Positions 1 through 64,000 of a stretch of DNA of 64,000 bases are shown in pieces. Position 1 is the first letter of the stretch; every line of letters begins with the position of its first letter. This stretch comes from Betaproteobacteria bacterium (GTDB taxonomy: Bacteria > Pseudomonadota > Gammaproteobacteria > Burkholderiales > SG8-39). A model generated the notes under the pieces. That model searched no databases. It worked only from the letters and a program-made list of their open reading frames with translations, and was not told the DNA's origin. Location: positions 1-64,000 of the forward strand of contig SHXR01000015.1 in NCBI GenBank assembly GCA_009693235.1, given 5' to 3'. A program made the position numbers and the translations under genes.

Positions 1-2
1 TG

Positions 3-140
3 TTGCTGGGTCATTGTGAGCGAAGTTTTCGCCGCTACATTGAGCGTTTCCAAGCCGATGGGCTGGAGGGGCTGCTGGACAAGCGCTTGAGCCAGATCTC
101 CAAACGTCGAGCCAACCAAGCGGAGATTGATGGCGTGGTG
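3..140 (+). mobile_element. Transposase N-terminal fragment (ISNCY-like)
   Basis: About 45 codons match the helix-turn-helix region typical of ISNCY/IS1202-like transposases (CERSFRRYIERF, then DKRLSQISKRRA). The frame then runs without a stop into NamZ sequence. No inverted repeat or catalytic domain is visible, so this is only a remnant, or one side of an assembly junction. Confidence 0.5.
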
Positions 141-914
141 CACAGCTACGCGATGGAAGCGGCCGCGCAAGCGCGCATCCCGTTCATCGTGCTGGATCGG
201 CCCAATCCCCTGGGTGGCCGCGCGGTGGAAGGCCCGCTGCTCGATGCTGATCAAACCTCCTTTACCGGCTACTTTCCCTTGCCGGTCCGTCATGGCATGA
301 CGATCGGTGAACTTGCGCAGTACTTCAATGCGGAAGCGAAAATCGGCGCTGCGTTGCAGGTCGTCAAGATGCAGCACTACACGCGCAATCTTTGGTACGA
401 CCAGACTGGCCTGCCTTGGATCGCCCCCTCACCGAATCTGCGCCGCCTTGAACAAGCGATCCTGTACCCCGGCATTGCCTGGGTGGAGGGCACCAATGTC
501 AGCGTAGGGCGCGGCACCGATCGGCCATTCGAACTGTTTGGCGCGCCCTGGATTGATAGCGCGAAACTCACCGAGTATCTCAATGGCCGCAACATCGCCG
601 GCGTTTTCTTCACTCCGACGAAATTTACCGCGACCTCCAGCCGGCATGCCGGCAAACCAAGTCATGGTGTAGGCGTCGCGCTGCAGAACCGCGAGACGCT
701 GGATTCCTCCGTGCTGGGGCTGGAAATCGTCGTGGCGCTCGCGAAACTATTTCCCCAGCACTTCGATCTGCCAAAGACTGCCAGCATCATCGGTTCAAAA
801 GCGGTCTCAAGCGCGATTGGGGCGGGCATCGATCCGACGACGATCGTCGCCAACTGGCAGTCCGATCTGGAGCAGTTTCGCGCGCGACGGGACCGCTACT
901 TACTGTATCGGTAG
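3..914 (+). pseudogene. Chimeric ORF: transposase N-terminus fused to truncated NamZ (DUF1343)
   Basis: The open frame of 303 codons joins two unrelated pieces. Residues 1 to about 45 resemble the helix-turn-helix start of an ISNCY/IS1202-type transposase (SFRRYIERFQADGLEGLLDK). From about residue 48 the protein is the C-terminal part of a NamZ-type exo-beta-N-acetylmuramidase, with family signatures LDRPNPLGG, RHGMTIGELA, EGTNVSVGRGT and a final RDRYLLY. The first ~170 residues expected for NamZ, including its signal peptide, are missing. NamZ enzymes trim terminal MurNAc from peptidoglycan fragments. The hybrid lacks an export signal, so it is probably not functional. The gene runs to the window edge and is convergent with folP, 7 bp away. 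The NamZ assignment is firm; the transposase family name is less so. Confidence 0.75.
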
Positions 915-921
915 CAAGGCG

Positions 922-1791
922 TCAGTCGGGATCAGCGCGTTGCACCGCCGCGAGGATGGCCAATGCATCCCGCGTCGCCGCGACATCGTGAACGCGGACG
1001 ATCTGTGCCCCGCGCTCAACCGCAAGCAATGCTGCCGCGATGCTCGCGGGCAATCTTTCATGGGCGGGGCGTCCGGTAATGTTGCCGAGCATTGATTTGC
1101 GCGATAAACCGACCAGCACCGCAACCCCTGCGCTGCTAAATTGCTGTAGCGCCCTAAGCAGTGCAAGATTGTGATCGAGATTTTTGCCGAAACCGAAGCC
1201 CGGATCGATCGCGATGCGATCGTGCGCGACCCCTGCATCCGCAAGCGCAGCAATCCTTTCCCGCAGAAACGCATCCACCTCACCGACCACATCAACATAG
1301 GTGGGATGAGCCTGCATGGTTCGCGGCTCCCCCCGCATATGCATGACGCAAAGAGCCGCCGCGGTCTTCGCGAGCGCCTCGATGGCACCTGCGGCGCGAA
1401 ACGCATTGACGTCGTTGATCATCGCGGCGCCCGCTTGCATGGCCTCCCGCATGACCACAGGCTTCGAGGTGTCGATGGAAATGGGTACCTCAAGACGTGC
1501 CAGCGCGGTCAATACCGGCAGCAAGCGATCGAGTTCCTCGTCTGCGCTCACCGGTGCGGCGCCAGGCCGTGTCGATTCTGCCCCCAGATCCAACAGATCA
1601 GCGCCCTCCTCCACGAGCCGATGGGCGTGATCGACCGCCCGTTGTGCATCGAGAAAGGCGCCGCCGTCGGAAAATGAATCGGGTGTGATATTGACGATGC
1701 CCATGATGCGCGGGCAATCGAGCATCAAAACAAAACGGCCGCATCGTAGGATGTGGCCGTCGGTCAGTGATGAGGCGCTTGCCTCCATCAT
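922..1791 (-). CDS. folP: Dihydropteroate synthase
   Basis: This 289-residue cytoplasmic enzyme joins p-aminobenzoate to hydroxymethyl-dihydropterin pyrophosphate in folate synthesis and is the sulfonamide target. The substrate loops are visible: GIVNITPDSFSDGG near residue 32, DLGAESTRPGA near 68, DTSKP near 107, INDVNAF near 125, DPGFGFGKN near 196 and VGLSRKS near 225. Length fits the family (~280). It lies 12 bp downstream of ftsH on the same strand, the usual beta/gammaproteobacterial order, so co-transcription is likely. Two ATGs in tandem begin the frame. glmM, which commonly follows folP, is absent. Confidence 0.96.
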   Translation of the reverse strand: MMEASASSLTDGHILRCGRFVLMLDCPRIMGIVNITPDSFSDGGAFLDAQRAVDHAHRLVEEGADLLDLGAESTRPGAAPVSADEELDRLLPVLTALARLEVPISIDTSKPVVMREAMQAGAAMINDVNAFRAAGAIEALAKTAAALCVMHMRGEPRTMQAHPTYVDVVGEVDAFLRERIAALADAGVAHDRIAIDPGFGFGKNLDHNLALLRALQQFSSAGVAVLVGLSRKSMLGNITGRPAHERLPASIAAALLAVERGAQIVRVHDVAATRDALAILAAVQRADPD

Positions 1792-1803
1792 TTCACCACG
1801 CGC

Positions 1804-3696
1804 TTAAGCCGTAACAGGAGCTGGCGTTGGGCCGGCGCCGGGTTGCGGAGGTTGCGGTGCGGGGGGCGCGCTAGAGGGCTTCGGCGGCCGGGGCGGCAGA
1901 CCTGCCATGATGTCGTTGATTTGGTCCGCATCGATGGTTTCCAGCTCCAGCAACGCCTTGGCCATCGCCTCAACTTTGTCGCGATTCTCTTCGAGGATGC
2001 GCCGGGCCAGCTTGTATTGCTCGTCGATGATGCGGCGGATCTCGCTATCGACCTTTTGCATGGTCGCTTCCGACACGTTCTTGTGCGTGGTGATCGACCG
2101 ACCGAGGAACACTTCCCCTTCGTTCTCGCCGTACACCATCGGACCCAATTCATCGGACATGCCGTAGCGGGTGACCATATCGCGCGCCATTTGGGTCGCC
2201 CGTTCAAAGTCGTTAGTCGCACCGGTGGTCATCTGGTGCATGAACAATTCTTCTGCCACGCGCCCGCCAAACAGCACCGCGATGCGATTCAGCAGAAACT
2301 CGCGGTCATAGGAGTAGCGGTCTTCCTCGGGCAATTGCATCGTCACGCCGAGCGCCCTGCCGCGCGGGATGATCGTGACCTTGTGTACCGGATCCGTCTT
2401 CGGCAGGACCTTCGCGACGATCGCATGACCCGACTCATGAAATGCGGTGTTGCGGCGCTCTTCGATGCTCATGACGAGCGATCGACGTTCCGCACCCATC
2501 ATGATCTTGTCTTTGGCACGCTCGAAGTCATCCATATCGACCAGCCGCTTGGTTTTGCGTGCGGCGAACAGCGCCGCTTCGTTCACCAGATTCGCGAGAT
2601 CGGCGCCTGAGAATCCCGGAGTTCCGCGGGCGATGATTTCGGCCTTTACGTCCGGTGCCAGCGGCACCTTGCGCATATGCACCAGCAGAATCTGTTCACG
2701 GCCGCGGATGTCAGGGAGCGGCACCACGACTTGGCGATCGAATCGACCCGGACGAAGCAACGCAGGATCCAGTACGTCTGGCCGGTTCGTCGCGGCAATC
2801 ACGATGACACCAGCGGTGGGCTCGAAACCATCCATCTCGACCAACAATTGATTGAGCGTTTGCTCGCGCTCATCGTTGCCGCCACCAAGACCCGCACCAC
2901 GCTGACGGCCGACGGCATCAATCTCGTCGATGAACACGATGCAAGGCGAATGCTTCTTGGCCTGTTCGAACATGTCGCGCACACGCGCGGCGCCGACACC
3001 GACAAACATCTCGACGAAGTCTGAACCGGAAATCGAGAAGAACGGCACCTTCGCCTCACCGGCGATGGCCCGCGCAAGCAGGGTCTTTCCGGTGCCGGGG
3101 TTGCCCACCATCAGGACGCCCTTCGGAATGCGACCGCCTAGTTTCTGAAACTTCGATGGGTCACGCAGGAAGTCGACCAGCTCGGACACTTCTTCCTTCG
3201 CTTCATCACAGCCGGCAACGTCGGCAAACGTCACGGTGTTGTTGGATTCGTTCAGCATCCGCGCACGGGATTTCCCGAATGAGAAGGCACCGCCCCGACC
3301 GCCGCCTTGCATCTGGCGCATGAAGAAGATCCAGACGCCGATCAACAGCAGCATCGGGAACCAGGAAATGAAGATATGCATCAGCGTGGACTGTTCTTCC
3401 TGAGGCTTGGGCGCTTCGACCACGACGCCCGCCTTCATCAGATCGCTGACCATCCAGATATCGCCCATCAGGCCCGGGGAATAAGACTGAATCGCGCGGC
3501 CTTCACTCGTCTCGGCCTTGATGACCCGCCCCTCGATGGTGACCCGCTTGATGCGACCGGCCTTTGCCTCATCGATGAGCTGCGAGTAGGGAATCGACTG
3601 GCCGCGCGGTTCACGCTGATTGAACTGGTTAAATACAGTCATCAGCACCAGCCCGATTACCAGCCAGATCACTAGGTTCTTGACGAGATTGTTCAA
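1804..3696 (-). CDS. ftsH: ATP-dependent zinc metalloprotease FtsH
   Basis: Membrane-anchored AAA+ protease that degrades misfolded membrane proteins and regulators such as sigma-32 and LpxC. I chose a TTG start because it is preceded by AAGGAG at 5-nt spacing and gives the classic N-terminus [14 protein letters not shown]; the frame itself stays open 30 codons further upstream. With this start the protein has 630 residues: a first membrane helix at about 4-22, a periplasmic domain, a second helix near 107-126, Walker A GNPGTGKT at 198-205, Walker B with FIDEID near 257, the AATNRPD sensor region and the zinc site HESGH at 421-425. The C-terminus is rich in proline and alanine. folP follows 12 bp downstream. 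Confidence 0.97.
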
Positions 3697-3950
3697 GCTC
3701 ACTCCTTGAGGTCCACATTTCGCAGGCCGTGGTAAGTGCCTGCGCGGGAAACTTGTGCACGATTCGCACGGTCTACTGTGCACCAAAACCCACCTTGGCG
3801 GCCCGCCGATTTGGCGCGAAAAACCGAGGTACTTCCTTCATTTACACGGCATCAGTCGGCCGTTCGGCGCAATTCTAATCCGAAAGGGCCGGCAAATCCC
3901 GCTCTAATCCGTGGCGAACACCTCCTGATCTTGGGACGAATTCCTAAGAA

Positions 3951-4598
3951 TCAAGTCTCTCCTGATACGCAATAGCCGCGCGCCACGAGATACATTTCTG
4001 CTGATCGATCCCGCGATGCCTCGGGTTTGCGGGAGGTCACGTCTTCGAATCGCTTGCGAAGGGTAGCCAGTAATGCCGGAAAACCGCTTCCCTGGAATGC
4101 TTTGATGACGAACGCGCCTTTTGGTTTCATGTGATGCACAACAAAATCCAGGGCGAGCTCAGACAACAACTCGGAGCGGGCTTGATCAACCGATGCGATA
4201 CCCGACAAATTAGGCGAAAGATCGGACAGCACCACATCCACCCGCGCTCCGCCCAGCGCATCGGTGATGGCAGCGAGAATCGGGTCCGCAGTGAAATCGC
4301 CTTCGATGATCGCGATCCCTGGCAGCGGTGCGATCGGCAGCAGATCGACCGCAACAATCCTGCCTTTAGCACCGATCCGCGCGGCAGCCACCTGCGACCA
4401 GCTGCCGGGCGCCGCACCAAGATCAACCACCAACTGGCCCGGCGCAAAGAGACGGTCACGCTCATTGATTTCGATCAGCTTATAGGCCGCGCGCGAGCGA
4501 TATCCTTCCGCTTTAGCCCGGCGCACGAACGGATCATTGACATGCTCGTCCATCCAGCGTACACCGCCCCGTACCATGCGCCCACCTTGGCGTGCCAT
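3951..4598 (-). CDS. rlmE: 23S rRNA (uridine-2'-O-)-methyltransferase RlmE (FtsJ/RrmJ)
   Basis: SAM-dependent enzyme that 2'-O-methylates U2552 in the 23S rRNA A-loop during late 50S assembly. In the 215-residue protein the SAM motif [14 protein letters not shown] is near residue 60, and the K-D-K-E catalytic set is suggested by SRAAYKL, LSDLSPN, VIKAFQG and the SAEMY end. The ATG at 4598 is preferred over a TTG one codon earlier. It lies upstream of ftsH on the same strand, with a 254-bp gap that shows no clear promoter to me. Its start is head-to-head with yhbY, only about 11 bp apart. Confidence 0.95.
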
Positions 4599-4609
4599 CA
4601 ATTCTCACC

Positions 4610-5014
4610 ATGCAAATTGCGAATAACACATCCGCTTCAGTGCCAACGCCGCAGCCGGCGCTTTCAACAGCAGTCCGTAGTGCACTGCGCGCCCGCGCGC
4701 ATGCGCTGGCGCCGGTCGTCATGATCAGCGGGCGGGGCTTGACGGAAGGCGTGCTGGCCGAAATCAATCGATCTTTGACCAGTCACGAGCTCATCAAAAT
4801 CCGCGTGCTGGATACCGACCGCATCGAACGCGATGCCCTGCTGGCAGAAGTGTGCGACCGGGCCCGCGCCCAGCCGGTCCAGCATACCGGAAAAATCCTG
4901 GTCGTCTATCGAGAGAATCCGGAGCGCCCTGAGAAGGACGTCGAAGCAACGCCCGTGCGGGCAAAACCCGTAGCGAAACGGGTGAACGTGCGGCGCCGGA
5001 TGATCAAGAAGTAG
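4610..5014 (+). CDS. yhbY: YhbY-type CRM-domain RNA-binding protein
   Basis: Small CRS1/YhbY (CRM) domain protein; E. coli YhbY binds pre-50S ribosomal particles. The CRM core spans roughly residues 25-110, with ALAPVVMISGRGLTEGVLAE, a G-R-G RNA-binding loop, then ELIKIRV and KILVVYREN. A basic tail (KRVNVRRRMIKK) follows. The ATG at 4610 gives 134 residues; a GTG at 4592 would add six and make the gene overlap the rlmE start. Neither has a strong ribosome-binding site. Divergent from rlmE and convergent with greA, a conserved betaproteobacterial arrangement. Ends with TAG. Confidence 0.88.
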   Translation: MQIANNTSASVPTPQPALSTAVRSALRARAHALAPVVMISGRGLTEGVLAEINRSLTSHELIKIRVLDTDRIERDALLAEVCDRARAQPVQHTGKILVVYRENPERPEKDVEATPVRAKPVAKRVNVRRRMIKK

Positions 5015-5053
5015 CGAAAAGGAATCGACCCTTCACCCTTCACCGCCTTCAAT

Positions 5054-5530
5054 CTACTCGTACCGCACCGCCAAAACCTCCATCTCCCGCACCCCGCCCG
5101 GTGCCTGTATTTCGACGATATCGCCGACCGATTTGCCGATCACGGCGCGCGCTGTGGGTGAGCCGATCGAAATCTTGCCCAATTTAATATCCGCTTCGTC
5201 TTCACCCACGATCTGGTAGGTGACCCGTTCGCCGGATTCAACGTTTTCCAGATCCACCGTCGCGCCAAATACGCAGCGCCCCTCCGCATCGAGCGTTTTG
5301 GGATCGACCACCACCGAACTTGACAGCTTGGATTCCACTTCAGCGATGCGACCCTCGACAAATCCCTGACGCTCCTTGGCCGCATCGTATTCGGCATTCT
5401 CAGAGAGATCGCCGTGCGCGCGCGCCTCGGCAATCGCTTGAATGACAGAAGGGCGATCGACGGTCTTGAGACGATGTAACTCGGCACGCAATTTCTCGGC
5501 GCCGGCAACGGTTAGCGGGAATTTGGTCAT
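5054..5530 (-). CDS. greA: Transcription elongation factor GreA
   Basis: GreA rescues backtracked RNA polymerase by stimulating transcript cleavage. The 158-residue length is standard. The N-terminal coiled coil covers about 1-75 (FPLTVAGAEKLRAELHRLK), with the DLSENAEYDAAKE tip that carries the acidic residues acting in the polymerase secondary channel. The C-terminal FKBP-like domain shows IKLGKISIGSPTARAVIGK. It lies downstream of carB on the same strand, but a hairpin with a T-run separates them, so it probably has its own promoter in the 117-bp gap. Confidence 0.97.
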   Translation of the reverse strand: MTKFPLTVAGAEKLRAELHRLKTVDRPSVIQAIAEARAHGDLSENAEYDAAKERQGFVEGRIAEVESKLSSSVVVDPKTLDAEGRCVFGATVDLENVESGERVTYQIVGEDEADIKLGKISIGSPTARAVIGKSVGDIVEIQAPGGVREMEVLAVRYE

Positions 5531-5554
5531 GGGATGGAACCCTCGGCCGCACTT

Positions 5555-5584
5555 GTAAAAACAAACCCCGGCAGCGGGCCGGGG
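5555..5584 (-). terminator. Rho-independent terminator after carB
   Basis: Read on the minus strand, the 7-bp G+C-only stem (CCCCGGC at 5566-5572 with GCCGGGG at 5578-5584) has a 5-nt loop and is followed by a T-rich tract. It lies 64 bp after the carB stop and before greA, fitting the end of the carAB transcript. Confidence 0.8.
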
Positions 5585-5647
5585 ATCAATGAAAGCCGAA
5601 TCATGTCACCATCTTGGCGGCTGTGGGAAGGGTACTGTGCGACCAAT

Positions 5648-8872
<3,225 letters not shown>

Positions 8873-8873
8873 G

Positions 8874-9998
8874 TCAGCGCATCATCTTCACGAAACGATC
8901 GAACAGATAACCGACATCGCGTGGACCAGGACTCGCCTCCGGATGCCCCTGGAAACAAAACGCCGGGCGATCGGTGCGCGCAAGCCCTTGAATCGTGCCA
9001 TCGAAGAGCGACACATGCGTCACTCGCAGCGTCGCCGGCAAACGATCGGCATCCACCGCGAAGCCGTGATTCTGGCTGGTGATCACGACACTGCCGGTGT
9101 CCAAGTCTTTCACCGGATGGTTGGCGCCGTGATGGCCCAGCTTCATCTTCATCGTTTTGCCACCGGAAGCGAGCGCCATCAACTGATGCCCAAGGCAAAT
9201 ACCGAAGATCGGCAGGCGCGTTTCGTCGAGCAACTGTTTGATGGCGCGAATGGCGTAATCGCACGGTTCCGGATCACCGGGTCCATTCGACAGAAAAATG
9301 CCGTCAGGCGCGAGCTTCAGAACTTCCGCCGCGCTGGTCTTGGCGGGCACGACGGTTACCTTGCACTGACGATCCACCAGCAACCGCAAAATGTTGCGCT
9401 TGACGCCAAAGTCGTAGGCGACGACGTGATGTCGCGTCGCCAATTGTTTGGCATGACCGATCCCGAGTCGCCAGGAACGTTCGCGCCAAGGATAAGCGTT
9501 TGGCGTGGTCACGACTTGCGCGAGATCCATCCCGCTAAGGCCCGGAAACGAGCGAGCCGCCGCAATGGCAGCCTCTTCGTCCACGACCCCCGCCATCACC
9601 GCGCCGCTCTGCGCGCCCTTCTCTCGCAACAAGCGCGTGAGCCGGCGCGTATCGATATTCGCAATCGCCACGATCTTGTGACGCGCAAGATAGCCACTCA
9701 AGCTTTCGGTCGATCGCCAATTGGACACCACTAGCGATGCATCGCGAATCACCAGGCCGGCGGCGTGAATACGCCCGGCCTCTTCATCCTCCGGATTAAC
9801 GCCGGTATTGCCGATGTGCGGATAGGTCAGCGTGACAATCTGGCGCGCATACGAGGGATCGGTGAGGATCTCCTGATACCCGGTCATGGCGGTATTGAAG
9901 ACCACTTCGCCGACAGCTAGGCCTGCGGCGCCCAGCGCTTGCCCCCGAAATACCGTGCCGTCTGCAAGGGCAAGAACGGCTGGAGAGGGCGAAGTCAC
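8874..9998 (-). CDS. carA: Carbamoyl-phosphate synthase small subunit (glutaminase)
   Basis: Class I glutamine amidotransferase subunit that hydrolyses glutamine and channels ammonia to CarB. The 374 residues show the N-terminal domain ([23 protein letters not shown]) and a C-terminal GATase domain with nucleophile Cys in [13 protein letters not shown] near residue 262 and the His-Glu pair in [12 protein letters not shown] near residue 344. The start is GTG, without an obvious ribosome-binding site. A 6-bp hairpin lies just upstream and a possible -10 further up, so leader regulation is possible but unproven. Confidence 0.97.
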
Positions 9999-10019
9999 GG
10001 TGGTCGGAACGCTTTGAGC

Positions 10020-10037
10020 GGGTGAATGCGCTCACCC
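10020..10037 (-). promoter_or_regulatory. Hairpin in the carA leader
   Basis: Perfect inverted repeat GGGTGA/TCACCC with a 6-nt loop, about 20 nt upstream of the carA GTG. Its position could affect translation initiation or bind a regulator. No function is known from the sequence. Confidence 0.35.
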
Positions 10038-10125
10038 ATTTTGAATCGGGGGAATCGAATTCTGCGGACGCGCGTACGCCGAATCTGCACCACCGATTCC
10101 GCACGCCATCAATTCTGAGCGGCGA

Positions 10126-10131
10126 ATTTTA
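10126..10131 (-). promoter_or_regulatory. Possible -10 element of carA
   Basis: Minus-strand TAAAAT preceded by GTG, about 130 nt upstream of carA in the 177-bp gap. No convincing -35 lies at the right distance, so this is only a candidate. Confidence 0.3.
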
Positions 10132-10175
10132 CACTACCGCGTGCCGCGCCGCAGCAAACCTCCCAACGACCCTGA

Positions 10176-10592
10176 TCAGCCGCGTTTCCAGCGTTCGAGA
10201 TCGCGTCGATCGCGCTTGGTCGGTCGACCTTGAATGGCATGGGCCGGCTCATGCGCAAGCTTGCGTTGCAGCACTCGCAGGGCCCGCTTTTCGACGCTTT
10301 CCGGCGTCTCCTGATACAGCGTCTGAGCGATGGTGGCCGAGCCGCGACGCGTCTCCAGCACTTTCACCTCGATGTCCCATTCATAATCGCCAATCGTCAC
10401 AATCAACCGGTCGCCGATTTTCAACTCTTTAGCGGGCTTGATGCGTTCTTCATGCCACCGCACCTTCCCCGCGTCGATCGCGTGTGCCGTAAGGGAGCGT
10501 GTCTTGAAAAACCGCGCTGCCCAGAGCCACTTATCGATGCGGCAGCGATCGTCGTCGTCTTGGTCCTCAACCGGCGTGTTGCGACGGCTCAT
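10176..10592 (-). CDS. hslR: Hsp15-type S4-domain RNA-binding protein
   Basis: The 138-residue protein has an S4 RNA-binding fold at about 17-80: CRIDKWLWAARFFKTRSLT, AGKVRWHEERIKPAKELKIGD, then TIGDYEWDIEV. This is the pattern of heat-shock protein Hsp15 (HslR), which binds 50S subunits carrying stalled nascent chains. The basic C-terminus (RPTKRDRRDLERWKRG) matches the family. It lies between the ABC exporter gene (22 bp upstream, same strand) and carA, and may be read with the exporter. Its strongly acidic start (EDQDDDDR) is unremarkable. Confidence 0.88.
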   Translation of the reverse strand: MSRRNTPVEDQDDDDRCRIDKWLWAARFFKTRSLTAHAIDAGKVRWHEERIKPAKELKIGDRLIVTIGDYEWDIEVKVLETRRGSATIAQTLYQETPESVEKRALRVLQRKLAHEPAHAIQGRPTKRDRRDLERWKRG

Positions 10593-10613
10593 GCCCGCTC
10601 ACCAAGGAAGAAA

Positions 10614-12443
10614 CTAGGGCGTGACGGCATCATCTTCTTGCTGCTGCAGCGCCCACATCTGCGCATAGAGCCCACCGGCATCGAGCAATTCACGATGCGC
10701 GCCGCGCTCGGCGATCCGTCCGTGATCCATCACGAGGATTTGATCGGCCCCCATGACCGTCGATAATCGGTGCGCAATCGTGAGCGTGGTACGCCCTTCG
10801 GAGATGCGGTCGAGTTCCGCCTGAATCGCCTTCTCTGATTTCGAATCCAAGGCCGAGGTGGCCTCATCAAAAATCAGAATCTTCGGATTTTTCAAGAGCG
10901 CCCGCGCAATGGCAACGCGCTGCTTTTCGCCGCCAGAGAGCTTCAAGCCACGCTCACCGACGGTGCTCTCGTACTTATCAGGAAGGGTGAGAATGAAATC
11001 GTGAATATGCGCCGCACGCGCCGCTTCGATCACTTCCTCCGGTGATGCGGTAGGCCGCCCATACTGGATGTTGTAGAGAATCGTGTCGTTGAAGAGGACG
11101 GTATCCTGCGGCACGATCCCGATCGCCCCTCGCAAGGACGTCTGGGTCACTGAGCGAATGTCCTTACCGTCGATGGTGATCCGCCCATCCGATACGTCGT
11201 AGAAACGGTAGAGCAGCCGCGCGAGCGTGGATTTTCCCGAACCCGAGTGCCCAACCACCGCAACGGTCTTGCCCGCGCCGATCTCGAAGCTCGTATCGAA
11301 GAGAATTTGGCGCTTCGCTTCATAGCTGAAATCGACGCTCTCGAAGCGGATATGCGGGCTCTCGGTCGCAAGGGGCGTCGCGCCCGGCGAATCGGCCACT
11401 TCGCGATTTTCCTCGAGCAGCCGGAACATCTTGTCCATGTCGATCAGCGATTGCTTGATCTCGCGATAGACCATGCCCAGGTGATTGAGCGGTATGTACA
11501 GTTGAATCAAGAGCGCATTCACGAGGACCAGATCACCGATGGTGAGCGTCTGGTCCATGACTCCCTCCGCGGCGAGCGCCATGAGCGCCGTAACCGCGAT
11601 CGCGATGATCATGCTTTGACCGACGTTCAAGACACCGAGCGACGCTTCGCTCTTCACCGCGGCCGTTTCGTATTTCTGCAGGCTCTCATCGAAGCGCCGC
11701 GCCTCGAACTCTTCATTCGAAAAATACTTGACCGTTTCATAGTTGAGCAGCGAGTCGATGGCCCGCGCATTCGCCGTGGAATCGAGCTCATTGGCGCGTT
11801 TTCTGATTTCGATGCGCCATTCCGTGATCAACAGCGTAAAGAGAATGTAGAGCGCGACCGCTGCGAAGGTCACCGCGGGAAAGCGCCAATCGAATTTGGC
11901 GATAAGCACGGCTGCGACCAGACCAAATTCGAGAATGACCGGAATGATCGAGAAGATCATGTAGGACATCAGGGTCGAGATGCCGCGCGTACCTCGCTCG
12001 ATATCACGAGTCATGCCACCGGTCTGCCGGTCGAGGTGGAACCGAAGACTCAGGCTATGCAGATGACGGAACACGGTGAGCGCGACGCGCCGGATCGCGC
12101 GTTGCGTCACGCGAATGAAGAGTACGTCCCGTAACTCGGCAAAGAGCGTCGAGGCAAATCGCAGCGCACCATAGGCAAGCAACAAGGCGACCGGCAATGC
12201 CACCAGGGCAAGCACAGGGTTAACCCGGTCGACCACATCCTTCAGAACGAGCGGTACCCCGACATTCGCGAGCTTCGCTGCGATCAGAAATCCCAGCGCG
12301 ACAAAAACGCGCACGCGGTATTCCCACAGGTAGGGAAAGAGCAAGCGAAGCGCTCGCCATTCGTTGCGCCGGACCAGCGGTGTCGGTTGGGTGGTGGGTT
12401 GCGCCGACGAAGGGAGCGGTGGCGAGGCGGCGTGGGGATTCAC
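10614..12443 (-). CDS. ABC transporter, ATP-binding/permease fusion (ATM1/HMT1 type)
   Basis: Half-transporter with membrane and ATPase domains on one chain (609 residues), expected to work as a homodimeric exporter in the inner membrane. The membrane domain, about residues 40-320, has six hydrophobic stretches. The ATPase domain carries Walker A GHSGSGKST near 394, signature LSGGEKQR near 500, Walker B ILIFDEATSALD and the His switch IAHRLSTV. The sequence around NEWRALRLLFPYLWEYR and the DRQTGGMTRDIERGTRG loop resemble ATM1/HMT-type exporters of glutathione-linked or metal-sulfur compounds. The substrate cannot be read from sequence. A 156-bp gap separates it from the divergent fadE. Confidence 0.92.
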   Translation of the reverse strand: MNPHAASPPLPSSAQPTTQPTPLVRRNEWRALRLLFPYLWEYRVRVFVALGFLIAAKLANVGVPLVLKDVVDRVNPVLALVALPVALLLAYGALRFASTLFAELRDVLFIRVTQRAIRRVALTVFRHLHSLSLRFHLDRQTGGMTRDIERGTRGISTLMSYMIFSIIPVILEFGLVAAVLIAKFDWRFPAVTFAAVALYILFTLLITEWRIEIRKRANELDSTANARAIDSLLNYETVKYFSNEEFEARRFDESLQKYETAAVKSEASLGVLNVGQSMIIAIAVTALMALAAEGVMDQTLTIGDLVLVNALLIQLYIPLNHLGMVYREIKQSLIDMDKMFRLLEENREVADSPGATPLATESPHIRFESVDFSYEAKRQILFDTSFEIGAGKTVAVVGHSGSGKSTLARLLYRFYDVSDGRITIDGKDIRSVTQTSLRGAIGIVPQDTVLFNDTILYNIQYGRPTASPEEVIEAARAAHIHDFILTLPDKYESTVGERGLKLSGGEKQRVAIARALLKNPKILIFDEATSALDSKSEKAIQAELDRISEGRTTLTIAHRLSTVMGADQILVMDHGRIAERGAHRELLDAGGLYAQMWALQQQEDDAVTP

Positions 12444-12599
12444 AGGAGAATGTAAGGACTGTTCGAGGCGTGATTCTAATCACTGGCGTGCCCGAACGCC
12501 CGCATTAGCCGTGAAGCTGTCCCGTTCTTTGCTCGACTACCCCCCATTCGGAACGGGCTCCAGTGGTTTATCCTTATCCCCTCTTTTGGGAGCCCGGGC

Positions 12600-15065
12600 A
12601 TGACCATCGCACTTGTGCTGATTGTCGCGGTGATTGGCGTCATGACGCTCGCCTATGCGCGGGCGCAGGGCGCCCTCTGGCTGGTGAGTGCGATGGCGTT
12701 TCTGGTCGCGCTCAAATTCTCCCTGGGCGCGTCATGGGCACTCATTGGTCCCGTTATCGTTATCGGCACCTTGGCCGGCCTCTTCTTGGTGATCCAACCT
12801 CTCCGGCAACGACTGGTAAGCGATCGCCTGCTCGCTATCTTCCGGCGCATCATGCCCGCCATGTCCCAAACCGAGGCCGAGGCAATCCATGCCGGAACCA
12901 TCTGGTGGGATGGGGAGCTATTCACCGGACGACCCGACTGGGACAAAATGCTCGCCTATCCAAAGCCTTCACTCACCAGCGAGAAGCGGGCCTTTGTCGA
13001 GGAGGAAACCGCCCAGCTATGCGCAATGGTGAGCGAATGGGAAACCACGCACCACAACTACGATATGCCGCCTCAAGTGTGGCAATTCATCAAAGACAAG
13101 AGCTTTCTCGGGATGATCATCCCGAAGTCCTACGACGGCAAAGGCTTCTCCGCCTACGCCCATTCGGAAGTGATCCAGCGATTATCGACCCGATCGAGCG
13201 CCGCCGCAGTGAGCGTGATGGTGCCCAATTCGCTGGGGCCCGCTGAACTCCTCTTGCACTACGGGACGGACGAGCAGAAGAATTTCTATCTGCCGCGGCT
13301 CGCCAAGGGGATCGACACCCCGTGCTTCAGCCTCACCAATCCGCACGCCGGCTCCGATGCCGCAGCAATTCCGGATGTGGGCATCGTCTGCAAAGGCCCA
13401 TGGCAGGGCAAAGAAGTATTGGGGATGCGGGTGACTTGGGAAAAGCGCTACATCACTTTGGGCCCCATCTCGACAATTCTGGGCCTGACATTTCAATTGA
13501 AAGATCCCCTGCACCTGCTGGGCGATGTCGTCGATATCGGCATTACCTGCGCGCTGGTACCAAGCGACACGCCGGGCGTGAACATTGGCCGGCGTCACAT
13601 GACCTTGAATGCGGGGTTCATGAATGGGCCCAACTGGGGCAAGGATGTCTTCATGCCGCTCGATTGGATCATCGGTGGACCGAAGATGGCGGGCCAGGGC
13701 TGGCGCATGCTGATGGAGTGTCTCGCGGCCGGCCGCTCGATCTCGCTGCCTTCGTCGAGCGTTGGCCTGGCAAAGCTGGCCGTACTCGGCACTGGCGCCT
13801 ATGCGCGCATTCGGACGCAATTCAACACGTCTGTCGGCAAATTCGAAGGGGTGGAAGAGGCGCTCGCGCGGATGGGCGGCAATCTCTACATGATGGATGC
13901 GGTGCGGCGCATGACGGTGGTCGCCGTCGATGCGGGTGAAAAGCCATCGGTGCTATCGGCGATCGCCAAGTACCATGTCACTGAGCGCGCCCGGGCCATT
14001 GTCAACGATGCGATGGACATCCAAGGCGGTAAGGGAATCTGCCTTGGCCCGAATAATTTCATGGGCCGTATCTATCAGCAGGTGCCGATCGCGATCACCC
14101 TCGAGGGCGCGAACATCCTCACCCGCAGCCTCATCATCTTCGGCCAAGGCGCGATTCGCTGCCACCCCTATGTGCTGCGCGAACTGAACGCGGCGCGCGA
14201 CACCGATCACACGCGGGCCTCCCGCCACTTTGATCGTGCGTTCTGGAGCCATGTGAAATTCATCCTCGCCAATGCCGCGCGCACGTTCGTGACCGGCCTC
14301 ACCGGTTCGCATTTCATCCATACGCCAAGCAATATTGCACCGGAAACGCGCCGGTACTATCAACAACTCACGCGGTTCTCGGCGGCGTTCGCGTTTATCG
14401 CCGACATCTCGATGCTGGTGCTGGGCGCCGGCCTCAAACGCCGCGGAAAGCTCTCGGCGCGGCTGGGCGATGTCCTCTCCTTGATGTATCTCGTTTCCTG
14501 CACATTGAAACGCTTCGAAGACGATGGACGCCCCGCCGCCGATGCACCGCTCATGCATTGGGCGATCTGGGATGCCATGTTCAAAACACAGACCGCCCTC
14601 GAAGGCGTGGTATCCAACTATCCAAGCCGAATCATTGCCGCCATGCTCCGCTTTCTGATCTACCCGACCGGGCGTCCATACTCGGTGCCCTCCGATCAAC
14701 TCGGCCATGACGTTGCGCGTTTGCTGATCGCGCCATCGGCCACCCGCGATCGATTGACGGCCGGCTGCTATGTGCCGTCAGGGACCAACGACATCATCGG
14801 CACCATGAAGATCGCCCTGGCAGGCGCAGTGGAAGTCGAGGCGATTGAATCGCGCATCAAGGCAGCCCGTCGCGACGGCCGCCTCGGACCCGCAGACGAT
14901 CTTTACCGCAGCGCCGTTGCGGCTGGCGTCATCACCGCGGAAGACGTTGAACGTATCAAGAGCTTCCATCGCTTGCGGGAGGAAGTCATTCGCGTCGATC
15001 ACTTTGCCCAGGATTTCGGCCTGAGCGAAGCCCTGCACCCGGTCTCTGCGCGGGCGGCTGCCTGA
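12600..15065 (+). CDS. fadE: Acyl-CoA dehydrogenase FadE
   Basis: Long-form acyl-CoA dehydrogenase (821 residues; E. coli FadE 814) that introduces the first double bond in beta-oxidation. The N-terminus has two hydrophobic segments (about 2-22 and 45-66), as in the membrane-associated family. The dehydrogenase core spans about 110-520 (NSLGPAELLLHYGTDEQKNFYLPRLA; SLTNPHAGSDAA; GGKGICLGPNNF), followed by the DUF1974-type C-terminal domain to the end. It begins a coupled operon: its TGA lies within the start of the thiolase gene. Confidence 0.95.
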   Translation: MTIALVLIVAVIGVMTLAYARAQGALWLVSAMAFLVALKFSLGASWALIGPVIVIGTLAGLFLVIQPLRQRLVSDRLLAIFRRIMPAMSQTEAEAIHAGTIWWDGELFTGRPDWDKMLAYPKPSLTSEKRAFVEEETAQLCAMVSEWETTHHNYDMPPQVWQFIKDKSFLGMIIPKSYDGKGFSAYAHSEVIQRLSTRSSAAAVSVMVPNSLGPAELLLHYGTDEQKNFYLPRLAKGIDTPCFSLTNPHAGSDAAAIPDVGIVCKGPWQGKEVLGMRVTWEKRYITLGPISTILGLTFQLKDPLHLLGDVVDIGITCALVPSDTPGVNIGRRHMTLNAGFMNGPNWGKDVFMPLDWIIGGPKMAGQGWRMLMECLAAGRSISLPSSSVGLAKLAVLGTGAYARIRTQFNTSVGKFEGVEEALARMGGNLYMMDAVRRMTVVAVDAGEKPSVLSAIAKYHVTERARAIVNDAMDIQGGKGICLGPNNFMGRIYQQVPIAITLEGANILTRSLIIFGQGAIRCHPYVLRELNAARDTDHTRASRHFDRAFWSHVKFILANAARTFVTGLTGSHFIHTPSNIAPETRRYYQQLTRFSAAFAFIADISMLVLGAGLKRRGKLSARLGDVLSLMYLVSCTLKRFEDDGRPAADAPLMHWAIWDAMFKTQTALEGVVSNYPSRIIAAMLRFLIYPTGRPYSVPSDQLGHDVARLLIAPSATRDRLTAGCYVPSGTNDIIGTMKIALAGAVEVEAIESRIKAARRDGRLGPADDLYRSAVAAGVITAEDVERIKSFHRLREEVIRVDHFAQDFGLSEALHPVSARAAA

Positions 15066-16375
15066 TGAGCGCCAAGCCAATCTACATCATCGATGGCGCG
15101 CGCTCGCCCTTTCTCAAGGCCCGCAACCGACCCGGCCCCTTTTCCGCGAGCGACCTCGCGACCGCGACCGGCAAGGTACTCCTCAATCGCCAAGCGTTCT
15201 CACCCGACGCGTTGGATGAAGTGATCCTTGGCGCGGCCGCACCGTCTGCAGATGAAGTCAACATCGGTCGGGTCGCTGCGTTGCGCATGGGTTGCGGACC
15301 AAAAGTGCCGGGCTGGACGGTCATGCGCAATTGCGCATCCGGAATGCAGGCGCTCGATTCGGCAATGGCCAATATGCATTCAGGGCGGTCGAATCTCGTC
15401 CTGGCAGGCGGCGCTGATGCCTTATCCCGCGCACCGGTGCTGTTCTCCGACCAAATGGTGAATTGGCTCGCCGATTTCTCCGCCGCCAGAACGCTCGGTC
15501 AAAAGGCCGCCGCGATCGCACGCTTTCGACCGCAATATCTCGCACCTGTCCTTGGCATCATTCGCGGTCTCACCGATCCGGTGGTGGGTCTCCTGATGGG
15601 GCAGACCGCCGAGAATGTCGCTTACCGGTTCGGTATCTCCCGCGATGCGATGGATGAATTCTCGGTGCGTAGCCATCAGCGTGTCGCGCGCGCTTATGAC
15701 GACGGCTGGATGACCACGCCGCGCAATGGATTGCCGGTGGAAGTCGTGCCGATCTTCGACGCGAAAGGCCGTCCCTACCTGGAAGATGATGGGTTGCGTC
15801 GTGACTCGTCGGTGGAAAACTTGCACAAGCTGAAACCGTTCTTCGATCGCAAGTACGGCAACATCACCGCCGGCAACAGCTCGCAGGTCACCGATGGCGC
15901 GGCCTGGCTCATCCTCGCCACCGAAGAAGCTGTCCGCACCCATCACCTCACACCGATTGGACGCATCGTCGATGCGCAGTGGGCGGGACTCGACCCGGCA
16001 CAGATGGGTCTTGGCCCGGTGCATGCGGCCACCCCGATCCTGCAACGGCATGGCCTCGCACTGAATGATTTGGATGCCTGGGAAATCAATGAAGCCTTCG
16101 CCGCACAGGTGCTTGGTTGCCTTGCCGCGTGGCAGAACGACAAGTACTGTCGCGACGAACTCGGACTCGATCGTGCGATGGGCGCGCTCGATAGCGAGAA
16201 ACTCAACATCGACGGCGGGGCCATTGCGCTTGGCCATCCGGTGGGCGCCTCGGGTGCCCGGATTGTGCTCCATCTTTTACATGTGCTCCGGCGCACCGGC
16301 GGCAAGCGCGGGATCGCCTCGATTTGTATTGGCGGCGGCCTGGGTGGCGCAATGCTGATCGAGGCACTGCAATGA
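15065..16375 (+). CDS. fadI: Acetyl-CoA C-acyltransferase (thiolase), FadI/FadA type
   Basis: Thiolase performing the last step of beta-oxidation, releasing acetyl-CoA. Of 436 residues, the acylated cysteine lies in MRNCASGMQALDSAM near residue 89, the catalytic His in LGHPVGASGARIVLHLL near 393 and the final Cys in CIGGGLGGAML near 423; INEAFAAQ is also present. Length and gene order suggest the FadI-like group, but FadA-like use is possible. The start codon touches the fadE stop and the end overlaps the next gene by 4 nt (ATGA), indicating translational coupling. Confidence 0.93.
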   Translation: MSAKPIYIIDGARSPFLKARNRPGPFSASDLATATGKVLLNRQAFSPDALDEVILGAAAPSADEVNIGRVAALRMGCGPKVPGWTVMRNCASGMQALDSAMANMHSGRSNLVLAGGADALSRAPVLFSDQMVNWLADFSAARTLGQKAAAIARFRPQYLAPVLGIIRGLTDPVVGLLMGQTAENVAYRFGISRDAMDEFSVRSHQRVARAYDDGWMTTPRNGLPVEVVPIFDAKGRPYLEDDGLRRDSSVENLHKLKPFFDRKYGNITAGNSSQVTDGAAWLILATEEAVRTHHLTPIGRIVDAQWAGLDPAQMGLGPVHAATPILQRHGLALNDLDAWEINEAFAAQVLGCLAAWQNDKYCRDELGLDRAMGALDSEKLNIDGGAIALGHPVGASGARIVLHLLHVLRRTGGKRGIASICIGGGLGGAMLIEALQ

Positions 16376-18300
16376 TGAAACATTTCCTGGTCGAACACGA
16401 CCGCGACGATCTCGCCTGGGTAACCTTCGATAAGGCGGGCGAATCGACCAATACCCTCTCCGCCGAAACGATGGAGGAGTTCGCCGAATTGCTCGACCAT
16501 CTGAAGAAGCAAAGTCTGCGCGGCGTCATCGTTCGATCGGGCAAGGCGAGCGGATTTATTGCCGGTGCCGACGTTGCCGAGTTCATCGCCATCAAGACGC
16601 CGGGGGAGGCGATGTCGCTGGTGCGGCGCGGCTGGAGCACCTTTCAAAAGCTCGCCGCCCTGCCCTTTCCGACGGTGGCGCTGGTCAAGGGATTTTGCAT
16701 GGGCGGCGGGTTAGAGCTTGCCCTCGCCTGTCGTTATCGCATCGCCGTGGATGATCCGGCTACGCGTTTCGCGCTGCCCGAAGTCATGCTCGGCATCATT
16801 CCGGCATGGGGCGGGATGATGCGTTTGCCGCGCGTCGTCGGTCCGAATGCGGCCCTCGACATGATGCTGACCGGCCGCGCGATCGATGGCAAGCGCGCCA
16901 AACGAATGGGACTGGTCGATGCGCTCGTGCCGGAACGCGTGATGCACAATGCCGCCCGCTCGATGATGATGGAAGCGCCGGCAGCACGCAAACTTCCCTT
17001 CGCGCAGAATCTGCTGATGATGCCGGTCATGCGCCATTTCGTTGCGGTGGGCGCACGCAAGCAAGTGCTCAAACGAGCGCGTCCGGAGCACTATCCCGCG
17101 CCCTATTCGATCATCGAACACTGGGAAAAACATGATGGCGATCCCTTCGCCATGGAACCCACCCATCCGCATTCGATCGCAGCGATTTCTCAACATCCAA
17201 CCACCGGTAATCTGATTCGCATCTTCGGCTTGCAGGAACGCATGAAATCGCTCGGCAAGCAATCGAGCTTCATTGCCAAACGCGTGCATGTAGTGGGTGC
17301 CGGCACCATGGGCGGCGACATAGCGTCATGGTGCGTGCTGCGCGGCTTGACCGTCACGTTGCAGGATCAGAGTCCGCAAAAGCTCGCGCCGGCGATGGAG
17401 CGGGCCGCCGATCTGTTCGAGCGGCGCCTGCGCGATCGGCGGTTGGTGCGCGATGCGCTCGATCGCTTGATTCCGGATGTGACCGGTGCGGGTGTGCGTG
17501 GGGCCGATGTCGTCATCGAGGCGATCTTTGAGAATCTCGCCGTCAAGCAGGCCCTGTTTGCGACCATCGAAAGCCAAGCCAAGCCCACTGCGTTGCTGGC
17601 GTCGAACACCTCAAGTCTAAAGCTGGCCGATATCGGTGCAACGATGCGCGACCCGACGCGACTGGTCGGCATCCACTTCTTCAACCCGGTAGCGCAATTG
17701 CAGTTGGTTGAGATCGTGGCGGGCGAGCGCACTGCCCCGCGTTGGCCTGAGGATGCGGCGGCGTTTGTGCGCGCCATCGACAAACTGCCGCTGCCGGTCA
17801 AGGATTCCCCGGGGTTTCTCGTCAATCGGGTGCTCGGGCCCTATATGGCAGCTGCGTTCCGCATGCTCGAAGAGGGCATGCAGCCCGAAATGCTCGATAA
17901 GGCGGCCACCGAATTCGGCATGCCGATGGGGCCGATCGAATTGGCCGACGTGGTCGGTCTTGATATCTGTCTGGCGGCAGGACGGGCTATTAGTGGCGAG
18001 TCACCCGGCAGCAACGAGTCGCCCGCACGCCTCGTCAATTTGGTTGCCGCAAAAAAATTCGGCAAGAAATCGGGTGAGGGCTACTACCGATGGGAAAACG
18101 GCAAGCCGGTCAAGACGGCCGCGGGCAACATTCCGGCCGGTGTCACCGAACGATTAATTTCGCCATACATTGCCGAAGCAAAAAAAGCGGTCGCAGAAGG
18201 CATTGTCAGCGACGCTGATCTCGCCGATGCCGGGCTCATCTTCAGCACCGGTTTCGCGCCGTTTCGCGGCGGGCCGATGCATTACGCCGCCACGCTCTGA
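16372..18300 (+). CDS. fadJ: Multifunctional fatty-acid oxidation protein (enoyl-CoA hydratase / 3-hydroxyacyl-CoA dehydrogenase)
   Basis: Fusion protein for steps two and three of beta-oxidation. The true start is the ATG at 16372, overlapping the thiolase stop as ATGA, giving 642 residues. Residues ~1-200 form the crotonase domain (GKASGFIAGADVAEF, VKGFCMGGGLELALACRYRI). The NAD-binding dehydrogenase begins near 302 (VHVVGAGTMGGDIASWCV), with the LASNTSSL and GIHFFNPVAQLQLVEIV motifs. The C-terminal domain shows KDSPGFLVNRVLGPYM and ends FAPFRGGPMHYA. It is shorter than E. coli FadB/FadJ (~715-730). Confidence 0.93.
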   Translation: MMKHFLVEHDRDDLAWVTFDKAGESTNTLSAETMEEFAELLDHLKKQSLRGVIVRSGKASGFIAGADVAEFIAIKTPGEAMSLVRRGWSTFQKLAALPFPTVALVKGFCMGGGLELALACRYRIAVDDPATRFALPEVMLGIIPAWGGMMRLPRVVGPNAALDMMLTGRAIDGKRAKRMGLVDALVPERVMHNAARSMMMEAPAARKLPFAQNLLMMPVMRHFVAVGARKQVLKRARPEHYPAPYSIIEHWEKHDGDPFAMEPTHPHSIAAISQHPTTGNLIRIFGLQERMKSLGKQSSFIAKRVHVVGAGTMGGDIASWCVLRGLTVTLQDQSPQKLAPAMERAADLFERRLRDRRLVRDALDRLIPDVTGAGVRGADVVIEAIFENLAVKQALFATIESQAKPTALLASNTSSLKLADIGATMRDPTRLVGIHFFNPVAQLQLVEIVAGERTAPRWPEDAAAFVRAIDKLPLPVKDSPGFLVNRVLGPYMAAAFRMLEEGMQPEMLDKAATEFGMPMGPIELADVVGLDICLAAGRAISGESPGSNESPARLVNLVAAKKFGKKSGEGYYRWENGKPVKTAAGNIPAGVTERLISPYIAEAKKAVAEGIVSDADLADAGLIFSTGFAPFRGGPMHYAATL

Positions 18301-18385
18301 CTCGACCCACCGCGCGACGATGGCGGGTGCCCCGCCTGCTGCCGCGGCCGCTTGAGAAGCACCTCGATGCCAAGGAGAAGGGCCC

Positions 18386-18391
18386 TATAAT
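18386..18391 (+). promoter_or_regulatory. Candidate -10 (TATAAT) before the fkbM-type gene
   Basis: Exact TATAAT, 42 nt before the TTG start in the 132-bp gap after the beta-oxidation operon. No clear TTGACA at 16-18 bp, so strength is unknown. Confidence 0.4.
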
Positions 18392-18432
18392 CGGCCGCGA
18401 CCACCTACGCGCATAAGAAAGAGGATTCAACC

Positions 18433-19179
18433 TTGTCCGACCCTTCACCCCTGAAAGAATGGGTGCGAGCCGCCAAACGCCTCGCGCCGGTTCGCTTTCT
18501 ACGCGGGCTGTTCTTCGATGGCGCCACCGTCAAGAAAGCAGAACCGGATGTCTGGTCGTTCATAGAACGGAACATCAAGAGCGGCGCGCGCTGTGTCGAT
18601 GTCGGGGCCAATCGCGGCGAGTTCAGCTTCTTGATAGCCAAACAGGCGGGCGATTCGGGACAAGTGTATGCATTCGAGCTGCATCCGGACACGGTTCGGC
18701 TGCTGAGAAGTAACCTTTGGCAATACCGCCGTCGTGTCAAGACCGAGAATATGGCCGTGTCAGATGGACACACCCGGCGGGTCGATGTATTTGCCGGGCC
18801 CAATCAAAGCGCCGCGGAGTGGAACATCGTTGGCGGAACGACCCCGGGTCAGGAAGGCAAACCACAGTTTTCCGCACCGGCCACATCGCTCGATGCCTAC
18901 CTCCCGCCCGGTGAACGCATTGATCTCGTCAAGATCGATGTCGAAGGTGCGGCCGGAAAAGTGCTGGCAGGCATGACGCGCGTGCCATGCGACGCACGCC
19001 CATTGGTCGTGTTGGAAATTCGCGACCAAGCGGAATGGGAAGGACGATGCCATCTGGAAACCGCGGGCTATGCGATGCATGACTTGCACGGTAAGCGGCT
19101 CGGCAGCCCCAAGCCGTTCGTATTTCACTGTGTGGCCGTCCCGCGTGAACGCCATGCACAATGCGCATTCGTCGCGTAG
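18433..19179 (+). CDS. FkbM-family SAM-dependent methyltransferase
   Basis: Predicted small-molecule or glycan O-methyltransferase (248 residues). The Rossmann SAM-binding motif CVDVGANRGEFSFLI is near 57, followed by the acidic residue of VYAFELHPDTV and the FkbM signature LVKIDVEGAAGKVLAGM near 170. It starts with TTG, preceded by AAGAGG, with a TATAAT upstream. It is not in an obvious polysaccharide cluster and its acceptor is unknown. The following MTHFR-like frame overlaps its end by up to 19 nt. Stop is TAG. Confidence 0.85.
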   Translation: MSDPSPLKEWVRAAKRLAPVRFLRGLFFDGATVKKAEPDVWSFIERNIKSGARCVDVGANRGEFSFLIAKQAGDSGQVYAFELHPDTVRLLRSNLWQYRRRVKTENMAVSDGHTRRVDVFAGPNQSAAEWNIVGGTTPGQEGKPQFSAPATSLDAYLPPGERIDLVKIDVEGAAGKVLAGMTRVPCDARPLVVLEIRDQAEWEGRCHLETAGYAMHDLHGKRLGSPKPFVFHCVAVPRERHAQCAFVA

Positions 19180-19220
19180 CGATTGCCCTCCTCTCCTGTC
19201 TTCTTTGCAAAGAGCAGCCA

Positions 19221-20165
19221 TTGAATTCCAGTGCATCCCACCGCGCCAATGCGCCACAAGGTCTGCTCGCTCAATCGCTTCGCGAGCGAAAATTTGTCGT
19301 CACCTCTGAACTCACGCCACCGGTCGCCACCGACCTCACTGATTTCATCGAGCGCGCGAGTCGCCTGCGTGGCGTGGCGACTGCCGTCAATGTCACCGAT
19401 GGCGCCGGCGCGAAGACCCATCTGTCCAGCTTGGTGGCGTCGCATTTCCTGCTCCAAAACGGCATTGAACCGATCCTGCAATTCACGTGCCGTGATCGCA
19501 ATCGCTTGGCGATCCAAGCGGATCTCCTCGGTGCCATGGCGCTCGGCATTCGGAATGTGTTGATCCTGGGTGGCGATGATCCGAAAGGCGGCGATCAGCC
19601 CGAGACCAAGGCGGTCTTTGATTTGAATAGTGCCGGGTTGCTCGCGATGGCGCATCACATGCGATCGAAGCGGCAATTGCCTTCCGGCACCGAGATCAAA
19701 GGGGATCTCTTGCTCACCCTTGGTGGCGCCGACATGCCGATCGACCCGCCCGCCGATTGGCAACCCAAAGCGCTCATCGCCAAACTGGAAGCCGGTGCCG
19801 ATTTCGTGCAGACGCAGTTCTGTATGGACCTTGGCATCGTGCGACGCTATGCAGCACGTCTCATCGATCTTGGTATCGCACAGCAGCTGCCGATTCTGAT
19901 CGGGGTGTGCCCGATTCCATCAGCCCGCTCGGCGCGCTGGATGAAAGAGAAGCTGTTCGGCACGATCATTCCGGATGTCATCATCGACCGTCTGGAACAG
20001 GCCGCGGACGCCAACGCCGAGGGAATGAAAATCTGCGTTGAGCAACTGCAGGAACTCGCAACCATTCCCGGCATTGGCGGCGCTCATTTCATGGCGCCGG
20101 TGAATCCGTCAGTGGTTCCTGAGGTGATCCGAGCGGCCGGGGTGAACGGCAAACCGCGAACTTAG
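19221..20165 (+). CDS. Methylenetetrahydrofolate reductase-like protein
   Basis: TIM-barrel protein of the MetF/MTHFR family. Family elements appear in order: catalytic Glu region FVVTSELTPP, NVTDGAGAKTHLS, LQFTCRDRNRLAIQ and VLILGGDDPKGGDQ, the loop contacting folate or flavin. MTHFR reduces 5,10-methylene-THF to 5-methyl-THF, the donor for methionine synthases; this divergent branch may instead serve a catabolic C1 route. The frame opens at ATG 19161, but those residues (RVAIALLSCLLC) look like an unwanted signal sequence, so I prefer the TTG at 19221 with AGAG upstream (314 residues). Convergent with the damaged Bug gene, overlapping 4 nt. Confidence 0.8.
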   Translation: MNSSASHRANAPQGLLAQSLRERKFVVTSELTPPVATDLTDFIERASRLRGVATAVNVTDGAGAKTHLSSLVASHFLLQNGIEPILQFTCRDRNRLAIQADLLGAMALGIRNVLILGGDDPKGGDQPETKAVFDLNSAGLLAMAHHMRSKRQLPSGTEIKGDLLLTLGGADMPIDPPADWQPKALIAKLEAGADFVQTQFCMDLGIVRRYAARLIDLGIAQQLPILIGVCPIPSARSARWMKEKLFGTIIPDVIIDRLEQAADANAEGMKICVEQLQELATIPGIGGAHFMAPVNPSVVPEVIRAAGVNGKPRT

Positions 20166-21151
20166 TCTTCCACCACGATATTGTTGCGCTTGATCAACGC
20201 CGCCCAGCCTTCCCGTTCCTTCTTCAGCTTGGCGGCGAAGTCATCGGGCGTATCAAAAACCGGTATCAACGAGAGGCCATGCAAGCGTTCAGCAACGGCG
20301 GGCGTTCGCATTACCTTGGCCACCTCGGCGGCAAGCTTCTCGACGATCGGGCGGGGTGAACCACCGGTCAACAACACGCTGAAAAATCCTTCTATTTCGA
20401 TACCGGGAATGCCCGCCTCGGCAAAGGTCGGCGTGTTAGGCAGCAACGGATGGCGCTCGTTCACGACCAGTGCGATGACTTTTCCCGAGCGGATATGCGG
20501 CAGTGCAGTGGCCACATCAGGCAGCATGAATTTGATCTCACCGCCCAAGAGATCCTTATAGGCGGCCCCCACGCCCTTGTACGGAATATGCACGAACCGC
20601 GCACCGCTGATTTCTTCGAAGCGGCGCGTGCCAAGGAATGTGGGCGTACCGGTTCCGGCACTGCCATACGGAATCTTGTTGGGCTCGCGCTTGCCCTGTT
20701 CCACGAGATCCGCGATCTATTTCACTTGCAAAGAGGGATGCACGATCAAGACGAGCGGCGCACTCACGCCCCGCGTGACCGGAGCGAGGTCACGATCGAC
20801 ATCGAACGGCATCTTGCGATGGAGTACCGGATTGATCGCGATCGACGCATTGGCGCTCACCAGCATCGTGTAGCCATCGGGTGCGGCCTTCGCGACGATT
20901 TCCGCGCCGATGTTGCCGCTGCCGCCGGGTCGATTGTCGACGACGAACTGTTGTTTCAGGACTTCGCTTAAACCCTGGCTCAGCACCCGCGCGAACACAT
21001 CGGTACCGCCGCCCGGGGACGATGGCACCACCACGCGCACCGGACGCGCGGGCCACACTTCTTGCGCGACGACGCCAAATGAAAAGATGGCAGCCACGGA
21101 GCAGAGCAGTGCCGCCATCCATCGGGCGCGCTGCATCTCACGCACCTTCAT
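20162..21151 (-). pseudogene. Bug/TctC-family periplasmic receptor interrupted by one in-frame TAG
   Basis: Both halves lie in one frame of 330 codons, broken only by TAG at 20717-20719 (codon 145). The first half has a signal peptide (AALLCSVAAIFSFGVVAQ) and the Bug opening WPARPVRVVVPSSPGGGTDVFAR; the second continues directly with GSAGTGTPTFLGT and VHIPYKGVGAAYKDLLGG, the ligand-pocket region. Bug proteins bind small carboxylates in the periplasm for tripartite transport or sensing. Without the stop it would be a standard ~329-residue protein. There is no other damage, so it is a very recent nonsense mutation, a sequencing error or a read-through case. Its start overlaps the end of the NIPSNAP gene. 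Confidence 0.85.
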
Positions 21152-21857
21152 ACAAAGGCGACATCGGCGCGAGCGGCGCAGGCTCCATGACCTTGGTATC
21201 GGCGCTCATCACCAGTGGCGCGCAGGTACGCTGAAACTCGCGCCAGGACGCATTGCCGGCCAGCACATCGCGATGCGCTCGCAACGCCGGATAGTCGGCG
21301 TATGAACGATAGTGGACGACCTGATGCTGGCGTCCGACCAGCGAGTAAAAACAGCCGAGCAGACTAGTAGTGGCAAGGCTGCCCGCCGCGAGTCCATGCT
21401 CGCGATAGGCCTGCCAATAGGCGGCGAGCGCACCAGGCGTGAGGATCAACGTCGACTCCTCTACCAGGTTGGTCGCGGACTTGCCGAGCTTGCCAAGAAT
21501 GGGTCGGTCGGCAGGCAGCCAATTATTGCCATTGCCCCAACGCGGGGTGAGTTCGACGATCGGCGCCGGCGCCAAAAACTTATTCTCCTGCGCCAGCATC
21601 AGTGGTCGTACCGTCTTGAAGTACGGCTCCAATTCCTTGATGTCGTAGAGCCCGTGCAGGCGTTTCGTCCAATCATCATAGCTCGCAAAATTGTAGAGAT
21701 GCACGACCTGCGTTTCCGGTCCGCTATGGGTAACGAAATAACCAATGAGCCGTTCCATGATCGGACGAACGCGCTCGAAGCCGCGCACCGTTTGCGCAGT
21801 CAGGAACGCATCGAGATTGCCCGGTCGCAAGGTATAAGCGCGGTGTTCGATCAGCAT
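21138..21857 (-). CDS. NIPSNAP family protein
   Basis: Protein of 239 residues with two NIPSNAP-type ferredoxin-like repeats: the first starts MLIEHRAYTLRPGNLDAFL, the second near residue 125 (LVEESTLILTPGALAAYWQAY). Each ends in a conserved aromatic/arginine segment (VVHLYNFASYDDW; VVHYRSYADYPALRAHR). Bacterial NIPSNAP proteins have no settled biochemical role but often sit in catabolic clusters. Here it lies between two Bug genes on the same strand, overlapping the downstream one by 14 nt, so it is probably part of the same transcript. Confidence 0.85.
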   Translation of the reverse strand: MLIEHRAYTLRPGNLDAFLTAQTVRGFERVRPIMERLIGYFVTHSGPETQVVHLYNFASYDDWTKRLHGLYDIKELEPYFKTVRPLMLAQENKFLAPAPIVELTPRWGNGNNWLPADRPILGKLGKSATNLVEESTLILTPGALAAYWQAYREHGLAAGSLATTSLLGCFYSLVGRQHQVVHYRSYADYPALRAHRDVLAGNASWREFQRTCAPLVMSADTKVMEPAPLAPMSPLYEGA

Positions 21858-21894
21858 GGTTGGTCTCCTGGTAAGGGTGAGCGACGGGGCCGCA

Positions 21895-22866
21895 CTATTC
21901 CGGCTGAATGCCGGCGAGTTTCACCAGCTCCGCATACTTCTTGATCTGCGCGTCGACGAAACGCTTCAGTTCATCACCGGTGGTGCCGATCGGATGCAAG
22001 CCAAGCGTTGCCAGTCGCTCACGAATGGCCGGCAAGGTGAGTGCGGTGGCGAATTCCTTCTGCAAGCGATGCATGATCTCAGCAGGCATCCCACTTGGCG
22101 CGAAGACGATAAACCAGCCGCCATCGAGTTGATAGGCGGGCAGTCCCGCTTCCGCCATCGTCGGCACATCAGGTAGGAAACTCGCACGCGTGGTCGTGGT
22201 GTAGGCCAAGGGTCGCAATTTCCCGGCACGAATATGCGGTAGCGAAAGCGGCGGGGTTACGAACATCACCTGGATCTCGCCACCGACCAGCGCTGCAATC
22301 GCGGGACCCGCGCCTTTGTACGGTACATGCACCATCTGCAACCCGGCAATTGCGTTCAACATCTCGCCCGCCAAGTGCAATGAATTGCCGACCCCTGGTG
22401 ATCCGAATGACAGATTGCTACCCGGCCGTTTGGCCAGTGCCATGAGCCCTTCCAGCGTATGCACCGGAACCGCTGGATTGACCGCGAGAATCAACGCCTC
22501 AATGCCACAGGTATTGATGACCGGCGCGAGGTCCTTCACCGGATCGAACGGCAGCTTCTTATAGGTGCTTGGATTGATCGCATAAGACGTTGAGGTGAGC
22601 AGAATCGTGTAGCCATCCGCGGGCGCCTTCGCCACCAGATCAGCGCCGATCAACCCATTGGCGCCCGGCCGGTTTTCCACGATGACCGATTGGCCCATTT
22701 GCGTGCCGAGCTGCTGCCCAAGGATGCGCGCCAGGGTATCTGGCGCACCAGGGGCGAATGGCACGATGATGCGGATCGGGCGAACCGGATAGCCCTGCGC
22801 GATGCATGCCGCCGCGCACAGCATGGTGGCAATGCCAAGCGCACATCCGTTTAGCAGGCGCGACAT
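21895..22866 (-). CDS. Bug/TctC-family tripartite tricarboxylate transporter receptor
   Basis: Intact 323-residue periplasmic solute receptor. Signal peptide about 1-23 (CALGIATMLCAAACIAQG), then the Bug signature YPVRPIRIIVPFAPGAPDTLAR, ENRPGANGLIGADLVAKAPADGYT, and VPYKGAGPAIAALVGGEIQ lining the pocket. No TctA or TctB membrane genes are nearby, as is usual for orphan Bug genes of Burkholderiales, so the partner permease or a sensor must be elsewhere. It lies 12 bp downstream of a cupin gene and 37 bp upstream of the NIPSNAP gene in a same-strand run. Ligand unknown; small carboxylates are typical. Confidence 0.93.
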   Translation of the reverse strand: MSRLLNGCALGIATMLCAAACIAQGYPVRPIRIIVPFAPGAPDTLARILGQQLGTQMGQSVIVENRPGANGLIGADLVAKAPADGYTILLTSTSYAINPSTYKKLPFDPVKDLAPVINTCGIEALILAVNPAVPVHTLEGLMALAKRPGSNLSFGSPGVGNSLHLAGEMLNAIAGLQMVHVPYKGAGPAIAALVGGEIQVMFVTPPLSLPHIRAGKLRPLAYTTTTRASFLPDVPTMAEAGLPAYQLDGGWFIVFAPSGMPAEIMHRLQKEFATALTLPAIRERLATLGLHPIGTTGDELKRFVDAQIKKYAELVKLAGIQPE

Positions 22867-22878
22867 CTTTGCGGTGCT

Positions 22879-23355
22879 CTAGCCAACGTCATGCAAGGTC
22901 TTGCCACCGGCGGTAGCAGGCTTTGCACCGATCAAGGCAAAAGCGATTACGCAAGGTTCCTTGCCGCGATTCACCCAGTTATGAATGGTGCCCCGCTGCA
23001 CCAGGATGTCGCCCGCCTTGAGATGCACTTCGCTGTCATCCAATTGCATGTCGATCTCGCCCGATATGACGACTGCATAGTCAATGCTGTCGGTTCGATG
23101 CATGCGTGGGGTCACGCCTGGGCCATATTCGACCACGCGAAACACCGAGCCATTCGATTCACTCGTGGAAACGTTCCGCACTGAAGCATCGATGCTGCCG
23201 TCATTGTCGGCGGGCAACTTATCGGTCGTCCAGACGACCGTGGCGGCCTGCCCCGGACGGGTCGACGTAACATTCTTGGCGATTTCGTCGATCAATACGA
23301 TCGCGCGACCATTTTTGTCATGACCGGTGACGACTCTGCGAATTTCCAATGCCAC
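22879..23355 (-). CDS. Cupin-domain protein
   Basis: Single-domain cupin of 158 residues using a GTG start preceded by AGGGGA at good spacing. The cupin metal-site motifs are visible: PGVTPRMHRTDSIDYAVVISGEI near 81-103 and GDILVQRGTIHNWVNRG near 118-134, with the His and Glu-like ligands partly changed (H-x-D-S-x-D instead of H-x-H-x4-E), so metal use is uncertain. Cupins of this type occur with Bug receptors in catabolic clusters, as sugar or acid isomerases, dioxygenases or binding proteins. It lies between two Bug genes on the same strand. Confidence 0.82.
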   Translation of the reverse strand: MALEIRRVVTGHDKNGRAIVLIDEIAKNVTSTRPGQAATVVWTTDKLPADNDGSIDASVRNVSTSESNGSVFRVVEYGPGVTPRMHRTDSIDYAVVISGEIDMQLDDSEVHLKAGDILVQRGTIHNWVNRGKEPCVIAFALIGAKPATAGGKTLHDVG

Positions 23356-23402
23356 GATTGGTTCCCCTAGTTGAATGCAACGTGTTGCGAATATGCGTGA
23401 TC

Positions 23403-24365
23403 CTACTGTACCAACCGGATGCCGCGCTCCCGGACCACACGCTCCCATTTTTCGGTATCGGCATCGATCGTACGGCCGAGGTCACTGCCTGAGGTGGCAT
23501 GGACTTCCATGTTGAGCGAAGCGAATCGTTCGCGCGTGTCCGGCATGCGAAGGACACGGCGAATATCTTCCTCCAATATGTTGACGATATCGGCCGGGGT
23601 ACCGGCAGGCGCGAAGGCGCCTATCCATGTCCGCGTCTCATAGCCTAGCGCCCCTGACTCACTCACCGTCGGCAAATCGGGCAGCAAGTCGAAGCGTCGC
23701 AAGGTGGTCACGGCCAGCGCCTTCACTTTCCCCGATCGAAAAATCGTTGCGGCACTTGCCATATCGGCGATGCAGACCTCGGTTTCGCCCGCGAGAATGC
23801 TCCGAATCGCGGGCGCCGCACCCTTGTACGGGACCGAGGTGATTTTCACTTTCGCGATGGCATTGAACAGTTCAAGAGCGAGCAGGGTCACCGAACCGCC
23901 GGTCGCGTGATTTAGTTTGCCTGGATTGGCCCGCGCATACGCGATGAGTCCAGCAATCGAGTCGACGCCGACGATAGGGTCCACCATGACGACCAAGGGC
24001 ACTCCGGTCATCAAGGAAAGGGGAATGAAATCCTGTCGCGGGCGATAGGGCAATGAGGAGAACATGACCGGATTGATCGCCATGGCGCCGTCATGCGCGA
24101 CGAAAAGGGTATAGCCATCCGGGGTCGCCTTGGCCGCCAGCTCCGCGCCGATGATCATCGATGCCCCGGCACGGTTATCGATGACGACCGACTGTCCCCA
24201 CAGTTCGCTCAGTTTGTTCGCGACGGTGCGCGCGGTGATATCGATCGAGCCGCCCGGCACGGTCGGCACGATGATGCGAACAGCGCGGTTGGGATAATCC
24301 AGTGCATAGGCAAAGTGCGAAATCGCAAAAGCAAAAGCCAGCGCCCAGGCAGCGCGTTTCGTCAC
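23403..24365 (-). CDS. Bug/TctC-family tripartite tricarboxylate transporter receptor
   Basis: Periplasmic receptor with signal peptide (WALAFAFAISHFAYA), then YPNRAVRIIVPTVPGGSID, VVIDNRAGASMIIGAELAAKA and the pocket segment VPYKGAAPAIRSILAGE. I use the GTG at 24365, which overlaps the stop of the MetE-like gene as GTGA and has GGGG upstream, giving 320 residues; a GTG four codons earlier also exists. Coupling to the MetE-like gene suggests that ligand uptake or sensing and that enzyme belong to one pathway. Ligand unknown. Confidence 0.92.
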   Translation of the reverse strand: MTKRAAWALAFAFAISHFAYALDYPNRAVRIIVPTVPGGSIDITARTVANKLSELWGQSVVIDNRAGASMIIGAELAAKATPDGYTLFVAHDGAMAINPVMFSSLPYRPRQDFIPLSLMTGVPLVVMVDPIVGVDSIAGLIAYARANPGKLNHATGGSVTLLALELFNAIAKVKITSVPYKGAAPAIRSILAGETEVCIADMASAATIFRSGKVKALAVTTLRRFDLLPDLPTVSESGALGYETRTWIGAFAPAGTPADIVNILEEDIRRVLRMPDTRERFASLNMEVHATSGSDLGRTIDADTEKWERVVRERGIRLVQ

Positions 24366-25534
24366 GCCCTGCCCCACAGCTCACGGGAGGCAATCCGAGC
24401 GCCTGCTGCCAGGGCCTCGAGTTTTGCCCACATGATGGACGGATGCACGCGCCGGTGAAACGGACCTTGCGCGAAGCCGCAATCGGTGCCGGCAATCACA
24501 TTGTCGCGCCCGACCACGTTGGCGAATCGCACGATCCGCTCAGCGACCAACTCGGGATGCTCGACGACGTTGGTCGCATGGCTGATGACGCCAGGGACCA
24601 GCACCTTGCCGGCCGGCAAGCGCACGCTCTTCCAGACGCTCCACTCATGCTCATGGCGCGGATTGGCCGCCTCGATCAGGTACGCGCCGGCCTTCACCTT
24701 GAGGACGAGATCGACGATGTCCTTGAGCGGCACATCGCTCACATGCGGACCCGGCCAACTACCCCAACAGACGTGGTAGCGCACGCGGTCTTCGGGGATG
24801 CCTGCCAGCGCATGGTTCAAGACTTCGGTATGGCGTGCCACCCAGTTCCGGTAGTCGGCAAAGCTCGCCGGCGGCACCATGCGATCATAGATGACGGCGG
24901 CACGCGCATCATCGAGTTGCAAGAGAAATCCCGCGTCGACGATCATCTGGTATTCGGTGCGCATGGCGCCCGCAATCGCCTCCAGGCACGCGTCATCATT
25001 CGGATAGAATTCGTTCCGCCGATCGGGAATCACGCTCGATGGCGCCGCCACCGGCAGGAACGCCTCGGTGACCTTATGTGTCGTCAGCGCCCGCCGCAGG
25101 TGATCGATGTCGTGCTGCAGCTCGGCTTGCCCGGTGTAGGTAATCGGCGCGACGCATACCGCCTCGCGGGCGGTGGCGATGCCGTCCTTGGCATCGAGTT
25201 CGGCGTAGAACTCCGGAAAACGGGTGCGATCGGCGCCCCGCGCGAACGGATGGACGCCTGGCTTGATCGCGCGGCGCTCAAAACCGCTCAGACGCTCCAG
25301 CGCATACTGCGACCAGCTGATCGCCTTGCCGAACTCGCCATCGCTCACGATATCGATGCCCGCCTTGGCCTGCGCACCGACGATTTCACCGACGCTTTGC
25401 GCAAGGCACGCCTCATAGGCCTGTTCGTCGTAGGCCTGGCCGCTTTGCTTCTTGGCGATGAACGGCAATAGTTTCGGTGGGCGGATCAGGCTGCCAACAT
25501 GGGTGGTAAGAATGCGGTCGGTGCTGCGATTCAT
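24362..25534 (-). CDS. MetE-like methyltransferase (cobalamin-independent methionine synthase II family)
   Basis: Stand-alone C-terminal MetE-type barrel of 390 residues without the N-terminal half of true MetE. It begins STDRILTTHVGSLIRPP. The four zinc ligands of MetE are preserved: His254 and Cys256 (RYHVCWGSW), Glu288 (LIEAANP) and Cys352 (GTDCGFAQG). The family activates a thiol on zinc for alkyl transfer; relatives include methionine synthases and epoxyalkane:CoM transferase. The acceptor and donor here are unknown. It is coupled to a Bug receptor downstream and divergent from an FAH-family gene, suggesting a catabolic rather than biosynthetic role. A paralogue lies at 49044-50195. Confidence 0.85.
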   Translation of the reverse strand: MNRSTDRILTTHVGSLIRPPKLLPFIAKKQSGQAYDEQAYEACLAQSVGEIVGAQAKAGIDIVSDGEFGKAISWSQYALERLSGFERRAIKPGVHPFARGADRTRFPEFYAELDAKDGIATAREAVCVAPITYTGQAELQHDIDHLRRALTTHKVTEAFLPVAAPSSVIPDRRNEFYPNDDACLEAIAGAMRTEYQMIVDAGFLLQLDDARAAVIYDRMVPPASFADYRNWVARHTEVLNHALAGIPEDRVRYHVCWGSWPGPHVSDVPLKDIVDLVLKVKAGAYLIEAANPRHEHEWSVWKSVRLPAGKVLVPGVISHATNVVEHPELVAERIVRFANVVGRDNVIAGTDCGFAQGPFHRRVHPSIMWAKLEALAAGARIASRELWGRA

Positions 25535-25681
25535 GAGTTTTCAATGTCTGCGGGGAACGGCGAACGAATGCTACGACACAGTGGGTGAGTCCGCTCGGCG
25601 CCACCACGATCGATGCGAAGTGCCGCTCCGGTCTACAATTGTTGGGCTGCAAGCCCCTACCCCTCGAAACGGAGAACAACG

Positions 25682-26614
25682 ATGCGATTGCTTTACTTCA
25701 ATGATTTCAAACTGGGTGTCCTGAAAGGCGATACGGTGGTTGACGTGTCGCACCTCGTGCAAGACATCCCGCACACTGGGCCTGGCAACCTGATGAATGG
25801 CCTGATTGAGCGTTTCGGCAGCTATCGGAAGAAGCTGGAAGACTTCGTCGCCACCGGCAAAGGGGTACCGCTCGCCAGCGTGCGAATCCGTCCGCCGCTG
25901 CCGAAGCCGACCAATATCGAGTGCATGGCCGTCAACTACATGGAAGATGGCACGCTCAAGGAACCGGCGCCGATCAATGCGTTCCATAAGTCACCGAGCG
26001 CCATCATTGGGCCGGGCGACACGATGGTGCTACCCGATGTACCGGCCGGCATTTTCGAAGGTGAGGCGGAACTCGCCATCATCATCGGCAAGCGCTGCTC
26101 GAACGTCAAAGCGGCCGATGCCATGCAATACGTCTTTGGCTACACCAACTTCATCGACGGTTCGGCGCGTGGTCTGCCGCCACCGGGCAATGTGTTTTAT
26201 CAGATGAAGTCACGGGAAACCTTTGCGCCGATCGGACCGTACATCGTCACCGCCGACGAAGTCAAAGACCCGCATAAGCTGCAAGTGAAGCTCTGGAACA
26301 GCGGCCAGCTCATGCAAAACTTCAATACCGACGACATGGCGCACAAGATTCCGCGCTGTATCGAATGGGTAAGCTCGATCCATACGATGGAGCCAGGCGA
26401 CATTCTCGCCACCGGCACCAATCATCGCGGCCTCAACAGCTTCATGGACGGTGATGTGATCGAACTGGAGTGCGAAGGCATTGGTCGTCTCAAGTTCAAT
26501 GTGAAAGACGAACTCAAGCGCACCTGGGCCCGCACCACGCGCCTGCAATGGAAAGAAACCGGTAACGAAGGCCCGCACACCCTTCAATTGACGGGCAAGT
26601 ACGCGAAGAAATAA
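25682..26614 (+). CDS. Fumarylacetoacetate hydrolase (FAH) family protein
   Basis: FAH-superfamily enzyme (310 residues from the ATG at 25682, with GGAGAA upstream). The N-terminal segment MRLLYFNDFKLGVLKGDTVVDVS is followed by the catalytic FAH domain with metal-binding acidic residues in FEGEAELAIIIGKR, YVFGYTNFIDGSARG and the late GTNHRGLNSFMDGDVIELECEGIG. Members hydrolyse or decarboxylate C-C bonds of diketo acids in aromatic degradation. The neighbouring flavin enzymes and Bug receptors agree with a catabolic role. It has its own leader with a possible TACAAT -10 (25634-25639) and ends before a strong terminator. Confidence 0.9.
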   Translation: MRLLYFNDFKLGVLKGDTVVDVSHLVQDIPHTGPGNLMNGLIERFGSYRKKLEDFVATGKGVPLASVRIRPPLPKPTNIECMAVNYMEDGTLKEPAPINAFHKSPSAIIGPGDTMVLPDVPAGIFEGEAELAIIIGKRCSNVKAADAMQYVFGYTNFIDGSARGLPPPGNVFYQMKSRETFAPIGPYIVTADEVKDPHKLQVKLWNSGQLMQNFNTDDMAHKIPRCIEWVSSIHTMEPGDILATGTNHRGLNSFMDGDVIELECEGIGRLKFNVKDELKRTWARTTRLQWKETGNEGPHTLQLTGKYAKK

Positions 26615-26666
26615 CCGCCGGCATTCGCGCACGCGGTCATCCCGGGTTCGCGCCCGGGGTCCAGAG

Positions 26667-26691
26667 GCCACGCGCACGCGTGGCTTTTTTT
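26667..26691 (+). terminator. Rho-independent terminator after the FAH gene
   Basis: An 8-bp perfect stem GCCACGCG/CGCGTGGC with a 2-base loop is followed directly by seven T. It lies 53 bp after the FAH stop. A second palindrome (CCCGGG-6-CCCGGG, 26641-26656) sits just before it. The next gene is on the other strand and converges on it. Confidence 0.85.
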
Positions 26692-26720
26692 CTTGATCGA
26701 TACGCGGACGAGCTAACCGA

Positions 26721-27914
26721 TCATAGACGCGGATCGAGCGATGACAGCCCGAGTTGCACCCGCCCGGTATTGACCGATTGCGTATCCCACGTCATGAGGA
26801 TCTGCGAGCAGGCCGCATGGATGTCGCGCCAGGCAAGCTGAAAGAGATTATCGCGGCGCAGTCCGCGTCCACCACCCAATGGATACAAGCGCTCGACCGC
26901 ACGCAGGCATAGTTGCCCGGCATAGGCATTGTTCCGCCGCCATTTCGCCCGCAGCGCAATGGGTGGTCGTACCCCGGATTGCGCGTGTTGCATGGCCTCC
27001 GCACTGTCTCGCATCATCAGGGCATAGGCCGCGTCGATTTCCGCACCCGCCTCGGCGATGCGTGCATGGGCGGTTGGCATATCCACTAACTTGGCACCGA
27101 CCGCGGTGATACGCGATTGCATTTCTTCTTCGATGAGATCGAGCGCACCCCGCGCGATGCCGATCGCCGGGCCAGTGAACAACTTATTGCCCGCCGCCCA
27201 GGCCGATACTTTGTAGAGCGGACCAGGACTTGCAGCGCTACCGGGCGATGGGCCACCGGTCATGAACTGCGAATCGAGCACGCGATGTTCCGGCACGAAC
27301 ACATTGTTCAATACGACAGACCGACTGCCGGTACCGGACAATCCAGTGACATGCCAATCATCCTTGATGGTGAAGTCGGCCTTCGGCACCAGCACAAAAC
27401 AATGTCGCACCGGTCCATCATTCTTGCTAGGCAGAAATACTTGCAGGTTCTCCCAGTCGGCGAAATCAACGCCGCTCGCGAAGCTCCAGGTCCCGTTGAG
27501 CACGAGTCCGCCTGCGACTTCTTGGCCGATCCCGCTTTGGAATGGAAAAGAGGAAGCGATCAGCGCATCAGGATGGTTCCGCCAAACATCGTCCTGGGCA
27601 GCCGGTGCATGCATGCCAACCAGGAGACCTTGGCCGGCGAGATTCGAACAAACCCACGCACTCGATCCGCAGCCCCGGCCGATTTCGCCGCACAGGTCGA
27701 TCATGACATCGAGCGGCATCTCATAACCACTGTAACGCAGCGGCTGATGAATCTTGTAAAAACCCGCCTCGCAAAACAATTCATGGGTGGCGCGCGCGAT
27801 ACCGCGATCGCGATCTGCTGCGAGCGCGCGTTCACGCAATGTTGGAATGAGGGACCGGGCGCGCTCAACAAGTGTCTCGCGGGCCGGTGGTTGAATCGAG
27901 CGGTTGCCCGCCAT
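26721..27914 (-). CDS. Acyl-CoA dehydrogenase-fold flavin monooxygenase (class D, HsaA/HpaB-like)
   Basis: A 397-residue protein with the acyl-CoA dehydrogenase fold; the ATG at 27914 has GGAG upstream. The segment SLIPTLRERALAADRDRGI, the LGGGRGL-like stretch YPLGGGRGLRRDNLFQLAWRDIHAA near the C-terminus and the missing catalytic Glu/CoA signatures are typical of two-component FMNH2-dependent aromatic hydroxylases (HsaA, SfnC and relatives) rather than true dehydrogenases. Such enzymes need a separate flavin reductase, not seen nearby. It is divergent from an FAD oxidoreductase gene and convergent with the FAH gene. Substrate unknown. Confidence 0.8.
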   Translation of the reverse strand: MAGNRSIQPPARETLVERARSLIPTLRERALAADRDRGIARATHELFCEAGFYKIHQPLRYSGYEMPLDVMIDLCGEIGRGCGSSAWVCSNLAGQGLLVGMHAPAAQDDVWRNHPDALIASSFPFQSGIGQEVAGGLVLNGTWSFASGVDFADWENLQVFLPSKNDGPVRHCFVLVPKADFTIKDDWHVTGLSGTGSRSVVLNNVFVPEHRVLDSQFMTGGPSPGSAASPGPLYKVSAWAAGNKLFTGPAIGIARGALDLIEEEMQSRITAVGAKLVDMPTAHARIAEAGAEIDAAYALMMRDSAEAMQHAQSGVRPPIALRAKWRRNNAYAGQLCLRAVERLYPLGGGRGLRRDNLFQLAWRDIHAACSQILMTWDTQSVNTGRVQLGLSSLDPRL

Positions 27915-28024
27915 GACGTCTCCTTGGATGCATGACCTCCATGCCAAGAGGAAGCATAGCTGATCGCGCCGCGCCGGTGCCCCTCGCGTGTATCATTCCG
28001 CCGTCCTTGCTGCCTTTGCCCAAC

Positions 28025-29473
28025 ATGACGACGAAGATCCACGAAGTTCAACGTACCGACGAGCGCTTGCTCTCGTCCGACATCTTCGAAGTCAATCGCG
28101 AGAAACGTACCAAGCAAGACCTCGGCACAGTCGAGGAACCGGCCCGCGCCATTCCGGTGTACCGGGAGTGCGAAGTGCTGGTCGTCGGTGGTGGCCCATC
28201 GGGCACCGCCGCTGCCGTGGCGGCCGCGCGCACCGGTGCGAACGTCATTCTTCTCGAGCGGTACAACCACCTGGGCGGTCTGTCGACCGGTGGCCTGGTC
28301 ATCTGGATCGATCGGATGTCCGATTGGGAAGGACGTCTGGTGATTCGCGGCTTTGGCGAAGAGATTCTCGATCGCCTGCCGCAGCATGCGATTGCCGGAC
28401 CGCCGAATAGCCAGTGGGGTTCGCGCGATCCGGCGCAAGCGGCGCACTGGGCACAACGCACTGCGGCCTATCACGGCATCGTGACCTGGTCACCGACGAT
28501 CGATCCGGAGCGTCTCAAATTCGCCTCGCAGGAAATCGTGCTGGAAGAAAACGTGCATCTGGTGTTCCATAGTTGGGCGGCGATACCGATCGTGACAGAT
28601 GGCGCAGTACGCGGCGTGATCTTCGAGAACAAGGCAGGGCGGCATGCGATTCGCGCCAAGATCGTCATCGATGCGACCGGCGATGGCGACATCTTCGCGC
28701 GTGCCGGGGCCGCGTTCGAAGCCGATATCGAGCAAGGCGATATACACCACTGCATGAATACTGCGTGGTTATTTTCCGGCGTCGACATGAACCGCTGGAT
28801 CGAATTCCGTGCCGGACAGCCTTTCCAGTTCGCTGACTTCATGAAGCGAGGACGCGAACAAGTGGGACTATTCGAACGCCCGTTTGTAGCATGGCGCAAT
28901 GATGTGGCGGTGTTCATGGGGCCTAGGCAGTCCGGATTCTCCGCCCTCGATATCGACGATCAGTCCGAGGTGGAAATTCGCTCGCATCGATTGATGGAGC
29001 GCCATCTCTATTTTTACCGCGCCCATGCGCCTGGCTTCGAGCAGGCCTTCTTGATGTTGAGCGCCCCGCAACTTGGCGTGCGGCACAGCCGTCGTCTGGC
29101 AGGCGTTACCCGCATGACGCGCGCGCAATGGCCAGACGGCGTACCGCTCGATGATGAAGTGGGTGTCACCCCTTGCCTCTCGCCGAAATTCCCGAACGTG
29201 TCGATTCCCTATGGCGCATTGGTCCCAGCGCAACTCAATGGGCTGCTCGCCTGCGGGCGACATATTGCCTGTGATCCGAACACCCATGGCTTCATGCGCG
29301 AGATTCCGCAATGTTGGGTGACCGGTCAAGCGGCCGGCGTCGGCGCGGCGCTTGCGGTGCAAAGCGGTGTGGAACCGCGCGCCGTGAACATGAGCGCGTT
29401 GCAAGCCACACTTGGCGGGCAAGGTGTATATCTGCGGGCGCACGCGTCAAAGACGGTGAAGGATGAAAGGTGA
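28025..29473 (+). CDS. FAD-dependent oxidoreductase (FAD_oxidored family)
   Basis: A 482-residue protein from the ATG at 28025; longer readings upstream are low-complexity and lack a ribosome-binding site. The dinucleotide-binding motif VLVVGGGPSGTAAAVAAARTG lies near residue 49, followed by the Glu of LLERYNHLGGLSTGG, and a second FAD segment is near 210 (IVIDATGDGDIFARAGA). The end has GLLACGRHIACDPNTHGFMREIPQCWVTGQAAG, closing the FAD site. This FAD_oxidored family is common in catabolic clusters with unknown substrates. It is followed by the LLM and PEP mutase-family genes on the same strand. Confidence 0.85.
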   Translation: MTTKIHEVQRTDERLLSSDIFEVNREKRTKQDLGTVEEPARAIPVYRECEVLVVGGGPSGTAAAVAAARTGANVILLERYNHLGGLSTGGLVIWIDRMSDWEGRLVIRGFGEEILDRLPQHAIAGPPNSQWGSRDPAQAAHWAQRTAAYHGIVTWSPTIDPERLKFASQEIVLEENVHLVFHSWAAIPIVTDGAVRGVIFENKAGRHAIRAKIVIDATGDGDIFARAGAAFEADIEQGDIHHCMNTAWLFSGVDMNRWIEFRAGQPFQFADFMKRGREQVGLFERPFVAWRNDVAVFMGPRQSGFSALDIDDQSEVEIRSHRLMERHLYFYRAHAPGFEQAFLMLSAPQLGVRHSRRLAGVTRMTRAQWPDGVPLDDEVGVTPCLSPKFPNVSIPYGALVPAQLNGLLACGRHIACDPNTHGFMREIPQCWVTGQAAGVGAALAVQSGVEPRAVNMSALQATLGGQGVYLRAHASKTVKDER

Positions 29474-29581
29474 GGAGTGCACCCCCATCCCAGCCTACTC
29501 CTCCGGTATCGGCGGGGGGAGAAGGGGCCTTTCACTTTTCACCTCTCACCTCTCAGAGCCCCCTAACACGGAGTCACCCCA

Positions 29582-30520
29582 ATGAGCATCAGCAACGTCG
29601 GCACCGCCATTCATGAGAAAACCGCAGCGGGTATGTTGGCAGGCATTCGCGAAGCGGAAGCCGCGGGCATCCCTGCCGTGTGGCTCACCACCGGTGCCGG
29701 GCCGGACGCTCTCACAGTCTTCGCAGCCGCCGCATCGGCCACGCAGCGGATTCGCATGGGTACCGCGATCGTCCCGACCTTTCCGCGCCATCCAGTGGTC
29801 ATTGCGCAGCAGGCCGTCGACATTGCAAGTATCGCGCCCAATCGCTTCACGCTAGGCGTTGGACCGAGCCATGCACCGGCGATCGAAGGCAAGTACGGGA
29901 TTCCCTATGTCAAGCCCCTCGAACATATGCGTGAGTTCGTCACCGTCGTCAAAGGTCTCGTCAAAGGCGAACAAGTCGACTTTGAAGGCAAGCGCTGCAA
30001 AGCACACGCCAAGCTCAATCATGGCGCGAACGTGCCGGTGATTATTTCGGCGTTGCGCGCCGGATCTTTCGAACTGGCCGGTGAGATTGCCGATGGGGCG
30101 GTCACCTGGCTTTGCCCCGCCCCCTATCTGCGCGACACGGCATTGCCGGCGATGGATCGTGGCGCGAATACCGCCGGACGCAAGCGCCCGAAGTTGGTCG
30201 CGCATGCATTTGTCGCGCTCACCACCGATGCGAAAGACCTGCAACAAGGCATCGTCGAATCGCTCGCCTACTATCCAAAGCTGAAGAACTATCAGGAAAT
30301 GTTCGTTGCATCGGGCTATCCCGAAGCGCGCGAAGGCAATTGGTCCGCCAAAATGTTCGAGGCGGTCGTCTTGCATGGCGATGAGACGACCTGTGCAAAG
30401 AAGGTCGACTCCTTCCTCAAGACATCGGGTTGCGACGAACTGATCTTGTCAGTGCTGGCGACCGGCGCCGATCGAGGTGCGAGTTTGCAGAAAACGCTGA
30501 CGTGGATTGGCAAGCTCTAA
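29582..30520 (+). CDS. LLM-class (luciferase-like) flavin/F420 oxidoreductase
   Basis: Luciferase-like TIM barrel of 312 residues. Family features include AGIREAEAAGIPAVWLTTGAG at the N-terminus, RIRMGTAIVPTFPRHPVVIAQQAVDI near 58-83, RFTLGVGPSHAP near 92 and YVKPLEHMREFVTVVKGL near 115. The lengths and TGAGPDAL motif resemble the TIGR03564-type F420-dependent subgroup, but betaproteobacteria may use FMN instead. It is preceded by a 108-bp spacer and followed by a long inverted repeat, so it may be a single-gene transcript or an operon end. Confidence 0.85.
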   Translation: MSISNVGTAIHEKTAAGMLAGIREAEAAGIPAVWLTTGAGPDALTVFAAAASATQRIRMGTAIVPTFPRHPVVIAQQAVDIASIAPNRFTLGVGPSHAPAIEGKYGIPYVKPLEHMREFVTVVKGLVKGEQVDFEGKRCKAHAKLNHGANVPVIISALRAGSFELAGEIADGAVTWLCPAPYLRDTALPAMDRGANTAGRKRPKLVAHAFVALTTDAKDLQQGIVESLAYYPKLKNYQEMFVASGYPEAREGNWSAKMFEAVVLHGDETTCAKKVDSFLKTSGCDELILSVLATGADRGASLQKTLTWIGKL

Positions 30521-30548
30521 AGCCGTTAGAGCCTCCAAAATTCGACGC

Positions 30549-30641
30549 GGAGGAAACGGAGGTAATGGAGGAAGCGTAAAGCAAAGAATTTGGCGCTGTT
30601 AGTTTGGTGTAACTATCATTCCTCCATTCCTCCTTTCCTCC
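30549..30641. repeat. Long imperfect inverted repeat of GGAGG units
   Basis: The left arm (30549-30572, GGAGGAAACGGAGGTAATGG then AGGA) is nearly complementary to the right arm (30619-30641, TTCCTCCATTCCTCCTTTCC then TCCG), with about 46 nt between. A T6 run follows at 30650-30655. It could fold as a bulged stem-loop of more than 20 bp and end transcription of the LLM gene. The composition (tandem GGAGG, then CCTCCGTGGTGAG with T-run) resembles an intergenic repeat type found in many bacterial phyla. Confidence 0.6.
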
Positions 30642-30671
30642 GTGGTGAGTTTTTTGAGAAAGATCTAGAAA

Positions 30672-31532
30672 ATGTCCCGCTGGTCTGATCGTCGTGAACG
30701 CTTCCGTGCCCTCCTCGCCGGGAACCAGTGCGTGCATCCGGGCTCGGTGTTTGACCCGATGTCGGCGCGCATCGCGGAAGACCTTGGTTTCGAATGCGGC
30801 ATGTTCGCCGGTTCCACCGCATCGCTCACCGTGCTGGGTTCTCCTGACATCATCGTCCTCACACTGACGGAATTCGCCGCGCAAGCGCTGCGTATCTGTC
30901 GGGCCGGCACGCTGCCGCTCATGTGTGATGCCGACCACGGTTACGGCAATGCGCTCAACGTAATACGTACCATCGAAGAATTGGAGTTCGCGGGCATCGC
31001 CGGACTCTCGATCGAAGATACCGATCTTCCGCAACCGTTTGGGACCGCCGGCAAGGCACGCCTGCTATCAGTCGAAGAAGGCATCGGGAAGATGCGGGCA
31101 GCGGTCGCCGCGCGCAAAGACGCGGGACTGGTCATCGCAGGACGCACCAGCGCGCCTGGCGTGACCGACATCGGTGATGCCATCGCCCGTGCCAAAGCGT
31201 ATGAAAAAACCGGTGTCGATGCGATCTTCCTGGTGGGTGTGAAAGCGCGTGCCGATCTGGACACCATCGCGGGCGAGGTGAAACTCCCGTTGATCCTGGG
31301 CGGTGCCGGCAAGGAAATCATGGACCGCCCATACCTCGCCAGCCGCGGGGTGCGCATCTGCCTGCAAGGTCATCAGCCGATCATGGCGGCGGTCCAGGCG
31401 ATCCACGATACTTTGAAGGCACTGCGCGATGGGGTGCCACCCGATCGCCTGGAACGCATCGCCAATGATGAAACGATGAAACGCGTGACCCGCAATGCGG
31501 ACTACGCACGCTGGACGAAGGATTTTCTGTAG
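30672..31532 (+). CDS. Isocitrate lyase/PEP mutase superfamily protein (oxaloacetate decarboxylase-like)
   Basis: A 286-residue TIM barrel of the PEP mutase/isocitrate lyase superfamily. Signatures include VHPGSVFDPMSARIAEDLGFECGMFAGS near 21, MCDADHGYGNALNV near 85 (Mg2+ site), IAGLSIEDTDLPQPFG near 107 and VIAGRTSAPGVTD near 151. Size and sequence style match Pseudomonas PA4872, a characterised oxaloacetate decarboxylase; that is an inference from family resemblance. The KKCG loop of isocitrate lyase is absent. The GH88 gene starts 9 bp downstream with a GGAGG ribosome-binding site, so the two are likely co-transcribed. Confidence 0.85.
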   Translation: MSRWSDRRERFRALLAGNQCVHPGSVFDPMSARIAEDLGFECGMFAGSTASLTVLGSPDIIVLTLTEFAAQALRICRAGTLPLMCDADHGYGNALNVIRTIEELEFAGIAGLSIEDTDLPQPFGTAGKARLLSVEEGIGKMRAAVAARKDAGLVIAGRTSAPGVTDIGDAIARAKAYEKTGVDAIFLVGVKARADLDTIAGEVKLPLILGGAGKEIMDRPYLASRGVRICLQGHQPIMAAVQAIHDTLKALRDGVPPDRLERIANDETMKRVTRNADYARWTKDFL

Positions 31533-31540
31533 GAGGCAAT

Positions 31541-32692
31541 ATGGCCAATACCCCATGGCGGGCGGCGATAGAGCGCATGCTGGTCCGGATGGAAGACACG
31601 ACTGGGCGGGTCGGGATGCGATTCCCGCACTGGGCCAATACCGACACCGGCGAATGGGTGAGCACGGCACACGGCGATTGGACCGGCGGCTATTGGGTCG
31701 GCATGAATTGGCTCGCGCACCGTCTCACCGGCGATCGGAAATACGAACAGCGCGCCGCCGCAGCCTGCGAACGATTGCGTCCACGGATCCATGCCGACAC
31801 CGTCTTTCGGTCGTTTCCGCTTTATTACGGCGCCGCGCTCGGGGCGATTCTCGGTGATCAACCGGCCGCGCGCGCGATGGCGCTCGAATGCGCCCACGCG
31901 ATGGTGCAATCGTTCGATCCGGACTTGAAGTTGATTGCCCTCGGCAGGCAAGCCGAGGAAGGTTCCCATATCGGCACCAGCGAAACGAGCATCGACAGTA
32001 TGCAAACCGCGACCCTGCTTTATTGGGCCGCGACCGTCGATGACGATTTGGCCATGAGGAACATCGCGTTTCATCATGCCGATCGCATTCTGTCGTTGCA
32101 CCTGCGGGACGATGATTCGTTCATTCAATCGTCCTCCCTCGATCCGCACACCGGAGCCTTGGTCCGTCATTACACCCACAAGGGATGGAGCGACACGAGC
32201 ACCTGGGGACGCGCGCAGGCCTGGGGCATGATTCATGCCGTTATGGCGTACCTGCGCGATCCCAAGCAAAAGCAATGGCTCGCTGCTGCAGTGCGCGGGG
32301 CGGACTGGTGGATGGCACACGTCCCCGCCGACAAAATCGCCTACTGGGATTTTGATGATCCCGACATCCCCGCCACCGAGCGCGATGCCACGGCGACCGC
32401 GATTGCCACCGCCGCACTCTTGAAGCTTGCGACGGCAGCGCCGCCAGGCCGTCGGCAGGAGTACCAGGATTTCGCCGAGGCCACCGCCATGGCATTGATC
32501 AAGCAATGCCTGACGCCAACCCGCACCGGTGATCCACGGACGCCCGGCACGCTTACGACCTGCTGCTTCAACAAACGGGCCGATGCAAGGCCCCATGATG
32601 CGGCATCGAACTGCGAGTTCATCGTCGGAAGCTATTACCTGCTGGAAAGTCTGGCGATGCTCGATGGCGTCATCGAACCCCATTTGATCTAA
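31541..32692 (+). CDS. Glycoside hydrolase family 88-type (unsaturated glucuronyl hydrolase-like)
   Basis: An (alpha/alpha)6-barrel protein of 383 residues. Features of GH88/GH105 are visible: GDWTGGYWVGMNWLAHRLTG near 49, the acid residue in ETSIDSMQTATLLYWAA near 155, STWGRAQAWGMIHAVMAYLR near 219 and FDDPDIPATERDATATAIATAALLKL near 270, matching the Asp and Arg/Trp-rich pocket. These enzymes hydrate the unsaturated uronic acid left by polysaccharide lyases. There is no signal peptide, so it acts on imported oligosaccharides. No lyase is seen nearby, so its substrate source is unclear. A Bug receptor follows after 12 bp. Confidence 0.8.
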   Translation: MANTPWRAAIERMLVRMEDTTGRVGMRFPHWANTDTGEWVSTAHGDWTGGYWVGMNWLAHRLTGDRKYEQRAAAACERLRPRIHADTVFRSFPLYYGAALGAILGDQPAARAMALECAHAMVQSFDPDLKLIALGRQAEEGSHIGTSETSIDSMQTATLLYWAATVDDDLAMRNIAFHHADRILSLHLRDDDSFIQSSSLDPHTGALVRHYTHKGWSDTSTWGRAQAWGMIHAVMAYLRDPKQKQWLAAAVRGADWWMAHVPADKIAYWDFDDPDIPATERDATATAIATAALLKLATAAPPGRRQEYQDFAEATAMALIKQCLTPTRTGDPRTPGTLTTCCFNKRADARPHDAASNCEFIVGSYYLLESLAMLDGVIEPHLI

Positions 32693-32704
32693 GCCAGGAA
32701 GGCC

Positions 32705-33688
32705 ATGCCGCAATATCGCGCGATGACCCGCTTGATCCGGTTAGCGCTCGCCACACTCTGTTGCGGATTGCAGGCCTTAGCCGCCATCGCCCAGGATTAC
32801 CCCACCAAGTCGGTCCGGCTCATCATCCCCTTCCCGCCGGGTGGCAGTAACGATATCGTCGGTCGCATGCTCGCCATGCAATTGAGCGAGCGCTTGGGCA
32901 AACCAATCATCGTCGACAATCGCGGTGGTGCAGGCGGGGTCATCGGCACCGAACTCGCCGCCAAAGCGCCGCCTGATGGCTACACATTGCTCCTTATCTC
33001 CACTGCCTTCGCGCTCAATACCTCGCTGTATAAGCTGCCCTACGACCCGGCCACCGCTTTCACGCCGGTCGCATCCCTTGGCACCGGGCCCAATGTATTG
33101 GTGGTGAACGCCAAGCTGCCGGTGCAATCGGTCAAAGAGTTGATCGCGCTCGCCAAAGCAAAGCCTGGCCAATTGAACTACGCCTCCGCCGGCGTCGGCA
33201 GTTTTCAGCATCTGGGTGGCGAACTGTTTCGGATCATGGCCGGCATCGATGTGGTCCATGTACCGTTCAAAGGCGGCGCCCCTGCCACGACCGATGTGAT
33301 TGCGGGCTCCACGCAGTATTCGCTTGGATCACTGATCAACATGATTCCGCATATTCGCGCTGGATCCGTTCGGGCCCTGGGCATCGGTGGAGCACATCGT
33401 AGCCCATTGCTGCCTGACGTCCCGACGATCGCAGAAGCCGGGGTTCCCAATTACGATGCCGCCAACTGGTGGGGCATACTCGCGTCGGCGGGCACGCCGC
33501 CTGCAATCGTGCGTCGCTTGCACGCCGAGCTCACCGCGCTCTTGAAATCCGTTGAGACCCGCAAACGGCTCGATGCGGAAGGGGCGCAAACGCTCCCGAT
33601 GTCATCCGAGGCATTTGGCAAACTCATTGCGTCAGAAACCGCGAAATGGGCGCGGGTGATCCAGGCGGCGGGGATCAAGCCGGAGTAG
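32705..33688 (+). CDS. Bug/TctC-family tripartite tricarboxylate transporter receptor
   Basis: Periplasmic receptor of 327 residues; the ATG at 32705 has AGGAAGG upstream. Signal peptide about 7-29 (RLALATLCCGLQALAAIAQ), then YPTKSVRLIIPFPPGGSNDIVGR, VDNRGGAGGVIGTELAAKAPPDGYTLL and VHVPFKGGAPATTDVIAG. It follows the GH88 gene by 12 bp, so the operon PEP mutase-family / GH88 / Bug may handle one uronate- or keto acid-like substrate. The 3' end overlaps the phoR end by 14 nt, tail to tail. Stop is TAG. Confidence 0.93.
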   Translation: MPQYRAMTRLIRLALATLCCGLQALAAIAQDYPTKSVRLIIPFPPGGSNDIVGRMLAMQLSERLGKPIIVDNRGGAGGVIGTELAAKAPPDGYTLLLISTAFALNTSLYKLPYDPATAFTPVASLGTGPNVLVVNAKLPVQSVKELIALAKAKPGQLNYASAGVGSFQHLGGELFRIMAGIDVVHVPFKGGAPATTDVIAGSTQYSLGSLINMIPHIRAGSVRALGIGGAHRSPLLPDVPTIAEAGVPNYDAANWWGILASAGTPPAIVRRLHAELTALLKSVETRKRLDAEGAQTLPMSSEAFGKLIASETAKWARVIQAAGIKPE

Positions 33689-35009
33689 ACAGCCCCACTT
33701 GCTCACGCGTATCGATGCGCATGGCCGGCAACACTGCATGAAACGTACTGCCCTTGCCGACCTGGCTCTCGATATCGAGGCGCCCGCCGTGACGAACGAG
33801 AATATGCTTCGCGATCGCCAGACCAAGGCCGGTACCACCAGTCTCGCGGGAACGGGACTTATCGACCCGATAGAAGCGTTCCGTCACGCGCGGAATATGT
33901 TCAGCCGGAATGCCAAGACCGGAATCCTGGACGCTAAATCGCAGCACATCACCCTCTCGGACCAGCCCGATGACGATGCGTCCGCCAATCGGGGTATAAC
34001 GCACCGCATTCGATACGAGGTTACTAAAGGCGCTGCGCAATTCGTCAGGGGAACCACGAATGGCAATCGCCTCAATGTTCCCCGTCTCGATACGATGCTT
34101 GCCATCCGATAATGCCCCGGCCTCATCGATCATGGCACGGGTGAGTTGCGCCAGATCGATCACCTCATCCGAAGGCGGCTCGCCCTGCGTTTCAAGCTTC
34201 GACAACGTGAGCAGATCATCGATCAGTCGGCGCATCCGCATCGTTTGCGCAAGCATCAATTCCTCGATGGTGCGCCGCTTGCCGGAATCGATCGTGTCGC
34301 TATCGATGAAATGCTCCAGAAATCCGCTCACGACCGTAAGCGGCGTGCGCAGCTCATGCGACACATTGGCAATGAAATCCTGTCGCATGCGCTCGATGCT
34401 CATAAGCTGACTGATATCGCGTGACACGATGATCCGCCGCCGCTCCTGAAACGGCAGCATCTGGATCGACAACGTCAGACTGCGGGCCGGATCATTCATC
34501 TCCAAGGGCTTGGAAAAATCGCCCCGCAGCAGATACTCGGTGAATGCCGGGCGCCGCAACAGGTTGGAAATAAAAAAGCCGCGATCGCGCTCGGCATTCA
34601 GCTCAAAATGCTGACAGGCCATCGGATTGCACCATTCAATCTTGTCGGCATGGTCGAGCAGGATGATCCCGTCGGTCAGCGCGCTCGACGCCTCGGTGAA
34701 GCGGGCGAGCGTCTTGGCGAGTTCCTCGCGCTGCTGCTCTTCACGTTTCTCGGCCTGGCGCAGGGCTGTAAACACTCGCCGCCACGCGCCGAAGCCGGTC
34801 GGTAGATCGTCCATCGTGCGGTCGGCCGGCGGTCGATTGAACCACTCAGTGGCCCGCTTCAAGTACACGACATGCAGACTGATCAATACGAGCAACCCGA
34901 CGATGACAACGAGGTAACCGAGTTACTCATTGAGCACGACGCCCACGAACAGCCCCAGCGCCGCGACAAACGCCAGGCGAAACAGCACCGGCAGCCAGAA
35001 ATGGTTCAA
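33675..35009 (-). pseudogene. phoR: Phosphate sensor histidine kinase PhoR with a premature TAA
   Basis: From the TTG at 35009, which overlaps the phoB stop (TTGA), the frame encodes PhoR except for TAA at codon 29 (34923-34925), between the first two hydrophobic segments (VLFRLAFVAALGLFVGVVLNE and LGYLVVIVGLLVLISLHVVYL). The rest is complete: a PAS-like region near 125, HisKA with FIANVSHELRTPLTVVSGF, and the HATPase N/G boxes (NLVSNAVRYTP, SGLGIP, GTGLGLAI). PhoR phosphorylates PhoB under phosphate limitation. Internal starts after the stop (TTG at 34895) could make a form with one membrane segment. Single-base error or mutation is likely. Confidence 0.85.
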
Positions 35010-35701
35010 TCGTTGCCCGTCATCCGATAGCCGACCCCGCGCACGGTCTGGACCAAATGTTCGGCATTGTGTTCCGCGAGTGCTTTGCGAAGGCGCAGCA
35101 CATGCACATCGACCGTGCGTTCTTCGATGTAAGCATGGTCGCCCCAAACCTGATCGAGCAATCGGCCACGGCTGAACACCCGCTCCGGATGCGCCATCAA
35201 GAATCGCAGCAGCTTGAATTCGGCCGCACCCAGCGCAATCACTTGATCATTCACCCGCACATCGTGGCGAGCAGTATCCAGCACGAGCGGACCGACCGTC
35301 AACCGCTCGCCGCCCAATTCCGGTGTGCGCCGACGCAATAGCGCGTTGACGCGCGCGATCAACTCACGCGGCGAAAACGGTTTGGTGATGTAGTCGTCGG
35401 CACCCGATTCAAGGCCCATGACCTTATCCGGCTCCTCGGCCTTCGCCGTCAATATGATGACCGGCAGCGCCCTGGTGCGCGGATCGGCGCGGAGCTTGCG
35501 CGCAAACTGTACGCCCGACTCGCCGGGCAGCATCCAGTCGAGAATGACCAGATCAGGAAGCTTCGCGTCGATCGCGCTCCGTGCCTGCAGGGCATTCATC
35601 GCCTTACGCAGGCCAAATCCTTTGTCCGCCAGCGTGAACTCAAGGAGGTTGAGGATCGCCGGCTCGTCTTCCACCAGCAAAATTTCCGGGCTAAGACTCA
35701 T
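35006..35701 (-). CDS. phoB: Phosphate regulon response regulator PhoB
   Basis: OmpR-type regulator of 231 residues. Receiver domain with acidic pair in LVEDEPAI, phosphorylatable Asp55 (VILDWMLPG) and Lys107 (ITKPFSPRELI). The winged-helix domain (about 130-228) has the ALGAAEFKLLRFLMAHPERVF and RTVDVHVLRLRKAL segments of PhoB. It activates pst and related genes through Pho boxes; one is visible before pstS. It is downstream of phoU (63 bp) and overlaps phoR by 4 nt, the classic pst-phoU-phoBR order of betaproteobacteria. Confidence 0.96.
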   Translation of the reverse strand: MSLSPEILLVEDEPAILNLLEFTLADKGFGLRKAMNALQARSAIDAKLPDLVILDWMLPGESGVQFARKLRADPRTRALPVIILTAKAEEPDKVMGLESGADDYITKPFSPRELIARVNALLRRRTPELGGERLTVGPLVLDTARHDVRVNDQVIALGAAEFKLLRFLMAHPERVFSRGRLLDQVWGDHAYIEERTVDVHVLRLRKALAEHNAEHLVQTVRGVGYRMTGND

Positions 35702-35764
35702 GGTTCAGTCGTCGATGAAGACACAGGCTGGCGAGGTCGCAGCGTCAATTGCCAACCCGGCCGG

Positions 35765-36463
35765 TCAATTCGGCTGGGCACCGCCGAGGGATTTACGGTG
35801 CCGCACATCGACGCCCTGCGCAATGTAGATGACATATTGCGCGATATTCTTCGCATGATCGCCGATGCGCTCGAGCGCCTTGCCGATCCAGATGATATCG
35901 AGGCAGGTTGAGATCGTGGTTGGATCCTCCAGCATGAACGTCACCAGCTCACGCAGCAGACGGCGGAACTCCTCGTCCATCTGCGCATCCTGCAGCACGA
36001 TCTTGCCGCCCGCATCCGGATCGATCCGCGCAAAAGCATTCAACGCGTCGTTCAACATGCCCCCTGCGATGTTGCCGGCGACGCGCATTCCGGAAAAGCC
36101 GGACGGGGCGGTCGACGTGCGCGCCTGAATGCGCTGCGCGGCCCGCGCGATCTTCACCGACTCATCGCCGATGCGTTCCAGGTCGGTGATGGTCTTGAAC
36201 ACGGCCATCACCAGCCTGAGATCACCGGCGGCCGGTTGGCGGCGCGCGATGACATGCGTGCAGCGATCGTCGAGATCGATTTCGAGCAAATTGACTTCCC
36301 GTTCCTTGACCTCCACGCTCTCCAGCATCGCGGTGTCGCGGGTCTCAAATCCTGCCAGGGCGTCGCGCATTTGCTCCTCAACCAGGCCGCCCATATGCAG
36401 CATGCTCGTTCGAATCGCTTCCAACTCCGCGTCGAATTGCGTCGAAATGTGATGTCTACTCAT
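35765..36463 (-). CDS. phoU: Phosphate-signalling protein PhoU
   Basis: PhoU links PstSCAB activity to PhoR and prevents phosphate over-uptake. The 232-residue protein has two repeats of a three-helix bundle with metal-binding E/D-x3-D type motifs: LERIGDESVKIARAA near 94 and LERIGDHAKNIAQYV near 198. It opens with SRHHISTQFDAELEAIRTSML. It lies 22 bp after pstB and is read in the same direction. Nothing unusual is seen. Confidence 0.96.
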   Translation of the reverse strand: MSRHHISTQFDAELEAIRTSMLHMGGLVEEQMRDALAGFETRDTAMLESVEVKEREVNLLEIDLDDRCTHVIARRQPAAGDLRLVMAVFKTITDLERIGDESVKIARAAQRIQARTSTAPSGFSGMRVAGNIAGGMLNDALNAFARIDPDAGGKIVLQDAQMDEEFRRLLRELVTFMLEDPTTISTCLDIIWIGKALERIGDHAKNIAQYVIYIAQGVDVRHRKSLGGAQPN

Positions 36464-36485
36464 TGCCCGCCCCTTCGGTTACCAA

Positions 36486-37277
36486 TCATCCCATGCGCCC
36501 AGTGATGTAGTCTTCAGTATGCTTGTGCTTGGGCTTCAGAAAAATTTCATCGGTCCAACCGAATTCCAGCACCTCACCCAAGTACATGTACGCGGTGAAA
36601 TCCGACACCCGCGCCGCCTGTTGCATGTTGTGGGTGACGATCAGAATCGTCACGCGCGATTTGAGCTGACTGATCAATTCCTCAATGCTGCCGGTGGCAA
36701 TCGGATCGAGCGCCGAGGTCGGTTCATCGAATAGCAATACTTCCGGATCGGTCGCCAGGGCCCGCGCGATGCAAAGGCGCTGTTGTTGTCCGCCGGAAAG
36801 CGATGTGGCGACATCATCCAGGCGGTTCTTGACCTCTTCCCAGAGGGCGGCGCCGCGCAGGGACTCCTCCACCTTGTCTTCCACCACGCTGCGTTTCTTG
36901 ATGCCGCGCACCCGCAATCCGTAGGCAACATTCTCGAAGATCGATTTTGGAAACGGGTTCGGCTTCTGGAACACCATGGCAAGGCGCATGCGCACCTCGA
37001 TTGGATCGACATCGCGCTGCAGCAAATCGATCGCATCCGGAAAGAGTTCGATCCGACCGTCATAGCGATTGCCGGGATAAAGGTCGTGCATGCGGTTGAA
37101 GCAACGGAGCAACGTCGATTTGCCGCATCCGGATGGCCCAATCAGCGCGGTTACGCGTCGATCATGCAACGGCAAATTGACGTTCTTCAGCGCTTGGAAA
37201 TCGCCATAGTGAAAATCGAGATCAATGACACGAGCCTTGATCGGGATCGCATCGAGCGAGGGCTTTTGAGTGGCCAT
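36486..37277 (-). CDS. pstB: Phosphate ABC transporter ATPase PstB
   Basis: Cytoplasmic ATPase of the high-affinity phosphate importer (263 residues). Walker [10 protein letters not shown] near 47, Q-loop VFQKPNPFP near 100, signature [15 protein letters not shown] near 155, Walker [14 protein letters not shown] and His switch VTHNMQQA are all intact. It lies between pstA (11 bp upstream) and phoU on the same strand. Confidence 0.98.
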
Positions 37278-37288
37278 GTTAATTAGGT

Positions 37289-38212
37289 CTACCAGGCGAG
37301 TTTCTTACGGAGCCGATAACGCAGCACGATGGCGAGGGCGTTCATCGACAAAGTCATGATCACGAGAACGAGTCCGGCCGCCGCCGCATTGGCTTGAAAT
37401 GCCGGATCGGGGCGCGAAGTCCAGTTGAACATCTGAATCGGCATCACGGTGAAAGACGACATGAGCCATTCGAACGAAAGGAACGGCGCGGCCATTGACA
37501 CCGGCGATGGCGGCAGAAACGCAATAAAGGTAAGCGCACCGATCGTGATGATGGGCGCCGTTTCGCCGATGGCCCGCGACAGACCGATGATGATGCCGGT
37601 AAGAATGCCGGGCATCGAATAGGGAATGATGTGGTGCTGCACCGTTTGCCAGCGAGTGGCGCCGAGCGCATACGCTGCCTCGCGAATCATGCCGGGAATC
37701 GCGCGAATCGCTTCCCGCGTCGTAAGAATAACGATCGGCAAGATGAGGAGCCCCAAGGTCAGCCCCGCGGTCAAAATAGATTGTCCGAGTCCAAAGCCGT
37801 ACACGAAGAGGCCAAACGCCAAGAGCCCGTAAATGATCGATGGCACACCCGCAAGATTGGTGACGTTGATCTCGATGATGTCGGTGATCCAGTTCTTGGG
37901 GGCATACTCTTCGAGGTAAATGCCGGCCGCCACACCCATCGGCACGGCAAATGCCGCGGTGACGATCATCACCGCAACCGACCCCACCCAGGCACTCAAA
38001 ATACCGGCCTGGCCCGCGCGCCGCGATGGAAAATTGGTAAAGAAATCGACCGACAAGCGGCCAAAGCCATCGATCGCCATGTCGACGAACAAGGCGACGA
38101 AGGTAAGGATGCCGATCGCGAGCGCAAGAATACCAAGCGCGACAAACAGGGCATCGCGCCACTTGTGCTGCGCGACGATGGCGCGGATTTCGGTGCGCGT
38201 CATGGCTTCCAT
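37289..38212 (-). CDS. pstA: Phosphate ABC transporter permease PstA
   Basis: Inner-membrane permease of the Pst importer. The ATG at 38212 overlaps the pstC stop (TGATG), giving 307 residues; an ATG three codons later is also possible. About six hydrophobic segments are visible, with the ABC permease EAA-type loop [20 protein letters not shown] near 195 and the PstA signature [16 protein letters not shown] near 140. With PstC it forms the transmembrane channel. It is intact, unlike its partner pstC. Confidence 0.96.
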
Positions 38213-39213
38213 CAGTACAGTTCCCGATAACGACGGCGCAGCCAAAAGCCAAGGACGTTGAAGGCGAGCGTAAAGAGCATGAGCGTCAAGCCGGCCGCGA
38301 AGATGGTCTGATAGCCGATCGAGCCATGCGGCAGATCACCCAACGCGACTTGCACGATAAACGCCGTAATGGTGGCGGCAGGCTCGGCCGGATTCCAGGT
38401 GAGATTGGGTTGCATGCCGGCGGCCACAGCAAGAATCATCGTCTCACCCACCGCCCGCGAGATGCCGAGAATGTAGGCGGCGGCAATCCCGGAAAACGCG
38501 GCCGGCACCACCACTTTGACCGCGGTTTGCAACCGCGAGGCCCCCATCGCGAACGAACCCTCGCGCAGCGCCATCGGCACCGCCCGCATGGCATCTTCGG
38601 CCACCGAGCTCACATACGGGACGATCATGACGCCCATCACCAGCCCGGCCGACAGGAGGTTGAAACCCCGGAGCGTCGGAAAAATTGCTTGCAACATCGG
38701 CGTAACGAACAGCAATGCGAAATAGCCGTACACGATGGTGGGTACGCCGGACTACAACTCGAGCAAGGGCTTGGCGATCTCGCGCACCCGCGGGGCGGCA
38801 AACTCAGACAGATAGATCGCTATGACCGTGCCAAGCGGAATGGCTACCAGCAACGCCACTAGACTTGACACCGCGGTACCGGAGAGCAACACCATGATGC
38901 CGAAATGCGCATCATCGAAGAGCGGTGTCCACTGCGTATCAGTGAGGAAACTCCACATCGGCACATGCCGGAAAAAAGCGATCGATTCATAGACGAGGAC
39001 ACCCACGATCGCCAGCGTCGTCACTACCGACACCAGGGCGGCGGTAAACAGCACCGCCTCGATGAGCCGTTCACGCAATTGACGACGACGCTGTCTGGAC
39101 TGCTGTTCCGCCGATATTTGGCGTGGCGCGAGCAGTGCGGCACGGCCGCCCGACCCGCTTGCATCCGCGCTGACTGGAAGAGGACTTGTGATATCGATGG
39201 GAATGCTGCTCAC
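38212..39213 (-). pseudogene. pstC: Phosphate ABC transporter permease PstC interrupted by in-frame TAG
   Basis: One frame of 333 sense positions is broken only by TAG at 38752-38754 (codon 154). The context is KPLLEL-stop-SGVPTIVYGYFALLF; PstC proteins have LELLAGIPT here, so the lost residue is probably Leu (TTG to TAG, one change). Upstream are a first membrane segment near 50 and the periplasmic part; downstream the EAA loop (REGSFAMGASRLQTAVKVVVP) and last segments are intact. Loss would remove high-affinity phosphate uptake while all other pst genes look healthy, so sequencing error or read-through deserves checking. The end overlaps pstA. Confidence 0.88.
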
Positions 39214-39250
39214 GCTAGATTTCGTCCTCTGTCCAGTTTGAAGCCAAACG

Positions 39251-40243
39251 CTATCTAGCTTCCCGTTTCATCAATTCTTCGATTGTAATGCCGACTTCCG
39301 CAACACCGCCGAATACCGACCCAACGCGCCCCTTCTGCAAGTGCTGGGCGTTCACGATATAAGCCTGCGTCGGCAGCGGCACGTATTTGACTTCCTTGGC
39401 GAGCTTCGCGCCATTCTTCAAGTAATAGTCGACGAACTCGCGCACTTCGGGGCGTTTGTAGCCCTGTGCATGCACATAGATAAAAATCGGACGCGACAGC
39501 GGTTGGTACGAGCCGTCCAACACGCTTTTCTCCGAAGGCTCGACACCAACACCGCCTTCTTTGGCGACGATCGGCACAGCCTTCAGTTTATTTTTGTTCT
39601 CCGCATAATACGCGTAGCCAAAATAGCCGATCGCACCCGCATCGCGCTGCACGCCTTGCACCAGCACGTTGTCGTCTTCGGATGCGGTGTAATCTCCGCG
39701 GCTCGATTTCGCTTTGCCGACGATCGCCTCGGTGAAGTAATCAAACGTGCCTGAATCGGCCCCTGCGCCAAACAACTTCATCGGTTGCTTCGGAAACGCC
39801 GGGTTCACCTGGTCCCAAGTGGCAACCTTGCCCTGCGCCGATGGTTCCCACATGCGCTTCAATTCGGCCACCGAGAGGCTTTTGATGAAGGTGTTCTTCG
39901 GATTGATGACGACCGTTAGTGCATCGAATGCGATCGGCAGCTCGTAATAGTTGATGCCCGTTTTCTGGCAATCGGCAATCTCCGATTTCAGGATCGGCCG
40001 CGATGCGTTGGCAATATCGATTTCGCCCCGGCAGAATTTCTTCATGCCACCGCCCGTGCCGGAGATGCCGACCGTGACCTTCATCGTGCCTTTTTTCGCC
40101 TTCTGGAACTCCTCGGCCACCGCTTCGGTCACCGGGTAGACGGTGCTCGAACCGTCGATCTTGATGGTCTGGGCCATTGCCGCACCTGACATCAACACGG
40201 CCGCCATGGCCGCCTGGCTGGAAATGCCCATTGCTCGATTCAT
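39251..40243 (-). CDS. pstS: Phosphate-binding protein PstS
   Basis: Periplasmic phosphate receptor of the Pst system. The ATG at 40243, with AAGGG upstream, gives 330 residues, with a signal peptide of about 24 residues ([15 protein letters not shown]). The phosphate-site elements follow: [42 protein letters not shown] near 60 and [13 protein letters not shown] near 160. This is the PstS branch with one-domain-pair architecture common in Burkholderiales. It is first in the operon, 37 bp before pstC, behind a Pho box and -10. Confidence 0.96.
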
Positions 40244-40277
40244 TGCGTCACCCTTATGATTCATGGACTCGCCCGCC

Positions 40278-40311
40278 AGGATAGGCGCGTTAGGTTACAG
40301 TTTGATGACGA
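40278..40311 (-). promoter_or_regulatory. Pho box and -10 of the pst operon
   Basis: On the minus strand, TCGTCAT-CAAA-CTGTAAC (40294-40311) matches the PhoB site CTGTCAT-4 nt-CTGTCAC in 11 of 14 half-site positions. Ten bases downstream is TATCCT (40278-40283), a -10-like hexamer at the spacing used when a Pho box replaces the -35. It lies 35-68 nt before pstS. The same 87-bp gap also serves the divergent ferritin-like gene. Confidence 0.65.
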
Positions 40312-40330
40312 ACCCGCATCGAGGACGACA

Positions 40331-41122
40331 ATGAACCCAAGAATCGAGCATTTGGTCGCCGTGGCCGCCCCGCTTTGGGCAGGCGAAGCCGAAGTGGTCC
40401 GCACCTACTGGACCTCCCCCAAGCACACCGCGCAGACCGACATGCTGTGGCTAGCGAGGCAATGCTTCAAGGAATTCTGGGGCTCTGGGGTGAGCAAGTA
40501 CGATCGCGGCGGGGTGTTCCTCGGCGTGATGAAAAAGCTCATTGAAACCGCGCCAGCGATCGACATCACGCTCGATCGAACGGAAGTCCTCGACACGCTG
40601 GAAGGACTCAAAGCGGAGTTTTCCCACTACTGCGCGTTCGCCGATGTGTACGACGAGATTCGTCCGGCCGGTACGCCCAAACTGAATCCGCACGTCCTAG
40701 AGGCCTGGCCGGAAGAAGACGCCTTGACGGCGCTTCGCTATCAGCATCAGGACGAACATGGCGCGGTCGGCATGCGCGCCTGCAAGTTCACCGAAGGCGG
40801 TTACTGCACGCTGTTTTCGGAAGGCATGGCGCTCGCCGGCAAGGGCGGCATCGAGGAAAAGATCGCGGCGGCCTGTGCGATGGTCTATGAGGACGAATTC
40901 GGACACATGCTGGCTGGCATGACTGGCATCACCGATGCCGGCCTGAAGGATGCCGACTGGAAGCTCATTGAAACACTGGTCGTGGCGCAGTTGCAAAAGC
41001 GCATCCACATGCGAAATGGCCAGTTCGGCTATCCGCTCGCCGAAGCGCGCATTCAGGCGATCTTCCGCGGCGACATTTTGCCGGTCGCCTTCGATTACGC
41101 GAAAGCGAAGCTCGCGGCCTGA
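40331..41122 (+). CDS. Uncharacterised protein, possibly ferritin-like di-iron
   Basis: A 263-residue protein from the ATG at 40331 with GAGGA upstream. I do not recognise a named family with certainty. It is predicted largely helical and has two E-x-x-H motifs, EFSH near residue 99 and EFGH near 198 (in AMVYEDEFGHMLAGM), plus a QHQDEHG stretch near 140. Such paired Glu/His sets are typical of ferritin-like di-iron folds, so this is a suggestion only. No signal peptide. It is divergent from pstS and shares the Pho-box gap, so phosphate control is conceivable. A Bug gene follows on the same strand. Confidence 0.5.
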   Translation: MNPRIEHLVAVAAPLWAGEAEVVRTYWTSPKHTAQTDMLWLARQCFKEFWGSGVSKYDRGGVFLGVMKKLIETAPAIDITLDRTEVLDTLEGLKAEFSHYCAFADVYDEIRPAGTPKLNPHVLEAWPEEDALTALRYQHQDEHGAVGMRACKFTEGGYCTLFSEGMALAGKGGIEEKIAAACAMVYEDEFGHMLAGMTGITDAGLKDADWKLIETLVVAQLQKRIHMRNGQFGYPLAEARIQAIFRGDILPVAFDYAKAKLAA

Positions 41123-41202
41123 TGCGCGGAATAATCGTGCGAACGATCGCAGGGTCGAAAAGCAACACGCATTCCACCGTAAAATTTGTGGTGGGGTCGT
41201 TC

Positions 41203-42213
41203 GTGCGGCGGAATGCACTGCGTTCTTCCGCCCGACTGTCCGGTATCAACTGTATCGGGGCGAAGCTTGTCGTACTTATGTTCGCCGTATTCCTAGGTTG
41301 TAGCGCGCTCGCTCAGCCGTTCCCGAACAAACCAATCCGCATCATCATTCCCTATGCCCCCGGCGGCTCGCCCGATACGCTTGGGAGAACCCTTGCCCAG
41401 GCATCGTCCGACGCCCTTGGCCAACAAATCGTCGTCGAGAATCGCCCGGGAGGCGGCGGCACGATCGCGGCCGAAGCAGTGATGCGCGTGGCTGCCGATG
41501 GTTACACCTTGTTGATTGGCGATTCGTCGGTCTACGCGGTCAATCCGAGCCTCAATCCGAAGTTGCCCTATGAAATGCTGCGCGACTTCGCGCCGGTGAC
41601 ACTGGCCGTGTCATCGCCGATGTTTCTTGCGGTCAATGCCGGGCTTGGCGTCGAAGACGTCAAATCGTTCGTCGCGCTCTCGCAAACAAAACCGGGCCTG
41701 CCGTTCGGCTCATCGGGCAATGGCACCGTGCATCATCTTGGGCTGGAGTTGATGAAGGCCAACGCCAAGATCGATCTCACCCATGTGCCCTACAAGGGTG
41801 CCGGGCAATCGGTTCCGGCGGTGGTGGCGGGCGATGTGGGCGGCATCTTCGCGGCGATCAACACCCTTTTACCGCACGCCAGATCCAGTCGGATCCGTAT
41901 CCTCGCGATCGCGGCGGCCGAGCGCAGTCAGTTGATGCCGCAGATTCCGACGATGGCCGAGGCAGGCGTGCAAGGCGTCGACCTGTTCATCTCCATTGGC
42001 GTGTTTGCACCGGCGAAGACACCGCGCGATGTCGTCGAGCGCCTGAGCATCGAATTTAATAAAGCGCTGGCCCTGCCCGAGGTGCGACAACGATTCTTCA
42101 ACGCGGGCATCGATCCGATCGGCTCAACGCCTGAGCGTTATGCCGAGGCGATTCGGACCGAACTCGTGCACTACGGCAATCTGGTGCGTAGCGTCGCCGC
42201 GAAGATGAATTGA
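41203..42213 (+). CDS. Bug/TctC-family tripartite tricarboxylate transporter receptor
   Basis: Periplasmic receptor. The frame is open from 41122, but the signal peptide ends near AVFLGCSALAQ, so a later start is needed; I chose the GTG at 41203 (336 residues, basic N-terminus RRNALRSSAR). An ATG at 41278 is an alternative but gives an uncharged N-terminus. Mature part: FPNKPIRIIIPYAPGGSPDTLGR, VENRPGGGGTIAAEAV, VPYKGAGQSVPAVVAGDVG. It follows the ferritin-like gene and ends in a strong bidirectional terminator. Confidence 0.9.
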   Translation: MRRNALRSSARLSGINCIGAKLVVLMFAVFLGCSALAQPFPNKPIRIIIPYAPGGSPDTLGRTLAQASSDALGQQIVVENRPGGGGTIAAEAVMRVAADGYTLLIGDSSVYAVNPSLNPKLPYEMLRDFAPVTLAVSSPMFLAVNAGLGVEDVKSFVALSQTKPGLPFGSSGNGTVHHLGLELMKANAKIDLTHVPYKGAGQSVPAVVAGDVGGIFAAINTLLPHARSSRIRILAIAAAERSQLMPQIPTMAEAGVQGVDLFISIGVFAPAKTPRDVVERLSIEFNKALALPEVRQRFFNAGIDPIGSTPERYAEAIRTELVHYGNLVRSVAAKMN

Positions 42214-42241
42214 AAACGGCGGGACAAGCCCGCCGTTTTTT
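42213..42241. terminator. Bidirectional rho-independent terminator
   Basis: Perfect 7-bp stem CGGCGGG (42217-42223) with CCCGCCG (42229-42235), 5-nt loop, flanked by AAAA and TTTTTT. It lies between the Bug gene (+) and the molybdenum hydroxylase operon (-) and can stop both. Confidence 0.92.
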
Positions 42242-42254
42242 GCCGCACGTACAA

Positions 42255-44556
42255 CTACGCCGTCAGCAACTTCTTAACCCGCGCAGCAGCGAACGGGAAC
42301 CGCCGCACCCGCTGGCCAGTCGCGTTGTAGATCGCATTGGCCACCGCCGCCGGTACCGTGATCAACGAGGGCTCGCCCGCGCCGCCCGACGCCATGTCCT
42401 TGCGGTCGATGAGGACCACATCGACGGCTTCCGGCGCATCCTTGATGTCGGCAATCGGATAATTGACCCAGTCGGTGCTGGTGACCTTCGTTCGATCGAA
42501 CTGCACCTCTTCAAGCAAGGTGCGGGACAACCCCTGCATGATGTTCGCCTCCACCACCAGCTTCAAGGACAGCGGATTGATGATGAGCCCGCAGTCGTGT
42601 GCGACCGTCATGCGCTTGGCCGAGATGCGGCCGGTCTGCTTGTTGATTTCGATATCGGCGATCACTGCGGCGTACGTCCCGTAGCCCGACATCATCAACA
42701 CGCCACGTCCGCGCAGAATATTTCCCGACATCTTCCGCGGCTTTGCATCCTCCGGCCCCCACCCGGCCTTGTCGGCAGCCGCCTTCAACACGGCAATCTC
42801 GCGGGGATCGGTCAGATACTTCAGCCGAAATGCGATCGGATCCTGACCGGCCGCCGCCGCCACTTCGTCGATAAACGCATTCTACGCAAAGCGGGTCTGG
42901 AATTCCTGCGGCGCACGCAGATGCGCAGAACGAACCGGTGAAGCCTGCTCCTGCAACGGCGCAATGGTCTGCCAGTACTGCACCTTGTTGTTGAATGCGT
43001 AGGATTCGTGCGGCGCATCGAAGTTGTGCATGTTCCACTTCTTGTGGCCAAGCTGCATGCTGGCGATCGTCTGCTCGGGGCCGTCGGCAATCCACTTCAC
43101 ATCCCAGCCCGAGAAGCCTTTGGCGCGGAACAACCAGCCATCGACATTGCCCGCCGCATCGAGACCGGCCTACATCGACACAACGGCTGCCGGCGCTTTC
43201 GGATCCCAGGCAATGCCTTCATCGCGCATCCATTGCACGCGCACCGGACGCCCGACTTCACGCGACATGATCGCTGCCTCGAACGAGGCTTCATCAGCGT
43301 CGCTCCGCTCGTACGAACCCGCGCCATCCTTCCAGATGACATGCACCTGGTCTTCCGGAACCTCCAGCAGCTTGGAGATGTCAAGGCGATGGAAGTACGG
43401 CTTTTGCAGGTCGGAATAGATGGTCACCTCGTCAGCCTTGACATCGGCCACACCGACTGACGGCGCCATCCGGGCATGCGACTGGAATGCGCATTCGTAG
43501 TCGGCCTCGATCACTTTCACTGCCTTGCCGAATGCCTACTGGGCCGATGCTTCGTAGAATTCCTTCTTGCCGACAAACGCATTTTTCCCGTTGGAGGCAA
43601 CCACCGCAGCCTTGCGGATGTGGTCGTAAAGGCCTTCATGGCCCGGCCAGTTCATCGCTGGCTTTGACCATTCGACCTTCAGCTTGCGCGAGGCCTGGAT
43701 CGCATCCCATTCGGTTTCGGCGAGCACGCCAAGAAAGTCCTTCTTCCAGACGACCTTCGCGCCACGGATATCTTTGATCGAGTTCTCATCGACCTTCACC
43801 GGCACCGCCGCAGCGACCGTCGGCCGTACCATCCGACCATGCAACATGCGGGGCAGGCGAACATTCCCCACATAGTCTTCGGTGCCCATGATTTTCGCCG
43901 GTACGTCGTCGCGCACCGCCGGCTGGCCGACGATCTTGTATTCCGACACGGGCTTTGGCTTGGCATCACCGTTTACGTCCATGCCAGTCGTTGCCGATCG
44001 CCTTGTTCCAGGTAAGCTTGCCGGTGAGTGCGCCGACGGCGATCAGATCTTCATAGGTGACGCGCTTCGCCGGATCGGCAGTGACAAACACCACGCCATT
44101 CTGCGCGGTCATCGCTTCGAACGGCACGCCGAAGCGCGCTGCCCCGGCGCTCACGAGTACACGGCGTGCCTCGGCAGCGATATTGCGAATTGGTTTGCCG
44201 CCGGCACGAATGCCGGTCGATCCCCGCGCGCCGCCCTGATTGGCGGTGAGCACGGTGTCACCGAACAGAATCGCAACCCGACTCAATGGCACATCGAGTT
44301 CTTCGGCGACGATCTGGCGAAACGCCGTCCCCAAGCCCTGGCCATGATCGACCTTGCCGGAGAACACGAGAATCTTGCCGTCCTTACCGATTGTGAGCCA
44401 GCTGCTGAATGTCTCGGGCGACGGGCTCGCGAAGGTTGCCGCTTGCGCGGCAGCCTCCTCGACAAACGCGGACTGCATCGCGCCGGTCGCACCGACCGTC
44501 ACCAACAATGAACCGGAAGCCTTGAGAAAATCGCGCCGTGTGATTTCAGTTGTCAT
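42255..44556 (-). pseudogene. Molybdopterin-binding large subunit of an IorB-type aldehyde/heterocycle dehydrogenase, broken
   Basis: The start MTTEITRRDFLKASGSLLV carries a twin-arginine export signal. Domain pieces match isoquinoline 1-oxidoreductase beta-type subunits: GKVDHGQGLGTAFRQIVAEELD, GARGSTGIRAGGKPIR, VKVIEADYECAFQSHARMAPSV, QWMRDEG, and at the end ASGGAGEPSL, the pterin/active-site Glu motif. The reading is broken by one frameshift near 43975-43995 (one base too many or too few) and three in-frame TAGs at 43536-43538, 43170-43172 and 42882-42884. About 767 codons in all, the normal family size, with little other decay. It cannot be made as one protein unless these are errors or suppressed. 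Confidence 0.85.
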
Positions 44557-44570
44557 GGTGGGCTCCCTGA

Positions 44571-45026
44571 TCAGGCCATCGAATTGGCGGCTTTGCGGAC
44601 CGCGCGCAGAATCGCCATATGCGTTCCGCAGCGGCACTTGAGGCCGGACAGTTGATCGCGGATCTGCGCATCGGTCAGCTTGGCATTCTTCTCCAAGATG
44701 GCAACCGTGCTCATCACCCAACCGCTGGCGCAATAACCGCAGCTTGCCGCCTGCTATTCGATGAACGCTTTTTGCACTGGATGGGGTGCGGTGGCCGAAC
44801 CGATCCCTTCGATCGTTTTCACCGGGCTTTTTACCGTGCTAAGTGGCGTCACGCATGAGCGTACCGCGCGGCCATTCATGATGACGGTGCACGCACCACA
44901 CTGCGCAACACCACAACCGAACTTCGGGCCATTCATCCCGAGCTCGTCATGCAAGACATAGAGGAGCGGCGTGTCGGGCGAGGCGTTCACCTCAAGCTCG
45001 GCACCGTTGACGGTGATTGTTGCCAT
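44571..45026 (-). pseudogene. [2Fe-2S] small subunit (IorA/CoxS type) with in-frame TAG
   Basis: Small iron-sulfur subunit partner of the large subunit just downstream. The plant-type cluster cysteines are in FGCGVAQCGACTVIM near 36-50 and RSCVTP near 57; the second cluster is in ASCGYCASG and LKCRCGTH. TAG at 44754-44756 (codon 91) separates the two cluster domains at AFIE-stop-QAASCGYC; relatives have Glu here (GAG to TAG, one change). The total is 151 codons, the normal length. The gap to the large subunit is 14 bp. Electrons from such enzymes pass through these clusters, so a true stop would be inactivating. Confidence 0.87.
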
Positions 45027-45080
45027 GGGAGGTCTCCATTATATTGGGCGCTCGTCGGGGAGCGGTAAATTTCATACACC

Positions 45081-47414
45081 TCAGCCGCGCGCCGCCCGCA
45101 TCGCCCGCCATACCCGGTCGGGCGTCGCCGGCATTTCGAATTCCTTCACACCGAGCGGCGCCAGCGCATCGATGATCGCATTCATCAGCGCGGGCAGCGC
45201 ACCGACGGCGCCTGCTTCACCGGCACCCTTCACACCAAGCGGATTGCGTGCAGTCGGCACTGAAAGGCTCTTTATTTCGATCTCGCAGAAATCATCCGCG
45301 CGTGGCATGGCGTAATCCATGAAGGTCGCGGTCATGAGCTGCCCAGATTCCTTGTCGTAGACAATCCGTTCCAGCAACACCTGGCCCGCGCCCTGCCCCA
45401 CACCGCCGTGAATCTGGCCCTTCACGAGAAGCGGGTTGATGACCGTGCCGACATCATCTGACACGACATAGCGCACGATCCGCACGACACCGGTTTCCGG
45501 ATCGATCTCGACCTCGCAGACATGGGTGCCATAGGGATAGGTGTTGTCTTCCGGCGCGAAGATCCCGCTTTCGAAGAGGCCCGGTTCGATCGACATCGGT
45601 ATTTTGCCCGGCGTAAAGGCGGCCGCAGCGACCTCCTTCAAGGACACCCCTCGATCGGTCCCTTCGACCACGAACCGCCCGTTCGCGAAGGAAATATCGG
45701 CAGACGCCGCCTCCAACAAATGCGCGGCGATGAGCTTGCCCTTCTCGACCACTTTGCCCGCGGCGATGGCGAGCGCTGAGCCCCCGGTGGCCGCCGTGCG
45801 GGAGCCGAACGTGCCGACACCGAACGCCACGCGATCGGTGTCGCCATCGACATAATGAATGTCCTCTGGTGCGAGGCCCAGCTTCGAACCGAGCACCTGC
45901 ATGAAGGTCGTCTCATGACCTTGGCCTTGATTTTTGCTGCCCATCAGCACGGTGGCTTTACCATTTGATTCGAAGCGCAACTCGGCGTATTCAAATCCAG
46001 GTGCCGCCGCGCGTTCGATCGGATTCGCGATGCCGATGCCACGCAATAAACCTTTCGCACTGGAGTCAGTGCGCCGCTTGGCAAAGCCATTCCAATCGGC
46101 CAGATCGAGCGCCATGTCCATGCATTTCTCGAATTCGCCGCAGTCGTAGAGATAACCAAGCGGCGTTTTGCGGGGCATCTGCTCCGGGCGAATAAGATTC
46201 TTGCGCCGCAATGCGATCGGATCAAATCCGAGTTCGCGCGCCGCATCGTCGATCAAACGCTCGGTCGCATAGGTCGCTTCCGGACGACCGGCGCCGCGAT
46301 AGGGCGCGAGCGAGCCGGTGTTGCTCATCACGCAGGTAAAGCGCACATGCGCGGCGGGAAAATCGTACACACCCACCATGCCCGGCGAATTCTGAAATGT
46401 CGCCTGAAAATTCCGATCCGAATTCACATAGGCGCCGACGTTGGCAATCCAATGCGATCGCAGTCCGAGGAACTTACCGTCGGCATCCAGTGCCAACTCC
46501 ACCTCATGGATGTTGTCGCGGGCATGCTCATCCGAAAGCAGCGTTTCGCTACGATCGCCCTGCCATTTCATCGGTCGGCCAAGACGCCTCGCTACCCACA
46601 ACAACAGACGATGTTCCACCGCCTGCGGGCCTTTTCCGCCGAATGCGCCGCCGACATCGTAAGCGATCACGCGAACGCGGTTTTCGGGAATTTTGAAGAC
46701 GTCTTTGGCCAGCAACTCACGCGCCCGATACAAGGTCTGCAAATCGGCATGCAACGTGAAGCGCTCATCGAACGAATCATAGGCACCGATCGCCGCACGC
46801 GGCTCCATGTATTGCGAATGAACACGCGTCACCACATACCGGCGCTTCACTACATGCTTCGCTTTGGCGAAGGCGGCGTTAGTGGTGGCCTGATCGCCGA
46901 TGCCAAACACATGCGAAATATTGTCCGGACAGTCGGCCCACACGCATGGTGCCTTAGGGTCAAGCGCGCCTTGGGTATCGGTCACCGACGGCAAGGAATC
47001 GTAGTCGATATCGAGCACATCGGCGGCATCCTTTGCCTGCGCGATGGATTCGGCGATCACCATTGCGACAGGCTCACCGACGTGGCGTACGAAACCACGC
47101 GCGAGGCCCGGATGCGCGCGCCAGAACATCGGCGAGCCATCCGGCCGTGATCGCTTGAAGGTGACCGACGTCGTACCAAGATCGGCGCCAAGATCGTCAA
47201 TGGTAAAGATCGCCAACACCCCTGGCTTGCCTTCCGCAGCGCGCCTGTCGATACTACGAATCGCCGCATGGGCATGCGGGGAGCGTACAAAATGGACATA
47301 CGCCTGACTAGGCAGATTGACATCGCCAATGTAGCGGCCGCGGCCAGTGAGGAAACGCTGGTCCTCGACACGCATGGTGGATTCACCGATGGCAAACGGA
47401 GTGCTCGTATTCAT
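45081..47414 (-). CDS. Xanthine dehydrogenase-family molybdopterin-binding subunit (CoxL-like)
   Basis: Complete 777-residue large subunit; the ATG at 47414 begins MNTSTPFAIGESTMRVEDQR. The first domain (about 20-130) has FLTGRGRYIGDV; the molybdopterin domains show YDVGGAFGGKG near 250, PYRGAGRPEATYATERLID near 350, GSKNQGQGHETTFMQ near 490 and the late GVKGAGEAGAVGALPALMNAI with the active-site Glu. It lacks the VAYRCSFR loop of true form I CO dehydrogenase, so it is a CoxL-like enzyme of unknown substrate. It precedes the small subunit by 54 bp on the same strand. No FAD-binding CoxM-type subunit is present in the window. Confidence 0.9.
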   Translation of the reverse strand: MNTSTPFAIGESTMRVEDQRFLTGRGRYIGDVNLPSQAYVHFVRSPHAHAAIRSIDRRAAEGKPGVLAIFTIDDLGADLGTTSVTFKRSRPDGSPMFWRAHPGLARGFVRHVGEPVAMVIAESIAQAKDAADVLDIDYDSLPSVTDTQGALDPKAPCVWADCPDNISHVFGIGDQATTNAAFAKAKHVVKRRYVVTRVHSQYMEPRAAIGAYDSFDERFTLHADLQTLYRARELLAKDVFKIPENRVRVIAYDVGGAFGGKGPQAVEHRLLLWVARRLGRPMKWQGDRSETLLSDEHARDNIHEVELALDADGKFLGLRSHWIANVGAYVNSDRNFQATFQNSPGMVGVYDFPAAHVRFTCVMSNTGSLAPYRGAGRPEATYATERLIDDAARELGFDPIALRRKNLIRPEQMPRKTPLGYLYDCGEFEKCMDMALDLADWNGFAKRRTDSSAKGLLRGIGIANPIERAAAPGFEYAELRFESNGKATVLMGSKNQGQGHETTFMQVLGSKLGLAPEDIHYVDGDTDRVAFGVGTFGSRTAATGGSALAIAAGKVVEKGKLIAAHLLEAASADISFANGRFVVEGTDRGVSLKEVAAAAFTPGKIPMSIEPGLFESGIFAPEDNTYPYGTHVCEVEIDPETGVVRIVRYVVSDDVGTVINPLLVKGQIHGGVGQGAGQVLLERIVYDKESGQLMTATFMDYAMPRADDFCEIEIKSLSVPTARNPLGVKGAGEAGAVGALPALMNAIIDALAPLGVKEFEMPATPDRVWRAMRAARG

Positions 47415-47508
47415 TCGAAAGAGGTCCTGTTGGATAATGGCGCCGGCAACCATGCGGGTTCCGCGTCGGCCGGATGACAAGCCAACGCATTACAAACTAC
47501 AAACCAAT

Positions 47509-47586
47509 GGAAACGCTGATCAACCTATCTCGCGCAATCAGCGTGGCCATCTGTTCAGGGAGTTACAAGGGAGCGTGCCCCCTTGT
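47509..47586 (+). repeat. Double-hairpin dispersed repeat, copy A
   Basis: This 78-bp element begins GGAAACGCTGAT. Hairpin 1 pairs CGCTGAT with ATCAGCG around a 16-nt loop. Hairpin 2 pairs ACAAGGG with CCCTTGT. It is closely similar to copy B at 62187-62267. It lies in the gap between the divergent CoxL-like and APC permease genes and may be a MITE-like unit or a solo IS end. Confidence 0.75.
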
Positions 47587-47646
47587 TCAAACTATCCCCT
47601 ATGAATTACGGTAGCACACCTTTGACCACAGCTTGAAGGGGGCCAC

Positions 47647-49014
47647 ATGGCCGGAAAGAAAGTCACCCTGACGCAGTCGGCGCTGATCGGCATCGCAGGG
47701 AACGCCCCCTCTTACAGCATCGCGGTGTCAACCGGCGCCTTGCTTGGCGCGGCGGTGGGCCTCGCGCCCGCGCTCATTTTCTATTGCGGCTTTGTCGTGC
47801 TGGGCATCCTGCTCGCCTATCGCAAGCTCAATCAGGAGCAAACGAGCGGCGGTGCAGCCTATACCTGGGTGAGCCAGATCATCAATCCGACGCTCGGATT
47901 TTTCGCCGGCTGGTGCCTCATGATGGCCTCCATCCTATTCATCGTGTCGGCGAGCCTGCCGGCCGGTAAAGCGGTCGTCATGGCGGTAGACCCGGCCTTA
48001 GGCGAGAACAAGATGCTGGTGACGATCGTCGCGATGTCGCTCCTCGCACTCGTCTCGTTAGTCGTGGTGCGCGGCATGCAGGTGGTGGGACACCTCCAAT
48101 CGATCCTTACAGCCCTGGAAGTCATTCTCATCATCGTCATCGCAGCCGCCCTGATGTGGAACTTCGGCACCTTTATACTGACCGAACGCACCCTCGACGG
48201 CTTTCTGCTTCGCACGCTCGATCTGAAAACATTCGCCGACGGGATCGTGATCGCGATCTTCTTTTACTGGGGATGGGACGTCATCTTCAACATCTCGGAG
48301 GAAACTAGCGACGGCCATCGCACCTCGGGGCATGCCGGCCTCATCGTCTTGCTGGCCTTGATCGCGATCTTCACGTTCTACGCGACTGCCGCCGCAGCCC
48401 TCATCTCGGAGGAGGACATCAAGAATTCGGCCGACAACGCCATCTTTGCCATCGCGGCGAAGGTCTTTCCGCATCCGTTCGACTACATCGCCGTGCTTAC
48501 GTTTTTTCTCTCGACGATCGGGGCGATGGAGGCATCCCTCTTGCAGTTTTCGCGAACCGTGCTCGCCAAGGCGCGCGACGGTCGGGTCGGCAAGAGCCTC
48601 GCCAACCTGCATCGGGAATGGGAAACCCCGGTTCTGGCGATCGTGCTCGATTTCGTGATCGTCTGCGTGCTGCTGCTGGGTTCCTTGTTTGTCACGGGCA
48701 TCGAGGAAGCCATTTTGGCCGGCATCACCGCGACCGGCATCCTCGTCGCGTACTACTACGGCTTTGCGGGCATCGCCTGTGCGGTGTACTTCATTCGCAA
48801 GCCTTCGCTGACGCCCGGCCAACGCATTCTCTATATCGTGTGGCCGCTCCTCAGCGTCGCCGTGCTATTCGTCGCTGCCGTGCTCTCGACGCTGCAATTT
48901 TCGAAACTTGCCGCGGCCACCGTAATATTTAGTTTGCTGTTGGGCGTTGTGGTGTACTTCATCTATCGACCCGCGGCGGAACGACAGCGAGCACGATCAG
49001 CCGTGCAAAGGTAA
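47647..49014 (+). CDS. APC-superfamily amino-acid permease
   Basis: Secondary transporter of 455 residues with about 12 membrane segments. APC hallmarks include LTQSALIGIAGNAPSYSIAVSTG in the first helix (glycine-rich unwound region) and INPTLGFFAGWCLMMASILFIV near 85. It likely imports an amino acid or amine with protons. A MetE-like methyltransferase gene starts 29 bp downstream with its own ribosome-binding site, so the pair is probably an operon handling a thiol or methylated amino compound. The GGGGG before the ATG gives a strong start. Confidence 0.9.
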   Translation: MAGKKVTLTQSALIGIAGNAPSYSIAVSTGALLGAAVGLAPALIFYCGFVVLGILLAYRKLNQEQTSGGAAYTWVSQIINPTLGFFAGWCLMMASILFIVSASLPAGKAVVMAVDPALGENKMLVTIVAMSLLALVSLVVVRGMQVVGHLQSILTALEVILIIVIAAALMWNFGTFILTERTLDGFLLRTLDLKTFADGIVIAIFFYWGWDVIFNISEETSDGHRTSGHAGLIVLLALIAIFTFYATAAAALISEEDIKNSADNAIFAIAAKVFPHPFDYIAVLTFFLSTIGAMEASLLQFSRTVLAKARDGRVGKSLANLHREWETPVLAIVLDFVIVCVLLLGSLFVTGIEEAILAGITATGILVAYYYGFAGIACAVYFIRKPSLTPGQRILYIVWPLLSVAVLFVAAVLSTLQFSKLAAATVIFSLLLGVVVYFIYRPAAERQRARSAVQR

Positions 49015-49043
49015 AGTGCCCAATCGCAAGAGGAGACCAGACC

Positions 49044-50195
49044 ATGAAACGCAGCACCGATCGCATTCTCACCACCCACGTCGGCAGTCTCCCGCGGCCA
49101 CCTGAGCTCATCAAGGCGCTGGTCGAACGGCGTACTACCGGCGCCGAGTTCGAATCGCTCCTCAAGCGCTCGGTAACGGACGTCGTCAAACAACAAGCGG
49201 ACGCCGGCATCGATATTCCAAGTGACGGCGAGATGTCGAAGCTCGGATTCTCCAACTATGTCGATGACCGGATGACCGGCTTCGAAACACGGCCGAGCGA
49301 ACACTTTCGGGTCTTCAGCGGGCGCGATCGCAAGGCGTTTCCCGAGTTCTACCAGGTGCTCGACAAAGAGGCGACAGTGGGGCGCACCTTCAGTGCGATG
49401 GTCTGCACCCACGCGATCAAGTTCAAGGGTGCGGAGATCGTCAAGCGCGATCTCGACAACTTCAAAGCTGCGCTCAAGGGTCAGCCCGTTGCAGAAGCGT
49501 TCGTTCCCGCGATCGCCCCTGGTACGGTCGCGTTGCAACGGCGCAATACGTTCTACAAGACCGACGAAGAGTTTCTTTTCGCGATTGCCGATGGGCTCGC
49601 GCCGGAATACAAAGCCATCGTCGATGCGGGCTACATTCTGCAGATCGATGATCCGCGCCTAGTCACCGAGTACGACACCACCGACCCGGAACCGAGCATT
49701 GCCGAGTACCAAAAGGTCGCCGGACGCCGCATCGATGCGATCAATCACGCCATCAAGGGCTTGCCGGCGGATCGCATCCGCTTCCATGTGTGCTGGGGCA
49801 GCTGGCATGGCCCGCACAGCACCGATATCGCATTGAAGCACCTGCTGCCGCTTATCTTAAAATTGAAGGTCGGCGGCTTCTCGGTCGAAGCAGCTAATCC
49901 GCAGCATGCGCATGAATGGGAAGTGTTCGAATCGACCAAGCTGCCCGATGGCATGGTCCTCGTTCCGGGGGTGATCGCGCATACGACCAATCACGTTGAA
50001 CATCCGGAATATATCGCGCAGCGGCTCGTGCAGTACGCGAAACTCGTGGGCCGTGAGAACGTGATCGCCGGCGTCGATTGCGGCTTCGCGCAAGGTGCGG
50101 ACGTCACGCGCGTGCATCCGAGCATCATCTGGGCCAAGTTCCGCAATCTCGCAGAGGGCGCGCGGATCGCCTCTAAGAAACTCTGGGGGCGATGA
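49044..50195 (+). CDS. MetE-like methyltransferase (cobalamin-independent methionine synthase II family)
   Basis: Second stand-alone MetE C-terminal-type barrel (383 residues) starting KRSTDRILTTHVGSLPRPP. Zinc ligands are preserved: His248 and Cys250 (RFHVCWGSW), Glu282 (SVEAANP) and Cys346 (GVDCGFAQG). It is clearly a paralogue of the protein at 24362-25534. It lacks the MetE N-terminal half, so folate binding need not be the same. Its partner gene is an APC permease immediately upstream, hinting that the imported compound is an alkyl donor or thiol acceptor. Ribosome-binding site GGAGA is upstream of the ATG. Confidence 0.86.
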   Translation: MKRSTDRILTTHVGSLPRPPELIKALVERRTTGAEFESLLKRSVTDVVKQQADAGIDIPSDGEMSKLGFSNYVDDRMTGFETRPSEHFRVFSGRDRKAFPEFYQVLDKEATVGRTFSAMVCTHAIKFKGAEIVKRDLDNFKAALKGQPVAEAFVPAIAPGTVALQRRNTFYKTDEEFLFAIADGLAPEYKAIVDAGYILQIDDPRLVTEYDTTDPEPSIAEYQKVAGRRIDAINHAIKGLPADRIRFHVCWGSWHGPHSTDIALKHLLPLILKLKVGGFSVEAANPQHAHEWEVFESTKLPDGMVLVPGVIAHTTNHVEHPEYIAQRLVQYAKLVGRENVIAGVDCGFAQGADVTRVHPSIIWAKFRNLAEGARIASKKLWGR

Positions 50196-50389
50196 ATCGC
50201 TTGCATCGCTGATGCGGATCGGGCGGGTTGCGCGGTGTCGGGCGTTACAAGAGCAAACACAACGCCTTGTTGAGCGGCGCGCGCGACTCCGCATGGAGAG
50301 CGATGCCGTTACGGGCGAACCGCTTAGGCTGACTCGTGTCCTCTCGAACTAAAGTCAGGAGATCATTTCATCGGCGAAGGGGCTGCCAC

Positions 50390-50556
50390 TCACGTTAGCC
50401 GCAAACCGGCGGTGCGAATAGCCTCTGCGACCGTCCCATTGACCTTCGCTCCCTCGACAAAGGTCTTCACGTATTCAGCTGCTGCCGCCTTTCCCTTCAG
50501 CATGGTAATGGCATGCTGGATTACGTTGTAACGCCCTTCCAACACGCGTGCGCCAG
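50390..50556 (-). pseudogene. C-terminal remnant of a family-3 solute-binding protein
   Basis: The 418-bp stretch 50196-50613 has no intact gene. On the minus strand about 55 codons encode RLPGARVLEGRYNVIQHAIT, then KAAAAEYVKTFVEGAKVNG and AEAIRTAGLRLT, the typical end of periplasmic binding proteins for amino acids or similar solutes. The rest of the gene is missing; its place is taken by the 3' end of the amidase gene, suggesting a deletion that joined the two. I see nothing else in the stretch. Confidence 0.6.
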
Positions 50557-50613
50557 GGAGGCGATCGTGATTCCTGGTCGATCGCCGTCGTGCACCGCAG
50601 CACATGGCCGCCC

Positions 50614-52014
50614 TTAAATCGGCAGTTCGGGCAACGGCGGCAATTGCATCTCGATCGCTGCAGCCAGACGCAGCAGCGCACGCTCAACGCGCCCGGGTCC
50701 AGTGAGGAGGAGTCCACACGGCAAGCCATCGGACAACCCCATCGGCACACTGATCGATTCGAGTCCGCCGAGCGCACCGAAGCTGCAGAACACGCCGCTT
50801 GAATCGGCCACGACCGAGGGCGGGGTCTTCTCGAAGTTTCTCCCGGCAACGCGTGGCGCCACGATCGGCATGGTCGGACTCAGGATCAGATCGATGTCCT
50901 TGAACTGATCGGCGAGCCACGCGCGTGTCTTTGCACGCAATTGCTGCGCCTTCACATAGTGCGGCGCCGGGATGTAGCCACCGAGCCGCACGAGCGCCTT
51001 CAACTCGTCGCTATAGCGCTCACCCACCTTGGCGAAGCGTTCCTCATGGGCGACATGGGTCTCCACCAACGAGATCAATCGCAGTGCATTGAGTAGATCG
51101 ATCGCATCCGGCGGTTCGATATCGACCAGTTGCAGGCCCGCCCGCTCGGCAACTTTGCAGGCCTCGTTGAACCTTGCGCCGACACCGGGTGAACAGGTCG
51201 TCTCGATCCAGCGGCGCGGCACGCCAGCCCGTCGGAGCCCGTGCGGCGCAGAGAGCGTCGGCAGCGCTGCTTCCCACGGTTCGTTGCGCGTCGCAGGGTC
51301 CTTGGCATCAAAGCCCGCGATCGCATCGAGCATCGCCACCGCATCAAACACCGATGCAGCGAGGGGACCCACGTGATCCATCGACCAAGACACCAGCATC
51401 ACGCCATGTCGGCTGACACGACCATAACGCGGCTTGAGGCCAACCGCTCCGCAAAACGCAGCCGGTCGCCGGATCGAGCTACCGGTATCGGTGCCCAACG
51501 CACCGACACAAAGGCCCGCCCCCACAGCCGCGCCAGAACCACCGCTCGACCCGCCAGGAATGTGGCCTTGATGCCACGGGTTCAAGCACGCACCGAAGCG
51601 TTCATTGTTGGTGGTGACGCCGATCGCGAATTCATGCGTGTTGTGCTTGCCGAGGATGAGCGCACCCGCCTTGCGAAGCTTGGCGACAGCGGTCGCATCT
51701 TCATCGGGCACCCAATCGTCGAGCGCAGCAGAGCCGCCGGTGGTGCGCAGGCCACGCGTCTGGATGATGTCTTTGATCCCGATCGGCATGCCATGTAATG
51801 GTCCCCGCGAACGACCCGCATCGAGCTCACGCTGCAACGCGCTCGCCTCTTCGCGCAGGGAATCCGCGGCCACGAGCGTAATGAAGCTATTGATCGCGGG
51901 CTCGATTGCATTGATGCGCTTGAGCGCTGATTCAAGCAGTTGCGGGACGTTGATTGCACCCGCCCGCAGTGCCCGTGTCTGTTCACGCAATGATGACAGC
52001 GCGTGCTGGCTCAT
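50614..52014 (-). CDS. Amidase (amidase-signature family, AtzE/GatA-like)
   Basis: Amidase-signature enzyme of 466 residues. The Ser-cisSer-Lys triad is present: Lys81 in GMPIGIKDIIQTRG, the cis-Ser region GGSSGGSGAA near 154-163 and the nucleophile in ALGTDTGSSIRRPAAFCG near 172-189. It hydrolyses C-N bonds of amides. Eight bases upstream lies a small AtzG-like gene; in the cyanuric-acid pathway AtzG partners the related amidase AtzE, so a complex is likely. Last gene of a four-gene overlapping run. Substrate unknown. Confidence 0.92.
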   Translation of the reverse strand: MSQHALSSLREQTRALRAGAINVPQLLESALKRINAIEPAINSFITLVAADSLREEASALQRELDAGRSRGPLHGMPIGIKDIIQTRGLRTTGGSAALDDWVPDEDATAVAKLRKAGALILGKHNTHEFAIGVTTNNERFGACLNPWHQGHIPGGSSGGSGAAVGAGLCVGALGTDTGSSIRRPAAFCGAVGLKPRYGRVSRHGVMLVSWSMDHVGPLAASVFDAVAMLDAIAGFDAKDPATRNEPWEAALPTLSAPHGLRRAGVPRRWIETTCSPGVGARFNEACKVAERAGLQLVDIEPPDAIDLLNALRLISLVETHVAHEERFAKVGERYSDELKALVRLGGYIPAPHYVKAQQLRAKTRAWLADQFKDIDLILSPTMPIVAPRVAGRNFEKTPPSVVADSSGVFCSFGALGGLESISVPMGLSDGLPCGLLLTGPGRVERALLRLAAAIEMQLPPLPELPI

Positions 52015-52021
52015 GGGCTGC

Positions 52022-52213
52022 TCAAATGCCGGGATCGAGCGGACCGGACGGCAGATAGACCGGCCAGGGCCCGATCTTTTTACTCAAGGCGAGTAACGCC
52101 GGCAGCGCTGTCGCGATGCGATTGAGATGCGCCGCATCGTGCGGGCGATCGCCCGTGACCGCTGCGAGCGCGTTGACGTACGCGCGAATCTCCTCTTGCG
52201 TGGGCCCTGTCAT
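52022..52213 (-). CDS. AtzG-like small protein (DUF4089 type)
   Basis: A 63-residue protein with TQEEIRAYVNALAAVTGD and AAHLNRIATALPALLALSKK, two helices like those of AtzG/GatC-type amidase partners, then a proline-rich tail. AtzG forms a complex with AtzE and resembles GatC in GatCAB. It overlaps the hydrolase gene upstream by 4 nt and is 8 bp before the amidase, so the stoichiometric-partner idea is well supported by context. The family name rests on my reading of a short sequence. Confidence 0.7.
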   Translation of the reverse strand: MTGPTQEEIRAYVNALAAVTGDRPHDAAHLNRIATALPALLALSKKIGPWPVYLPSGPLDPGI

Positions 52214-53124
52214 CGCCTGCGCCCCGCGCCGCTCCGCTTCTTGGCCACCGGTGCCTTTTTCTTCGCAACGCTTTTCACGGTCACCGAGGCCGCCTTTTTC
52301 GACGGTGCCTTGGGTGCCAGGAACGATTGAATCTGCCCGGCCACCAGTTTCGGCTTCTCGACATGCGGGCTATGTCCGGCACCGGCAACGATCTTCAGTG
52401 TTGTCTTGCCGCCAAGGCCGGTGCGATAGGCCTCTGCATGCGAGCGCGGCACCATGCGATCGCTCTCACCCCAGATGAGCAGCGCCTCGCCTTTGAAGCG
52501 GCCAAGGCGCTCGCGCAGCTTGCGGTGATAAAAATACGGCGGCTTGAACCCCACCCGGGAGGCAAAGCGCATCGCCTTGAATTGGCTGAGCCCGCGTTCG
52601 ATGTCGGAACGCACGTCCGGAAACAACGCGAGCGCAGCCGGATCGTCGGCACGCGCAAATAAGAGACTGCGCAGCCCCTTGTACTCGATGCCGTTCTCCG
52701 GCTGGATCTGCCAGAAGAGATCGCCGATCGGTTGTCTGGGCACCATGAGGCCCGAGGCCCCAACCAATACGACACGCCCGACCCGCTCGGGATTGCGCAC
52801 CGCCAGTTCTGCCGCAATCCAACCGCCAAAGCAGGTGCCAACGATATCGACCTTGCCAAGTCCCAAAGCGTCCATCACCTGCAACGTATGGAAGATGACG
52901 TCATCGATCGTATCGATGCCTTCGTCTTCATCGGTCCCGGCACAGGCAGGGTGCGCCGGCGCGATCACGCGAAACGATTCCCCCAACGTTTCGTGAAACG
53001 GCAGCCAGCCGACGCTGCCTGCATGCACATCGGCAAAACCATGCAGGTAAAGAACTGGGCGTCCCTTGCCGATTTCCGCGACCGCGACATTGCGGCCGGC
53101 AACAGTCATGGTCCTGGTGGTCAT
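52210..53124 (-). CDS. Alpha/beta hydrolase with a basic C-terminal tail
   Basis: Alpha/beta hydrolase of 304 residues. Oxyanion region LYLHGFADVHAG near 27, nucleophile elbow GTCFGG near 96 with Cys rather than Ser in the central position, acid in LLIWGESDRMVP near 222 and His in AGAGHSPHVEKP near 249. Cys nucleophiles occur in dienelactone hydrolase-type enzymes, so activity is plausible. The last ~40 residues are an unusual Lys/Ala/Pro/Val-rich tail (SKKAASVTVKSVAKKKAPVA). It overlaps the LLM gene upstream and the AtzG-like gene downstream by 4 nt each. Substrate unknown. Confidence 0.85.
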   Translation of the reverse strand: MTTRTMTVAGRNVAVAEIGKGRPVLYLHGFADVHAGSVGWLPFHETLGESFRVIAPAHPACAGTDEDEGIDTIDDVIFHTLQVMDALGLGKVDIVGTCFGGWIAAELAVRNPERVGRVVLVGASGLMVPRQPIGDLFWQIQPENGIEYKGLRSLLFARADDPAALALFPDVRSDIERGLSQFKAMRFASRVGFKPPYFYHRKLRERLGRFKGEALLIWGESDRMVPRSHAEAYRTGLGGKTTLKIVAGAGHSPHVEKPKLVAGQIQSFLAPKAPSKKAASVTVKSVAKKKAPVAKKRSGAGRRR

Positions 53125-54368
53125 ACCGCCACCCTGCTGAATTCGGGCATCTCATTTAATTCCGGATAGTCACGGGCAAACATCGCCGCGGAATCACGCC
53201 GCAAGGCCGGCGCAACCTCGGTCGCGAAAAGGCGCATGCTTTTCCTCGCGAGTTCCGGGCGCATGTTGCCAAAGTGAAATTGAATCATCAGGTTGCCCAC
53301 ACCAGCCTGTTCGATCAAGGTCCACAACTTCTCGCGAACGGTTTTCGGACTGCCAATGGTGATCGATCCCCACTCTTCCAGTTCTTCCCAGGTATTCGCA
53401 TCGCCCAGCATCTTGGCACCGGGATTGGCGTTCTTCAAGAACTGCTCCCATGAACGCACCGAGGTCGATGGCACGCCGGCACCGAACGTGAGCGTGCGAC
53501 CTTCGCGACGCAAGTGGCCCTTCAAGGTATTTTTCAGGAAGTAGAACACGCCCTCATGCGCCTCTTCCTTCGCCTGCTCATCGGTTTCCGATACGTACAC
53601 CGACAGCAAAATGCCCATGCGGAACGGATGAAATTTGCCGCCATAGAATTTGATGATGTCCGCGAAACGCTGCGCGGCCTTGCGCGTCCCCGCCCCATGT
53701 GCGCGTGAGGAAAGAAAATAGTCGTAGCCGCGCTTTGCCACCTCTTCCATCGTTTCCACTGATAGTGCACCGGGAATCCAGATGCGTGGATGCGGACGCT
53801 GTTGCGGCAACGGCCACACGTTGGTGTAGCGAAGCGGGTAGTGATGACCTTCATGCGTAAAAGGACCGGACTCGGTCCAGCAACGATGAATGAGATCGAT
53901 CGCCTCCCAATATTGCGTGCGCGCTTGCGGCTGCGGGATGTCGTAGTTGAAGGCCTCCGGCCCGCCGCCCACCGCGAAGCCGGCGATCAAGCGGCCATCG
54001 CTCATTGAGTCCAGCATCGCGTATTCCTCGGCGATGCGCAGCGGATTCAAATGCAGCGGCAGCAGATTGCCCAGCACCACAAGCTTCGCGCGCTTGGTGC
54101 GCTGGGTAAGCGCCGCCGCGATGATGTTAGGCGATGGCATCATGCCGTAGATATTCTGATGATGTTCGTTCAGCACCAGACCATCGAAGCCAAGTTCTTC
54201 GCCATACACGAGCTGATCGATGTATTCCTGATAGAGGCCGCGCGTTTTTTCCCGGTCCCATAGTTTGTTAGGCACCGTCACCCATCCGGTGTCGTACTTC
54301 TCATCGAAATCCTTGGGCAAGTACGGATAGGCCATGAAGTGCCAACAGAACATCTGTACCGGATGCAT
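53121..54368 (-). CDS. LLM-class flavin-dependent monooxygenase
   Basis: Luciferase-like monooxygenase of 415 residues from the ATG at 54368, which has GGAG upstream. Signatures: WHFMAYPYLPKDFDEKYDTG at the start, GFDGLVLNEHHQN near 54, LVVLGNLLPLHLNPLRIAEEYAMLD near 84, SDGRLIAGFAVGGGPEAFNYD near 111. These FMNH2-dependent enzymes insert oxygen into sulfonates, nitrogen heterocycles or similar compounds (compare RutA, SsuD). It is first in a run with hydrolase, AtzG-like and amidase genes, and divergent from a TRAP transporter across 186 bp, implying a ring-opening and amide-hydrolysis route. Confidence 0.9.
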   Translation of the reverse strand: MHPVQMFCWHFMAYPYLPKDFDEKYDTGWVTVPNKLWDREKTRGLYQEYIDQLVYGEELGFDGLVLNEHHQNIYGMMPSPNIIAAALTQRTKRAKLVVLGNLLPLHLNPLRIAEEYAMLDSMSDGRLIAGFAVGGGPEAFNYDIPQPQARTQYWEAIDLIHRCWTESGPFTHEGHHYPLRYTNVWPLPQQRPHPRIWIPGALSVETMEEVAKRGYDYFLSSRAHGAGTRKAAQRFADIIKFYGGKFHPFRMGILLSVYVSETDEQAKEEAHEGVFYFLKNTLKGHLRREGRTLTFGAGVPSTSVRSWEQFLKNANPGAKMLGDANTWEELEEWGSITIGSPKTVREKLWTLIEQAGVGNLMIQFHFGNMRPELARKSMRLFATEVAPALRRDSAAMFARDYPELNEMPEFSRVAV

Positions 54369-54554
54369 CTTCGTCTCCATATTGGTATAGGAACTGCGCG
54401 GTATAGGAACTGTGCGATGCCCCCCTCCCGAAGATCGCATCACCATGGCGCAACCGACGTTTTCCCATTTTTCTCATGCACTCGTCAAGAGTATCGTATA
54501 GTTGGTCAAATAGCAGTCGTTGCCAATTCCATCCAATTGAGGGAGACATCAATC

Positions 54555-55547
54555 ATGACATTGCGATTGCCCGGCATTCGCCTTTTGCTTGGACTCATCG
54601 CGGGCCTCATCGGCGCTAGCGCCGTGGCGCAAACCAAGATCGACATCGCCATCTTCCATCCGGAGCGAAACGCCTGGAGCTTCGCGTTCAAATGGTGGGT
54701 GGATGAAGTCGACAAAGCCACCAATGGCCGCGTCAAATTCATGCCCGCTTATGCCGGATCGCTGGTCACCGCCAATGAGACATTGAAATCGGTGCGTGAT
54801 GGCGCGGTACCCGCCGGGTTCACCTCTGCTGCGGCCATGTCGGGAACGCTGCCTTCCCTTGCGTATCTTGAATCCATCGGTGGTATGCCAGGGGAAGTAC
54901 AGAAATTTTCTGACGCGGTCGCCGCGCTCCGCCCCGCGCTGGAGGAGGAGTTTCGCAAACAAGGTGTCGAATACCTGTGGCCACAGGGTTCAGGCCACTT
55001 GATTGTGTTATGCCGTGATCGCCTCATGCGCAATATTGCCGATTGGAAGGCCCGTAAAGTGCGTACTGCAGGGCGCTGGCAAGGCGAACAGCTCCTCTCG
55101 ATTGGCGCCTCACCGGTCAGTACCGACATGTCCGAGCAATACCTCGCGCTGCAAAATCGCACCATTGACTGTGCACTCAGCGTCTCCGTATTGGCCTCGG
55201 CTTTGAAGCTGCACGAAGTGGCACCGAAGATCACGGTGCTCGGATTACCGGTCAATCTCTCCATGTACCTGGTCAATCGCGCCGTTTGGGAGAAAATTTC
55301 CCCCGAAGATCGGGCTGCCATCAAACGGCTCGGCGCCGAAGCAGAAAAGCTTTCGGCAAAACACCTGCACGAAGTGCAATCGGAGGCACAAGCGATGATG
55401 AAAACCCAGAAGGCGGAAATCTACAGCCTCACCGCCGATGAAATCGCCGCCTTTCGCGGTGGCATCGATCCGGGCTTCAAGAAAATGGACGCGCAGGGCG
55501 GCGCCACCGGAAAACAGATCGCCGATACGGTCAAGCGCTTCTGGTAA
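54555..55547 (+). CDS. dctP: TRAP transporter substrate-binding protein DctP
   Basis: Periplasmic receptor of a TRAP importer, 330 residues from the ATG at 54555 with GGGAGA upstream. Signal peptide about 1-23 (LLLGLIAGLIGASAVAQ). TRAP features: FAFKWWVDEVDKATNGRVKF near 36, SGTLPSLAYLESIGGMPG near 98 and the conserved Arg segment ADWKARKVRTAGRW near 162, which normally contacts a carboxylate. It leads a dctP-dctQ-dctM operon facing the LLM/amidase operon, so the ligand is probably that pathway's substrate. Confidence 0.93.
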   Translation: MTLRLPGIRLLLGLIAGLIGASAVAQTKIDIAIFHPERNAWSFAFKWWVDEVDKATNGRVKFMPAYAGSLVTANETLKSVRDGAVPAGFTSAAAMSGTLPSLAYLESIGGMPGEVQKFSDAVAALRPALEEEFRKQGVEYLWPQGSGHLIVLCRDRLMRNIADWKARKVRTAGRWQGEQLLSIGASPVSTDMSEQYLALQNRTIDCALSVSVLASALKLHEVAPKITVLGLPVNLSMYLVNRAVWEKISPEDRAAIKRLGAEAEKLSAKHLHEVQSEAQAMMKTQKAEIYSLTADEIAAFRGGIDPGFKKMDAQGGATGKQIADTVKRFW

Positions 55548-55597
55548 CGGGTCCTTGGAGCGATGCCTGACGATGAATTTTTTGTTGCCGCAAAAAA

Positions 55598-56101
55598 ATG
55601 AGTGCTGACTGGTTGGAGTCGGCCAAACGATTCACCAGCATGGTGAACCGTTGGTTCCTCACCATCGCAGGCATCGTCATTGCAATCATTCTTGTCATCA
55701 TCACCTACGATCTGGTGCTGCGCAATGCGTTCGACGCACCGACGCTCTGGGCTCTCGATTTTTCGCGCTTCCTGTTGGTGTTTGCCGCATTCTTCGCCAT
55801 GGCGCCGACGCTCGAACACGGCCAGCATGTGACGGTCGATCTGGTCGAACAAATGATGAAGCCCGGCCCCAGGCGAATCATGCAGATCGTCGCGCTCGGC
55901 TTGGTCCTCATCTTCGCTGCGTTCCTGATGTGGCAGATCACCCGCACGACTATCGAAGCGTTCGAGGATGACAGTCTGTTTCCAACCGTCGTCCCGGTGA
56001 AACTCAAACACGTCTACTGGGTTGGGCCGCTTGGCATCCTCCAGTTCATCCTCACTGCCATCGTGCGGCTTGCCACCGCCATCCGCACGCTGGCCAGATA
56101 A
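55598..56101 (+). CDS. dctQ: TRAP transporter small permease DctQ
   Basis: Small TRAP membrane subunit of 167 residues with four hydrophobic segments. Features: ITYDLVLRNAFDAPTLWALDFSRFLLVFAAF near 36 and EHGQHVTVDLVEQMMKPGPRR near 78, as in DctQ proteins. It bridges the receptor and the DctM channel. It lies 50 bp after dctP and 10 bp before dctM. Confidence 0.92.
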   Translation: MSADWLESAKRFTSMVNRWFLTIAGIVIAIILVIITYDLVLRNAFDAPTLWALDFSRFLLVFAAFFAMAPTLEHGQHVTVDLVEQMMKPGPRRIMQIVALGLVLIFAAFLMWQITRTTIEAFEDDSLFPTVVPVKLKHVYWVGPLGILQFILTAIVRLATAIRTLAR

Positions 56102-56111
56102 GAAAGGCAGC

Positions 56112-57413
56112 GTGGATCCAATCGCCGGCTTTTCGATCTTCATGGTCGTGCTGCTCTTGTTCCTTGCAACCGGAACGCCAGTGGCGGTCGCCACCGGTCT
56201 GGTCGGCATCCTCGGGGTCTACCTGTTCCTGCCACTCGGTGCGATCACCCAGCTCGCGAGCATTGCCTATGCCCAATCGGCGAGCTTCGTGCTCGTCGTG
56301 GTGCCGCTCTTCGTGATGATGGGCGAGGCGCTCGCTGCCACCACGATTGGTCGCGACCTCTTTACCGCAGCGCAGATCTGGCTGCGCAAGTTGCCTGGCT
56401 CGCTTGCAATTGGCACGATCGCCGCCTGCGCGGTGTTTGGCGGCCCCTGCGGATCGAGCCCAGTGACGGCGGCGACCATCGGTTCGATGGCGATTCCGGA
56501 AATGATCAAGAAGGGCTACAAGCCGAGCCTTGCGTATGGCGTAACCGCGGCGGGCGGTACGCTTGGCATCCTGATTCCCCCCTCCATTCCGATGGTGCTT
56601 TATGGCGTGATCACCGAGACATCGATCGGTGATCTCTTCATTGCCGGCATCGTGCCGGGCATTTTGATGACGATCATGCTGGCGCTCACCGTGATGTATC
56701 AGGTTTGGCGCGATCCGTCGGTGGCGCCGCACGCACCGATCGAAACGGTCGAGGCCGAACGCTGGACCTCCTTGAAGGCGGTGATTCCCATCACGCTGCT
56801 TGGCGTGGCGATCATGGGCTCCATCTATGCCGGGATCGCAACGCCGACCGAAGCCGGTGCCGTCGGCGCGCTTGGATCGCTGCTGATCGCCTTGTGGCTT
56901 CGTGCCCTGAATCGCAAAGCGATCGTGCGCATTTTTGACAACACCTCGCGCACCACCGCGATGTTCGTATTGTTGATCGTAGCCGGACTCTTTAGTGCGT
57001 TCGTGTTGGCAAGGCTTGGCATTCCGCAGGCCACCGCCAAAATGCTGACGGGCCTCGACATCCCACCCTGGGTCATCCTCGTGCTTATCAATGTGCTTCT
57101 GGCAGTCCTTGGCATGTTCATGGACCCAATGAGTCTGATGGTGGTGATCGTGCCGGTGTTCTTCCCGGCGGTCGTCGCGCTGGGTTATGACCCGGTGTGG
57201 TTCGGCGTGATCATCACGATCAACATCGAAATTGCCGCCATCTCACCACCGGTCGGCTTCAATCTGTTCGTGTTAAAAACCGTGGTGCCGGACTCGAACA
57301 TGAAAGACATCATTCAGGGTTCGTTGATCTTCATCATTCCGCTCGCGTTGGGCATCCTTGGCCTCATCGCGTTTCCAGAGATCGCGCTCTTTCTGGTCAA
57401 AATGATGAAGTAG
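56112..57413 (+). CDS. dctM: TRAP transporter large permease DctM
   Basis: Large TRAP permease, 433 residues from the GTG at 56112 with GAAAGG upstream. It has about 12 hydrophobic segments. Signatures: PLFVMMGEALAATTIGRDLF near 63, GGPCGSSPVTAATIGSMAIPEM near 111, AAGGTLGILIPPSIPMVLYG near 145 and EIAAISPPVGFNLFVLK near 375. It uses a sodium gradient to import the DctP ligand. Ends with TAG, 4 bp from the convergent tupA. Confidence 0.95.
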   Translation: MDPIAGFSIFMVVLLLFLATGTPVAVATGLVGILGVYLFLPLGAITQLASIAYAQSASFVLVVVPLFVMMGEALAATTIGRDLFTAAQIWLRKLPGSLAIGTIAACAVFGGPCGSSPVTAATIGSMAIPEMIKKGYKPSLAYGVTAAGGTLGILIPPSIPMVLYGVITETSIGDLFIAGIVPGILMTIMLALTVMYQVWRDPSVAPHAPIETVEAERWTSLKAVIPITLLGVAIMGSIYAGIATPTEAGAVGALGSLLIALWLRALNRKAIVRIFDNTSRTTAMFVLLIVAGLFSAFVLARLGIPQATAKMLTGLDIPPWVILVLINVLLAVLGMFMDPMSLMVVIVPVFFPAVVALGYDPVWFGVIITINIEIAAISPPVGFNLFVLKTVVPDSNMKDIIQGSLIFIIPLALGILGLIAFPEIALFLVKMMK

Positions 57414-57417
57414 CGCT

Positions 57418-58245
57418 TCACGCGCCGGCCTGCGTCGCGTTGGGCGTGAAAAGCGCCTCACCGTTGATCTTGAAACTGCCGATTGCGTTCTGGCCGTCGT
57501 CTGCAACGAGCCAATCGATGAATGCCTGGGCATCGGCCTGCTTGACATGCGGCTGCCTGACCGGATTGACGAGGATCACGCCATATTGATTGAAGAGACG
57601 CTGGTCGCCTTGTACCAGAATCGCCAGTGCACCACGATTCTTGAACGAGAGCCACGTTCCCCGATCGGCCAGAATGTAGGCGTCCATCGATGAAGCGGTG
57701 TTCAAGGCTGGGCCCATCCCCTGTCCGGTGTCACGATACCAAGCCCCCTTCTGTTTGGCGATGTCGATGCCCGCTTGCGCCCATAACGCGAGCTCTGCAG
57801 TGTGGGTACCACTGCGATCGCCACGTGATACAAAAGCGGCCTGTGCGCTTTCGATCGCCTTCAATGCCGCTGCCGCATCGCGTTGCCTACCGATCCGCGC
57901 CGGGTCCGTCTGCGGCCCGATCAGCACAAAATCGTTGTACATCACCGGAATGCGCTTTACCCCATGCCCCTCGGCGACAAACTTCTCTTCCAATCCACGC
58001 GCATGGACGAACACGACATCGGCATCACCGCGGCGCGCCAAGTCGAACGCCTGCCCAGTTCCCAGTGCGACCACACGTACCTGAATCGCCGTCTTCTTCT
58101 GAAAGGCAGGCAGGATGTGGCCGAACAATCCGGATTGTTCGGTCGAGGTCGTGGAGGCGACCGTGATAAAACGCTGCTGCGCTTGCGCGCTGCTCAATAG
58201 CAGACTGATCGTGAGTAACCACCCGCACATCCGTCGGATTACCAA
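57418..58245 (-). CDS. tupA: Tungstate ABC transporter substrate-binding protein TupA
   Basis: Periplasmic oxyanion receptor of 275 residues with a signal peptide (WLLTISLLLSSAQA). The TupA signature ASTTSTEQSGL near 30, GTGQAFDLARRGDADVVFVHA near 62 and SRGDRSGTHTAELALW near 141 form the tungstate pocket. The TTG start at 58245 overlaps the tupC stop and has GGAGAG upstream; an ATG five codons later is possible. Last in the order tupB-tupC-tupA. Preference for tungstate over molybdate is inferred from the family. Confidence 0.9.
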   Translation of the reverse strand: MVIRRMCGWLLTISLLLSSAQAQQRFITVASTTSTEQSGLFGHILPAFQKKTAIQVRVVALGTGQAFDLARRGDADVVFVHARGLEEKFVAEGHGVKRIPVMYNDFVLIGPQTDPARIGRQRDAAAALKAIESAQAAFVSRGDRSGTHTAELALWAQAGIDIAKQKGAWYRDTGQGMGPALNTASSMDAYILADRGTWLSFKNRGALAILVQGDQRLFNQYGVILVNPVRQPHVKQADAQAFIDWLVADDGQNAIGSFKINGEALFTPNATQAGA

Positions 58246-58973
58246 GGGAGCTCTCCATTGATGAATTCAGCGGCTTCGCTCGTTGCCGGATGTTTGAAGA
58301 AACGTTCCGCCGGGCTGCACTCGGCGATTCGTCCACGATGGATGAACAGGATCTCGTCACCCATCCGATGCGCCTGTCCAAGATTGTGCGTGACCATAAT
58401 GATCTTCGTCCCCGCCTGGTGCATCGCCTCGATCACCGCCTCGATTTCATGCGTGGCACCGGGATCAAGATTAGCAGTGGGTTCGTCGAGGAATAGCACT
58501 TCTGGTTCAATGGCCCAGGCACGTGCCAGCGCCAAGCGCTGCTGCTCGCCGCCAGATAGCACCCGCGCCGAATGCCGCGCGACCGAGACGAGACCCACGC
58601 GCTGGAGCGCCGCATGGGCCCGATCGAGATGCTCCGCGCGTGGATAGCCTGCCGCCTGCAATGCATAGACGATATTCGCTAGCGCAGATCGGCGCAGCAT
58701 CACCGGCCGCTGGAATACCATGGCTTGGCGTCGCGGCGTCCCAGGCGCTTTGGTCGCTGGGGTCGAATTCCATGCCACGCGACCGCTCGAAGGGGTTAGC
58801 AACCCGTGACAAAGGCGCAGCAGCACACTCTTGCCCGCACCATTCGGACCCACCATGAGAGTCCGCGTGCCGGCAGCGAATTCGACGGTGATGCCATCGA
58901 TAATACGTCGATGACCGGCGACGAAGACGACATCGCGAAGTTGCAGCGGCAACAGCGATGGAGCATCCATCAT
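58239..58973 (-). CDS. tupC: Tungstate ABC transporter ATPase TupC
   Basis: ATPase of 244 residues starting at ATG 58973, overlapping the tupB stop as ATGA. Walker A VGPNGAGKSVLLRL near 43, Q-loop AMVFQRPVML near 85, signature LSGGEQQRLALARAW near 141, Walker B VLFLDEPTANLDP and switch His VTHNLGQA. The frame extends far upstream but that part lies opposite tupB sense and is spurious. It supplies energy for tungstate import with TupA and TupB. Confidence 0.9.
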   Translation of the reverse strand: MMDAPSLLPLQLRDVVFVAGHRRIIDGITVEFAAGTRTLMVGPNGAGKSVLLRLCHGLLTPSSGRVAWNSTPATKAPGTPRRQAMVFQRPVMLRRSALANIVYALQAAGYPRAEHLDRAHAALQRVGLVSVARHSARVLSGGEQQRLALARAWAIEPEVLFLDEPTANLDPGATHEIEAVIEAMHQAGTKIIMVTHNLGQAHRMGDEILFIHRGRIAECSPAERFFKHPATSEAAEFINGELPW

Positions 58974-59674
58974 CCGTAACGCCGCTCCGCGGCTTCCTTG
59001 ATCACATATGCCCCGGCGTTTAGCGCCAACACCACCGCAACCAAAACGATCCCAAGCGCCAAGGCAAGCGGCAGATCCCCTTTGCTCGTTTCGAGCGCGA
59101 TAGTGGTGGTCATCACCCGCGTCACGCCGTCGATGTTCCCACCCACGATCATCACCGCACCGACTTCGGCCGCCGCCCGACCGAAACCCGCCAGCACGAT
59201 GGTCAGCAGTGAAAATCGCAAATCCCACAATAGCGTGATGCTTGCACCCATCCGCGTGACGCCGAGCGAACGCAGCTGCTCGTGGAACTCTTGCCACGCG
59301 TCTTCGACCACCTGCCTGGAAAGGGCCGCAACGATTGGCACGACCAGAATCGTCTGGGCAAAGATCATCGCGGTCGGCGTAAACAACAATCCCATCGAAC
59401 CAAGCGGCCCAGCTCTCGATAGCATCAGATAGACCAGCAGACCGACCACGACCGGCGGCAAGCCCATCAACGCGTTCAGCGCAACGATGACGCTGCGACG
59501 TCCGGGGAATCGACCGACCGCGATCGCTGCGCCCAAGGGCAAGCCGAGCACACAGGCGAGGAATACCGCCGAGAGGCTCACCTCAAGACTCAGACCAACG
59601 ATGCCAAAGAGCTTCGCATCGCCTGCGATGAGCAGCTCCAAGGCATCGGTCGTTGCTGCGGCCAAACCGTTCAA
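58970..59674 (-). CDS. tupB: Tungstate ABC transporter permease TupB
   Basis: Permease of 234 residues with about five or six hydrophobic segments and an EAA-like loop FHEQLRSLGVTRMGASITLLW near 138. Motifs VSLSAVFLACVLGLPLGAAIAVGRFPGRR and ALMGLPPVVVGLLVYLMLSRAGPLG are typical of TupB. The start is TTG at 59674. First gene of a three-gene overlapping operon. No ModE-type site could be recognised in the 217-bp gap upstream. Confidence 0.9.
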   Translation of the reverse strand: MNGLAAATTDALELLIAGDAKLFGIVGLSLEVSLSAVFLACVLGLPLGAAIAVGRFPGRRSVIVALNALMGLPPVVVGLLVYLMLSRAGPLGSMGLLFTPTAMIFAQTILVVPIVAALSRQVVEDAWQEFHEQLRSLGVTRMGASITLLWDLRFSLLTIVLAGFGRAAAEVGAVMIVGGNIDGVTRVMTTTIALETSKGDLPLALALGIVLVAVVLALNAGAYVIKEAAERRYG

Positions 59675-59891
59675 TCAACATCTCCGGGAATCGGGCAGCG
59701 ATGCCCATTGCGGCTGGGCAAGCGCCGCACCAGCGAACCATCAAGTGTAACGGTCTATGGGCGCTCGAACGGAATCGCCGACAGAGAGAAATGGTGTAGC
59801 GAGCCGTCCTGACACGCGTTCACGTCAATGCACCATCCGTTCGAACCGCTAAAATGATTGCCCCCTCTGACGACCACCGACCTAACACATC

Positions 59892-60278
59892 ATGACCATC
59901 CGCATCGTACGACTCGGTTCCAGACGTGTCCCAGGCGAAGGCGTACGCATCGGCACGGTACGCCGCCCGCCGCGTGACATTCCGAAAGAGGACTATGCGA
60001 AAAAAGACTGGTTCGACGTCTGGCTGCCGGAACTGTCGCCCGAAGCCGAAACGGTCAAGCGGGCGCTGGCCGCAAACTCCGATGCCGCGTGGCAGATCTT
60101 CGCGAAAAAATATCGCACCGAGATGGGTAGACCCGAACCCGGACGTCTGTTGGATCTGTTGGCGGCCTTGTCAAAGACGGCACCCTTTTCCGTCGGCTGC
60201 TATTGCGAAGACGAGAAGCGCTGCCATCGCTCGATTCTACGCGTGCTATTGAAGGAGCATGGGGCGGCGGTGGAGTGA
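59892..60278 (+). CDS. DUF488-family protein
   Basis: Small cytoplasmic protein of 128 residues of the DUF488 family: IRIVRLGSRRVPGEGVRIGTVRRPPR at the start, YAKKDWFDVWLPELSP near 36, and the Cys-rich end VGCYCEDEKRCHRSILRVLL near 100, which is the conserved C-x-C-x4-C-H-R pattern. No biochemical function is established for the family. A TAAAAT lies 37 nt before the ATG (59850-59855) as a possible -10. It is convergent with the alpha/beta hydrolase gene. Confidence 0.85.
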   Translation: MTIRIVRLGSRRVPGEGVRIGTVRRPPRDIPKEDYAKKDWFDVWLPELSPEAETVKRALAANSDAAWQIFAKKYRTEMGRPEPGRLLDLLAALSKTAPFSVGCYCEDEKRCHRSILRVLLKEHGAAVE

Positions 60279-60295
60279 CGTTCATTCTTCACCTT

Positions 60296-61165
60296 TTACA
60301 GGGGAAAGTACTTCTCCAACCACTCCGCCACCACATGCCAAACGCGCTGGTTGCCTTCGGCCAGCATGAAATGGTCGGTGTCACCAAACAGGTGGAGATC
60401 GGCAGGCATGCCGGCGCGTTTGAACATTTCGATCGATTGCTCGGTCGGTGTGACCGAATCCACCGAACTGTGCAGCAGCAATAGCGGGCGCGGCGCGAGC
60501 TTTGCCACGACATCTTCGGCGCGGAAATCGAACATGCTCTGTGCCGTTTCGGCGGTGAAGGCTTGAATGGACCCCGGCACGATCTGTCGCTTGAGGCTAG
60601 GCGGAATCGGCACGATATCCATCCTTGGCACCAATAGCGACTGCCCGGTCCGTGCGCGGTGGCGCTTCCCTTCTTCCAACATCGCAGTGAATTTGGCCCA
60701 CGCCTCGGGTCCTGGATGTTGCCCGCGAAATTTTCGTTCGCCATGCCCCCAGCCACCGGATGAAATAACGCAGGAGAATCGCTCGTCAATGGCGCCGGCA
60801 TACACGGCTACGGCTGCGCCAAAACTGGAACCGATTACGCCGATGCGTGTAGCCTGCACGGCGGGATGGCCATTCAGAAACGTGTAGGCATCGCGGGTGT
60901 TTTGCACCTGATCCAGGCAAATGAGATTGCCACGCTCCCCTTCGCTCTCGCCACAGCCGCGCATGTCGAAACGCATCGTCACATAGCCCTGTGCTTCCAA
61001 TGCAGCACAGGGACCCAGAACATTCTCCGCCCCTTTGTTGCTGCCAAAGCCGTGCAAGACGAGAAAAGCAGGACGTCGCTCACCGACTTGCATATTGGCG
61101 GGTGTTCGGACGACGCCCGCCAAGCGCAGACCCTGCGATTGAAAACTGATGTTCGATTCGCTCAT
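60296..61165 (-). CDS. Alpha/beta hydrolase
   Basis: Alpha/beta hydrolase of 289 residues: oxyanion motif LVLHGFGSNKGAENVLG near 33, FDMRGCGESEGERGN near 64, nucleophile elbow GVIGSSFGAAVAVY near 109, acid region LLLLHSSVDSVTPTEQ near 225 and His in GDTDHFMLAEG near 260. This is the peptidase S9/dienelactone hydrolase-like type. It overlaps the VOC gene upstream by 4 nt (ATGA), so they are translationally coupled and probably act in one pathway. Substrate unknown. Confidence 0.87.
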   Translation of the reverse strand: MSESNISFQSQGLRLAGVVRTPANMQVGERRPAFLVLHGFGSNKGAENVLGPCAALEAQGYVTMRFDMRGCGESEGERGNLICLDQVQNTRDAYTFLNGHPAVQATRIGVIGSSFGAAVAVYAGAIDERFSCVISSGGWGHGERKFRGQHPGPEAWAKFTAMLEEGKRHRARTGQSLLVPRMDIVPIPPSLKRQIVPGSIQAFTAETAQSMFDFRAEDVVAKLAPRPLLLLHSSVDSVTPTEQSIEMFKRAGMPADLHLFGDTDHFMLAEGNQRVWHVVAEWLEKYFPL

Positions 61166-62172
61166 GAAGACGCCGACGCGCGTGCCGTCTTGAATGGAAC
61201 CTGGCCAACACGTCCCGGTTCGGCGGCGCCCTTGGCCGCGGGGAGCGAGGGACGCACTTTGCCGTCATCACGCTGCCGGATGCCATCGACCAGATGCCAT
61301 TCGCTGAAGCGATTGGTGCGGTAGTTGTTGGGCTTCCAGGCATCGGTCACATAGTCCGCATCGCAGAAATATTCGACCGCCCCGCCCAAGGGATTCCTGA
61401 AGTACCAGAAATAGGCCGACGAAACCGGATGGCGCCCGGGACCGACGTCGGTCGCCCAACCGCGTTTGGAAAATTCGAGGCCGCCGCCGAATACCTCGTG
61501 GATATCGCTCACCTCGAATGCGATGTGATGAATATCGGTCTTGCCGGTGCGACTCTTCACGAAGAAAAGATTGTGATGCTCGCTCTTTTCCGTCCAACGC
61601 AGGAACACCCCCGCACCGCCGACATAGCGATCCGATAGCCGAAAGCCAAGCCGCTTGCGATAGAACGCCTCGGCCACGCGGGTATCGGACACGAAGAAAA
61701 CGATATGGCCCATCTTGAAGGGCTGCGCGTTCTTATAGACTGGGCTCACCTTGTCGATGCGCGTTCGGCTACCCGGACCATTCCACGCGGTGCCGGCGCT
61801 CGGTGTTTCGCGGCGATGCTTCCAGACGCGAAAGCCGACGTTGATGCCGCTGTCATCGATAGCGTGAAGGGTACCGTCGGTATCGACCGACACATCACGG
61901 TCGCGCGCCAAATCCTCGCCGATGGCCTTCAACGCGCTTGCATTGACCACACCGAAGATCACCTCACGAAAATTTGACCCGCCCTCCAGGCGCGGCCGAA
62001 GCGTCTTCGCGGCTTCCGGCCGGACTACGATCCGACTGCCAATGCCGGTTTCGAAGATGATTCCCGCTCGCGTATCAGCAACTTTCTTCAGACCCCAGTC
62101 GCCGAAAAATTTGCGCGCCGTCTTGAGGTCGGGCGAGCCATACACAACGGTGTCGATGCCGACGATCGCCAT
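61162..62172 (-). CDS. VOC-family (extradiol dioxygenase-like) protein
   Basis: A 336-residue protein with two vicinal-oxygen-chelate domains: the first (about 1-115) begins GIDTVVYGSPDLKTARKFFG, the second (about 145-275) begins FKMGHIVFFVSDTRVAEAFY. Metal ligands typical of extradiol dioxygenases appear in the second domain: His in KMGHIVF, His in TDIHHIAFEVSD and a late Glu in GGAVEYFCDADY. It is a good candidate for a ring-cleaving or related dioxygenase, with the coupled hydrolase downstream acting on the product. Copy B of the repeat and an IS3 element lie just upstream, so its promoter may be affected. Confidence 0.82.
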   Translation of the reverse strand: MAIVGIDTVVYGSPDLKTARKFFGDWGLKKVADTRAGIIFETGIGSRIVVRPEAAKTLRPRLEGGSNFREVIFGVVNASALKAIGEDLARDRDVSVDTDGTLHAIDDSGINVGFRVWKHRRETPSAGTAWNGPGSRTRIDKVSPVYKNAQPFKMGHIVFFVSDTRVAEAFYRKRLGFRLSDRYVGGAGVFLRWTEKSEHHNLFFVKSRTGKTDIHHIAFEVSDIHEVFGGGLEFSKRGWATDVGPGRHPVSSAYFWYFRNPLGGAVEYFCDADYVTDAWKPNNYRTNRFSEWHLVDGIRQRDDGKVRPSLPAAKGAAEPGRVGQVPFKTARASASS

Positions 62173-62186
62173 GACTTACTCCTTAA

Positions 62187-62267
62187 GGAGACGCTGATTA
62201 AGCTATCTTTCGCAATCAGCGTGACCATATTTTTCAGGGAGTTACGAGGGGGGGTAATCCTCCCCTT
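62187..62267 (+). repeat. Double-hairpin dispersed repeat, copy B
   Basis: About 80 bp beginning GGAGACGCTGAT. Hairpin 1 pairs CGCTGATT with AATCAGCG (8 bp). Hairpin 2 pairs AGGGG with CCCCT. Clearly the same element as copy A (47509-47586), with the core TTCAGGGAGTTAC shared. It lies 15 bp upstream of the VOC gene and 14 bp from the IS3 end. Confidence 0.75.
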
Positions 62268-62293
62268 TTGCAAGGGAGCCAGAAGTAGAAACG

Positions 62294-63205
62294 TTATGCA
62301 GCCATGGCCAGTTTCTGCTTCGGTGTAAATCCACCCAGAGCCATATTAGGACGGTCATTGTTATATGACCACATCCACCGGGTGGCAAACTCTTGAACCT
62401 CTTCTAAGCTTGACCAGTAATATTGTGACAGCCATTCGTAGCGCACGGTTCTGTTAAATCTTTCAACATAAGCATTTTGCTGTGGGTTGCCTGGCTGAAT
62501 GTATTCAAGCCTGATTCCCCATTCTGCAGCCCAGTTTTGAATGGCAGCGCTGATGTATTCAGGGCCATTGTCACAACGAATAACCTGAGGCTTGCCGCGC
62601 CAAGAAATCATCTGCTTAAGCTCTCTGATTACCCGCTCCGCTGGCAATGAGAAGTCCGCCTCCATGCCAATGGCTTCTCTGTTGTAGTCGTCAATCACAT
62701 TGAACAACCTGAACGTTCTACCGTCTTCAAGTTGGTCATGCATAAAGTCCATAGACCAAACCTGATTGATTTCCAGTGGCACTGTTAAAGCCTCTGGCTT
62801 CTCACGGATCAACCGCTTGCGAGGTTTGATCCGCAAGTTCAGCTCCAACTCCTTGTAGACCCTGTAAACACGCTTGTGGTTCCATTTGAAGCCCTTCAGG
62901 TTGCGCAAACACAGATAGCAAAGGCCAAAACCCCAGTTGCGGTTGTTGTCCGTCAGCTTGACCAGCCAAGTTGCAACTTCTTCATTCTCTGCATCGAGCT
63001 TGCGCTCGTAGCGGTAACAAGACTCACTGATCCTAAAGGCCTGGCACGCCACCCGGATGCAAATGCCGCGCTCCTTGACTGCTTTGATGGCCATCTCCTT
63101 GCGTCGGGATGCCTCACCACTTTTTTTCAAGCGCCTCCGACACGATCTCGGCTTTGAGCTTCCCCTCAAGATACATCTTCTTGAGCCGCTGGTTTTCTTC
63201 TTCAA
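62294..63205 (-). CDS. IS3-family transposase OrfB (integrase catalytic part)
   Basis: Catalytic half of the IS3 transposase: HTH_21-like start ([20 protein letters not shown]), then the DDE domain with Asp in [10 protein letters not shown] near 150, Asp in [11 protein letters not shown] near 210 and Glu in [20 protein letters not shown]. It is made as an OrfAB fusion by -1 frameshifting at the A7G run (63120-63127), where OrfA reads GAA AAA AAG and OrfB continues AAA AGT. The first ~25 residues of the open frame before the slip site are not used. The element looks intact. Confidence 0.88.
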
Positions 63206-63380
63206 GCTCTTTCATGCGGGACATCACGGAGACATCCATTCCGCCATATTTGGCCCGCCACTTGTAAAAGGTGGCGGTGCTGATGCCCATTTCTCGGCAA
63301 ATATCAGGCACGCCAAAACCAGCCTCAACGCGTTTGACGGCGTCCATGATCTGGCTATCGGTGAATTTTGACTTTCTCAT
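63114..63380 (-). CDS. IS3-family transposase OrfA
   Basis: DNA-binding half of the IS3 transposase, 88 residues: [20 protein letters not shown], helix-turn-helix ([24 protein letters not shown]) and a C-terminal leucine-zipper-like coil ([18 protein letters not shown]). It ends KKW-TGA just after the slippery A7G, so most ribosomes make OrfA alone while some shift into OrfB. Confidence 0.9.
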
Positions 63381-63442
63381 GTAGAACCTCTTCCATTGGA
63401 AAAAATTCTACTTCTAACGCCTTTGGTTCTAGGGGACGATTA

Positions 63443-63486
63443 CCGTTGGCAGCCAGGAACGATGCTATGAGGCGATCTGCCAACGG
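63443..63486. other. 10-bp perfect inverted repeat beside the Bug stop
   Basis: CCGTTGGCAG (63443-63452) and CTGCCAACGG (63477-63486) form a 10-bp palindrome with a 24-nt spacer. It lies between the IS3 end and the Bug stop codon. It could be a T-poor terminator or a protein-binding site. Function unknown. Confidence 0.5.
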
Positions 63487-63487
63487 C

Positions 63488-64000
63488 TCACTGCAGCGGT
63501 ATCCCCGCCTTCTCGATCAACGCCTTGAACTTGGGTGCATCGGCCAGAATGCGCGCGCGCAGCTGATCCGGTCCGGCAGGCCGGGCTTCGAAGCCGGCGG
63601 CGAGCGCCTTCTCCTTGGTCTCGGGCCGGGCCAGTGCCTTAGCGGTTTCCGCCGCCAGCCGCTGCACGATGTCGGCGGGCAGTCCGGCCGGGGCGAACAG
63701 CCCGAAGATGCTTTCCACCGCGAACTCTGGGTAGCCCGACTCCATCATTGTGGGCACGTTGGGCAGGCCGGGCCAGCGGGCGGTGCCGGTGACGGCCAGG
63801 CCCGTGAGCCGACCGGACTCCACCAGCCCATGCGCCGGCGGCACGGCAGTGGACGACGCGTCGATGGACTTGCCCAGCACTGCCTGCACTGCGAGGCTAG
63901 CGCCGGTGTAGGGCACTTGGGTGTAGCTGATCCCGCCCTGGACCATCAGAAGTTCGCTGGCAATGTGAGGCGGCGAGCCCGTGCCGGAGTTGCCCATGTT
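63488..64000 (-). CDS. Bug/TctC-family receptor, C-terminal part (runs off the window)
   Basis: The last ~170 residues of a Bug receptor are visible: GNSGTGSPPHIASELLM, VPYTGASLAVQAVLGKSIDASS, ARWPGLPNVPTMMESGYPEFAVESIFGLFAPAGLP and the end KFKALIEKAGIPLQ. The start lies beyond the right edge. Its GC-rich wording (many GGC/GCC runs) looks higher than that of the other Bug genes in the window, and an IS3 element separates it from the rest, so it may have a different history. Confidence 0.9.
   Translation of the reverse strand, partial: NMGNSGTGSPPHIASELLMVQGGISYTQVPYTGASLAVQAVLGKSIDASSTAVPPAHGLVESGRLTGLAVTGTARWPGLPNVPTMMESGYPEFAVESIFGLFAPAGLPADIVQRLAAETAKALARPETKEKALAAGFEARPAGPDQLRARILADAPKFKALIEKAGIPLQ

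Follow-up and report, generated by a model that had tools for sequence, protein, structure and literature searches.

A luciferase-like monooxygenase and alpha/beta hydrolase pair opposite a TRAP importer, with a local amidase addition

A gene pair encoding a luciferase-like flavin monooxygenase (LLM) and an alpha/beta hydrolase (ABH) is widespread and little studied, and in the genome analysed here it is joined by an amidase part that is a local addition. Our preferred reading, which we hold as plausible but tentative, is that these genes may form a catabolic 'import, oxygenate, hydrolyse' unit acting on an organic acid, with amide hydrolysis added, as far as found, in this genus only; the reactions and the substrate are those that we infer below. 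Since the core pair is widespread, the finding has a wider reach and a greater age than the initial annotation recognised.

Arrangement of the gene set

Within the window, the whole 64,000-nucleotide stretch of DNA analysed, four genes follow one another on the minus strand: LLM (53121..54368; 415 aa from an ATG at 54368), ABH (52210..53124), a 63-aa protein designated ORF3 (52022..52213), AtzG/GatC-like by position and size only, and the amidase-signature hydrolase AMI (50614..52014). LLM could also start at either of two other in-frame ATGs, at 54380 or 54446, and the LLM stretch analysed ran to 54374, two codons ahead of the ATG at 54368. The LLM stop (53123-53121) and the ABH start (53124) have an ATGA in common on the minus strand, a second ATGA at 52213-52210 is common to ABH and the 63-codon ORF3, and 7 bases separate ORF3 from AMI. 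The tight junctions described in the initial annotation are thus present, as two 4-base overlaps and one 7-base gap. The operon had also been placed opposite a TRAP importer, which is the case: across a divergent region of 186 bases between the LLM and DctP start codons (54369..54554), the genes for the solute-binding protein DctP (54555..55547; PF03480, E 3.7e-35, 122.1 bits, gathering score 23.4), the small permease DctQ (55598..56101; PF04290, E 4.4e-23, 82.1 bits, gathering score 28.3) and the large permease DctM (56112..57413; PF06808, E 7.7e-87, 292.2 bits, gathering score 23.8) run the opposite way, on the plus strand, from 54555. The GTG start of DctM at 56112 is putative, and the stretch analysed starts one codon before it. 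This supports the earlier view of a single, closely spaced catabolic set that goes with a TRAP importer.

Two further minus-strand genes are syntenic neighbours in a second species of the same genus (locus L033). One encodes an extradiol-dioxygenase-like VOC protein (61162..62172; PF00903) and overlaps by 4 bases the gene for a second alpha/beta hydrolase (60296..61165). The VOC protein scores 73.2 bits against the HpaD model (321.4 for the cut-off), and its solved relatives are extradiol dioxygenases; it is 92% identical in L033, where it lies near the TRAP genes, and the second hydrolase is 91% identical there. Eight genes compared with their L033 counterparts gave dN/dS values of 0.017-0.138, so the genes of the set are under purifying selection between the two species and the observation goes beyond chance. 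The value for ORF3, 75% identical in L033, was 0.138, and that for AMI was 0.043 with a saturated dS of 2.4.

Distribution of the pair and of the four-gene order

An ABH, mostly Cys-type, adjoins LLM in 37 of the 41 judgeable relatives at 60% LLM identity or more, and these neighbouring ABHs fall in one clade with that of the window (100/100). The pair is kept from Binatota to Rhizobiales. The four relatives lacking an adjoining ABH are L040, L064, L068 and L069; L040, with a 73% identical LLM, has a separate, more distant LLM-ABH pair. Of the 37 pairs, 29 have LLM and ABH sharing four bases, NTGA, a count composed of 28 loci pre-picked by an ORF table that suggested overlap (all positive) plus L033. 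As for the remaining eight, L039 shares 1 base, L052, L061, L062 and L065 have short gaps, the start in L053 is unclear, and ABH comes first in L063 and L067. An order-wide search at E<=1e-60 found LLM in 3 of 200 genomes.

The initial annotation had proposed looking for the same four genes across genomes, uniqueness to one strain being counted against it. The order does recur in a second species, but that species belongs to the same genus and the order was found nowhere else, so it comes close to being unique. ORF3-AMI is missing in 37 of 38 loci whose sequence continues for 2.5 kb or more downstream of LLM, and a recognisable AMI homologue occurs in 2 of 55 loci, L033 and L063, both TRAP-linked. 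At E<=1e-110, AMI was matched in one of 274 genomes of the class, its own, and nitrile-hydratase and other plasmid amidases, 38-40% like AMI, had no adjoining LLM in the stretches examined. LLM and DctP are divergent neighbours in L033 and L034 also, and in two Alphaproteobacteria (L063 and L067) TRAP, ABH and LLM form one co-directional run. In L039, which was not counted as TRAP-linked, a stretch beside the pair weakly resembles DctM (27% over 179 aa).

Neighbours were surveyed in 138 of 250 ORFs, chosen as the nearest two per side that were neither LLM nor ABH and had at most 650 aa (139, one dropped by hand). They gave 123 families, with 12 members in TctC and 5 in NMT1, and no constant third partner of LLM-ABH appeared among the 25 commonest families listed. 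Related pairs occur as LLM-ABH-flavin reductase-catA on two Rhodococcus plasmids, as flavin reductase-LLM-ABH in Caballeronia, and, in Agrobacterium, as ABH-LLM accompanied by genes encoding flavin reductase and CoA transferase. An Arthrobacter LLM has an aldehyde dehydrogenase gene nearby and an amidohydrolase gene further on. A literature search for such gene combinations found no four-gene set, a weak negative given that most subscription papers fell outside its coverage.

Enzymes and proposed reactions

In the import, oxygenate, hydrolyse reading, the TRAP system would bring in a carboxylate. DctP has Arg170 in KVRTAG, which we take to be the carboxylate-binding arginine. Its best solved relatives, 4pgn and 4nap, presumably bind indole-type acids; at about 60 bits they are too distant for a ligand guess, and a literature search on the DctP ligand via these relatives found no paper.

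LLM would then insert one oxygen beside a carbonyl in type II Baeyer-Villiger style, with FMNH2 supplied by a flavin reductase whose gene lies elsewhere; the MAG has two PF01613 flavin reductases at other places. The annotation of LLM as a flavin monooxygenase is upheld by its PF00296 domain (E 7.7e-44, 150.7 bits, gathering score 27.9), and the protein is 97% identical to that of L033 and 87% to that of L034. Its AF2 model (pLDDT 82.6) is nearest in fold to 7BIP and matches RslO1 and 2i7g (both Z 35), luciferase (Z 33) and the type II BVMO 3,6-DKMO (Z 31.5); RutA, at Z 26.7, comes below these matches (Z 31-35). Since RslO1 and luciferase, enzymes of other chemistry, outscore DKMO, and since, according to the available portion of PMC4631483, the family shows little conservation of its active-site residues, fold does not fix the reaction of LLM. 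The diketocamphane monooxygenases (type II BVMO, CAM plasmid) share this fold and pair an FMN enzyme with a separate reductase, but 3,6-DKMO is only about 21% identical to LLM in structural alignment. A similar pair has been described as sphantq_4473/4474 of Sphingobium AntQ-1, a catabolic LLM contiguous with an alpha/beta hydrolase, upregulated on anthraquinone, for which type II Baeyer-Villiger oxidation and lactone hydrolysis were proposed; the accessible part of that report describes neither an amidase pair nor TRAP genes (PMC9836352). Baeyer-Villiger oxidation of progesterone has been shown for the pdc LLM of Caenibius tardaugens, but there the substrate is a steroid, regulators and a BVMO adjoin, and no coupled hydrolase is described in the portion of the paper available (PMC12239570).

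ABH (PF00561, E 1.2e-22) would open the resulting ester or lactone via a Cys-His-Asp centre. It had been called a Cys-type hydrolase, correctly, with Cys98 at the nucleophile position within GTCFGGW, accompanied in the motif alignment by Asp222 and His251. Cys or Ser holds this position in 34 of 37 relatives (Ser in 6, Gly in the other 3; L074 counted and L021, from the same genome as L034, left out, both being Cys), and the His is replaced by Asn in L039 and L066. Variation to Ser and Gly at this position is odd for a covalent esterase. The C-terminal tail of ABH, basic, K/A/R-rich and about 33 residues long, is also present in L033 and absent from five relatives examined.

In this genus, ORF3 and AMI, whose layout is that of a GatCA-like pair, would finally hydrolyse an amide of the product, releasing ammonia or an amine. 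AMI matches PF01425 (E 2.5e-103) and has Lys81, Ser157 and Ser180 at what we take to be the usual places of the amidase-signature triad; among 25 of its 26 NCBIfam matches listed, it falls under the cut-off of every family. The earlier description of the pair as 'AtzEG-like' was not borne out. AMI scores far under the AtzE cut-offs (TIGR02715, 275.9 of 425.75 bits; PRK09201, 284.4 of 461 bits), is 30-35% identical to seven amidases of AtzG-like loci, and carries GTDTGSSIRRPA in place of the AtzE-type TNGS motif; G[TS]DTNGS[IV]RVPA was present in 7/7 of those amidase ORFs, picked by a looser motif from 14 AtzG-like loci. Neither ORF3 nor its L033 counterpart matched Pfam up to E 10, and the single PF13318 match in the genome (E<=10) lies elsewhere. 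Against a profile built from 12 AtzG-like proteins, ORF3 scored 4.6 bits, a value reached in 10 of 2000 shuffles and, with ORF3 itself counted, by 2 of the 361 small ORFs of the window, and its L033 counterpart 1.1 bits, reached by 175 of 2000 shuffles and 14 of 361 ORFs. The ORF3 model from a two-sequence alignment, two helices and a tail (pLDDT 70), retrieved no fold at E<=0.001. The likeness to AtzE-AtzG of the cyanuric acid route (PMC6219798) is that of a small protein directly ahead of an amidase-signature enzyme.

An aromatic skeleton would be in keeping with the two syntenic neighbours, the extradiol-dioxygenase-like gene and the gene for the second hydrolase. With 35 DctM matches (fragments included) and, at E<=1e-30, 14 places matching AMI (itself included) in the MAG, a TRAP or an amidase neighbour could each be due to chance.

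Competing readings and significance

The initial annotation favoured an N-heterocycle or cyclic amide, and the strongest rival, possible though doubtful, follows it: LLM would open the ring beside N, ABH would remove an N-formyl or N-acyl group, and the amidase would release ammonia. The same reasoning underlies the routes for trigonelline, pyridine, vitamin B6 and nicotinate; in trigonelline TgnA-E an LLM opens an N-heterocyclic acid with a hydrolase downstream, and the Rut pyrimidine pathway likewise comprises an LLM, an alpha/beta hydrolase and an amide-hydrolysing step. A literature search on the pyridine route found no pyr-gene paper. What stands of the suggestion is the neighbourhood: in L063, TRAP-ABH-LLM is flanked by a gene of the amidase family and by two of the RidA family, the latter a likeness to Rut, both loci with an AMI homologue are TRAP-linked, and more distant LLM relatives lie beside hydantoinases (Pukyongiella p4) or an isochorismatase-family hydrolase (NGR234b). 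The enzyme itself argues the other way, LLM scoring 20.8 bits against the NtaA/SnaA/DszA cut-off (TIGR03860, 279.7) and folding less like RutA than like the enzymes above, as does the rarity of ORF3-AMI downstream of LLM. The 20 NCBIfam families listed for LLM at E<=0.001 do not include the RutA model, which we assume the library contains. ABH reaches 43.9 bits against the RutD cut-off (TIGR03611, 238.5), and AMI presumably belongs to another amidase superfamily than RutB. The earlier statement that the set matches neither Rut nor cyanurate routes is supported.

An unlikely variant is an undescribed nitrogen-releasing route, in which the coupled LLM and Cys-type hydrolase, the latter perhaps lacking a covalent nucleophile (Cys, Ser or Gly), would open a TRAP-imported nitrogenous acid, and a GatCA-like pair evolved apart from AtzEG would finish the process. 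It is rather unlikely that ORF3-AMI is only riding along, as a general amidase pair which this genus picked up downstream and which has nothing to do with the substrate of LLM-ABH. The absence of ORF3-AMI beside the pair in L034 (genome G180), where LLM is 87% identical and TRAP is kept, and the 14 AMI-matching places would fit capture, and the basic ABH tail in the same genus suggests that the 3' end was remodelled; but the tight junctions, the order held in both species and the dN/dS values of ORF3 and AMI argue against it. Other monooxygenase chemistry (hydroxylation, epoxidation or dealkylation), in which ABH would work on the product by a non-covalent mechanism, is improbable. In its favour, 7BIP is also the nearest structure to PCX02514; in the part of PMC11354265 available, 7BIP is said to be able to form an epoxide and PCX02514 is reported to hydroxylate poly(acrylic acid). 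The ABH nucleophile and His vary as well. Against it, Cys or Ser is retained in most near ABHs, and the constancy of the LLM-ABH pairing speaks for a product that can be hydrolysed.

LLM enzymes are numerous and their functions difficult to assign; a coupled LLM-hydrolase pair that in several cases comes with an importer gives a small and convenient way in to the substrate. Should the amidase act on the product of the pair, the locus would show how nitrogen release can be appended to oxygenative chemistry, and GatCA-like proteins would have been recruited a second time, besides AtzEG.

A coupled operon conserved within the genus

Within the window, which comes from a metagenome-assembled genome (MAG; 3.9 Mb, 106 contigs, 79% complete), we found four genes in succession on the minus strand: LLM, a luciferase-like flavin monooxygenase of the Bac_luciferase family (53121-54368); ABH, an alpha/beta hydrolase of the Abhydrolase_1 family (52210-53124); ORF3, a 63-aa protein with no family assigned (52022-52213); and AMI, an amidase-signature hydrolase of the Amidase family (50614-52014). 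LLM was analyzed on a stretch to 54374, two codons beyond its likely ATG start at 54368. The tight junctions described in the initial annotation are borne out: LLM/ABH and ABH/ORF3 each overlap by ATGA, and 7 bases separate ORF3 from AMI. Divergent from LLM, 186 bases away, are the importer genes DctP, DctQ and DctM, of three TRAP families. Between DctM and the DUF488, ABH2 (a second alpha/beta hydrolase) and VOC genes lie TupA/TupB-like tungstate ABC genes (57418-59674), which score under curated cut-offs. A transposase-like ORF, with an integrase-core look by eye, is close to the window end (62294-63205).

The four genes form a conserved, coupled set in this genus. In the sister species G280 (locus L033) the block comprises VOC, ABH2, TRAP, LLM, ABH, ORF3, AMI, a MetE-like gene and an APC permease truncated at the contig end. 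Between window and L033, dN/dS is 0.017 for LLM, 0.091 for ABH, 0.138 for ORF3, 0.043 for AMI (at a saturated dS of 2.4), 0.036 for DctP, 0.107 for DctQ, 0.041 for DctM and 0.061 for MetE. L033 is without TupA/TupB-like genes, its DctM to ABH2 spacer holding only a DUF488-like gene. Two overlapping genes at 60296-62172, the extradiol-dioxygenase-like VOC gene and one for a hydrolase resembling UilS lactonase, are syntenic with L033; both score far under curated cut-offs. The public record of L033 is titled Klebsiella pneumoniae; the same contig occurs in a genome of the window's genus, and the label looks wrong.

Reach and partners of the LLM-ABH pair

Among 98 genomes of the family, three carry LLM at E<=1e-90: the window's own, G280 and G180. 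The last (locus L034) retains TRAP-LLM-ABH (identity 67% for DctP, 60% DctQ, 80% DctM, 87% LLM and 56% ABH), with a GMC oxidoreductase gene adjoining the pair in place of ORF3-AMI. Searching genome contigs with LLM yielded 55 loci, 45 of them at >=60% LLM identity. At that identity, ABH directly adjoins LLM in 37/41 loci with >=900 bases downstream, and 29 of these 37 pairs are coupled by an NTGA overlap. The four-gene order of the initial annotation is kept in the sister species, and L033 is the only one of 38 judgeable loci (>=60% LLM identity, >=2.5 kb downstream) with ORF3-AMI beside the pair. The search thus places this order in one genus and the LLM-ABH pair far more widely, out to Alphaproteobacteria, Candidatus Binatota and MAGs labelled Deltaproteobacteria.

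In L033 and L034 the TRAP genes point away from the pair, in L063 and L067 they make up a single co-directional run together with ABH and LLM, and in L069 they lie with an ABH several kb distant. Because the MAG has 35 DctM matches (fragments included), one TRAP adjacency carries little weight; the co-directional runs are more telling. For more distant LLM-ABH pairs, flavin reductase is a neighbour in Caballeronia, Mycobacterium and Agrobacterium, as it is in Rhodococcus, together with catechol dioxygenase, and in Pukyongiella, together with hydantoinases. The window operon itself has no flavin reductase; two PF01613 flavin reductase genes are elsewhere in the MAG. The LLM relative in NGR234b (L124:2288-11629) has genes for an FMN reductase, an ABC importer and an isochorismatase-family hydrolase on its flanks.

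The monooxygenase and the hydrolase

LLM scores under the curated cut-off for all 20 NCBIfam families listed. Its AF2 model (pLDDT 82.6) is closest to RslO1 and 2i7g (Z 35), luciferase (33), and the type II Baeyer-Villiger fold relative 3,6-DKMO (31.5), with RutA of the Rut pathway lower at 26.7; since one fold is common to all, these scores rank likeness and do not prove the reaction. An excerpt of PMC9836352 describes an LLM in Sphingobium AntQ-1 contiguous with a hydrolase, as in the window operon, strongly expressed on anthraquinone, and proposes Baeyer-Villiger oxidation followed by lactone hydrolysis. Conversion of progesterone to testosterone acetate by an LLM has been demonstrated (PMC12239570, in extract).

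That the hydrolase is Cys-type proved right: in pairs at >=60% LLM identity the nucleophile position holds Cys in 28/37, Ser in 6/37 and Gly in 3/37 (L039, L051 and L065), versus Ser in 22/23 and Cys in 1/23 more distant pairs. The near group and the window form one clade (support 100/100), and Cys at this position is mostly a clade marker. The Cys label needs at least five changes over 61 tree rows, so Cys was exchanged for Ser or Gly on more than one occasion. His251, the catalytic histidine, is replaced by Asn in L039 and L066. Given the varying residue at the nucleophile position, it may not act as nucleophile in every case. ABH of the window's genus also carries a basic tail rich in K, A and R, some 33 residues long (52210-52311), present in L033 and absent from five relatives examined.

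The amidase pair and the nitrogen question

The AtzG- and AtzE-like labels proposed for ORF3 and AMI did not hold. PF13318 does not recognize ORF3, which scores 4.6 bits against a profile of 12 AtzG-like proteins (10/2000 shuffles as high); its L033 counterpart scores 1.1 bits (175/2000). AMI was rejected as AtzE at 276 and 284 bits (model cut-offs 426 and 461). The models for GatA and indoleacetamide hydrolase fit it slightly better, at 300.6 and 299.4 bits, again under their own cut-offs. From 14 AtzG-like loci, seven amidase ORFs were selected that share the motif G[TS]DTNGS[IV]RVPA; the counterpart in AMI reads GTDTGSSIRRPA. ORF3, predicted as two helices plus tail (pLDDT 70), may nonetheless work in an AtzG-like manner, judging by layout. 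AtzE needs AtzG to be soluble, and GatCA is regarded as the source of AtzEG (both from an excerpt of PMC6219798), which could offer a parallel for ORF3-AMI.

A recognizable AMI homologue occurs in 2/55 loci, L033 and L063, both among the five TRAP-linked loci. The amidase of L063, divergent and 29% identical to AMI, has two RidA-family genes alongside; that Xanthobacteraceae MAG locus (L063:3367-13311) brings together the amidase, the TRAP-ABH-LLM run, the RidA-family genes and a GntR regulator. These two cases, few as they are, keep a nitrogen-containing substrate, suggested initially as an N-heterocycle or cyclic amide, a live reading. The genes themselves, with their families, conservation and coupling, are established by these data. 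Most likely, we infer, a carboxylate would be imported, oxygenated and hydrolyzed, with an amide removed in the window's genus, the substrate and every reaction being predicted. Systems of this kind are known already; the novelty would lie in the gene combination and in the uncharacterized, mostly Cys-type LLM-ABH pair.
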